Shown here: piece by piece, positions 1 to 35,404 of the stretch | How positions within the stretch are numbered: the first letter of the stretch is position 1 | How the letters are laid out: every line of letters begins with the position of its first letter | From: Clostridia bacterium | GTDB lineage: Bacteria; Bacillota; Clostridia; Oscillospirales; Acutalibacteraceae | DNA: 35,404 bases | Direction of reading: 5' to 3' | Assembly: GCA_017531385.1 (NCBI GenBank) | Contig: JAFXLD010000083.1 | Coordinates: 1-35,404 of the forward strand | Made by a program: the position numbers and the translations under genes | Notes under the pieces: model-generated | Databases searched by the model: none | What the model was told of the DNA's origin: nothing | What the model saw: only the letters and a program-made list of their open reading frames with translations

Positions 1-55
1 AAAGAAATTTTTGCGATATACCGCCATTTGCAAACAAACTGCATTATAATGGGGT

Positions 56-127
56 AAGGGGCAAAGCCCCTTCATAAACTCCTAACTTCTCACTCCTAAC
101 TCCTAACTATTGTCGGGCACAGCCCGA
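56..127. repeat. Two short perfect hairpins of an intergenic repeat
   Basis: Two perfect stem-loops with 3-nt loops are visible: AAGGGGC-aaa-GCCCCTT at 56-72 and TCGGGC-aca-GCCCGA at 113-127. Between them lies an imperfect tandem of ACTCCTAAC-like words (77-108). The word GATAAATTATTGT follows the second hairpin and recurs at 35084-35096. The sequence around the first hairpin (GGGTAAGGGGC...) matches, inverted, the hairpin at 35192-35206. This suggests a dispersed palindromic intergenic repeat and not a coding region. The rest of 1-258 holds no gene that I can see. Confidence 0.65.
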
Positions 128-229
128 TAAATTATTGTTTATTCTACAACAAATAAAACCACTTATAATTCTAAATCAGAATATTAAATATTTTTTATCC
201 GATTTTGTAACCTTTTTCATGCTTTCATG

Positions 230-250
230 TGTTATAATAGTGTAAGGAGG
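230..250 (+). promoter_or_regulatory. Extended -10 and ribosome binding site ahead of the first dockerin gene
   Basis: TGT-TATAAT (230-238) is an extended -10 box, and AGGAGG (245-250) sits 8 nt before the ATG at 259. No good -35 is seen at normal spacing. If this promoter is used the 5' leader would be only about 15 nt, so the assignment is tentative. Confidence 0.4.
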
Positions 251-258
251 AATGAAAT

Positions 259-1488
259 ATGAAAAAAATCATTTCAGTTTTAATGTCAACCGTTCTTTTT
301 TTGACAACAATTATTATTTTATCCGCAGGAAATATTGCAGGAGCCATACCGGCACCCGAAATTTATCTGACGGCACCGAATCAGTATTATATTGCAGGAG
401 AGGAAATCACATTTGACATGAAAATCCCCGTCGACGTGATTAAAGATGTTGTTTATGTACAATTATTCATCGACTGCAATACGGATGTGCTGAAATTCAG
501 AACTGCTGATCAATCAAAAGGAGAACTTGCAGTTACAGAAACAGAAAAAGGCTACACAATAGACTTTTATCCCTGGAGTATGGCAACAAATACGGAAACA
601 TACAGAGCCACACTCACATTCCGTGTTTCAAAGGGCGACATTGATGTAAATGCACATGCTTTGCTGCAATACAGAGACTCAGACACAACAAGAGAAGCAA
701 GACTTGCCGATTCTTTACCCAACAACACTGTTTTTGATGCCGACGAAGTACCCCGTCTTACAATTACGGGCGACCTTGAAATTTACAGAAAAGAGGATAC
801 AATATACTTACCTTATCCTATTACAAAGTCTGAGCTCAGAAGCAAAATCAGCAGCACTCACAAAGAATATCCCGTTGAATACAAAGTTCTGAACCACAAA
901 GAAACCGAGTACGCACTGACAGGCGATGAACTGTTCGTCAATTTTGACGGCAGACAGGGAGAAATCGTGAGAATATCTATCCTCGGCGATGCCGACAACA
1001 ACGGTATCGTCACTGCAGCTGATGCAAGAAAAGTTTTAAGGTATTCAGCACAACTCGAGCCATTTCCCGAATTCTTCGACAGCGGCTGTGACCTTGACAA
1101 TGTAAAAGGTGCTTCTGCGGGGGATGCCAGAAAAATTCTCCGTGTTGCGGCAAAAATCGACTCTTTTGATATCCCCGACTTCACAATAATAGAAGGCCGT
1201 TATCTCACAGTTGCAAAACTTCTGAATGCAGGAAGCGGTTTGTATAACTGGAGATGCACAGTGTCTGACGAAAATGCTTTTGAAATCACCGAAGAAATCA
1301 CACCGCCTGCACCCGAAGATTTAAAACCGGGCACACCCTTTGAGCAGTCATTCACATTCAAAGGTCTGAAACCCGGCACATACGATGTTCACTTTGAACT
1401 CATCGCAAACCATGAGGATGAACCCATTGATGAATTTTACTTTACTGTTACCGTACATATCGATGTTCCGATCGGTAATATGTTCTGA
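259..1488 (+). CDS. Secreted dockerin protein with C-terminal chagasin-like domain
   Basis: This 409-residue protein has an N-terminal signal peptide (about 1-29, ending AGAIPA). Residues 35-165 form a beta-rich domain whose pattern weakly recalls cohesin/Ig-like sandwiches. Residues 175-242 resemble the small module often found just before dockerins. Residues 243-301 are a type I dockerin with two Ca-loop/helix repeats (TAADARKVL and SAGDARKIL); the second loop has Val in place of the usual Asp/Asn at position 5. Residues 305-405 resemble the chagasin (I42) fold: a YNWRC strand, then GTPFEQSFTFKGLKPGTYDV and a final FTV strand. The RPW inhibitory loop of chagasins is replaced by ANHE, so this copy may be inactive or have changed specificity. 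It precedes a paralogue by 38 nt and the two are probably co-transcribed. Signal peptide and dockerin are firm; the inhibitor role is inference. Confidence 0.75.
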   Translation: MKKIISVLMSTVLFLTTIIILSAGNIAGAIPAPEIYLTAPNQYYIAGEEITFDMKIPVDVIKDVVYVQLFIDCNTDVLKFRTADQSKGELAVTETEKGYTIDFYPWSMATNTETYRATLTFRVSKGDIDVNAHALLQYRDSDTTREARLADSLPNNTVFDADEVPRLTITGDLEIYRKEDTIYLPYPITKSELRSKISSTHKEYPVEYKVLNHKETEYALTGDELFVNFDGRQGEIVRISILGDADNNGIVTAADARKVLRYSAQLEPFPEFFDSGCDLDNVKGASAGDARKILRVAAKIDSFDIPDFTIIEGRYLTVAKLLNAGSGLYNWRCTVSDENAFEITEEITPPAPEDLKPGTPFEQSFTFKGLKPGTYDVHFELIANHEDEPIDEFYFTVTVHIDVPIGNMF

Positions 1489-1526
1489 TTTTAACGAAAT
1501 TGCAATTTTTGTGTAAGGATGAAAAC

Positions 1527-2792
1527 ATGAAAAAAATTATTTCAATTATTTTAAGCCTCATTATTATTTCAGGATTCAGTGTGGCTGTCAGTGCCGAAAA
1601 AGCTTCCTATCCCGAAATGAATGTATCTGCTCACGGTTATCAGGACGGAGTGTACCAAGACGGACTGTACTATATTTACGGTGAAGAAATAATAATCGAG
1701 CCGAAAGTATATGATATCGGACTTGACGAGATATATAAAGGGGTTGTTGTCTACCTTGATTGCAACAAGGAAGTATTTGAGTATGTTGGCACACCTCTCG
1801 GAACAATCGAAAATATGGTGAGATATTCCGAGACAGAAACGGGATATATGGCAGAAATCATCTGGACAAATCCGTCCGCAATTCCTCTATATGCAACATT
1901 TACGATGAAAGTTGCGGACAAAGATAATCCCAATGTCAGTGTAAGGGCTTTTAAAGTTACTCAGGACAACAAGTTAGAGGAAATGAATATCACCTTTGAT
2001 CTGCCTGAAAATAAGGTGTATGAAAAAGAAGAAATTCCTCATATTCAATCTACTCTTACACCTCCTGTTTTTGCAAGCACAAAACAAGCATGGTTCAATA
2101 CGGATTTAAACAACGAACTTTATATTTTTGAACCCATAACAGTAGCGGATATTTTCAGCATGCTTTCCGTTTCGGCTGACGGCGGAGAAATAAAATATAT
2201 TCCGAAAAACGGCAAAGAGGAACAATATCCCCGCACGGATGATATTTTTGCTCTTGAATTTGCAGGTAAAATCTGTGAGGTACTGTATATACGTGTTGTA
2301 GGTGACGCAACCGACGACGGAAAAGTCACTGCGGCTGATGCAAGACTTGTTCTAAGGCAAAGTGCAAAGCTGGGCACGGAATCAATCACCTGCGATGTGA
2401 CAAATGACGGAAAAACAACTGCCGCTGATGCAAGAATGATTCTGCGTGTTGCGGCAAAGCTTGATTATTTCAAGCTTAAGAGCATTACCGTCTGGCAAAA
2501 TCAACCATGTAAGATCGGACCGCTTGTAAGTGCATCTGATGGCGGTTATATGTGGAGATGCACCGTGTCAGAGGAAGGTGCGATTGAAGTGACCGAAACA
2601 ATTGAACCCTCCGTTGACAACACGGGTAAACCTCCTCTTGAAATAATAATGGGTGCTCCCGCACTTCAGACATTCATTCTGAAACCTCTGAAACAGGGTA
2701 AATTTGAAGTAAAATTCGAGCTTATCCGTCCGTGGGAAACAGAGCCCATAAAGGAATTCGGCTTCACAATCGTGGCTGATGATATACTTTGA
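1527..2792 (+). CDS. Secreted dockerin protein with chagasin-like cysteine-protease-inhibitor domain
   Basis: This 421-residue paralogue of the preceding gene starts at ATG 1527, with AAGGA 8 nt upstream and a signal peptide (MKKIIS...VSAEK). An in-frame upstream GTG-type extension lacks a ribosome binding site. Domain order is the same: N-terminal beta domain (about 30-180), pre-dockerin module (about 195-258), type I dockerin (259-313; TAADARLVL and TAADARMIL), then a C-terminal domain (about 318-421). That last domain fits the I42 chagasin pattern: GGYMW at 339-343 where chagasins have their NPTTGY/F-W loop, GAPALQTF before a central strand, and a preserved RPWE at 401-404, the family's third inhibitory loop. 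Chagasins block papain-family cysteine proteases, and a dockerin-linked inhibitor (cyspin) is known from Clostridium cellulovorans. The fold call is by eye and not from a profile search. Confidence 0.75.
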   Translation: MKKIISIILSLIIISGFSVAVSAEKASYPEMNVSAHGYQDGVYQDGLYYIYGEEIIIEPKVYDIGLDEIYKGVVVYLDCNKEVFEYVGTPLGTIENMVRYSETETGYMAEIIWTNPSAIPLYATFTMKVADKDNPNVSVRAFKVTQDNKLEEMNITFDLPENKVYEKEEIPHIQSTLTPPVFASTKQAWFNTDLNNELYIFEPITVADIFSMLSVSADGGEIKYIPKNGKEEQYPRTDDIFALEFAGKICEVLYIRVVGDATDDGKVTAADARLVLRQSAKLGTESITCDVTNDGKTTAADARMILRVAAKLDYFKLKSITVWQNQPCKIGPLVSASDGGYMWRCTVSEEGAIEVTETIEPSVDNTGKPPLEIIMGAPALQTFILKPLKQGKFEVKFELIRPWETEPIKEFGFTIVADDIL

Positions 2793-2853
2793 CCAATTTT
2801 TTTATATGATAATCCGCTTGTTTATGCGACATTCTAAAATTAACCCGCTACTA

Positions 2854-2883
2854 TTGACAAATTTATTTTATTGGTTTTATAAT
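2854..2883 (+). promoter_or_regulatory. SigmaA promoter of glnN
   Basis: A consensus -35 TTGACA (2854-2859) and -10 TATAAT (2878-2883) are separated by 18 bp. They lie 54 bp ahead of the glnN start, so glnN is transcribed separately from the dockerin pair. Confidence 0.8.
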
Positions 2884-2936
2884 AAAAGGCGTTGATGATA
2901 AATCAGCACCTTTTATTTTTTAAAGGAGAAATCCGT

Positions 2937-5033
2937 ATGGCTGTTAAAAATGTACCCGAAATGTTCGGTTCTCTCGTATTCAATGACGAAGTAATGAGAG
3001 AAACTCTCCCCAAGGAGATTTACAAATCTCTTCACAAGACTGTTGAAGAAGGCAAAGAACTTGATATCACTCTTGCAAACGCAGTTGCTCACGCTATGAA
3101 AGACTGGGCAATCAGCAAGGGCGCAACACATTATACTCATTGGTTCCAGCCTATGACGGGTATCACTGCCGAAAAGCACGACAGTTTCATCAGTCCTGCT
3201 CCCGGCGGAAAAGTCATTATGGAGTTCTCAGGTAAAGAGCTGATCAAGGGTGAACCCGATGCATCAAGCTTCCCTTCAGGTGGTATCCGTGCTACATTTG
3301 AAGCAAGAGGCTACACAGCATGGGACCCCACTTCATACGCATTCATAAAAGAAAATTCACTCTGCATCCCCACAGCTTTCTGCTCATATACAGGCGAAGT
3401 TCTCGACAAGAAAACTCCCCTGCTCCGTTCAATGGAAGAGCTGAGCAAACAGGCTGTCCGTGTTCTCAATCTTATCGGTGTTGATACAAAGAGAGTTATC
3501 TCCACAGTCGGTGCAGAGCAGGAATATTTCCTCATTGACAGAAAAATTTATGAGCAGAGAAAAGATATAGTTATCACGGGCAGAACACTTTTCGGTGCAA
3601 AACCTCCCAAGGGACAAGAAATGGACGACCATTACTTCGGCGCAATCAAGCCCAGAGTTATGGCATACATGGAAGACCTGAATGAAGAGCTCTGGAAATT
3701 GGGTATCCTTGCAAAAACAGAGCATAACGAAGCAGCTCCCGCACAGCACGAGCTGGCTCCCGTTTTCTCAACTACAAATATCGCAACCGACCATAACCAG
3801 CTGACAATGGAAATCATGAAAAAGGTAGCAAAGAAGCACGGTCTTGTGTGTCTTCTTCACGAAAAGCCCTTTGCAGGTGTCAACGGAAGCGGTAAGCACA
3901 ACAACTGGTCAATTTCAACAGACAGCGGTAAGAATCTTCTTGATCCCGGCAAAAATCCTCAGTCAAACAAAACTTTCCTGCTCATTCTTGCAGCAGTTGT
4001 AAAGGCTGTTGACGATTATCAGGACCTTATGAGAATTTCCGTTGCAAGTGCAGGCAATGACCACCGTCTCGGTGCTCACGAAGCTCCTCCCGCAATTGTT
4101 TCCGTATTCCTCGGCGATGACCTTACAAAAATCATTCAGGCTCTTATCAACAAGGAAGACGATGTTGAAGGTCCTCAGAAAGTGGCAATGAAGACAGGTG
4201 TTGATGTTCTTCCCGACTTCACAAAGGACACAACCGACAGAAACAGAACATCTCCATTTGCTTTCACAGGTAACAAGTTTGAGTTCCGTATGCTCGGCTC
4301 AAACTATTCAATAGCAGACCCCAACATTATAATGAACACAATCGTTGCGGAGTCTTTCTCTCAGTTTGCCGATTATCTTGAAAATGCGGAAGATATTGAC
4401 AAGGCAGTCAGCCACATCATCCGTCGTGAGTTCAGAAACCACGCAAGAATTATTTTCAACGGCAACGGCTATGATGATGCATGGGTAAAGGAAGCAGAAA
4501 AGAGAGGTCTTCTCAATCTCAAGACAACGGCAGATGCAATCCCTCATTACACAGCTCAGAAGAATATTGACCTTTTTGAAAAGCATCATATTTTTACTCC
4601 CCTTGAAGTTCATTCAAGACAGGAAATTCTTGCAGAGCTTTACACAAAGACAATCAATATCGAAGCTCTCACAATGCTCGAAATGGCAAAGAAACAGCTT
4701 CTTCCCGCCGCAATTTCATTCACAGGCTCACTTGCACAGACTCTTGCAGCAAAGAAAGCAATCGGTATGAATGTTGAGAATGATGCCGCATATCTTCTTG
4801 CGGACAAACTCACAAAACTTACAAATGCAATGTATGAGAAGATTGATTCTCTCGACAAAGCAGTTGCAGGTGCAAAAGATGTGTCAGAGGGTCAGGAGCT
4901 TGCTTTCTATACAAAGGATAACATCCTTTCCGCAATGAACGACCTGAGAGCAGTTGCAGACGAAATCGAAGTCGATATGTCAGAGGAATATATCCCCTAT
5001 CCCACATACAGCGATTTGCTCTACAGTGTTTAA
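2937..5033 (+). CDS. glnN: Type III glutamine synthetase
   Basis: GSIII makes glutamine from glutamate, ammonium and ATP in the cytoplasm; the long dodecameric type is common in Bacteroidetes, cyanobacteria and ruminal Clostridia. The 698-residue length fits the family (about 700), well above GSI (about 450). The N-terminus ([16 protein letters not shown]), the segment [11 protein letters not shown] and the [13 protein letters not shown] segment are typical of GSIII. I chose ATG 2937 because AAAGGAG lies just upstream; the 15-codon extension from 2892 overlaps the promoter region and has no ribosome binding site. It is monocistronic, with its own promoter and a strong terminator. Codon use is biased as in highly expressed genes. 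No GlnR box or riboswitch is apparent in the short leader. Confidence 0.95.
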
Positions 5034-5047
5034 TTAAATTTTGATAA

Positions 5048-5088
5048 AAATTATACAGCCATTGCAACCGGCAATGGCTGTATAATTT
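5048..5088. terminator. Bidirectional terminator between glnN and the XRE gene
   Basis: An 18-bp perfect stem (5048-5065 with 5071-5088, loop AACCG) is flanked by A-runs on the left and T-runs on the right, so it can terminate both glnN and the converging small regulator gene. Confidence 0.9.
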
Positions 5089-5093
5089 TTTAT

Positions 5094-5318
5094 TTATCTA
5101 AAATCAAAAAGTTCTTTTTCCGTAATTTCAAGCTTTTCACAAATTTTAAAAACTAAGTCCATTGAAACTCCGTTTGCACCAATTTCTATACCACTCATAT
5201 GACTTCTGTCAATACTCAGAACTTCGGCAAGTTCCATTTGTGTAAAACCTCTGTCTTTTCTGTAATATGCAATATTCTGACCAAGTTTTCTGTATTTATC
5301 TGAATATTCAAAATTCAT
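5094..5318 (-). CDS. Small XRE-family DNA-binding protein
   Basis: This 74-residue protein is almost entirely a Cro/C1-type helix-turn-helix: LGQNIAYYRKDRGFTQMELAEVLSIDRSHMSGIE is the canonical five-helix pattern, with FTQMELA and the recognition helix SIDRSHMSGIE. AAGGAGGAATAGTA precedes the ATG on the minus strand. It lies between glnN and the subtilase and converges on the glnN terminator. Its target is unknown; the long untranslated region between it and the subtilase gene is a candidate. It lacks any sensory or catalytic domain. Confidence 0.85.
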   Translation of the reverse strand: MNFEYSDKYRKLGQNIAYYRKDRGFTQMELAEVLSIDRSHMSGIEIGANGVSMDLVFKICEKLEITEKELFDFR

Positions 5319-5776
5319 TACTATTCCTCCTTAAAACAATCACAATATTATTGTATGCATTGTTTTATAAGTCATAAACCTCATATCAATAGATATTTAA
5401 CTATTGACATTAGTCACAGAAAGGTATAAAATTAAATTAGAGATAATTATATTTATAAAGGAAACAACTTTAAAAATTTTGATTGATTATTTAGATTTAT
5501 TTCGCATGTATTTAAATAAGTTGTTTTTTCAAAAAATGTGTTACACTTTTGTGCTTATTGTATTTATATTTATAAGAAGGTGAGTCCAATGGTTTAATAT
5601 CTGCTGTAAAACTGTTTATTTAACATTAATCTTATATTTAGAAAATCAATAGTGATTCATTGTTCCAATGAATACCATATCGTCTACTGATTGACAGTAA
5701 AAAGATATAATATGTCAATGTAATCATCTATGAAAACAATGAATAATTGAGCAATAAGCAAAGGAGTAAGAAAGGT
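5319..5776. other. AT-rich non-coding region ahead of the subtilase
   Basis: About 460 bp without a credible gene. It contains a TTGACA (5404-5409) with TAAAAT 17 bp downstream (5427-5432); a long-range inverted repeat AAACAACTT/AAGTTGTTT (5462-5470, 5518-5526) followed by T's; an 8-bp hairpin with a 3-nt loop (5655-5673); and a TATAAT (5706-5711) bracketed by the inverted words ATTGACA and TGTCAAT (5690-5696, 5713-5719). The last may be the proximal promoter and operator of the protease gene. The region is markedly richer in A+T than the neighbouring glnN. Confidence 0.5.
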
Positions 5777-7300
5777 ATGAAAAAAATTATTTCTGTTTTA
5801 TTAAGTATTATTATTATTTTCTCTTTTTCTATTTTTGGTAAAAGTGAGGAATTAACGGATGTTGAATTTGATAATTCATCTGTAATAGTAACAATGAAAC
5901 ATGAATATTCTATTATTGATAAAGTTTACACATTAGAAGATTTTAACTGTGACAAAATTGCTTATATTGAAGATTTGACACCAATAAGTAGTGAATCAAT
6001 CGAGACATCAAAGTATGATCTTGATGCATGGAAAAAAATATTGCAACTTTATCTTATTGATGCCTCGAATGTTAATGTAGAAGCTGTAATAAGCGAATTA
6101 TCAACAAATGAAAAAATTGAAACTGTTGAAAAAAACTATGTTTTTTCAATGAATCAAAAGGATGAAATTGAATCTTTACAGTTGAATACAAACAATCAGG
6201 CATCGGTAGCATCAACCAGGAGTTCAGTGGCAGCTTTTATAAGCACTAATGATGTAAAATTTTCTGAACAATACGCATTGGGAAATACTTCCGCAATAAA
6301 GGCTTGGGGAATAACTACCGGTAGCTCCAATGTAAAAGTTGGCATTATTGATACTGGAATAAATGCACATTCAGATTTTTCCGGCAACTTATCCACCACG
6401 TTAAGTAGAAATTTTACAAATGAAGATAGCTTATTGGATACAGGAAATCACGGAACAAAGGTTGCCGGAATAATTGGAGCTAAAGCTAATAATAATTTTG
6501 GCATAGCAGGTGTCTGTTGGAATGTAACATTGGTAAATTTAAAAGCATATGAAGATGATGCATTTACTCTTTCTGGTGGTAGAACTAAAGCAGCATGGAT
6601 AGCAGAAGCAATTAACTATGCGGCATCTATTGGTATTGATGTATTAAATATGAGTGGACGTGCTACTGACTTATTAGGTAGATTTAGTATGCTTAATGCT
6701 ATTGACAATTATGACGGAATCATTGTAATTTCAAGCGGAGATGACGGTATCTCGAACATTCCATATCCAGCATGCTATGATTCAAACAAAATAATCTGTG
6801 TCGCATCAATAGATTTTTTTAACAACTTAGTTGAGGACTCTAATTATAGTTACACAGATGTGGATTTGGGTGCCCCCGGCAAAGATATTTGTACTATTAG
6901 TGAAACAAATATCACTTCTATTGTAAACGGATCATCATATGCCGCTCCATATGTAACGGGGGCAATAGCTCTCCTTCTTAGTGTAAATCCGAATTTAACA
7001 ACTTCACAAATAAGGAGTTTGATTACAGAAAATGTTGATGTTAATTCTTCCTTATTGGGAATGGTTAGAACTGGAGGATATTTAAATATTTTCAATGCAA
7101 TTCTTGATGCTTCAGGCTATATTCTTGGAGATACCAACGCAGATGGAACTATAACTGCTGCTGATGCGAGATTGGCATTAAGGTTTTCATCACAACTTGA
7201 AACTCCTTCAAATCTTCAAAGAGTATTATGTGATATGAATAATGATTTCTATATTACAGCCGCTGATTCCCGAACGATTCTTCAGATGGCTGCATCATAA
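5777..7300 (+). CDS. Secreted subtilisin-like (S8) protease with C-terminal dockerin
   Basis: This 507-residue serine protease has a signal peptide (1-about 26), an S8 propeptide-like domain (about 30-135: VIVTMKHEY...VEAVISEL), the catalytic domain (about 165-440) and a type I dockerin (451-507). Catalytic residues are Asp192 in IIDTG, His225 in NHGTKVAG and Ser387 in GSSYAAP. The oxyanion-hole Asn of most subtilases (AAGNDG) reads SSGDDG here, with Asp322 in that place, as in proprotein convertase PC2, so activity may be altered. I chose ATG 5777, with AAGGAG at 5761-5766, over a TTG 30 nt upstream because the signal peptide then begins MKKIIS as in its dockerin neighbours. The next gene follows after 15 bp and carries a propeptide-like domain. 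Codon use is more AT-rich than that of the flanking housekeeping genes. Confidence 0.9.
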   Translation: MKKIISVLLSIIIIFSFSIFGKSEELTDVEFDNSSVIVTMKHEYSIIDKVYTLEDFNCDKIAYIEDLTPISSESIETSKYDLDAWKKILQLYLIDASNVNVEAVISELSTNEKIETVEKNYVFSMNQKDEIESLQLNTNNQASVASTRSSVAAFISTNDVKFSEQYALGNTSAIKAWGITTGSSNVKVGIIDTGINAHSDFSGNLSTTLSRNFTNEDSLLDTGNHGTKVAGIIGAKANNNFGIAGVCWNVTLVNLKAYEDDAFTLSGGRTKAAWIAEAINYAASIGIDVLNMSGRATDLLGRFSMLNAIDNYDGIIVISSGDDGISNIPYPACYDSNKIICVASIDFFNNLVEDSNYSYTDVDLGAPGKDICTISETNITSIVNGSSYAAPYVTGAIALLLSVNPNLTTSQIRSLITENVDVNSSLLGMVRTGGYLNIFNAILDASGYILGDTNADGTITAADARLALRFSSQLETPSNLQRVLCDMNNDFYITAADSRTILQMAAS

Positions 7301-7315
7301 AAAGGAGGAAAAATC

Positions 7316-8074
7316 ATGAAAAAATCATTATCTTTAATTCTTTCATTTTTTATTATCTTATCTTTGTGTATTACATCTTCCGCATATTATTTCTTTGATG
7401 ATGCAAAAAATGACTTTATCTGCACAGACAAAGCTCTGTATCTGACAGCTGAAAAAAAGGCGGGAGAAATCGATTATTTCGGAGAAAGATTTACAATTAC
7501 CGATAAAGACGGCAATAAGCTTTCTGCCGAGGATTATATATCCTCTGGTTGTACATTAAACTATTTTGAGAAATTCGATATATTTAAAATCATTCTTGTA
7601 GGAGATATTAACTGTGATGGTCACATTACTGCTGCTGATGCACGTATTGCTCTGAGAATGTCTGCAAGACTTTATTCGCCTGGTGAAGATCCTGACAAAT
7701 ACGGAGCATTTGATGCAAATTATTCCGGTACGATTGAAGCAGCTGATGCAAGAGAGATTTTGCGTGCGGCTGCACAAATCAGTGAATACAATTTATTTAA
7801 AGAAAAAATAGCTGATAAGATATATTCGGAAGAAAGCATTGTTCCTTCAAATCGTAACCACTACAGTGTTGGCGTTATTCTTCATCCCGATTTTCTTGGC
7901 AATCCGGATTGTCTGAATGCGGATTTTTTCGGCAAACATGTTAAAAATGTTGAATCAATATCAGAAATGGAGCTTGAGCTTATACTTACTGAACCTACTT
8001 ACGATAACGCAATTAAGCTGTATCAGGAGTTAAAAAACAATGATGCCGTAATACTCAGCACAATATGTTTTTAA
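7316..8074 (+). CDS. Secreted dockerin protein with S8-propeptide-like C-terminal domain
   Basis: This 252-residue protein is preceded by AAAGGAGG and begins with a signal peptide (1-about 23). Residues 40-95 match the small pre-dockerin module (FTITDKDGNKL, then an SSGC turn and a KIILVGD strand). Residues 96-156 are a type I dockerin (TAADARIAL and EAADAREIL). Residues 182-252 align by eye with the propeptide region of the adjacent subtilase: SVGVILHPDF against SVIVTMKHEY, then an F-rich turn, LELIL against LQLYL, and a final ELKNND helix. There is no catalytic domain, so it may act as a stand-alone propeptide-type inhibitor or folding helper for the neighbouring protease on the same scaffold. 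It could alternatively be a decayed protease remnant, but the frame is open and the domains look well formed. The inhibitory role is inference. Confidence 0.75.
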   Translation: MKKSLSLILSFFIILSLCITSSAYYFFDDAKNDFICTDKALYLTAEKKAGEIDYFGERFTITDKDGNKLSAEDYISSGCTLNYFEKFDIFKIILVGDINCDGHITAADARIALRMSARLYSPGEDPDKYGAFDANYSGTIEAADAREILRAAAQISEYNLFKEKIADKIYSEESIVPSNRNHYSVGVILHPDFLGNPDCLNADFFGKHVKNVESISEMELELILTEPTYDNAIKLYQELKNNDAVILSTICF

Positions 8075-8148
8075 AGATTCAATATAGCTAAAAATAATTG
8101 AAAAAATGTGGTTTTAATTCTGCATTTGACTGTTAAAAACTAAAACCT

Positions 8149-8187
8149 AACGGCATTTTCTTCACAGAAAGTGCCGTTGATTTTTTT
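8149..8187 (+). terminator. Terminator after the subtilase operon
   Basis: The stem AACGGCA (8149-8155) pairs with TGCCGTT (8172-8178), extended inward by TTTTC/GAAAG, and is followed by seven T's (8181-8187). A second short hairpin ACGGCT-atatac-AGCCGT follows at 8193-8210. Confidence 0.85.
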
Positions 8188-8318
8188 GAGGAAACGGCTA
8201 TATACAGCCGTGCAACAAATTGTTGACAAAGATTTTTAATTAAAAATATTGCAATTATTCCTAAAATATGTTTTTATGGAGAGGGGAACACCCCGAAACC
8301 ATATCAGGAGGAATAACC

Positions 8319-8756
8319 ATGCAGAAAATTTTACCGAAAATCAAAAGATTCATATTCATAATTCTTATGCTATATATGATTTCAGGACTTTCATTTTTCT
8401 TTCTTTATACCTGTTCCGAAATTTCATTTGTTACAAAATTTATTTATGCAATGAATTGGGATCTGACTTTCTTTAACGACGGACTGATTCTGCCGCTTTT
8501 TCTTTTCATTTCCAGTGCCTTCGTTATTGCGGCAATTGTGTGGATTTTCTACAGAAAAGAAACTTCCATCCTTCTGAGAAGTATAATAACGGCAGTTCCG
8601 TTCTGGCAGTTGATCACTTTTTACGGTGCAGTATTTATCAACATGTATTACTCATTAAGTGAATTGAAATTTCTTCTCATTCTTCCCATCGCAGGATTTG
8701 TAGCGATATATTATTTCCTTTTCAGGGAATTAATCACATTATTCAGGAATACATAA
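8319..8756 (+). CDS. Small membrane protein of unknown function
   Basis: I do not recognise this 145-residue protein. It has four predicted transmembrane segments (about 10-30, 48-70, 82-105 and 112-132) with short polar loops, and no conserved catalytic motif. I chose ATG 8319 because AGGAGG sits 7 nt upstream (8306-8311); an in-frame ATG at 8268 would add 17 residues spanning that ribosome binding site. A TTGACA at 8223-8228 may be its -35, but no convincing -10 follows. It sits alone between the subtilase operon and the thrS T-box, and the context gives no clue to its role. Confidence 0.7.
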   Translation: MQKILPKIKRFIFIILMLYMISGLSFFFLYTCSEISFVTKFIYAMNWDLTFFNDGLILPLFLFISSAFVIAAIVWIFYRKETSILLRSIITAVPFWQLITFYGAVFINMYYSLSELKFLLILPIAGFVAIYYFLFRELITLFRNT

Positions 8757-8767
8757 CATTTTTCCAC

Positions 8768-8795
8768 TTGACTTTTTGTGCAAAGTGTTTATAAT
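8768..8795 (+). promoter_or_regulatory. SigmaA promoter of thrS
   Basis: TTGACT (8768-8773) and TATAAT (8790-8795) are separated by 16 bp and lie directly upstream of the T-box leader. Confidence 0.75.
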
Positions 8796-8804
8796 TAAAT
8801 GTAA

Positions 8805-9056
8805 TAGTGATAAAACTATGACGGAGAAGGCATTGCACCGTCACTTTTTCAGAGAGTTCTGTATTAGCTGTGAGCAGAATAAAGTGTAAGCAATCGTTAC
8901 CGCTCCCGAGTGCCGCCGGAAAGTTTTTCAAAAAGCGTTAAGGTGTGCCGTATGACTGCGTTAAAGTCTCTTGAGTGACGGATATACTGTATCCGTAATC
9001 CGGGTGGAACCGTGGAGTTTATGCTTCATCCCTGTTTTTGGGATGGAGCTTTTTTA
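8805..9056 (+). promoter_or_regulatory. T-box leader of thrS
   Basis: The leader carries the T-box core GGGTGGAACCGTG (9002-9014), preceded by TTGAGTGACG and an AGAGAG motif (8850-8855). It ends in an intrinsic terminator, GCTTCATCCC/GGGATGGAGC (9023-9032 with 9040-9049), followed by T's. Uncharged tRNA-Thr should stabilise the antiterminator. The TGGA of the T-box (9005-9008) pairs with the TCCA 3' end seen on the tRNA-Thr gene at 15113-15188. ACC at 8899-8901 is a possible Thr specifier codon, not confirmed by folding. Confidence 0.88.
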
Positions 9057-9080
9057 TTTGTAAAATTGGAGGTAATATAT

Positions 9081-11024
9081 ATGATTAAAGTTTCTCTTAA
9101 AGACGGCGTTGTCAAGGAGTTTGACAGCGGCATCACAGCAATGGAAGTTGCAAAAAACCTCGGCATGGGTCTTTACAAGGCTGCTTGCGTGTGCAGAATT
9201 GACGGCGAAGTTGCAGACCTGAGAACTGTTCTCGACAAGGACTGTGCTCTCGAAATTCTCACATTTGATGACGAAGAAGGTAAAAAGGCTTTCCGTCACA
9301 CAGCATCACACATACTTGCTCAGGCAGTTAAAAGACTTTTCCCCACAGCAAAGCTTGCTATAGGTCCTGCAATCGACAACGGTTTTTACTATGATTTTGA
9401 TGTGGATGTTCCTTTCACTCCCGAAGTGCTTGAAAAAATCGAGGGTGAAATGAAGAAGATTGTTAAAGAAGGACTCCAGCTTGAAAAGTTTGAGCTGACT
9501 CCCGACGAAGCAATTGCAATGATGAAAGAAAAAGACGAACCCTACAAGGTTGAGCTTATCGAAGAACATGCAGGCAAAGGCGAAAATATTTCATTCTTCA
9601 AGCAGGGTGATTTTGTAGAGCTTTGTGCAGGTCCTCACATTCCCGACACTTCAAGAGTAAAGGCATTCAAGCTCACAAGTGCAACGGGTGCTTACTGGAG
9701 AGGTGATTCAACAAAGAAAATGCTTCAGCGTGTATACGGCACAGCTTACACAAAGGCAGCAGACCTTGAAGAACATCTTCTCAGAATGGAAGAAGCAAAG
9801 AAGCGTGACCACAACAAGCTCGGAAGAGAGCTCGAGCTCTTCACAACAGTTGACTGCATCGGTCAGGGACTTCCCATTCTTCTTCCCAAGGGTACATTCA
9901 TCGTTCAGACACTTCAGAGATTCGTTGAAGACGAAGAAGCAAGACGTGGCTGGGTGCGTACAAAGACTCCCCTTATGGCAAAGAGTGACCTCTATAAGAT
10001 TTCAGGTCACTGGGATCACTATAAAGACGGCATGTTCGTTTTAGGTGACGAAGAAAAGGACGATGAAGTTTTCGCACTTCGTCCCATGACTTGTCCTTTC
10101 CAGTATCAGGCATACCTCAACAGAGCACGTTCATACCGTGACCTGCCCATGAGACTGGCTGAAACATCAACTCTTTTCAGAAACGAATCATCAGGCGAAA
10201 TGCACGGTCTTATCCGTGTCCGTCAGTTCACAATTTCAGAAGGACATCTTATGTGTCTTCCCGAACAGCTTGCTGACGAATTCAAGAACTGTCTTGACCT
10301 TTGCATCTTCATGCTCAAGACTCTCGGTCTTTACGAAGATGTTTCTTACCGTTTCTCACAGTGGGATCCCACAAACACAGAGAAATATATCGGCACACAG
10401 GAACAGTGGGATGAAGCACAGGGTATCATGAAAGAAATTCTTGATGATATCGGTCTTGAATACAAAGTCGGTATCGGCGAAGCTGCTTTCTACGGTCCCA
10501 AGCTCGATATTCAGATTAAGAACGTTTACGGCAAGGAAGATACTCTTATCACAATCCAGATCGACCAGATGCTCGCTGAAAAGTTCGGCATGGAATATGT
10601 TGACCGTGACGGCACAAAGAAGAATCCCTATATCATTCACAGAACATCAATCGGTTGTTACGAAAGAACTCTTGCACTTCTTATTGAAAAATATGCAGGT
10701 GCATTCCCCATGTGGCTTGCTCCCGAACAGATCAGATTCCTTCCCATCGCTGACAGACACCTTGACTATTGCTATGAAGTCAAGGCAAAACTTGAAGCAC
10801 TCGGCATGAGAGTGACTGTTGACGACAGAAGCGAAAAGACAGGATACAAAATCCGTTCAGCACAGATGGAAAAAATTCCTTATATGCTCGTTGTCGGTGA
10901 CAAGGAAGCAGAAGAAGGCACTCTTTCAGTCAGAAAGAGAGGCTTTGGTGACCAGGGCGCAATGACAGTTGAAGACTTCATGGCAATGGCACAGAAAGAT
11001 GTAGACAACAAAGTAATCTGGTAA
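9081..11024 (+). CDS. thrS: Threonyl-tRNA synthetase
   Basis: ThrRS charges tRNA-Thr with threonine in the cytoplasm. The 647-residue protein has an N-terminal TGS domain (1-about 62), an editing/SAD domain with the HTASHILAQA histidines, a class II catalytic core and an anticodon-binding domain at the C-terminus. The zinc ligands of the active site are visible: Cys in RPMTCP, His in EGHLMC and His in IIHRTS. ATG 9081 is preceded by GGAGG (9068-9072). An in-frame ATG at 9012 lies inside the T-box terminator and is not a plausible start. It is monocistronic, with expression set by the T-box. Confidence 0.97.
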   Translation: MIKVSLKDGVVKEFDSGITAMEVAKNLGMGLYKAACVCRIDGEVADLRTVLDKDCALEILTFDDEEGKKAFRHTASHILAQAVKRLFPTAKLAIGPAIDNGFYYDFDVDVPFTPEVLEKIEGEMKKIVKEGLQLEKFELTPDEAIAMMKEKDEPYKVELIEEHAGKGENISFFKQGDFVELCAGPHIPDTSRVKAFKLTSATGAYWRGDSTKKMLQRVYGTAYTKAADLEEHLLRMEEAKKRDHNKLGRELELFTTVDCIGQGLPILLPKGTFIVQTLQRFVEDEEARRGWVRTKTPLMAKSDLYKISGHWDHYKDGMFVLGDEEKDDEVFALRPMTCPFQYQAYLNRARSYRDLPMRLAETSTLFRNESSGEMHGLIRVRQFTISEGHLMCLPEQLADEFKNCLDLCIFMLKTLGLYEDVSYRFSQWDPTNTEKYIGTQEQWDEAQGIMKEILDDIGLEYKVGIGEAAFYGPKLDIQIKNVYGKEDTLITIQIDQMLAEKFGMEYVDRDGTKKNPYIIHRTSIGCYERTLALLIEKYAGAFPMWLAPEQIRFLPIADRHLDYCYEVKAKLEALGMRVTVDDRSEKTGYKIRSAQMEKIPYMLVVGDKEAEEGTLSVRKRGFGDQGAMTVEDFMAMAQKDVDNKVIW

Positions 11025-11044
11025 AAAATAAATTTATCAATTAA

Positions 11045-11082
11045 TAATGCACAATGTATGTATCATCATGCATTGTGCATTA
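11045..11082. terminator. Hairpin after thrS
   Basis: A 12-bp perfect stem, TAATGCACAATG (11045-11056) with CATTGTGCATTA (11071-11082), follows the thrS stop. No proper T-run follows, so it may be a palindromic repeat and not a classic terminator; a related ATTGTGCATTATGCAT word is at 35252-35267. Confidence 0.5.
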
Positions 11083-11160
11083 AATTGTTGTTCATTTTCC
11101 CACTTTGCAATGTCTGCACTTCCCTGTTATTCGACAGTTTAACCAAAAAGAAAAAAGTGC

Positions 11161-11198
11161 TTGACATGTTGACACTAATGTGTTATATTAACTATACC
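11161..11198 (+). promoter_or_regulatory. Promoter(s) of rpmG-secE-nusG
   Basis: TTGACA (11161-11166) and TATATT (11184-11189) are separated by 17 bp. A second TTGACA (11169-11174) could pair with TATACC (11193-11198, 18 bp). A weak CCTC-ttttt-GAGG hairpin followed by T's (11197-11219) lies just downstream. Confidence 0.75.
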
Positions 11199-11293
11199 TC
11201 TTTTTGAGGGCTGTTTTTTTGTGTGCATTTTTTCAATGTGACAAATGCCCTGTAAATAAAGAGGGAGGCTACATTAATTATGGAGGTGCCGTT

Positions 11294-11443
11294 ATGAGAG
11301 TTAAGGTTACTCTTGCTTGTACAGAATGCAAGCAGCGCAATTACAACACAATGAAGAACAAGAAGAACACACCCGACAGATTAGAGATGAACAAGTATTG
11401 CAGATTCTGCAAGAAGCATACTCTCCACAGAGAAACAAAGTAA
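11294..11443 (+). CDS. rpmG: 50S ribosomal protein L33
   Basis: L33 is a small zinc-ribbon protein of the large subunit. The 49-residue product [17 protein letters not shown]... shows two CxxC pairs (CTEC and CRFC), so this is the zinc-binding (C+) form. GGAGG at 11282-11286 fixes the start at ATG 11294; the longer in-frame extension from 11204 overlaps the leader. It heads the rpmG-secE-nusG block, as in most Firmicutes. Confidence 0.95.
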
Positions 11444-11494
11444 TTTGTTGCTTAAGTGTATTCTTGAATCCGATTATGAAAGGAGATTCTTCAA

Positions 11495-11899
11495 GTGGCT
11501 GATGAAAACAAGCAGGTCGATAAAGAAGCTTTGAAAGCTCAGAAACAGGCCGAAAAGGAAGCTCTTAAAGCAAAAAAAGAGCGTATCAAACAGAGCAAGC
11601 CCAAAAAAGAAGGTAACGTGTTCTTACGTGCAGGCGCAAAGGTTAAAAAGTTCTGCAAAGACTTCAAGGGTACTTGCAAAAAAGTTATCTGGCCCGACAG
11701 AAAGACAGTTCTTAAAAACACACTTATTGTTTTTCTTGTAACTATCGTTGTCGGTATAGGTATCTGGATTGCTGATTTTGCTTTCGTAGAAGGCATAAAA
11801 GGCATTCAGTCGGTTATTGAAAATAATGTTGAGGATGTAAGTAATGTTGATGATGCAGCAGAAGGTACATCTGATCACGATCACGACCACGATCATTAA
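11495..11899 (+). CDS. secE: Preprotein translocase subunit SecE with His/Asp tail
   Basis: SecE clamps SecY in the membrane translocon. The 134-residue protein is long for a single-span Firmicutes SecE (about 60-75). It has a Lys-rich helical N-terminus (about 1-42), the conserved amphipathic segment with VIWPDRKTVLKNT, one transmembrane helix (about 75-95) and an acidic C-terminal extension ending in four alternating His-Asp units, a possible metal-binding tail. It starts with GTG at 11495 behind AAGGAG (11480-11485). Position between rpmG and nusG supports the call. Confidence 0.93.
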   Translation: MADENKQVDKEALKAQKQAEKEALKAKKERIKQSKPKKEGNVFLRAGAKVKKFCKDFKGTCKKVIWPDRKTVLKNTLIVFLVTIVVGIGIWIADFAFVEGIKGIQSVIENNVEDVSNVDDAAEGTSDHDHDHDH

Positions 11900-11953
11900 T
11901 TTTCCGACTTGATTATTTAACTAATTTCGCAGATTACGGAGGTTATGCGTAAA

Positions 11954-12511
11954 ATGGAAGATGCAAAATGGTATGTCGTCCATACTTACAGCGGCTACGA
12001 AAACAAAGTTGCCGATAATATAGTAAAAGTCGTTGAGAACCGTAAGATGCACGAGCAGATTCTCGAAGTCAGAGTCCCCACAGAGCTTGTAACAGAGATC
12101 AGAGAGGACGGAAAGACAAGAGAAGTGGAAAGAAAGCTTTTCCCCGGTTATGTTCTCGTTAAGATGGGTGTTTTTTATGATACCAAGTCCGGCGAAATGA
12201 AAATGACGGACGAAGCATGGTATGTTGTAAGAAACACAAGAGGTGTTACCGGCTTTGTCGGTCCCGAAAGCAAACCCCGTCCGCTTTCCGAAAAGGAAGT
12301 TATCGCAATGGGTGTTGAAAAGCACACAGTTGAGGTAAGTTATGAGGTCGGCGATCTCGTTTCCGTTATAGGCGGTCCGTTTGACAGCTTCCAGGGTACC
12401 GTTGACATGATTGACATTGATAACGATGTTGTCCGTGTAATCATTTCCATGATGGGCAGAGAAACTCCCATCGAACTCGGTCTTGATCAGGTTGAGCCTG
12501 CTCTTGACTAA
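11954..12511 (+). CDS. nusG: Transcription termination/antitermination factor NusG
   Basis: NusG binds RNA polymerase and influences pausing and termination. The 185-residue protein has the NGN domain (KWYVVHTYSGYENKVA...) and a C-terminal KOW domain (VGDLVSVIGGPFDSFQGTV). ATG 11954 gives the usual MEDAKWYVVHT start with GGAGG 11 nt upstream. ATG 11945, three codons earlier, lies only 2 nt from that ribosome binding site and is less likely. It follows secE and precedes rplK. Confidence 0.95.
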   Translation: MEDAKWYVVHTYSGYENKVADNIVKVVENRKMHEQILEVRVPTELVTEIREDGKTREVERKLFPGYVLVKMGVFYDTKSGEMKMTDEAWYVVRNTRGVTGFVGPESKPRPLSEKEVIAMGVEKHTVEVSYEVGDLVSVIGGPFDSFQGTVDMIDIDNDVVRVIISMMGRETPIELGLDQVEPALD

Positions 12512-12574
12512 AAAAACAATATTTTTTTGGTAATGTGCGGCTATGCCCGCTTATTATAGGGTAATCCCCCGGAT

Positions 12575-12617
12575 TGTCCTGTGGGAGGAGAGAGAAACTC
12601 ACTCCGCCACTACCACA
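12575..12617 (+). promoter_or_regulatory. Possible ribosomal-protein leader before rplK
   Basis: The 126-nt gap between nusG and rplK holds GTGGGAGGAG (12581-12590) that can pair with CTCCGCCAC (12602-12610), enclosing GAGAGAAACTC, then TACCACA. Similar structures before rplK bind L1 or L11 for autoregulation in many bacteria. The assignment is by resemblance only. Confidence 0.4.
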
Positions 12618-12637
12618 TTTTTTTTGGAGGTGCAGTT

Positions 12638-13063
12638 ATGGCACAGAAAGTTACAGGCTTTATTAAGCTTCAGATCCCTGCCGGCAAAGCAACACCGGCT
12701 CCCCCCGTTGGCCCTGCTCTCGGTCAGCACGGTGTCAACATCATGGCATTCACAAAGGAATTCAATGAGCGTACAAAGAATGACATGGGTCTTATCATTC
12801 CCGTTGTTATCACTGTTTACGCAGACCGTTCCTTCTCATTCATCACAAAGACTCCCCCTGCAGCTGTTCTTATCAAGAAAGCTTGCGGTCTTGAGAGTGG
12901 CTCCGGTGTTCCCAACAAGACAAAGGTTGCTACAATCACAAGTGAGCAGATCAGAAAAATTGCAGAACAGAAAATGCCCGACCTTAACGCAGCAAGTGTA
13001 GAAGCAGCAATGAGCATGATTGCCGGTACAGCTCGCAGCATGGGCGTTGTCGTTGCAGACTAA
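12638..13063 (+). CDS. rplK: 50S ribosomal protein L11
   Basis: L11 forms part of the GTPase-associated centre with 23S rRNA. The 141-residue product begins [30 protein letters not shown] in typical fashion (Pro-rich hinge at about 20-30), and the full length matches the family. ATG 12638 has GGAGG at 12626-12630; the extension to 12581 overlaps the leader structure. rplA follows after 18 nt. Confidence 0.97.
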
Positions 13064-13081
13064 GCCGGAGGTAAGTGAATA

Positions 13082-13792
13082 ATGAAACATGGTAAGAAAT
13101 ATGTTGACAGCGTAAAAGCTGTTGATTTAACAAAAGTTTATGATCCCAGCGAAGCACTTGCTCTCGCTTGCCAGACCGCTAAGGCAAAGTTCGACGAAAC
13201 TGTTGAAGTTCATGTTCGTCTCGGTGTTGACTCACGTCACGCAGACCAGCAGGTTCGTGGTGCTGTTGTTCTTCCCAACGGTACAGGTAAGAAGGTAAGA
13301 GTTGCTGTATTCGCAAAGGGTGCAGAAGCAGATGCTGCTGTTGCAGCAGGTGCTGAAGTTGTAGGTGCTGAAGATCTCGTTGCAAGAATCCAGGGCGAAG
13401 GTTTCATGGATTTCGACGTATGTATCGCAGCTCCCAACATGATGGGTCTTGTTGGTCGTCTCGGTAAAGTCCTCGGTCCCCGTGGTCTTATGCCCAGCCC
13501 CAAGGCAGGTACTGTTACTCCTGACGTAGCTAAGGCTGTTGAAGAAGCTAAGGCTGGTAAGATTGAGTACCGTCTTGATAAGACAAACATCATCCACTGC
13601 CCCATCGGCAAGGCATCTTTCGGCGCAGAGAAGCTCGGCGAAAACTTCGCTACTCTTCTTGAAGCTATCATCAAGGCTAAGCCCGCAGCTGCAAAGGGTC
13701 AGTACATCCGTTCTTGTGTAGTTGCTTCAACAATGGGCCCCGGCGTTCGCGTTAACCCCAACAAAGTTGTTGTTACTGCAACAGAAGAATAA
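13082..13792 (+). CDS. rplA: 50S ribosomal protein L1
   Basis: L1 forms the mobile stalk near the E site and often represses its own operon. The 236-residue product contains the family signature around [17 protein letters not shown] and the [12 protein letters not shown]-like RNA-binding region. CGGAGGTAAG precedes the ATG. It forms the rplKA unit; a separate promoter and leader separate it from rplJL. Confidence 0.97.
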
Positions 13793-13804
13793 TTAATTAA
13801 GGTA

Positions 13805-13833
13805 TTGACATAAAAGTAATTTTGTGTTAATAT
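13805..13833 (+). promoter_or_regulatory. SigmaA promoter of rplJL
   Basis: TTGACA (13805-13810) and TAATAT (13828-13833) are separated by exactly 17 bp, immediately before the L10 leader. Confidence 0.88.
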
Positions 13834-13840
13834 ATATAAG

Positions 13841-13957
13841 CTGTTCTAAAGACAGCAGGTTCGGTTCAACCGATTAAGCATCGACGCCTGCCGAGGAATG
13901 GAATACGATTTTACTAATTGTATGCCTTTCTGTCTTTGTACAGGAAGGCATTTTTTC
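13841..13957 (+). promoter_or_regulatory. L10 leader with attenuator
   Basis: The conserved L10-leader words AAAGACAGCAGGT (13848-13860), AAGCATCG and GCCTGCCGAGG are present. The leader ends in an intrinsic terminator: ATGCCTTTCTG (13922-13932) pairs with CAGGAAGGCAT (13941-13951), followed by T's. Binding of L10 or the L10-L12 complex should favour termination and so autoregulate rplJL. Confidence 0.9.
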
Positions 13958-14003
13958 CATATTGAACAGCACTTAAAATATTTATGGGCAGGTGAAACCA
14001 AGC

Positions 14004-14567
14004 ATGCCAAGTGCAAAAGTTTTAGAGCAGAAGAAACAGCAGGTTGCTGAACTTTCTGAGAAGCTGAACAACGCTGTAGCAGGTGTTCTTGTTGATTACA
14101 AGGGTATCACTGTTGCAGACGACACAGTTCTTCGTGCAAACCTCAGAAAAGCAGGCGTTGACTACGCTGTTGTAAAGAACACTCTTCTTACTCTTGCTGT
14201 TAAGGGCACAGCTCTCGAAGGACTTACATCAGTTCTCGAAGGCACAACAGCTCTCGCAGTAAGTAAGGACGATGCAGTAGCTTCTGCAAAAATTCTCTCA
14301 GAATTTGCTGAAAAGCATGAGAATTTCTCAGTTAAGGGCGGTTTCCTCGATGGTGAGGTTATCTCTCTTGAAAAGATTGACAGTCTTGCAAAGCTTCCCT
14401 CAAAAGAAGTTCTTCTCGCAACTGTCGCAGCTGCATTCCAGGCTCCCATGGCATCCTTCGCAAGAGCAGTCAATGCTATTGTTGAAAAGGACGGCGAAGG
14501 CGCAACAGAAGCAGCTCCCGCTGAAGAAGCTGCACCCGCAGCTGAAGAAGCACCCGCAGCAGAATAA
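14004..14567 (+). CDS. rplJ: 50S ribosomal protein L10
   Basis: L10 anchors the L7/L12 stalk. The 187-residue product starts MPSAKVLEQKKQQVAELSEKL, as expected; an in-frame GTG at 13992 would overlap the AGGTG ribosome binding site and is rejected. The C-terminal 20 residues are an Ala/Glu/Pro-rich tail (EAAPAEEAAPAAEE-like), a common extension of low complexity. The L10 leader lies immediately upstream and rplL follows after 55 nt. Confidence 0.96.
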   Translation: MPSAKVLEQKKQQVAELSEKLNNAVAGVLVDYKGITVADDTVLRANLRKAGVDYAVVKNTLLTLAVKGTALEGLTSVLEGTTALAVSKDDAVASAKILSEFAEKHENFSVKGGFLDGEVISLEKIDSLAKLPSKEVLLATVAAAFQAPMASFARAVNAIVEKDGEGATEAAPAEEAAPAAEEAPAAE

Positions 14568-14622
14568 TTTTGTTGCAAACTAAAAAAAGAAATTAATCGA
14601 AATTTATCGGAGGTAAATTAAA

Positions 14623-15000
14623 ATGGCATCAGAGAAAATCACTAAGATTGTTGATGAAGTTGCTGAGCTTTCAGTTCTTGAACTCTCAGAGCTTGTTAAA
14701 GAAGTAGAAGAAAGATTCGGCGTTAGCGCTGCTGCTCCCGTAGCTGTAGCTGTTGCTGCAGGCCCTGCAGAAGCTGCTGAAGAAAAGACAGAATTTGACG
14801 TTGTTCTTGCAGGTTTCGACGCTGCTGCAAAGATCAAGGTTATCAAGGTTGTTCGTGAAATCACAGGTCTTGGCCTTGGCGAAGCAAAAGCTGCTGTTGA
14901 AGAAGCTCCCAAGACACTCAAGGAAGCTGTTTCTAAGGAAGAAGCTGAAGAACTCAAGGCTAAGCTTGAAGAAGCAGGCGCAAAGGTTGAACTTAAGTAA
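14623..15000 (+). CDS. rplL: 50S ribosomal protein L7/L12
   Basis: L7/L12 is the flexible stalk protein that recruits translational GTPases. The 125-residue product has the N-terminal dimerisation domain (1-about 32), an Ala/Val-rich hinge (about 33-50) and the compact C-terminal domain ([20 protein letters not shown]... [12 protein letters not shown]). GGAGG precedes ATG 14623. A terminator follows directly. Confidence 0.97.
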
Positions 15001-15020
15001 TTCTTACTTAACACCATTTA

Positions 15021-15050
15021 TCCCATCTGTTAATTCAGATGGGATTTTTT
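15021..15050 (+). terminator. Terminator of rplJL
   Basis: TCCCATCTG (15021-15029) pairs with CAGATGGGA (15036-15044) across a TTAATT loop, followed by six T's. Confidence 0.93.
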
Positions 15051-15060
15051 ATTAAATAAC

Positions 15061-15108
15061 AAAAAAAAGACTGCAAATCTGCTACTACGGCAAATCTGCA
15101 GTCTTTTT
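15061..15108 (-). terminator. Terminator of tRNA-Thr
   Basis: AAAAAGACTGCA (15064-15075) pairs with TGCAGTCTTTTT (15097-15108); the A-run at 15055-15068 reads as a U-tract on the minus strand. The loop contains a direct repeat of GCAAATCTGC (15073-15082, 15090-15099). Confidence 0.85.
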
Positions 15109-15112
15109 GTTT

Positions 15113-15188
15113 TGGAGCTTGTGATCCGGCTCGAACGGACGACCTGCGCATTACGAATGCGCTGCACTACCGACTGTGCTACACAAGC
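15113..15188 (-). tRNA. tRNA-Thr (anticodon CGU)
   Basis: On the minus strand the 76-nt gene has a 7-bp acceptor stem GCTTGTG/CACAAGC, an anticodon stem GCGCA/TGCGC with loop TTCGTAA (anticodon CGT, reading ACG), and a T arm with TTCGAGC. The discriminator base is U and CCA is encoded. An optimal promoter lies on the minus strand: TTGAAA (15230-15235) and TATAAT (15207-15212) with 17 bp spacing. Confidence 0.95.
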
Positions 15189-15206
15189 AATTTTATCGAC
15201 TGAATT

Positions 15207-15235
15207 ATTATAATAAATTTTCATAGGATTTTCAA
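15207..15235 (-). promoter_or_regulatory. Promoter of tRNA-Thr
   Basis: Minus-strand TTGAAA (15230-15235) and TATAAT (15207-15212) have a 17-bp spacer; transcription would begin about 12 nt before the mature tRNA 5' end. Confidence 0.8.
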
Positions 15236-15283
15236 GACTTTTATTATAATTTTTTTATCAGCCGATTCTGAATGTTTATATTT

Positions 15284-17320
15284 TTAATTAATTCCCACTT
15301 CACCGAATTTTCCGAACATCTTTTCCGTTGCTTTACGAAGATTTCTGTGTTCAGGAAGAGAAAGCTCGGGGTCTGCAAGAAGTATATCTTCTGCCTGTTT
15401 CTGTGCGGCATAGAGGATTTTTGTGTCACTGACAATATTTGCAAGACGAAGTTCGGGCAGACCGTGCTGTCTTGAACCGAGAAAATCACCTGGCCCCCGC
15501 TGTTTCAGATCTTCTTCCGCAATCACAAAACCGTCCGTGGTTTTGCACATAACATCAAGTCTTTTTACGCTCTCTTCATTCTGTGCATCGGAAACAAGCA
15601 CACATGTGGACTTGAACTCTCCCCTGCCGATTCTGCCTCTGAGCTGATGAAGCTGTGAAAGACCGAAACGCTCCGCATTTTCAATCATCATAACAGCGGC
15701 ATTGGGCACATCTATACCGACTTCCACAACAACTGTGGAAACCAGCAACTGAATTTTTCCGTCAGCAAAGTCGCGCATAACCTCGTCTTTCTGTTTCGGC
15801 TTCATTTTGCCGTGAAGAAGTCCGACACTATATGATGTAAACACCTTTTTCTGCAAAAATTCGGCATATTCCTGCGCAGGGATAAGATCGGTTTCACCCT
15901 CTTCAACAAGAGGACAGATAACATACCCTTGTCGGCCTTCGTCAAGGTGTTTTTTTATAAATTTATACAGTCTTTCATGGTAATCACTGCCCACACAATA
16001 TGTTTCAATAGGCTGTCTGCCCTTTGGCAGTTCATCTATCACAGAAATATCAAGGTCACCGTAAATAATAAGTCCCAACGTTCTCGGAATAGGAGTTGCA
16101 GACATAACGAGAGTATGGGGATTAATGCCTTTTTTTGCAAGGGCTGTTCTCTGATTTACGCCGAAACGGTGCTGTTCGTCCGTTATAACAAAGCCGAGCT
16201 TTTTGAACTGCACATCCTCGCTGATAATGGCATGAGTACCAACCACAAGGTCAATACTGCCATCAGCAAGTCCCGATTTTATGAGTTTTTTCTGCGATGC
16301 TTTGACAGAGCCTGTGAGAAGTGCAATATTTATACGCCCTGCAAAAATTTTCGCAAGGGATTTGCAGTGCTGCTCCGCAAGAACTTCCGTTGGCACCATC
16401 AATGCACACTGATATCCGTTTGCAACGGCATTATGTATAAGTGCCGCCGCAACCGTTGTTTTTCCCGAACCCACATCGCCCTGTAAAAGCCTGTTCATCG
16501 GTATTGAATCTTTCATGTCTTCAACACATTCAGAAATACATCTTTTCTGTGCATTTGTGGGATCATAAGGCAGCCATGAATAAAACTGATCTGTTTTATC
16601 ATTCAGGATTCTTACTGATGTCTTGCTTCTGCTTCTCTGACGAAGAAACATAAGTCCAAGCTGCATACCCAGAAGCTCTTCAAAAATCAGTCTTCTTCTG
16701 GCAAGACGGAGCATCTCGTCATTTTCGGGAAAATGCATATTGCGTATTGCATCTTCAAGCCCCATAAGACGATATTTTTCAATTAAATATTCGGGCAAAG
16801 TTTCCTCAAACGAGCCACTGAATGCAGACAGTGCGTTAGCAACGACTGATTCGATTTTTCTTGTTGTAAGCTTTTCCGTCTGACGGTAAATGGGATGAAT
16901 TTTTTCATTATCACTGCATTTTATAAATCTGGGTGAAAGCATTTCTCTTCCACCCATTACACTCTGATTTATTTTACCGAAAAACAAATATTCCTTATCC
17001 TCAAAAAGCTGATTGACAACATATTTATTGTTAAAAAATGTAAGCATCAGTATACCTTCGCCGTCCGTTGCAACAGCCTTGAAAAGCATACCGCCGTTTC
17101 TCGTTTTCATTCCCTCAGGAGCATTGGTTATCCTGGCTTTTATGCAGCAATTCTGACCGAAAGGAGCCTGAGTAATAGGAGTAATTTTGCTCCAATCCTC
17201 ATAATCACGGGGAAAATTCCACAAAAGATCTCCGACGGTGAAAATGCCGAGCTTCTTAAAAAGCCCGGCAACAACATCGCCTACACCTTTTACATATTTA
17301 ATGTCGGTTGAATAATCCAT
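15284..17320 (-). CDS. recG: ATP-dependent DNA helicase RecG
   Basis: RecG remodels stalled replication forks and Holliday junctions. The 678-residue protein has the N-terminal wedge domain, Walker A GDVGSGKTT (281-289), the DEQH box (381-384) that marks RecG, and the C-terminal helicase motif QLRGRIGRG. I chose ATG 17320 over a TTG at 17326 that overlaps the cysK stop; the protein then begins MDYSTDIKYVKGVG, the usual RecG start. It is the last gene of the uxaC-cysK-recG minus-strand run, with only 2 nt from the cysK stop. Confidence 0.96.
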   Translation of the reverse strand: MDYSTDIKYVKGVGDVVAGLFKKLGIFTVGDLLWNFPRDYEDWSKITPITQAPFGQNCCIKARITNAPEGMKTRNGGMLFKAVATDGEGILMLTFFNNKYVVNQLFEDKEYLFFGKINQSVMGGREMLSPRFIKCSDNEKIHPIYRQTEKLTTRKIESVVANALSAFSGSFEETLPEYLIEKYRLMGLEDAIRNMHFPENDEMLRLARRRLIFEELLGMQLGLMFLRQRSRSKTSVRILNDKTDQFYSWLPYDPTNAQKRCISECVEDMKDSIPMNRLLQGDVGSGKTTVAAALIHNAVANGYQCALMVPTEVLAEQHCKSLAKIFAGRINIALLTGSVKASQKKLIKSGLADGSIDLVVGTHAIISEDVQFKKLGFVITDEQHRFGVNQRTALAKKGINPHTLVMSATPIPRTLGLIIYGDLDISVIDELPKGRQPIETYCVGSDYHERLYKFIKKHLDEGRQGYVICPLVEEGETDLIPAQEYAEFLQKKVFTSYSVGLLHGKMKPKQKDEVMRDFADGKIQLLVSTVVVEVGIDVPNAAVMMIENAERFGLSQLHQLRGRIGRGEFKSTCVLVSDAQNEESVKRLDVMCKTTDGFVIAEEDLKQRGPGDFLGSRQHGLPELRLANIVSDTKILYAAQKQAEDILLADPELSLPEHRNLRKATEKMFGKFGEVGIN

Positions 17321-17322
17321 AA

Positions 17323-18291
17323 TCAAATATCAAATAAATCGGTTGAAAGGTATCTTTCTCCCGTATCGGGAAGAAGAACAACAATATTTTTATCTCTGTT
17401 TTCGGGACGGTTGGCAATTACAGTTGCCGCAAAAAGTGCCGCACCCGATGAAATGCCAACAAGAAGTCCCTCTGTCTGTGCCGCTGTACGAACCGCATTA
17501 TAAGCCTGCTGAGTTGTGACATCAATAATTTCATCAATGATGTCGGTATTAAGTACGGGAGGTACAAAATTTGCACCTATTCCCTGCAGACCGTGAGGAG
17601 CAGCTTCTCCGCCTTTAAGTACGGGAGAATCTGCAGGCTCAACGGCAACAATCTTTATTCTGTCATTGAAAGCTTTGAGCGTTTCGCCCACACCCGTAAG
17701 CGTACCGCCTGTTCCGACTCCTGCAACAAAATAATCAATTCTGCCGTAGGTATCGTGAAGAATTTCCTGTGCCGTTGTAATTTTGTGAATATCGGCATTT
17801 GCCTTATTTTCAAACTGCATGGGAATCCATGCTTTTTCATACTGTGATGCAAGCTCCTTTGCCTTATCAACAGCCCCCTGCATACCCTGTTCTTTCGGTG
17901 TCAGTACAAGTTCTGCACCAAGAGCCTTGAGCATTTTCATTCTTTCCTGACTCATATTCTCAGGCATTGTAAGAATGAGCTTATAGCCCTTTATAACAGA
18001 AGCATAAGCAAGAGCGATACCCGTATTGCCGCTTGTGGGTTCAATTATAACACTACCCTCTGTCAGAAGCTCTTTTCTTTCAGCATCTTCAATCATAGCA
18101 ATGCCGATTCTGTCTTTCGCTGAACCTAAGGGATTGAAGCACTCGAGCTTTGCGAGGATAGTTCCTTTGACACCTGCAGCCGCAGCATAACGGCTCATTT
18201 TAAGCATGGGCGTCTTGCCGATAAGGTCAAGAAGACTTTCTGCAATATATTCTTTCGGTCTGAAACCGAATCCGTAAGTAAATTCTGCCAT
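17323..18291 (-). CDS. cysK: Cysteine synthase (O-acetylserine sulfhydrylase)
   Basis: This PLP enzyme makes cysteine from O-acetylserine and sulfide. The 322-residue length fits CysK/CysM. The PLP lysine is Lys59 in NPLGSAKDRIG, followed by the substrate loop PTSGNTG and the phosphate-binding GTGGTLTG. The extra N-terminal GFGFRPKEYIAES stretch is a short extension. AAGGTGG lies upstream of the ATG. It sits 15 nt after uxaC and 2 nt before recG, so all three are likely co-transcribed, although their functions are unrelated. Confidence 0.95.
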   Translation of the reverse strand: MAEFTYGFGFRPKEYIAESLLDLIGKTPMLKMSRYAAAAGVKGTILAKLECFNPLGSAKDRIGIAMIEDAERKELLTEGSVIIEPTSGNTGIALAYASVIKGYKLILTMPENMSQERMKMLKALGAELVLTPKEQGMQGAVDKAKELASQYEKAWIPMQFENKANADIHKITTAQEILHDTYGRIDYFVAGVGTGGTLTGVGETLKAFNDRIKIVAVEPADSPVLKGGEAAPHGLQGIGANFVPPVLNTDIIDEIIDVTTQQAYNAVRTAAQTEGLLVGISSGAALFAATVIANRPENRDKNIVVLLPDTGERYLSTDLFDI

Positions 18292-18306
18292 ACTACTACC
18301 GCCACC

Positions 18307-19704
18307 TTACATTCCGATATAATCCTTTGCGTTGTTGAACGCAATATCCTGTACCATAGCCGTGAGAACTTCTTCATCCCACGGATATTCGCCGTTTTCT
18401 ACCCATGTACCCACAAGCTCGCAGAGTATTCTTCTGAAATACTCATGTCTGGGATAAGACAGGAATGAACGGGAGTCTGTAACCATGCCCACAAATTTAC
18501 CGAGCATACCGAGGTTTGCAAGTGCTTTCATCTGAGTCTGCATACCGTCGATATTGTCATTGAACCACCATGCAGAGCCAAACTGAATCTTTGAAGGAGC
18601 ATCGGAATTCTGGAAGTTGCCGAGCATTGTGCCCAGAACATAATTGTCTTTCGGATTGAGTGTGAAAAGAATGGTTTTCGGGAGCATTCCCTCTTCTGCA
18701 AGAGAGTCAAGACAACGTGAAAGTCCCTCTGCAATATTCCAGTCACCGATTGAGTCATAACCTGTATCAGGACCGAGTTTATTGAACATCAGAGTATTGT
18801 TATTTCTCATTGCACCGATGTGAACTTCCATCGCCCAGCCTTTTTTGTAATACTCCTTTGCAAGGAAACGGAAAAGCTCTGTCTTATACTTATCAATTTC
18901 TGTCTGTGTAAGCTTTTCGCCGTTTTTACCCTTTGCGAAAATCTCTTCAAGATCTTCTTCAGTTGCTCTTACGCAGGGTACATAAGAAAATGCGTGGTCT
19001 GTTGCTTTGCAACCCATTTCTTCAAAGAAATTGATTCTGTCAATGAGCACTTCCTTAAGCTTTGCATAGGAATCGATTTTTGTATCTGCAGTTTTTTCCA
19101 TAGCATTGAGCCAGGGAATAAATGTGGGATTTTCAATATATAATGTCTTGTCGGGACGGAATGCGGGAAGAACTTTGAAGCTGACTGTTTCGTCTTCCGC
19201 AATCAGTTTATGATACTCAAGTGTGTCAGCAGGGTCATCTGTTGTACAGACTGCGGCGACATTTGACTTTGCAATAAGGTCACGGGGTCTGAAACCGCCC
19301 TCTTTGATTTTTGCGTTTGCCTTTTCCCAGATTTCGTCTGCTGTCTTCGGTGAAAGAGGAGTATCAATGCCAAAATATCTCTGAAGCTCAAGGTGCGTCC
19401 AGTGATAAAGAGGATTTCCGATACAGTAATTCATAACGCTTGCCCATTTTACGAACTTTTCGTAATTTGAAGCATCGCCTGTTATATATTTTTCATCAAT
19501 ACCGCAGCTTCTCATTCCGCGCCATTTATAATGGTCGCCCGAGAGCCAGAGCTGAGTGATATCCTCGGGTTCTTTGTTTTCATATATTTCTTTCGGAGAA
19601 AGATGGCAGTGCCAGTCATAAATCGGCATCGCATTGCAAGCTTTAAAAAGTGTTTTTGCAGTTTCGGTAGAAAGAAGAAAATCTTCGGACATAAATTTTT
19701 TCAT
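18307..19704 (-). CDS. uxaC: Glucuronate/galacturonate isomerase
   Basis: UxaC converts D-glucuronate to D-fructuronate and D-galacturonate to D-tagaturonate, the first step of hexuronate use. The 465-residue size is typical. The metal-binding DWHCHL motif of the amidohydrolase fold is at 30-35, and the family's WWFNDN segment is present. I chose ATG 19704 (MKKFMSEDF), behind AAGGA; the upstream 22-codon extension runs into the promoter leader. A strong promoter with operator-like palindromes precedes it. No other uronate genes (uxuA, uxaB, kdgK) are in the window. Confidence 0.95.
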   Translation of the reverse strand: MKKFMSEDFLLSTETAKTLFKACNAMPIYDWHCHLSPKEIYENKEPEDITQLWLSGDHYKWRGMRSCGIDEKYITGDASNYEKFVKWASVMNYCIGNPLYHWTHLELQRYFGIDTPLSPKTADEIWEKANAKIKEGGFRPRDLIAKSNVAAVCTTDDPADTLEYHKLIAEDETVSFKVLPAFRPDKTLYIENPTFIPWLNAMEKTADTKIDSYAKLKEVLIDRINFFEEMGCKATDHAFSYVPCVRATEEDLEEIFAKGKNGEKLTQTEIDKYKTELFRFLAKEYYKKGWAMEVHIGAMRNNNTLMFNKLGPDTGYDSIGDWNIAEGLSRCLDSLAEEGMLPKTILFTLNPKDNYVLGTMLGNFQNSDAPSKIQFGSAWWFNDNIDGMQTQMKALANLGMLGKFVGMVTDSRSFLSYPRHEYFRRILCELVGTWVENGEYPWDEEVLTAMVQDIAFNNAKDYIGM

Positions 19705-19783
19705 CAAGCAACAGTCCTTACATTTAATTTGATTTAAAAATATTATATCACATAAAAAAATAATATACAAGAAAAATATAAAT

Positions 19784-19831
19784 GAACATTTGTTCTAAGA
19801 ACAGTATACATCATTTTATTTTTCTTGTCAA
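19784..19831 (-). promoter_or_regulatory. uxaC promoter with three GAACA half-sites
   Basis: On the minus strand TTGACA (19826-19831) and TATACT (19803-19808) are spaced by 17 bp. Just downstream lie two overlapping palindromes: TGTTC-TAA-GAACA (19791-19803) and GAACA-TT-TGTTC (19784-19795). A repressor bound there would block initiation. Confidence 0.8.
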
Positions 19832-19866
19832 GCATTTCTTAGTGCATTTTACATCAATTTCAACTC

Positions 19867-19889
19867 GTTAAAAAATTAACTTTTGTTAA
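19867..19889. promoter_or_regulatory. Rex-like operator ahead of apbE-rnf
   Basis: GTTAA-AAAA-TTAAC (19867-19880) matches the core of the Rex (redox sensor) consensus TTGTTAA-N4-TTAACAA, though the outermost bases differ. A third half-site, GTTAA (19885-19889), follows after TTTT. Rex control of a ferredoxin:NAD+ oxidoreductase would make sense; this is inference. Confidence 0.45.
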
Positions 19890-19894
19890 ATCTC

Positions 19895-19923
19895 TTTACT
19901 AAATTCGTGTTATGTGATATTAT
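19895..19923 (+). promoter_or_regulatory. Promoter of the apbE-rnf operon
   Basis: TTTACT (19895-19900) and an extended -10 TGA-TATTAT (19915-19923) have a 17-bp spacer. The start codon is at 19951, giving a leader of about 20 nt. Confidence 0.65.
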
Positions 19924-19950
19924 TTTGTTGTTAAAAGGACATGATATATT

Positions 19951-21006
19951 ATGAAACAACAAATTAAAACAAAAAAATCTAAAGCAGTAATAACTGTCGT
20001 TATTGTAATTATATTGACGGCGGCTGTGATTTTTTTTATATCTGATGCTTTTTACAAGACCGATGAACATTTCGGTTATGCAATGGGTTCTGAAATTGTT
20101 GTTGTTTTTGACAGCGGAAACAATAAAGAAATTGCAGACACTCTCTTTTCACGGATTAATAACCTTGACACAAAAGGAATTTCAAGAAAGTCTGCTGATT
20201 CAGAAATCTTTGCTCTTAATAAAAACGGTTCGTACGAATTATCGGAAGAAATATTAGGATATATGAAACAGGCAGCGGATATTTGTGATACGTCGGGTGG
20301 TGCACTTGATGTTACAATCGGCGGATTGTCATCTTTGTGGGATTTTGATTCATCAAATAGTATACTACCCGATATTACACAGATTGAAACGGAAAAATCA
20401 TTCTGCGGTTATGAAAAAATGACTTTTAACGGGTATACGGTAACTCTCGGTAAAAATCAGACCGTTGATATGGGGGCACTCGGCAAAGGCATTGCCTGTG
20501 ATGTTGCAAAAAATGTATTTAAAGAAAATAATGTTAAAAAAGCCCTTCTCTCTGTCGGCGGAACAGTTATGACATACGCTGATGAAAACTACTCTTGGGG
20601 AAATCACACTTGGGGGATTGCCGTAAGAACTCCGGAAACAGGGGATTCATCACCTCTTCTGAGAATCAATATGACTGAGAATAAGGTTATTTCCACCTCG
20701 GGAAACTACGAAAAATTCTTTGAAGAAAACGGTATACTTTATCATCACATACTTGACCCGAAAACCGGTTATCCTGTGGAAAATAACCTGAAAAGCGTAA
20801 CTGTTATTTCAGAAAACGGACTTGTTTCCGATGCTCTTTCAACAGCATGTTTCGTTCTTGGTAAAGAGTATTCTTCCGAACTGTTGAAAAAATACAACGC
20901 ACAGGCAATTTTTGTTGATAAACAGAATAATGTTTATATAACTGATGATATTATCAACTCCTGCACAATTCTGAATGATAATTACAGGATTTCAAGCTAT
21001 GAATAA
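19951..21006 (+). CDS. apbE: FAD:protein FMN transferase
   Basis: ApbE transfers FMN from FAD to a threonine of target proteins such as RnfG and RnfD on the outer face of the membrane. The 351-residue protein has one N-terminal membrane anchor or signal (about 10-32), the DMGALGKGIACD motif (173-184, family form D-G-KG) and the conserved YHHILDPKTGYP. It is the first gene of the Rnf operon and overlaps the next by 8 nt. Its targets are probably Thr165 of RnfG and Thr158 of RnfD, encoded a few kilobases downstream. Confidence 0.94.
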   Translation: MKQQIKTKKSKAVITVVIVIILTAAVIFFISDAFYKTDEHFGYAMGSEIVVVFDSGNNKEIADTLFSRINNLDTKGISRKSADSEIFALNKNGSYELSEEILGYMKQAADICDTSGGALDVTIGGLSSLWDFDSSNSILPDITQIETEKSFCGYEKMTFNGYTVTLGKNQTVDMGALGKGIACDVAKNVFKENNVKKALLSVGGTVMTYADENYSWGNHTWGIAVRTPETGDSSPLLRINMTENKVISTSGNYEKFFEENGILYHHILDPKTGYPVENNLKSVTVISENGLVSDALSTACFVLGKEYSSELLKKYNAQAIFVDKQNNVYITDDIINSCTILNDNYRISSYE

Positions 21007-21376
21007 AATTCCTTTTTTCAAAAAATCAGATTTACTGATAATCGGCATTTTTCTTCTGCTTGCACTTATTGTTTTCCTGCCGACACTGTTTGGCAAAGAA
21101 AAAGCACTTACGGCAGTTATTACGGCAGATGGCGAAACCGTCACCGAAATCAGACTGACAGACAACGCAGAAGAAGAAATAAAGATAAATGACACTGTTA
21201 TAAAAATAAACGAAAAAAGCGTTTTTTTTGCAGAAAGCAACTGTCCCGATAAAGTCTGCATAAGAACAGGAAAACTCGATTCACATGGAGATTCATCAGC
21301 TTGTGTGCCGAACAGGGTTTCGGTTTACATAAAAGGTGAAAAAACAGAAGATGACATTGACATAATGGCGTATTAG
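20999..21376 (+). CDS. NusG domain II-like membrane-anchored protein
   Basis: This 125-residue protein has one N-terminal transmembrane helix (about 12-31) and a small beta domain with the conserved SNCPDKVCIRTGKL and a second half ending in SACVPNRVSVYI. This is the pattern of the NusG_II family often found beside apbE and rnf genes in Firmicutes. Two Cys near each other (CPDKVC) and a third could form a disulfide or bind a cofactor. The role is unknown. ATG 20999 overlaps the end of apbE; translational coupling is likely. Confidence 0.8.
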   Translation: MNKIPFFKKSDLLIIGIFLLLALIVFLPTLFGKEKALTAVITADGETVTEIRLTDNAEEEIKINDTVIKINEKSVFFAESNCPDKVCIRTGKLDSHGDSSACVPNRVSVYIKGEKTEDDIDIMAY

Positions 21377-21385
21377 GGAGTATTT

Positions 21386-21916
21386 ATGAAAAAGATAACA
21401 CTCAGAACAGCACTTGACGGCATTCTTGCCGCACTTGCCCTTACGCTTTCATTTCTTGAGGGAATGCTTCCCGATGTGGCATTTCTTCCACCGGGAGCAA
21501 AACTCGGTCTTGCAAATATTGCGATAATGTTTGCGGTAATCTCCGTAGGATTTCTTGACGGTTTTATAATTATGATTATAAAATCGGGGTTTGTGTTTTT
21601 AACAAGAGGTACAGCCGCGTTTTTCATGAGTATTTCGGGAGGCACACTCAGTTGTATCGCGCTGATTCTAATAATCGCAATTTCAAAAAGGTTCAATAAA
21701 GATTTTTCATATACAGGTATTTCGGTTATCTGTGCCGTTATACACAATATCGGTCAGACAGCGGCGGCAAGTATTTATATGAGCACAAACCTGATAACGT
21801 CTTATCTTCCGCTTCTGATCGTTACGGGTATAATATCGGGACTTATTACGGGTGTGATACTTAAAACCGTGATGCCTGCACTTCTGAAAATAACTCACAA
21901 GGGGTTGAAAGAATGA
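21386..21916 (+). CDS. Gx-type integral membrane protein
   Basis: This 176-residue protein has five or six transmembrane helices and the signature LPPGAKLGLANI. That places it in the family annotated as 'Gx transporter' or heptaprenyl diphosphate synthase component I (an ECF-S-like fold), commonly next to NusG_II and apbE genes. Its substrate is unknown. It starts 9 nt after the preceding stop and overlaps rnfC by 4 nt (ATGA). Confidence 0.8.
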   Translation: MKKITLRTALDGILAALALTLSFLEGMLPDVAFLPPGAKLGLANIAIMFAVISVGFLDGFIIMIIKSGFVFLTRGTAAFFMSISGGTLSCIALILIIAISKRFNKDFSYTGISVICAVIHNIGQTAAASIYMSTNLITSYLPLLIVTGIISGLITGVILKTVMPALLKITHKGLKE

Positions 21917-23262
21917 GTAAAATTGCCGATGGTATTTTAAAAGCCGTCAAACAGGTAAAAGGCGGCGTTCTCGTTGACCATCATAAGGACACAAAAGATA
22001 TGGCAACCGTCAGAATAACTCCGCCCGAAAGGGTTATTCTTCCCATGCAGCAGCATATCGGTGCACCGTGCTCTCCTATCGTCAAGGTCGGTGACCATGT
22101 TGATGTGGGACAGAAAATCGCAGACAGCGACCAGTATGTTTCCGCACCTATTCATGCTTCTGTTTCGGGTAAGGTCACTGCTGTTTCCGAGGTAAAGGTT
22201 GCAAACGGAAGATTGCTCCCTGCAATTACCATTGAAAATGACGGTGAAATGACACTGAGTGAAGACATAAAACCGCCGAAAGTAGAAAACAAAGCAGATC
22301 TGATAAAAGCTATCAGAAATTCAGGACTTGTCGGTCTTGGCGGTGCAGGTTTTCCGTCACACGTCAAGTTCAACATTCCCGACGACAAAAATATCGACAC
22401 GCTCATTATCAATGCGGCAGAATGTGAACCTTTCATCACCGTTGACTACCGTGAGTGTATTGAAAACACAAGAAATATTGTTGACGGCGTTTACCTTCTC
22501 AAAGATATTCTCGGATTCAAGAACATTATTATTGCCGTTGAAGATAACAAGCCCGATGCAATAAAAATCCTCAAAGACATTGCCGATATGGATAATCATA
22601 AAGATAATGCCGTTAAGGTTATGACACTCAAGTCAAAATATCCTCAGGGTGCGGAAAAAATGATGGTTCAGTCGGCAACGGGCAGAATTGTTCCCGCAGG
22701 AAAACTTCCTGCCGATGTTGGCTGTGTTGTTGCGAATGTGGGCTCTGTTGCATTCATTGCAAGACATGTCAGAACAGGCAGACCTATCATCAGCCGTACA
22801 CTTACAGTCAGCGGTTCTGCAATTGCAAACCCCATGAATGTCCGTGTTCCCGTAGGTATTGAAGCATCAAAGGTTATTGATTTCTGCGGCGGATTCAAAA
22901 AAGACCCCGTAAAAATCATTGCAGGCGGTCCAATGATGGGTACAGCCCTTATTGATACTGATGTGCCGATTCTCAAAAGCAATAATGCTCTTCTCGCTTT
23001 TGCTGATGAAACAAGAACAAACAAGAAAGAGAGAGCCTGTATACGTTGCGGAAGATGTGTTGCGGCTTGCCCGATGAACCTTATCCCGACAGATATTGAA
23101 GCTCTTGCACTGAGCAAAGATGCAGATGCACTCGGCAAAGCAGGCATTATGGTTTGTATGGAATGCGGCAGCTGTGCATATTCATGTCCCGCAGGCAAAC
23201 CCCTCGTTCAATATATGCGATTGGGTAAAGATGTTATCAGACAGGCAGGTGCTAATAAATGA
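21913..23262 (+). CDS. rnfC: Rnf complex subunit RnfC
   Basis: RnfC is the peripheral subunit that carries two [4Fe-4S] clusters and binds NAD(H). The 449-residue protein has the N-terminal RnfC domain with the Gly-rich GLGGAGFPSHVKF, an SLBB-type middle, and two ferredoxin motifs: Cys376/379/382/386 and Cys415/418/421/425. Overlap by ATGA with both neighbours indicates a tight operon. The gene order C-D-G-E-A-B is the clostridial one. Confidence 0.97.
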   Translation: MSKIADGILKAVKQVKGGVLVDHHKDTKDMATVRITPPERVILPMQQHIGAPCSPIVKVGDHVDVGQKIADSDQYVSAPIHASVSGKVTAVSEVKVANGRLLPAITIENDGEMTLSEDIKPPKVENKADLIKAIRNSGLVGLGGAGFPSHVKFNIPDDKNIDTLIINAAECEPFITVDYRECIENTRNIVDGVYLLKDILGFKNIIIAVEDNKPDAIKILKDIADMDNHKDNAVKVMTLKSKYPQGAEKMMVQSATGRIVPAGKLPADVGCVVANVGSVAFIARHVRTGRPIISRTLTVSGSAIANPMNVRVPVGIEASKVIDFCGGFKKDPVKIIAGGPMMGTALIDTDVPILKSNNALLAFADETRTNKKERACIRCGRCVAACPMNLIPTDIEALALSKDADALGKAGIMVCMECGSCAYSCPAGKPLVQYMRLGKDVIRQAGANK

Positions 23263-24242
23263 AAAAGTTAACAGTCAGCGCATCTCCTCATGTGCGTTCA
23301 TCGTATACAGTACCCGACATCATGCTTGATGTTATAATTGCGCTTGTTCCGGCACTTATAGCATCAATCGTACTCTTCGGATTCCGCAGTCTGCTGATAA
23401 CCGTTGTCTGCGTTGCATCCTGTATCGTATTTGAATACATATCAAGAAAAATCATGAAGCGTGACACAACCATCGGGGATCTGAGTGCGATAGTAACAGG
23501 TATGCTCCTTGCATTCAATCTTCCCGTGACGATTCCACTATGGATGTGCGTTGTGGGCTGTTTCTTCGCAATAGTTGTTATAAAGCAATTCTTCGGCGGT
23601 ATCGGTCAGAATTTTGTAAACCCTGCAATCGGCGGAAGAATCGTTATGCTCGTTTCATTCTCGTCAGCTATGACAAACTGGACCGAACCTCTTAAATGGA
23701 AAGACGGTCTTGACGCAGTTTCAACAGCAACTCCCCTTGCATCGCTTGAAATCGGTGGTAATATAACCTCACTTCCTTCCCTGCTTGACATGTTCCTTGG
23801 AGTCAGAGGTGGTTGTATCGGCGAAACCTGTGCTGCTGCTCTTCTTATCGGCTTCGTTTATCTTCTTATAAGAAGAGTTATAAAACCCACAATTCCTCTT
23901 TGCTTCGTGGGTACGGTTGCAGTTATCATGCTTATCGCAGGAAAAGGCAACTTTGAATTTATGCTTTATGAAATTCTTGCAGGTGGTCTTCTTCTCGGTG
24001 CTATCTTCATGGCAACAGACTACGCAACAACACCCATCACAACAAAAGGCAAGGTTATTTTTGCAATCGGTTGCGGCATTATTACTGCCGTTATCAGACT
24101 TTTTGCAAATCTCCCCGAGGGTGTTTCATATTCAATCATCATCATGAACATTCTCGTTCCTCATATCGAATCAATCACAAAGCCCCGTCCTTTCGGTGCT
24201 GAAAAAGAGAAAAAGAGCAAAAAGGAGGAAGCTGCATCATGA
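23259..24242 (+). CDS. rnfD: Rnf complex subunit RnfD
   Basis: RnfD is an integral subunit with covalently bound FMN. The 327-residue protein has about nine to ten transmembrane helices and the flavinylation motif DAVSTATPL, where Thr158 is the predicted FMN acceptor. The Lys-rich C-terminus (EKEKKSKKEE) is cytoplasmic and overlaps the ribosome binding site of rnfG (AAAAAGGAGG). Confidence 0.97.
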   Translation: MKKLTVSASPHVRSSYTVPDIMLDVIIALVPALIASIVLFGFRSLLITVVCVASCIVFEYISRKIMKRDTTIGDLSAIVTGMLLAFNLPVTIPLWMCVVGCFFAIVVIKQFFGGIGQNFVNPAIGGRIVMLVSFSSAMTNWTEPLKWKDGLDAVSTATPLASLEIGGNITSLPSLLDMFLGVRGGCIGETCAAALLIGFVYLLIRRVIKPTIPLCFVGTVAVIMLIAGKGNFEFMLYEILAGGLLLGAIFMATDYATTPITTKGKVIFAIGCGIITAVIRLFANLPEGVSYSIIIMNILVPHIESITKPRPFGAEKEKKSKKEEAAS

Positions 24243-24820
24243 AAAAGTTTTCTCCCAAAGAAATTTTAATTCCGACAATCGTGCTCCTTGTTATATGCGT
24301 TGTTTCAGCGGCACTTTTAGGCGGAACAAATATGCTCACAAAAGACAAAATCGCATCAATTGAAGCCGAAGCAAAGGCAACAGCAATGCAGACTGTTATG
24401 CCCGATGCCGTTTCATTCTCAGATGCTGTAATTGCAGATGAAGGACTTGAATATTCCGAGGCTCTTGATGCTGACAGCAACACTTTAGGCTATGCTTTCA
24501 CCGTTTCCGAAAACGGTTACGGCGGTGAAATCAAAGTTATGGTCGGCATAAAGCCTGACGGTGCAGTTTCAAAGGTTGCAATTCTTTCTGCTGATAACGA
24601 GACTCCCGGTCTTGGTCAGAATGTAAAAAAAGACAGCTTCCTTGACCAGTTCATAGACAAAATCGGTGCTCTTACCGTTACAAAAAATGCTCCGTCATCC
24701 GATACGGAAATTCAGGCTGTTACAAGTGCAACGATTTCATCAAGTGCAGTTACAAGAGCAGTAAATGCGGCACTTGCATACTATGCCGAAAATCTTACGG
24801 GAGGTGGTACGAATGGCTGA
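24239..24820 (+). CDS. rnfG: Rnf complex subunit RnfG
   Basis: RnfG is a membrane-anchored flavoprotein. The 193-residue protein has an N-terminal transmembrane helix (about 10-30) and an FMN-binding domain with GYGGEI and the acceptor motif TSAT (Thr165). It is translationally coupled to rnfD (ATGA overlap) and overlaps rnfE by 8 nt. Confidence 0.97.
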   Translation: MKKFSPKEILIPTIVLLVICVVSAALLGGTNMLTKDKIASIEAEAKATAMQTVMPDAVSFSDAVIADEGLEYSEALDADSNTLGYAFTVSENGYGGEIKVMVGIKPDGAVSKVAILSADNETPGLGQNVKKDSFLDQFIDKIGALTVTKNAPSSDTEIQAVTSATISSSAVTRAVNAALAYYAENLTGGGTNG

Positions 24821-25589
24821 GAAAAAATCTCTTGGCAAAGAATTTACCAAAGGTCTTATAAAAGAAAACCCTGTTCTTCGTCTTGTTCTGGGAACCTGTC
24901 CCACACTGGCTGTTACGACCTCCGTTACAAATGCAATCGGTATGGGTATCGCCGCAACGATAGTTCTTGTGTGTTCAAATATCGTTATTTCGGCACTTCG
25001 CAAAATTATCCCCTCAAAGGTGCGTATTCCCGCTTACATAGTTGTTATCGCATCTTTCGTTACAATAGTCCAGATGCTTGTCAAGGCTTTCGTTCCCGCT
25101 CTTGATACAGCTCTCGGTGCATTCCTTCCCCTTATCGTTGTTAACTGCATAATCCTCGGCAGAGCTGAAGCTTTCGCAAGCAAGAACACGGTTCTTTATT
25201 CAGCAGTTGACGGTTTAGGTATGGGTGTAGGTTTCACAGCAGCACTTTGCATGATGGGTACTTGCCGTGAGGTTCTCGGTGCAGGCACATTCCTTGCAGG
25301 TATTCAGGACTTACTTGTTCTCTTCGGCGACAATGTTCTCGGAGGCTGGAACGGTTTTGATTTTAATGGTGCGCTTGAGTTTGTGGGACTTCAGCCCATA
25401 ACACTCTTCATTCTTCCTGCAGGCGGTTTCTTTGTTTTCGGCATTCTTATGGCTGTTGCAAACAAAATTGCCACAAGCAACGGTAAGCAAAAAGCTGTTC
25501 TCGGCTGTGCAAACTGTCCCATGGCAGGCACCTGCACAAGCAAAAAAGAACATGAAAATTGTGAAAATAAGGAGGCAGCAACAGTATGA
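24813..25589 (+). CDS. rnfE: Rnf complex subunit RnfE with Cys-rich tail
   Basis: RnfE is an integral subunit, a homologue of RnfA, at the core of the complex. The 258-residue protein has about six helices; NPVLRLVLGTCPTLAVT and LPLIVVNCIILGRAEAFAS carry the conserved Cys residues that share an [Fe-S] cluster with RnfA. The C-terminus adds about 35 residues with CANCPMAGTC and another Cys. ATG 24813 follows GGAGGTGG; the upstream in-frame start at 24765 is rejected. Confidence 0.95.
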   Translation: MAEKKSLGKEFTKGLIKENPVLRLVLGTCPTLAVTTSVTNAIGMGIAATIVLVCSNIVISALRKIIPSKVRIPAYIVVIASFVTIVQMLVKAFVPALDTALGAFLPLIVVNCIILGRAEAFASKNTVLYSAVDGLGMGVGFTAALCMMGTCREVLGAGTFLAGIQDLLVLFGDNVLGGWNGFDFNGALEFVGLQPITLFILPAGGFFVFGILMAVANKIATSNGKQKAVLGCANCPMAGTCTSKKEHENCENKEAATV

Positions 25590-26176
25590 AATACATGATA
25601 GCTCTCCTTGTAATGGGACTTCTTACAAACAACTTCGTTCTTTCAAAATTCTACGGTATATGTCCGTTTCTCGGTGTTTCCAAAAAGCTGAACACAGCAG
25701 TGGGTATGAGTGCTGCCGTTATCTTCGTTATGCTTATGGCAACGGCCGCGACATACCCAATAAATGTACTTCTTGAGAAAAACGACCTGGCATTTTTGCA
25801 GACGGTAATTTTCATTCTAGTTATTGCTGCACTCGTTCAGATGGTGGAAATCGTCCTCAAGAAATTCATGAAACCTCTCTACAACTCATTGGGAATTTAT
25901 CTTCCTCTTATCACAACAAACTGTGCCGTTCTCGGTGTTGTAATTCTCAACATTGATGAAGGCTACACATTCCTTCAGGCAATGGTAAATTCACTCGGTG
26001 CAGGTCTTGGTTTCATGCTTGCAATGGTACTCTTTGCTGGCGTAAGAAAGAAAATGGAAAACTGCGATGTTCCCGAATTTCTTAAGGGTCTGCCCATAAC
26101 ACTTGTAGCAGCATCACTCGTTTCCCTCTCATTCCTCGGTTTCGGCGGAATCGTTGAGGGCATGGGACTTATATAA
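25586..26176 (+). CDS. rnfA: Rnf complex subunit RnfA
   Basis: RnfA pairs with RnfE in the membrane. The 196-residue protein has six helices, FYGICPFLGVSKKLNTA with one conserved Cys, and LPLITTNCAVLGV with the second. It overlaps rnfE by ATGA and rnfB starts 12 nt later behind AAGGAGGGG. Confidence 0.97.
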   Translation: MKYMIALLVMGLLTNNFVLSKFYGICPFLGVSKKLNTAVGMSAAVIFVMLMATAATYPINVLLEKNDLAFLQTVIFILVIAALVQMVEIVLKKFMKPLYNSLGIYLPLITTNCAVLGVVILNIDEGYTFLQAMVNSLGAGLGFMLAMVLFAGVRKKMENCDVPEFLKGLPITLVAASLVSLSFLGFGGIVEGMGLI

Positions 26177-26188
26177 GGAGGGGTTACG

Positions 26189-26989
26189 ATGAGCAGTATT
26201 TTAACAGCGGTTCTCATAGTCGGCATCATCGGCCTTGTCTGCGGTATTGCACTTGCAATCGCATCAATAGTCCTTGCTGTTCCCGTGGACGAAAAAGCTG
26301 AAGCCATAACAGAAATGCTCCCCGGTGCAAACTGTGGTGCCTGCGGATATTCGGGCTGTGCAGGCTATGCAGCAGCTCTCTCAAGTGGTGAAACAACAGA
26401 TACAGCACTTTGCAATCCCGGCGGTAATGAGGTTTCAGCGCAGATAGCAAAATACCTCGGACTTTCTGCAGGCTCAATCGAGCCCATGACAGCAGTTGTG
26501 CTGTGTCAGGGTACTTACGCAAATGCAACCACAAAAATGAATTATAAAGGCGTTCAGAGCTGTAAAATGGCTTCTCAGCTTTTCGGCGGACCGAAAGACT
26601 GTGTTCATGGTTGTTTGGGTCTCGGTGACTGCGTAAGAGAATGTCCCTACCATGCAATCAATATCTGTGACGGCGTTGCAAGAGTAAATCCCGCAATCTG
26701 TAAAGCCTGTAAAAAATGTGTTGCAGCCTGTCCCAAAGGTCTTATCGAACTGCTTCCTCTTAACAAATCAAAGGCTGCTGTTCTCTGCAAAAATAAAGAT
26801 AAGGGTGCCATTGCCAGAAAAGAATGTAAAATGGCTTGTATCGGCTGTATGAAGTGTGTAAAGGTCTGTGAAGCTGAGGCTGTAACAGTCAAAAACTTCA
26901 ATGCACATGTTGATACCGAGAAATGTACCGGCTGCGGCAAATGCCACGAAGTATGTCCTGTCGGATGCATAGATATCCTTAATCTTTAA
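26189..26989 (+). CDS. rnfB: Rnf complex subunit RnfB
   Basis: RnfB is the ferredoxin-docking subunit. The 266-residue protein has one N-terminal transmembrane helix (about 7-30), the Cys cluster starting Cys49-x2-Cys52-x4-Cys57 (with a later Cys in ALCNPGG), and then several CxxCxxCxxxCP ferredoxin motifs, the last being CTGCGKCHEVCPVGC. It completes rnfCDGEAB. Confidence 0.97.
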   Translation: MSSILTAVLIVGIIGLVCGIALAIASIVLAVPVDEKAEAITEMLPGANCGACGYSGCAGYAAALSSGETTDTALCNPGGNEVSAQIAKYLGLSAGSIEPMTAVVLCQGTYANATTKMNYKGVQSCKMASQLFGGPKDCVHGCLGLGDCVRECPYHAINICDGVARVNPAICKACKKCVAACPKGLIELLPLNKSKAAVLCKNKDKGAIARKECKMACIGCMKCVKVCEAEAVTVKNFNAHVDTEKCTGCGKCHEVCPVGCIDILNL

Positions 26990-27002
26990 CAGGAGAATTT
27001 CT

Positions 27003-27617
27003 ATGAATATAATCACAATCAGCCGTGAATTCGGCAGCGGAGGCAGAGAACTCGGCAAGAGAATAGCTGATATTCTCGGATATTCATACTATGACCGTGA
27101 AATCATAACCGCAATCGCAGAGAAACATGATTACGATGAAAATTATGTTGAAAATATGCTTGAAAGCAAATTCCCGTTCACTATGCCCATAACTTACGGC
27201 AGAACTTTTTCGTATACCGATGCAACAGGTCAACAGGCAATTCAACTGATGTCAACACAATATAAACTTCTTCGTGAATTTGCGTCAAAAGGCAATTGCG
27301 TAATTGTCGGCAGAAGCGCAAACATCATTCTTGAAGAATTTGACCCGCTGAACATTTTTGTTTATGCGGATATGGAATCAAAAATGAAGCGTTGCCGTGA
27401 AAGAGCTCCCGAAAATGAAAATCTCAAAGATTCTGAATTAAAACGCAGAATCAGGCAGATTGACTCAGGCAGAGCAAAACACCAGAAATTCCTGACGGAT
27501 CAAAAATGGGGAGCAAAAGAGGGTTATCACCTCTGCATCAACACATCAGGTCTTGATATAAAAGCTATGTCCCCTGTTATTGCAGACTATGCAAAGGGAT
27601 ATTTTGAAAAAAGATAA
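27003..27617 (+). CDS. Cytidylate kinase-like protein
   Basis: This 204-residue protein starts MNIITISREFGSGGRELGKRIAD, a P-loop variant typical of the cytidylate-kinase-like family (Cytidylate_kin2), and has a plausible LID region RRIRQIDSGRAKH. It probably phosphorylates a nucleotide or a related small molecule; the true substrate is uncertain. It follows rnfB by 13 nt behind AGGAG and is likely co-transcribed. A terminator follows. Confidence 0.85.
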   Translation: MNIITISREFGSGGRELGKRIADILGYSYYDREIITAIAEKHDYDENYVENMLESKFPFTMPITYGRTFSYTDATGQQAIQLMSTQYKLLREFASKGNCVIVGRSANIILEEFDPLNIFVYADMESKMKRCRERAPENENLKDSELKRRIRQIDSGRAKHQKFLTDQKWGAKEGYHLCINTSGLDIKAMSPVIADYAKGYFEKR

Positions 27618-27633
27618 AAATATACAAAAAATC

Positions 27634-27659
27634 AGAACCCCGACTTTCGTCGGGGTTCT
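27634..27659. terminator. Bidirectional terminator between rnf operon and the large dockerin gene
   Basis: AGAACCCCGAC (27634-27644) pairs perfectly with GTCGGGGTTCT (27649-27659) across TTTC. An A-run on the left and T's on the right allow both converging units to end here. Confidence 0.9.
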
Positions 27660-27679
27660 TTGTGTATGCGATTTAATTA

Positions 27680-30600
27680 TTAAAGAGTTTCCAACTGCGC
27701 ACTGACACGAAGAATTTTTCTCGCATCAGAAGCATTGATTTTACCGTCTTTGTTTATATCTGCCGCTAAAAGATAGTCACCTTCGAGATTTTCAAGCTGT
27801 GCACTTACCCGAAGAACTATACGGGCATCAGCAGCATTCACTTTATTGTCACCGTTTACATCACCGAGGGTATATTCAGGGACATCAGGTTTCGGATTTT
27901 CCTCAGGTAAAGCAGGAATCACCCGTTCATCAACCTTTTCATCACAAACAGAACACTTCTGAATTTCAAGACCGTCAACTCCAACGTTTGCCGGAGTTAC
28001 AACTTCCCATTCACCGGGAGTATGACCTGTTGCATTTATATAATCCGCAATATATGTATTTCCACATTCTGTACAGGTGTATGTTGTGTAACCCTGTTCT
28101 GTACAAGAAGGTGTTGTTACAACAGCAACATGGTCATGTTCCGTTTCAGGTATTATTGTCTGCGCAACAATGATTTCGTTACATACAGAACATTTTATGC
28201 CTTGTGTAAAACCAGGCGACGTGCATGTAGGAGATATTGCTTTGATTATTTTTTCTGTATGTCCGTTCTTTTCACATTCTGTTATACTTCCTTCTTCTTC
28301 CCAGACAGCATAAAGAGTTATTTCTTCGGGAAGAGGTACACCCACGATAATATACAGAAATGATGGGTAAATGCCATTACCGATTGTCAACAATTCGTCA
28401 TACTCACGTGCTGACCATCTGACAAATTTATATCCTTGACGAACAGGCGTCTGAATATCGGATAAACTTAACTTTCCTTCAAAAGGAACCGTAACACTTT
28501 CCCATCCAAGTTCCACTCCATTGCCGTCAAAATGAACAGTTATTGGTGTTTTCTGTTTCTCGGCTTTCCATACAGCATAAAGAACTATTGTTTCATCATC
28601 GGTTGATGTAAGATTTCTTACATTCTGAATATTTGTATATGTTGCATTTGTTGCATTTTTATCTGTTGACCAACCGAGGAACGAATATCCCGTTCTGCTG
28701 AATTGATTTATATTAAGAGTTCTCCAGACATCGTAAGTATGAACCGAATCATCCATAGTTCCCGTTCCGCCGTTGGCATCATATTTTATTGTATATGTAT
28801 TCTGTTTCCAGACTGCGTATACAGAAGTATCCGCCAAAATTATAATTCCGTCTCCCGGGTTGAATTGAACATTCGTTGCCGACTCCAGAGCATCCCAACC
28901 AAGGAATGTATATCCGGTTTTTTCCGGAATTTGTGTACTTATCCATCCATAACCGTTAATCTGCTGTTTATCGGGAATTTTTTCTCCTCCGTTTGATTCA
29001 TAAGTTAATGTATAAGTATTTGTTCCCCATACGGCATATAAGGTAACAGTTGCATCTTTCGATGTTGTAAGATTTTTTACAGACTGTTTATCCGTATATG
29101 TGGCAGTAGTGGCTGTTTTGTTTATTGACCAACCAAGGAATGTATAACCTGTTCTGCTGAACTGATTTACACTCAGATTCTTTGAAGCATCGTATGTATG
29201 AGATGAACTGTTCATACTTCCGCTTCCACCATTTGCATCATATTTAACGGTATATGTATTTGGTTTCCAAACTGCATAGAGTGTTACTGTTGCTCCGTTT
29301 GTTGAAGTGAGGTTTTGGACAGATTGTTTGTCTGTGTAAGTTGCAGTTGTTGCATTTTTGTCTGCAGACCAGCCAAGAAATGTATATCCGACACGTGTAA
29401 ACTGGTTTGAATTAAGATTTTTGGCAACATCATAAGTATAGGCTGAATTGCTCATACTTCCGTTACCACCGTTGGTATGATATTTTATTGTATATGTGTT
29501 CGGTTTCCAGACAGCATACAAATTAACAACTGCTCCATATGAAGATGCAAGATTTTTGACAGACTGTTTGTCAGTATATGTTGCAGTTATTGCGTTTTTA
29601 TTTGTCGACCAACCGAGGAATGTATATCCGGCACGTGTAAACTGGTTTGCATTAAGATTTTTTGCAACGTCATAAGTATGTGCTGATTTGCCAATTTCAC
29701 CTTTTCCACCATTGGGATCATATCCTACACTATAGGAGTTCGCTTTCCATACTGCATAAAGCGTTACAGTAGTTCCATTAGTTGATGTAAGATTTTTAAC
29801 AGATTGCTTATCTGTATATGTAGCAGTTATTGCAGTTTTATTTGTTGACCAACCGAGGAATGTATATCCTGTTCTGCTGAATTGATTTGCATTCAGATTT
29901 TTTGACACATCGTAAGTATGATATGAATTACTCATACTTCCACTGCCGCCATTTGCATCGTATTTTACTGTATACGTTTTCGCTTTTACTTCAACTTTAA
30001 CAGTAGCTGAAGCCAGATGTTTCACATTGGAGGATGTCTTTAAATCTGAATAAATATTTATAGTAAAGTTGGTTGAACCTGCTTTTAACCCTGTTATTTT
30101 CAGTTCACCTTTATTCATTGTATAGCTGACGACAGAACTATCGTAATCATAATATACCTTCCCTGTATCAGGATAAACTCCAGAAATAGAGGCAAGCATA
30201 GTTGCTGTTTCTCCGATATTCAATGTAACAGAAGATTTAGAAATAGATAAATCTACATCCCAACATTGCGGACAACTTTTATCTTTATAATTTTCTCCAG
30301 TCCAATAAAAACCTCCGCAAGAATCAAAATCAACACATCTTTGAGATATTTCATGCGGATGTTCAGGCTGATAAAGTCTGGCACCGGAATAATCATGTGT
30401 ATGGTCATCAGATGGGCCAGGAACAATGGGAGATGTCACTTTCCAGTATGCTGTGACATTATTTATCCTAACTTTATATGCCGATGTTAGTGGTATTCTT
30501 CCTGATGCAATACTTCCTAGTGGATCTGCACAATAATATGTTCCATTTGTATAATCTGTAAGCAAAACAGCATGTGGAACTGATTCATTGTATATAACTA

Positions 30601-30982
30601 TTCCTTCCGGACATTTTTTTAATTCTGCCTGAATAAGTGCATCATTCGCAGATCCCCCTGGCAATGTATAGTGTCCAACAGAAATTTTACTAACCGACGA
30701 ATTTGAATAAGAGAATGACCATCGAAGCCCCGCACCATTAATCCATGCAGTAGATTTCACAGCAGATTCCGTTATGGTATTCCACTTTGAATCTCCTCTT
30801 AGCATAGAATACCTACGCATCATCATTGTTGTTGCACACAAAGTACATGTTGTAGCACCTTCTTGTTTTAAAAAAACATTATTTGCATTTAACTGATTAA
30901 ATGTAACCGCATTTGACATTATTGGCATTGAACTTACAAGCATTACAATAACCAAAAATACAGAAATAAACCTTTTTTTCAT
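27680..30982 (-). CDS. Large secreted dockerin protein with papain/C39-like head and InlB-type repeats
   Basis: This 1100-residue protein has a signal peptide (1-25); a papain/C39-like peptidase domain (about 28-190) with Gln40, Cys46, His137 and Asp153 in papain-like order (Q-x5-C spacing as in papain); a Cys-containing linker; an Ig-like domain (about 243-330); seven InlB B-type (Listeria-Bacteroides) repeats (about 335-897), five near-identical at about 78-80 residues and two divergent (the fifth and seventh); a CxxC-bearing beta region (about 900-1030); and a type I dockerin (about 1035-1100; NAADARIVL and NASDARKIL). The InlB-type repeats usually act as spacers or adhesive stalks. Protease activity is inferred from the motif. 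It is divergent from an XRE gene and ends at a shared terminator. The stretch is AT-rich and the near-identical repeats may recombine. Confidence 0.85.
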   Translation of the reverse strand: MKKRFISVFLVIVMLVSSMPIMSNAVTFNQLNANNVFLKQEGATTCTLCATTMMMRRYSMLRGDSKWNTITESAVKSTAWINGAGLRWSFSYSNSSVSKISVGHYTLPGGSANDALIQAELKKCPEGIVIYNESVPHAVLLTDYTNGTYYCADPLGSIASGRIPLTSAYKVRINNVTAYWKVTSPIVPGPSDDHTHDYSGARLYQPEHPHEISQRCVDFDSCGGFYWTGENYKDKSCPQCWDVDLSISKSSVTLNIGETATMLASISGVYPDTGKVYYDYDSSVVSYTMNKGELKITGLKAGSTNFTINIYSDLKTSSNVKHLASATVKVEVKAKTYTVKYDANGGSGSMSNSYHTYDVSKNLNANQFSRTGYTFLGWSTNKTAITATYTDKQSVKNLTSTNGTTVTLYAVWKANSYSVGYDPNGGKGEIGKSAHTYDVAKNLNANQFTRAGYTFLGWSTNKNAITATYTDKQSVKNLASSYGAVVNLYAVWKPNTYTIKYHTNGGNGSMSNSAYTYDVAKNLNSNQFTRVGYTFLGWSADKNATTATYTDKQSVQNLTSTNGATVTLYAVWKPNTYTVKYDANGGSGSMNSSSHTYDASKNLSVNQFSRTGYTFLGWSINKTATTATYTDKQSVKNLTTSKDATVTLYAVWGTNTYTLTYESNGGEKIPDKQQINGYGWISTQIPEKTGYTFLGWDALESATNVQFNPGDGIIILADTSVYAVWKQNTYTIKYDANGGTGTMDDSVHTYDVWRTLNINQFSRTGYSFLGWSTDKNATNATYTNIQNVRNLTSTDDETIVLYAVWKAEKQKTPITVHFDGNGVELGWESVTVPFEGKLSLSDIQTPVRQGYKFVRWSAREYDELLTIGNGIYPSFLYIIVGVPLPEEITLYAVWEEEGSITECEKNGHTEKIIKAISPTCTSPGFTQGIKCSVCNEIIVAQTIIPETEHDHVAVVTTPSCTEQGYTTYTCTECGNTYIADYINATGHTPGEWEVVTPANVGVDGLEIQKCSVCDEKVDERVIPALPEENPKPDVPEYTLGDVNGDNKVNAADARIVLRVSAQLENLEGDYLLAADINKDGKINASDARKILRVSAQLETL
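28293..29982 (-). repeat. Seven tandem InlB-type repeats within the dockerin gene
   Basis: Seven copies are seen, each with a core such as YDANGGSGSM, then GYTFLGWS and ending LYAVW. Five are close in sequence; the two divergent copies are the fifth (YESNGG) and the seventh (HFDGNG). The DNA repeats are about 240 bp each. Confidence 0.9.
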
Positions 30983-30999
30983 ACAATTACCTCCCTTTC

Positions 31000-31069
31000 A
31001 GTACTAATAAGTACTATATAATATTATCAGCATTTTATGTTATTGTCAATAGTACATAATAGTACTATT
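31000..31069. promoter_or_regulatory. Divergent promoter region with four AGTACT-type operators
   Basis: The minus-strand promoter TTGACA (31044-31049) and TAATAT (31021-31026) has a 17-bp spacer. AGTACT or AGTACA words begin at 31000, 31010, 31051 and 31061, so each pair is spaced exactly 10 bp, one helical turn. AATAGTACTATT (31058-31069) is a perfect palindrome. The XRE protein encoded at 31081 is the likely ligand. Confidence 0.75.
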
Positions 31070-31080
31070 GGAGTGATTTT

Positions 31081-31296
31081 ATGTATTTGCGTAGGCTTCG
31101 GGATTTGCGTGAAGACAATGACCTGACACAATCTCAGATTGCTGAAATTCTTAACACAAAACAGACTATTTATTCAAGATATGAGCGGGGACATCAGAAC
31201 ATTCCGCTTGAATTTCTTCTCACACTTGCAGATTATTATAATGTTTCAATCGACTATATTTTTGGCAGGACAGATAATCCCGACATAAACAAATAA
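31081..31296 (+). CDS. XRE-family regulator divergent from the papain-like dockerin gene
   Basis: This 71-residue protein is a Cro/C1-type helix-turn-helix (LRRLRDLREDNDLTQSQIAEIL, recognition region TKQTIYSRYERG) with a short C-terminal tail ending in DYIFGRTDNP. GGAG precedes ATG 31081. It is transcribed away from the 1100-residue dockerin protein and the shared 98-bp gap holds four phased AGTACT sites, so it probably represses that gene and itself. No ligand domain is present. A terminator follows. Confidence 0.88.
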   Translation: MYLRRLRDLREDNDLTQSQIAEILNTKQTIYSRYERGHQNIPLEFLLTLADYYNVSIDYIFGRTDNPDINK

Positions 31297-31301
31297 ACTT
31301 A

Positions 31302-31325
31302 ACCCCTCGGTTTTCACCGAGGGGT
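31302..31325. terminator. Terminator between the XRE gene and PFOR
   Basis: ACCCCTCGGT (31302-31311) pairs with ACCGAGGGGT (31316-31325) across TTTC. It lies between converging genes; the flanking T- and A-tracts are weak. Confidence 0.75.
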
Positions 31326-31349
31326 CTGTTATTGCAACTGAATATTTAA

Positions 31350-34300
31350 TTATTCGTCGATGCTGTAGAGTGCCTTAAGTTTTGCAAGGTGAGCATATCT
31401 GTCAGCTGCAAGTCTTTCTGACTGGCTGAAGAGTTCTTCTGCTCTTTCGGGGAAGGAACGAGTAAGTGATGCATAACGAGCTTCGTTGAGAAGGAATGCA
31501 CGGTAAGCGTCTGTTGCGGGTTCCTTGCTGTCAAGAGTGAAGGGATTCTTGCCCTGTGCCTTGAGATCGGGATTGTATCTGAACATATTCCAGTAACCGC
31601 AGTCAACAGCCTTCTTCATTTCAGCCTGGCAGTTAACCATACCACCCTTGATTGAATGCATTTCACAGGGTGAGTAGCCGATGATAAGTGAAGGTCCGTT
31701 GTAAGCTTCTGCTTCTGCAATTGCCTTGATTGTCTGGTTCATGTCAGCACCCATAGCAATCTGAGCAACGTAAACATAACCGTAAGACATTGCGATTTCT
31801 GCAAGGCTCTTCTTTGAAACGCCCTTACCTGCTGCTGCGAACTGAGCAACCTGACCTACCTGAGAAGCCTTTGAAGCCTGTCCGCCTGTGTTTGAGTAAA
31901 CTTCTGTATCGAATACCATAACGTTTACGTCTCTGCCCTGAGCAAGAACATGGTCAAGACCGCCGAAACCGATATCGTAAGCCCAGCCGTCACCACCGAA
32001 GATCCATACTGACTTCTTAGCAAGGAATTCCTTGTTCTTGAGAACTGATGCGCACTTGTCGCAACCGTTTGCTGCACCTGCTTCGAGAGCTGCAACGAGT
32101 TCCTTTGTAGCTGCTGCGTTTGCCTTACCGTCGTTCTTTGTAGCAAGGTACTTTTCAGCTGCTGCCTTGAATTCTGCGGGAGCATTTTCGTCTGCTGCCA
32201 TAGCTTCAACTTCTGCCATAAGGCTTTCACGGACTGCTTCCTGACCGAGGTACATACCAAAGCCGTGTTCAGCATTGTCTTCAAAGAGTGAGTTTGCCCA
32301 TGCGGGACCGTGACCGTTAGCATCTGTTGTATAGGGAGATGTTGCTGCGGGACCGCCCCAGATTGATGAACAGCCTGTTGCATTTGAAATGTACATTCTG
32401 TCACCGAAGAGCTGTGTGATAAGTCTTGCGTATGCTGTTTCAGCACAGCCTGCACATGAGCCTGAGAACTCAAGGAGAGGCTTCTTGTACTGAGAAGCAA
32501 TTACGTTGACTGCTGAAGAAACTTCTTCTTTCTCAGTAACGTTAGCAACACAGTAATCAAATACGGGCTGCATGTTGTCCTGAGTTTCTCTTGCAACCAT
32601 CTTGAGTGAGTTTGTGGGACATACGCCGATACAAACGCCGCAACCCATACAATCCATGGGAGATACTGCAAGAGTATACTTATATTCTGTCTTGGGAATT
32701 GCCTTGGGAGCAACCTTGATGTTTGCGGGAGCTGCTGCAACTTCTTCATCTGTCATAGCGAAGGGACGGATTGTTGCATGAGGACAAACGAATGAACACT
32801 TGTTACACTTTGCACAAGTTGCTTCGTTCCATTCGGGAACCATAACAGCAACACCGCGCTTCTCGAATGCTGATGCACCCTGCTCGAAAGTACCGTCTGC
32901 ATGATCCATGAATGCTGAAACGGGAAGTGAGTCACCGTCCATCTTGCCAACGGGATTCATGATGTTGTTAACCATCTTAACGAGCTTTGAATCGCCTGCA
33001 ACTGTAGCTGCATCTGCGTCAGCTGCGTTTGCCCAGTCAGCGGGAACATCAATCTTAACATAAGCTGAAGCACCCATGTCGATTGCCTTTTCGTTCATTT
33101 CAACGATTTCTTTACCCTTCTTCATGAACTTCTGAGCTTTTTCCTTCATGTAGCCGATTGCTTCCTCAGCGGGAAGAACCTTAGCAAGTGAGAAGAAAGC
33201 AGACTGAAGAACTGTATTTGTACGCTTGCCGAGACCGATCTGAGCAGCGATGTCGATAGCATTAACTGTGTAAAGCTGAATGTTGTTCTGAGCGATGTAA
33301 CGCTTTGAAGCAGCATCGAGCTTTTCAGCAAGCTCTTCAGGAGTCCACTGGCAGTTGATGAGGTATACACCGCCGGGCTTAACGTCCTGAACCATCTTGA
33401 AGCCTTTTTCTACATAAGAGGGGTTGTGACATGCAACGAAGTCTGCCTTGTTGATGTAGTATGGGCTCTTGATGGGCTGATCACCGAAACGAAGGTGAGA
33501 AATTGTGATACCGCCTGTTTTCTTTGAGTCATACTGGAAGTATGCCTGAACATATTTATCTGTGTGATCACCGATGATCTTGATTGAGTCTTTGTTAGCA
33601 CCAACAGTACCGTCACCGCCGAGACCCCAGAACTTGCACTCGATTGTGCCTGCTGCTGCAGTGTTGGGTGCGGGCTTCTCTTCGAGAGAGAGCATTGTAA
33701 CGTCGTCGTTGATACCGAGTGTGAACTGAGCCTTGGGAGCATCCTTAGCAAGTTCATCATATACAGCAAAGATGCTTGAGGGAGGAGTATCCTTTGAACC
33801 GAGACCGTATCTGCCGCCTACAACTGTCTTTACGATACCCTTTGATGCAAGAGCTGTAACAACGTCCATGTAGAGAGGTTCACCGATTGAGCCGGGTTCC
33901 TTTGTTCTGTCAAGAACAGCGATCTTTGTTGCTGTTGCGGGGATAGCTTCGATGAGCTTTTCTGTTGAGAAAGGTCTGTAAAGTCTTACCTTGACAAGAC
34001 CAACCTTTTCGCCCTGAGCTGTAAGATAATCAATAACTTCTTCTGCAACGTCACAGATTGAACCCATTGCGATGATAACTCTTTCTGCATCGGGAGCACC
34101 GTAATAGTTGAAGAGTTTGTAATCTGTGCCAAGCTTTGCGTTAACCTTGTCCATGTATTCTTCAACGATTGCGGGCATTGCATCGTAGTACTGGTTACAA
34201 GCTTCACGGTGCTGGAAGAAGATGTCGCCGTTTTCGTGTGAACCACGCATTACGGGTCTTTCGGGGTTGAGTGCTCTCTTACGGAATGCATCAACAGCAT

Positions 34301-34892
34301 CCATATCGCACATTTCTTTAAGATCGTCGAAATCCCAGATTTCGATCTTCTGGAGTTCGTGTGATGTTCTGAAACCGTCGAAGAAGTTGATGAAGGGAAC
34401 TCTGCCCTTGATTGATGCAAGGTGAGCAACAGCACCAAGGTCCATAACTTCCTGAGTGTTTGTTTCTGCGAGCATAGCGAAACCTGTCTGACGGCAAGCA
34501 TAAACGTCTGAATGATCGCCGAAAATGTTAAGCGCATGAGAAGCTACGCAACGAGCTGATACGTGGAATACGCAAGGAAGAAGTTCACCTGCGATTTTGT
34601 ACATGTTGGGGATCATAAGAAGAAGACCCTGAGAAGCTGTGTATGTTGTGGTAAGAGCACCTGCGTTAAGTGAGCCGTGAACTGTACCTGCAGCACCTGC
34701 TTCTGATTCCATTTCGGAAACCTTTACGGTTGTGCCGAAAATGTTCTTGAGACCCTGAGCTGACCACTGGTCAACATAGTCTGCCATAGGGCTTGAGGGT
34801 GTGATGGGATAAATGCCTGCTACTTCGGTAAACGCATAGGAAACGTGAGCCGCAGCGTTGTTACCGTCCATAGTTTTCATTTTTCTTGCCAT
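31350..34892 (-). CDS. nifJ: Pyruvate:ferredoxin (flavodoxin) oxidoreductase
   Basis: PFOR oxidises pyruvate with CoA to acetyl-CoA and CO2, reducing ferredoxin. The 1180-residue single-chain form carries, in order, the pyruvate-binding domain with GIYPITPSSPM, the CoA-binding/gamma region, two [4Fe-4S] motifs (Cys693/696/699/703 and Cys748/751/754/758), and the TPP domain with GSCAGCAETAY and NATGCSSIWGG. ATG 34892 follows AAGGAGG; an 18-codon upstream extension has no ribosome binding site. Its reduced ferredoxin is the natural substrate of the Rnf complex in this window. A promoter overlapped by a long inverted repeat lies upstream. Confidence 0.97.
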   Translation of the reverse strand: MARKMKTMDGNNAAAHVSYAFTEVAGIYPITPSSPMADYVDQWSAQGLKNIFGTTVKVSEMESEAGAAGTVHGSLNAGALTTTYTASQGLLLMIPNMYKIAGELLPCVFHVSARCVASHALNIFGDHSDVYACRQTGFAMLAETNTQEVMDLGAVAHLASIKGRVPFINFFDGFRTSHELQKIEIWDFDDLKEMCDMDAVDAFRKRALNPERPVMRGSHENGDIFFQHREACNQYYDAMPAIVEEYMDKVNAKLGTDYKLFNYYGAPDAERVIIAMGSICDVAEEVIDYLTAQGEKVGLVKVRLYRPFSTEKLIEAIPATATKIAVLDRTKEPGSIGEPLYMDVVTALASKGIVKTVVGGRYGLGSKDTPPSSIFAVYDELAKDAPKAQFTLGINDDVTMLSLEEKPAPNTAAAGTIECKFWGLGGDGTVGANKDSIKIIGDHTDKYVQAYFQYDSKKTGGITISHLRFGDQPIKSPYYINKADFVACHNPSYVEKGFKMVQDVKPGGVYLINCQWTPEELAEKLDAASKRYIAQNNIQLYTVNAIDIAAQIGLGKRTNTVLQSAFFSLAKVLPAEEAIGYMKEKAQKFMKKGKEIVEMNEKAIDMGASAYVKIDVPADWANAADADAATVAGDSKLVKMVNNIMNPVGKMDGDSLPVSAFMDHADGTFEQGASAFEKRGVAVMVPEWNEATCAKCNKCSFVCPHATIRPFAMTDEEVAAAPANIKVAPKAIPKTEYKYTLAVSPMDCMGCGVCIGVCPTNSLKMVARETQDNMQPVFDYCVANVTEKEEVSSAVNVIASQYKKPLLEFSGSCAGCAETAYARLITQLFGDRMYISNATGCSSIWGGPAATSPYTTDANGHGPAWANSLFEDNAEHGFGMYLGQEAVRESLMAEVEAMAADENAPAEFKAAAEKYLATKNDGKANAAATKELVAALEAGAANGCDKCASVLKNKEFLAKKSVWIFGGDGWAYDIGFGGLDHVLAQGRDVNVMVFDTEVYSNTGGQASKASQVGQVAQFAAAGKGVSKKSLAEIAMSYGYVYVAQIAMGADMNQTIKAIAEAEAYNGPSLIIGYSPCEMHSIKGGMVNCQAEMKKAVDCGYWNMFRYNPDLKAQGKNPFTLDSKEPATDAYRAFLLNEARYASLTRSFPERAEELFSQSERLAADRYAHLAKLKALYSIDE

Positions 34893-34951
34893 GGATATAT
34901 GCCTCCTTGAATTATATATACATATTAGTAATGCGGTATACACCAAATAAT

Positions 34952-34988
34952 ATAATACTACTTTACAGACAGAATGTAAAGTAGTATT
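34952..34988 (-). promoter_or_regulatory. nifJ promoter overlapped by a 14-bp perfect inverted repeat
   Basis: On the minus strand TTTACA (34975-34980) and TATTAT (34952-34957) are spaced by 17 bp. The perfect inverted repeat AATACTACTTTACA (34954-34967) and TGTAAAGTAGTATT (34975-34988), separated by 7 nt, covers the -35, the spacer and most of the -10, as expected of a repressor operator. Confidence 0.8.
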
Positions 34989-35061
34989 TAATGCAAAAAG
35001 TTATAAAATTTTATGTTTTTTTAATACAGATTGACAAAATTTTCACAAAGACCATAAATAA

Positions 35062-35096
35062 ACAATAATTTATCAGCAACGCTGATAAATTATTGT
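35062..35096. repeat. 16-bp perfect hairpin
   Basis: ACAATAATTTATCAGC (35062-35077) pairs with GCTGATAAATTATTGT (35081-35096) around AAC. Its right arm shares GATAAATTATTGT with 127-139 near the window start. Confidence 0.8.
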
Positions 35097-35206
35097 AATG
35101 ATGGTTGCCTGACGGCAAATGATGGATTGCTACGCAAAATGATGGATGACCTACGGTCAAATGATGTATTTGCCTACGGCAAACATTTCGGAAGGGCTTC
35201 GCCCTT
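35097..35206. repeat. Tandem AATGATG-hairpin units and a further hairpin
   Basis: Four imperfect 20-22-nt units begin with AATGATG and each carries a small palindrome (TTGCC-tga-CGGCAA, TTGC-tac-GCAA, TGACC-tac-GGTCA, TTGCC-tac-GGCAA) between 35097 and 35182. A perfect AAGGGC-ttc-GCCCTT hairpin follows at 35192-35206. The array is non-coding; the open frame across it on the minus strand is an artefact of the repeats. Confidence 0.75.
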
Positions 35207-35375
35207 ACCCATTTATATAGCAGAATCTGCCTTATTGGCAGCATCTGCATAATTGTGCATTATGCATTTTAGATTTACAATATAAGTGCAACAGAAAAAA
35301 AATAATGACTCATTTTAAGAAATCTTGTATAATGGAGATTGAAGAAAGAAACCAAAATACAGGAGATTAGGTAAA

Positions 35376-35404
35376 ATGAATCATTACAAACATCTTACCA
35401 TAGA
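35376..35404 (+). CDS. Start of a probable IS30-family transposase, cut by the window end
   Basis: AGGAG (35361-35365) precedes ATG 35376, whose first codons read MNHYKHLTI. The words Y-K-H-L-T at the N-terminus are typical of IS30-type transposases (usually followed by EER/EDR). TATAAT is at 35328-35333. Only nine codons are visible, so the family call is tentative; if right, the left end of the element should lie about 35270-35300. Confidence 0.5.

Follow-up and report, generated by a model that had tools for sequence, protein, structure and literature searches.

Dockerin-borne proteases and protease inhibitors in a Clostridia bacterium

Two units within 8 kb

The window (the whole 35,404-nucleotide stretch analysed here, from a Clostridia bacterium of the Acutalibacteraceae) carries within its first 8 kb the genes of two secreted chagasin (I42) proteins, a glutamine synthetase, a small regulator and a subtilase with a dockerin, followed by that of a second dockerin-bearing protein, which ends in a subtilase-propeptide-like domain (Table 1). 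These genes form two units. In the first, the chagasin locus adjoins glutamine synthetase III; the second is a 3.1-kb block composed of the HTH regulator, the subtilase and the inhibitor gene, and blastn of the flanks showed this block to be absent from the sister genome G004. The glutamine synthetase gene lies between the chagasin pair and the subtilase/inhibitor pair and stands outside the protease/inhibitor set, and the regulator gene is divergent from that of the subtilase. A single operon for all five dockerin proteins was rejected because glutamine synthetase III and the divergent regulator intervene and because G004 is devoid of the block 5034-8180.

Table 1. Features of the window
Feature	Position	Strand	Domains and remarks	Basis
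Secreted protein	259..1488	+	Cohesin-like N-domain; dockerin about 982-1170; C-terminal chagasin/I42 1240-1449	Pfam, local dockerin profile, profile comparison
Secreted protein	1500..2792	+	ATG at 1527 taken as start; cohesin-like about 1608-2024; dockerin 2301-2441; chagasin/I42 2535-2771	Pfam, predicted structure
Glutamine synthetase type III	2892..5033	+	GSIII_N	Pfam, E 6.1e-83
Block	5034..8180		158 bp stand in its place in G004 (L131), a sister genome	blastn of both flanks
Small HTH_3 (XRE-type) regulator	5094..5318	-	HTH_3	ORF; Pfam, E 8.3e-8
Dockerin subtilase	5747..7300	+	Propeptide about 5852-6154; S8 6326-7036; dockerin 7124-7270	Pfam, profiles
Dockerin protein	7316..8074	+	C-terminal subtilase-propeptide-like (I9-type) domain about 7865-8071	ORF, profiles, model
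Dockerin protein	27680..30982	-	Seven List_Bact (Flg_new) repeats; head weakly C39-like	Pfam

The fifth dockerin protein, encoded at 27680-30982, had been credited in a sequence-only reading of this DNA with a papain/C39-like head. Its dockerin is over the Pfam cut-off, but the head taken alone stayed below it (best matches E 0.17 and 0.75); no papain/C39 match was found in Pfam with a longer piece, nor any PDB sequence match up to E 1.

The subtilase and its propeptide-like neighbour

The dockerin subtilase was recognized correctly from the sequence. The S8 domain (E 4.2e-36) and the dockerin both exceed their Pfam cut-offs, and in a model of the subtilase fused to its neighbour the subtilase part has a good S8 fold, with PDB comparison rows that are all subtilisin-type. 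The protein carries its own propeptide, as judged from profiles. The position of the oxyanion-hole Asn reads Asp (SGDDG), whereas ten aligned relatives read AGN, one of them SGN. A scan of named genomes with the subtilase gave no match.

The adjoining gene begins 15 bp past the subtilase stop, behind a AAAGGAGG site. The dockerin of its product reached 21.9 bits against a Pfam cut-off of 22.9 in the protein search, and 24.6 bits, over the cut-off, in the whole-genome search. The propeptide-like domain claimed for this protein drew support from profile comparisons: an I9-type family of four matched subtilase propeptides at 95.6% (pairwise E 4.7e-9), and a nine-member inhibitor profile matched propeptide profiles at 98.7% (E 2.7e-16). 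The predicted structure adds a beta-alpha-beta-beta-alpha-beta order at model residues 548-616, in a block of pLDDT 70-91. However, the domain has no Pfam match, I9 included, and a propeptide-only profile, built from 12 subtilase propeptides, missed the window copy while matching its three orthologues. Below E 1e-3 among 2337 ORFs, this last profile matched ORFs with a subtilase match, 8 dockerin proteins and one M56/BlaR1 protein, which occurred in two loci that overlap. For the fused model, the comparison with the PDB did not reach the inhibitor part, and a PDB sequence search with the inhibitor profile returned unrelated matches only (best E 0.42). The last strand and tail of the window domain are some six residues shorter than in the orthologues, and it ends with Phe, compared with Trp, Tyr and Met.

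The analysis defined the domains, gene order and homology of the 3.1-kb block, in which the dockerin protein next to the subtilase ends in a free-standing domain related to subtilase propeptides. I9-dockerin genes likewise adjoin subtilase genes in two other genera (L187, L194). The three I9 orthologues (in G002, G008 and G009) have no neighbouring subtilase, and no I9 domain was detected in the dockerin protein beside a subtilase relic in G002. A gene pair of locus L051 was left out of the count because profile comparisons (0.4 and 0.6%) did not support the I9-type domain read by eye in the partner (3887-4657); the L051 subtilase itself matched only at E 2.1. Similar by-eye readings in L248 and L233 gave no match below 1e-3.

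Chagasin proteins and papain partners

The I42 domains of the two chagasin proteins score above the curated Pfam cut-off of 27.2 bits, with 34.4 bits (E 2.7e-8) in 259-1488 and 39.1 bits (E 9.7e-10) in 1500-2792, and the Ig-like fold of the MEROPS I42/chagasin family is predicted. In the second protein the dockerin is also over the Pfam cut-off, and a chagasin Ig-like fold, a cohesin fold and a dockerin are predicted in a single chain. The dockerin of 259-1488 had no Pfam match in either the protein or the whole-genome search and was recovered by a local profile built from 43 dockerins of the fetched loci. The description of both as dockerin proteins with chagasin-like domains was upheld. The chagasin loops, given as NPTTG (L2), GXGG (L4) and RPW/F (L6) (PMC2607524), are only partly kept: in the alignments L2 reads SDGGY and GSGLY, L4 reads GAPA and GTPF, and L6 reads RPWE in 1500-2792 and ANH in 259-1488.

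Both proteins begin with a domain for which profile comparison of their family supports a relationship to cohesins, and a cohesin fold is predicted; we name it cohesin-like only, because neither N-domain matches PF00963 in Pfam. This domain, like glutamine synthetase III, was absent from the sequence-only reading. The source genome (83% complete) yielded five cohesin matches at E up to 0.001, with four cohesins over the cut-off; they lie on separate contigs, one on each, and none belongs to a recognizable scaffold with several cohesins. The cohesin-like domain of the chagasin proteins may offer another docking route than a shared scaffold.

Here, and likewise in G002, G003 and G004, the chagasin genes have glutamine synthetase as their neighbour and not a protease; the contig of the window starts at base 1, so that the side upstream of these genes is unseen here. 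The proposal that both enzyme classes are matched by inhibitors agrees on the serine side with the adjacent subtilase and I9-type genes, but on the cysteine side the match is not with the chagasin proteins of the window. The cysteine-side pairing of the source genome lies elsewhere: the only Pfam C1 papain found in it is on another contig, where its own divergent chagasin-type dockerin partner adjoins it.

The plan is clearer in other members of the family, in which the genes of dockerin-papains and dockerin-chagasin proteins are neighbours and the papain pro-segment recurs as a copy in some of the inhibitors. Of 14 genomes read, 8 have an I42 gene next to that of a dockerin-papain, and no I42 neighbour was seen in the other 6 (G007, G070, G171, G310 (E 0.008), L247 and L248). 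In a set of 80 loci an I42 neighbour was present at 7/11 dockerin-papain loci versus 1/69 papain loci without a dockerin (Fisher p 7.9e-7, for rows that are not independent); dockerins were assigned here by the local profile, and L245, a dockerin-papain locus with a neighbour at E 0.0056, was scored as a miss. Since the local I42 profile includes proteins whose loci recur in this test (L242-L244), we also give the count by Pfam only, which covers 50 of the 80 loci: 4/11 versus 1/39.

A profile of the pro-segment, built from 11 papains (those of G009, with a broken frame, and of G171, G117, G156 and G007 being left out), was run on 1795 ORFs, and all 10 non-papain matches below E 0.5 were I42 proteins. 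The copy is short, about 25 residues. Eight hand-picked pairs, G009 being left out, were compared with shuffles, and the papain partners in G000, G398 and G117 showed no pro-segment copy above them; G008 and G208 have two I42 neighbours each, of which one was tested; in G008 this was the neighbour lying farther away, and it has the copy.

A probable pairing of docked inhibitors and surface proteases

The dockerin-borne protease/inhibitor set is real and wider than the earlier reading saw. We consider it probable that it belongs to a cohesin-dockerin surface system in which proteases and inhibitors dedicated to them are displayed by means of one kind of docking tag. The sequences suggest that this gut bacterium pairs surface-docked proteases with surface-docked inhibitors, some of them resembling parts of the enzymes, and so controls surface proteolysis locally. 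The 7316-8074 protein would bind the subtilase as a trans-acting propeptide and hold it inactive until the bound partner is digested or displaced, shared docking presumably keeping the two close. The chagasin proteins would attach to an anchor on the surface and block papain-type proteases coming near, and their cohesin-like domain may hold a dockerin protein. More tentatively, dockerin proteins that combine a chagasin domain with a pro-segment copied from the target papain could be two-headed docking inhibitors, each the adjacent-gene partner that silences its matched surface protease; the window type would combine chagasin with a cohesin-like domain that could hold a docked protease. The G208 and G171 pairs suggest that the copy would follow the changes of its papain.

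The inhibitors might instead shield both the cell and its docked enzymes from proteases of foreign origin (plant, host or neighbour), their closeness to protease genes being incidental or a matter of shared regulation. All 11 genomes of the genus have I42, whereas a C1 papain was found in 6 and not in the other 5; moreover, the three I9 orthologues and the chagasin genes of the window have no protease neighbour as far as seen, and cyspin has been described as a protection from plant protease (PMC4305082). However, a specific partner is indicated by the adjacency of I42 and dockerin-papain genes and by the papain pro-segment copied into I42 proteins, and we regard this explanation as rather unlikely. 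That the 7316-8074 protein chiefly helps the subtilase to fold, and is not in the main an inhibitor, seems improbable: subtilase propeptides are described as assisting folding (PMC6993865) and inhibition could be weakened by the shortened tail of this copy, but the subtilase has its own propeptide and solitary orthologues occur with no subtilase beside them. The I42 protein of G006, a genome (86% complete) in which the search found no C1 papain, keeps a papain pro-segment copy. This would fit an antagonism pair, in which the docked papain acts against cells of related species nearby and the orphan I42 proteins of papain-less genomes provide immunity; incomplete genomes could, however, hide the papain, and we give this scenario very little credence.

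Systems of the cellulosome type are seen as machines for degrading sugars, and for many of the dockerin proteins in them no role is known. If matched docked inhibitors accompany the docked proteases, these surfaces would have proteolysis among their regulated functions, and each pair would offer a ready test of inhibitor-to-protease matching. No publication combining chagasin and dockerin was found, nor, among a few papers listed for the subject, one combining dockerin with I42, subtilisin propeptide or inhibitor I9; the literature covered leaves most subscription journals outside, which makes this weak evidence of absence.

Several known systems share part of this plan. Cyspin (Clocel_0147) of Clostridium cellulovorans, which inhibits cysteine proteases, and the dockerin-containing Dpi of C. 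cellulolyticum are likewise cellulosomal protease inhibitors; compared by description only, neither is credited in the accounts consulted with an adjoining partner protease gene, a pro-segment copy or a cohesin module. PinA and other cellulosomal serpins inhibit subtilisin-like proteases (PMC12484212) and belong to the serpin family, whereas 7316-8074 has a propeptide-like domain. The same source describes an S8 protease of C. thermocellum with a tandem double dockerin, likewise a docked subtilase, and in the part consulted mentions no paired inhibitor (PMC12484212). Plasmodium SUB1-ProM is also a free-standing subtilase-propeptide-like inhibitor with its gene adjacent to subtilases, but it is eukaryotic and no docking module is named in its description (PMC6993865). 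SpeB/Spi, staphopain/staphostatin and Bacteroides C10/Bti are co-transcribed genes for papain-fold proteases and small inhibitors (PMC3462683); their proteases are of different families (C10, C47), their inhibitors are of different types too, and dockerins are not named in what was consulted. The I29 inhibitors (CTLA-2alpha, crammer, BCPI) are also propeptide-like and inhibit cysteine proteases, whereas here a short pro-segment of about 25 residues is joined to a chagasin domain and a dockerin in one protein. In C. cellulovorans, proteases and protease inhibitors are reported to accumulate together (PMC6547498).

Dockerin-bearing papains and their chagasin neighbours

Searching G000, the genome of the window, for the Pfam papain family (C1) gave a single match at E up to 0.001, a dockerin-papain encoded on another contig, C12. 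Immediately upstream on the same strand, with its stop 17 bp before the papain ATG, lies a gene for a protein that combines a dockerin and a divergent chagasin (I42) domain; Pfam I42 missed the latter, and a local I42 profile recognized it (E 1.2e-5). An I42 gene adjoins the dockerin-papain in eight of the 14 genomes in which such an enzyme was examined (E below 1e-4; G000, G001, G005, G008, G009, G398, G208 and G117), the remaining six being G007, G310, G070, G171 and the genomes of loci L247 and L248. Among the best 80 papain loci of named genomes, I42 was found within 1.5 kb in 7 of 11 dockerin-papain loci versus 1 of 69 others; the Fisher p of 7.9e-7 should not be taken at face value, because nine of the 11 loci overlap the 14 genomes and all are related. 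A Pfam-only count on 50 of the 80 loci gave 4/11 versus 1/39.

The only non-dockerin papain locus with an I42 neighbour is L264, where a chagasin that is lipoprotein-like by eye and clipped by the contig start lies about 25 bp upstream of a papain ORF that spans 1464 residues or more. At L137 a short C-terminal papain piece adjoins a dockerin-I42 gene; Pfam C1 has no match in its genome, G010.

Positions of the features discussed
Locus	Positions	Strand	Feature	Basis
Window	5747-7300		Subtilase (S8)	
Window	7316-8074		I9-type dockerin protein	
Window	27680-30982	-	Dockerin protein with seven List_Bact repeats	Pfam
L264	2-370; 395-4789		Chagasin; papain ORF	
L137	1130-1393; 1572-2156	-	Papain piece and dockerin-I42 gene	
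L186	4974-6860	-	BlaR1-type M56 membrane protein	M56 by Pfam
L050 (G000)	2763-8260	-	Six clustered dockerin-type genes	
L051	3887-4657		Dockerin gene	
L053	6408-8054	-	NlpC/P60-type protein, other dockerin type	

A papain pro-segment copied on some chagasin proteins

Common to the papains is a short pro-segment with a TGLIWDDWE-like core. It lies about 35 residues upstream of an FPxPG motif, which is in turn followed by the active-site Cys. A profile of 11 such pro-segments, searched against 1795 ORFs, gave ten non-papain matches below E 0.5, and all ten are I42 proteins (the two strongest at 1.4e-6 and 1.9e-5, the weakest at 0.47). As the searched set held 41 I42 ORFs, most I42 proteins have no copy, and the profile found none in either I42 protein of the window. 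The copy is C-terminal in some I42 proteins and ahead of the dockerin in others.

When papain and partner from the same locus were aligned, five of the eight tested pairs exceeded nearly all of 500 shuffles (reached by two in G001 and by none in G005, G008, G208 and G171); the pairs of G000, G398 and G117 did not rise above them. By eye, papain and partner deviate alike from the common core in G208 and G171. The latter encodes, between two papain genes, a dockerin protein with two pro-segment copies by eye, in which the local profile detected no I42.

Subtilases and separate propeptide-like proteins

A profile of 12 subtilase propeptides, searched against 2337 ORFs (E below 1e-3), matched ORFs from the subtilase matches, eight dockerin proteins and one M56/BlaR1 protein (in two overlapping loci); the I9-type, or subtilase-propeptide-like, protein of the window was not matched. 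In profile comparisons the four-member family of this protein scored 95.6% against subtilase propeptides, and a nine-member inhibitor profile 98.7% against seven propeptides (E 2.7e-16). The predicted structure of the window domain has a beta-alpha-beta-beta-alpha-beta order.

With a later profile, 15 of 29 loci tested had a subtilase with its own detected propeptide, and beside four of these lies a second, separate I9-type gene, encoding dockerin proteins in the window, L187 and L194 and the BlaR1 protein in L186. The propeptide-only profile is the cleaner test, because members of these pairs went into the 29-locus profile. S8 proteins occur in 9 of 11 genus genomes, each of the nine having a membrane-anchored type by eye, and the 29-locus profile found no I9-type partner at these nine loci.

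The C-terminal domain of the L186 protein closely resembles the propeptide of the adjoining subtilase (E 1.2e-32 with the propeptide profile), and this protein may sense or restrain that enzyme. At the oxyanion-hole position the window subtilase carries Asp (SGDDG), and all ten aligned relatives carry Asn. Two of the L050 proteins combine an I9-type domain with a second conserved domain, found again beside subtilase L051 and papain L128. The L051 dockerin gene lies 13 bp downstream of the secreted subtilase gene; profile comparison detected no relation of its conserved domain to I9 propeptides.

Proposed docked inhibition and its alternative

It is established that subtilase propeptides assist the folding of their enzyme and inhibit it afterwards (PMC6993865), that papain-type proteases are blocked by chagasin (PMC2607524), and that bacterial papain-fold proteases have small inhibitors encoded alongside (PMC3462683). 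We infer that the same logic is probably carried here on docking modules, which would keep enzyme and brake both at the cell surface; a docked protease could be held directly by a chagasin protein through the latter's cohesin-like domain. Gene adjacency and homology do not in themselves establish inhibition.

Against matched pairs, I42 and I9-type inhibitors might serve other ends, such as the defence against plant proteases published for cyspin (PMC4305082). Several inhibitors have no protease neighbour, including the three orthologues of the window I9-type protein (44, 35 and 34% identity), at whose loci no subtilase neighbour was found; in six of the 14 genomes with a dockerin-papain, no I42 gene was detected next to it. 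Moreover, I42 occurs in 11/11 genus genomes, free-standing chagasins without dockerin included, and C1 in 6/11, so that five have I42 and no C1 match.

Docked proteases and dockerin-borne inhibitors are already known from earlier reports (PMC12484212, PMC3573020, PMC2930009). Among the literature matches listed, we found none that describes matched protease and inhibitor pairs encoded by adjacent genes and borne on dockerins, a dockerin protein acting as a separate propeptide, a pro-segment copy on an inhibitor, or a cohesin-like/dockerin/chagasin chain.

In G000 (2.47 Mb, 107 contigs, 83% complete), a genome-wide profile search for dockerins gave 65 matches (E up to 1), of which 60 passed the cut-off, and one for cohesins gave five, four of which passed it. 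No multi-cohesin scaffold was seen in this 83% of the genome, the five cohesin matches lying on five contigs; by eye, two of the cohesin proteins carry a terminal LPXTG-like anchor, and a membrane helix is present in two. The L053 protein adjoins a cohesin with an LPXTG-like anchor, also by eye. The head of the window protein with List_Bact repeats may, from its sequence, be a C39-like protease.
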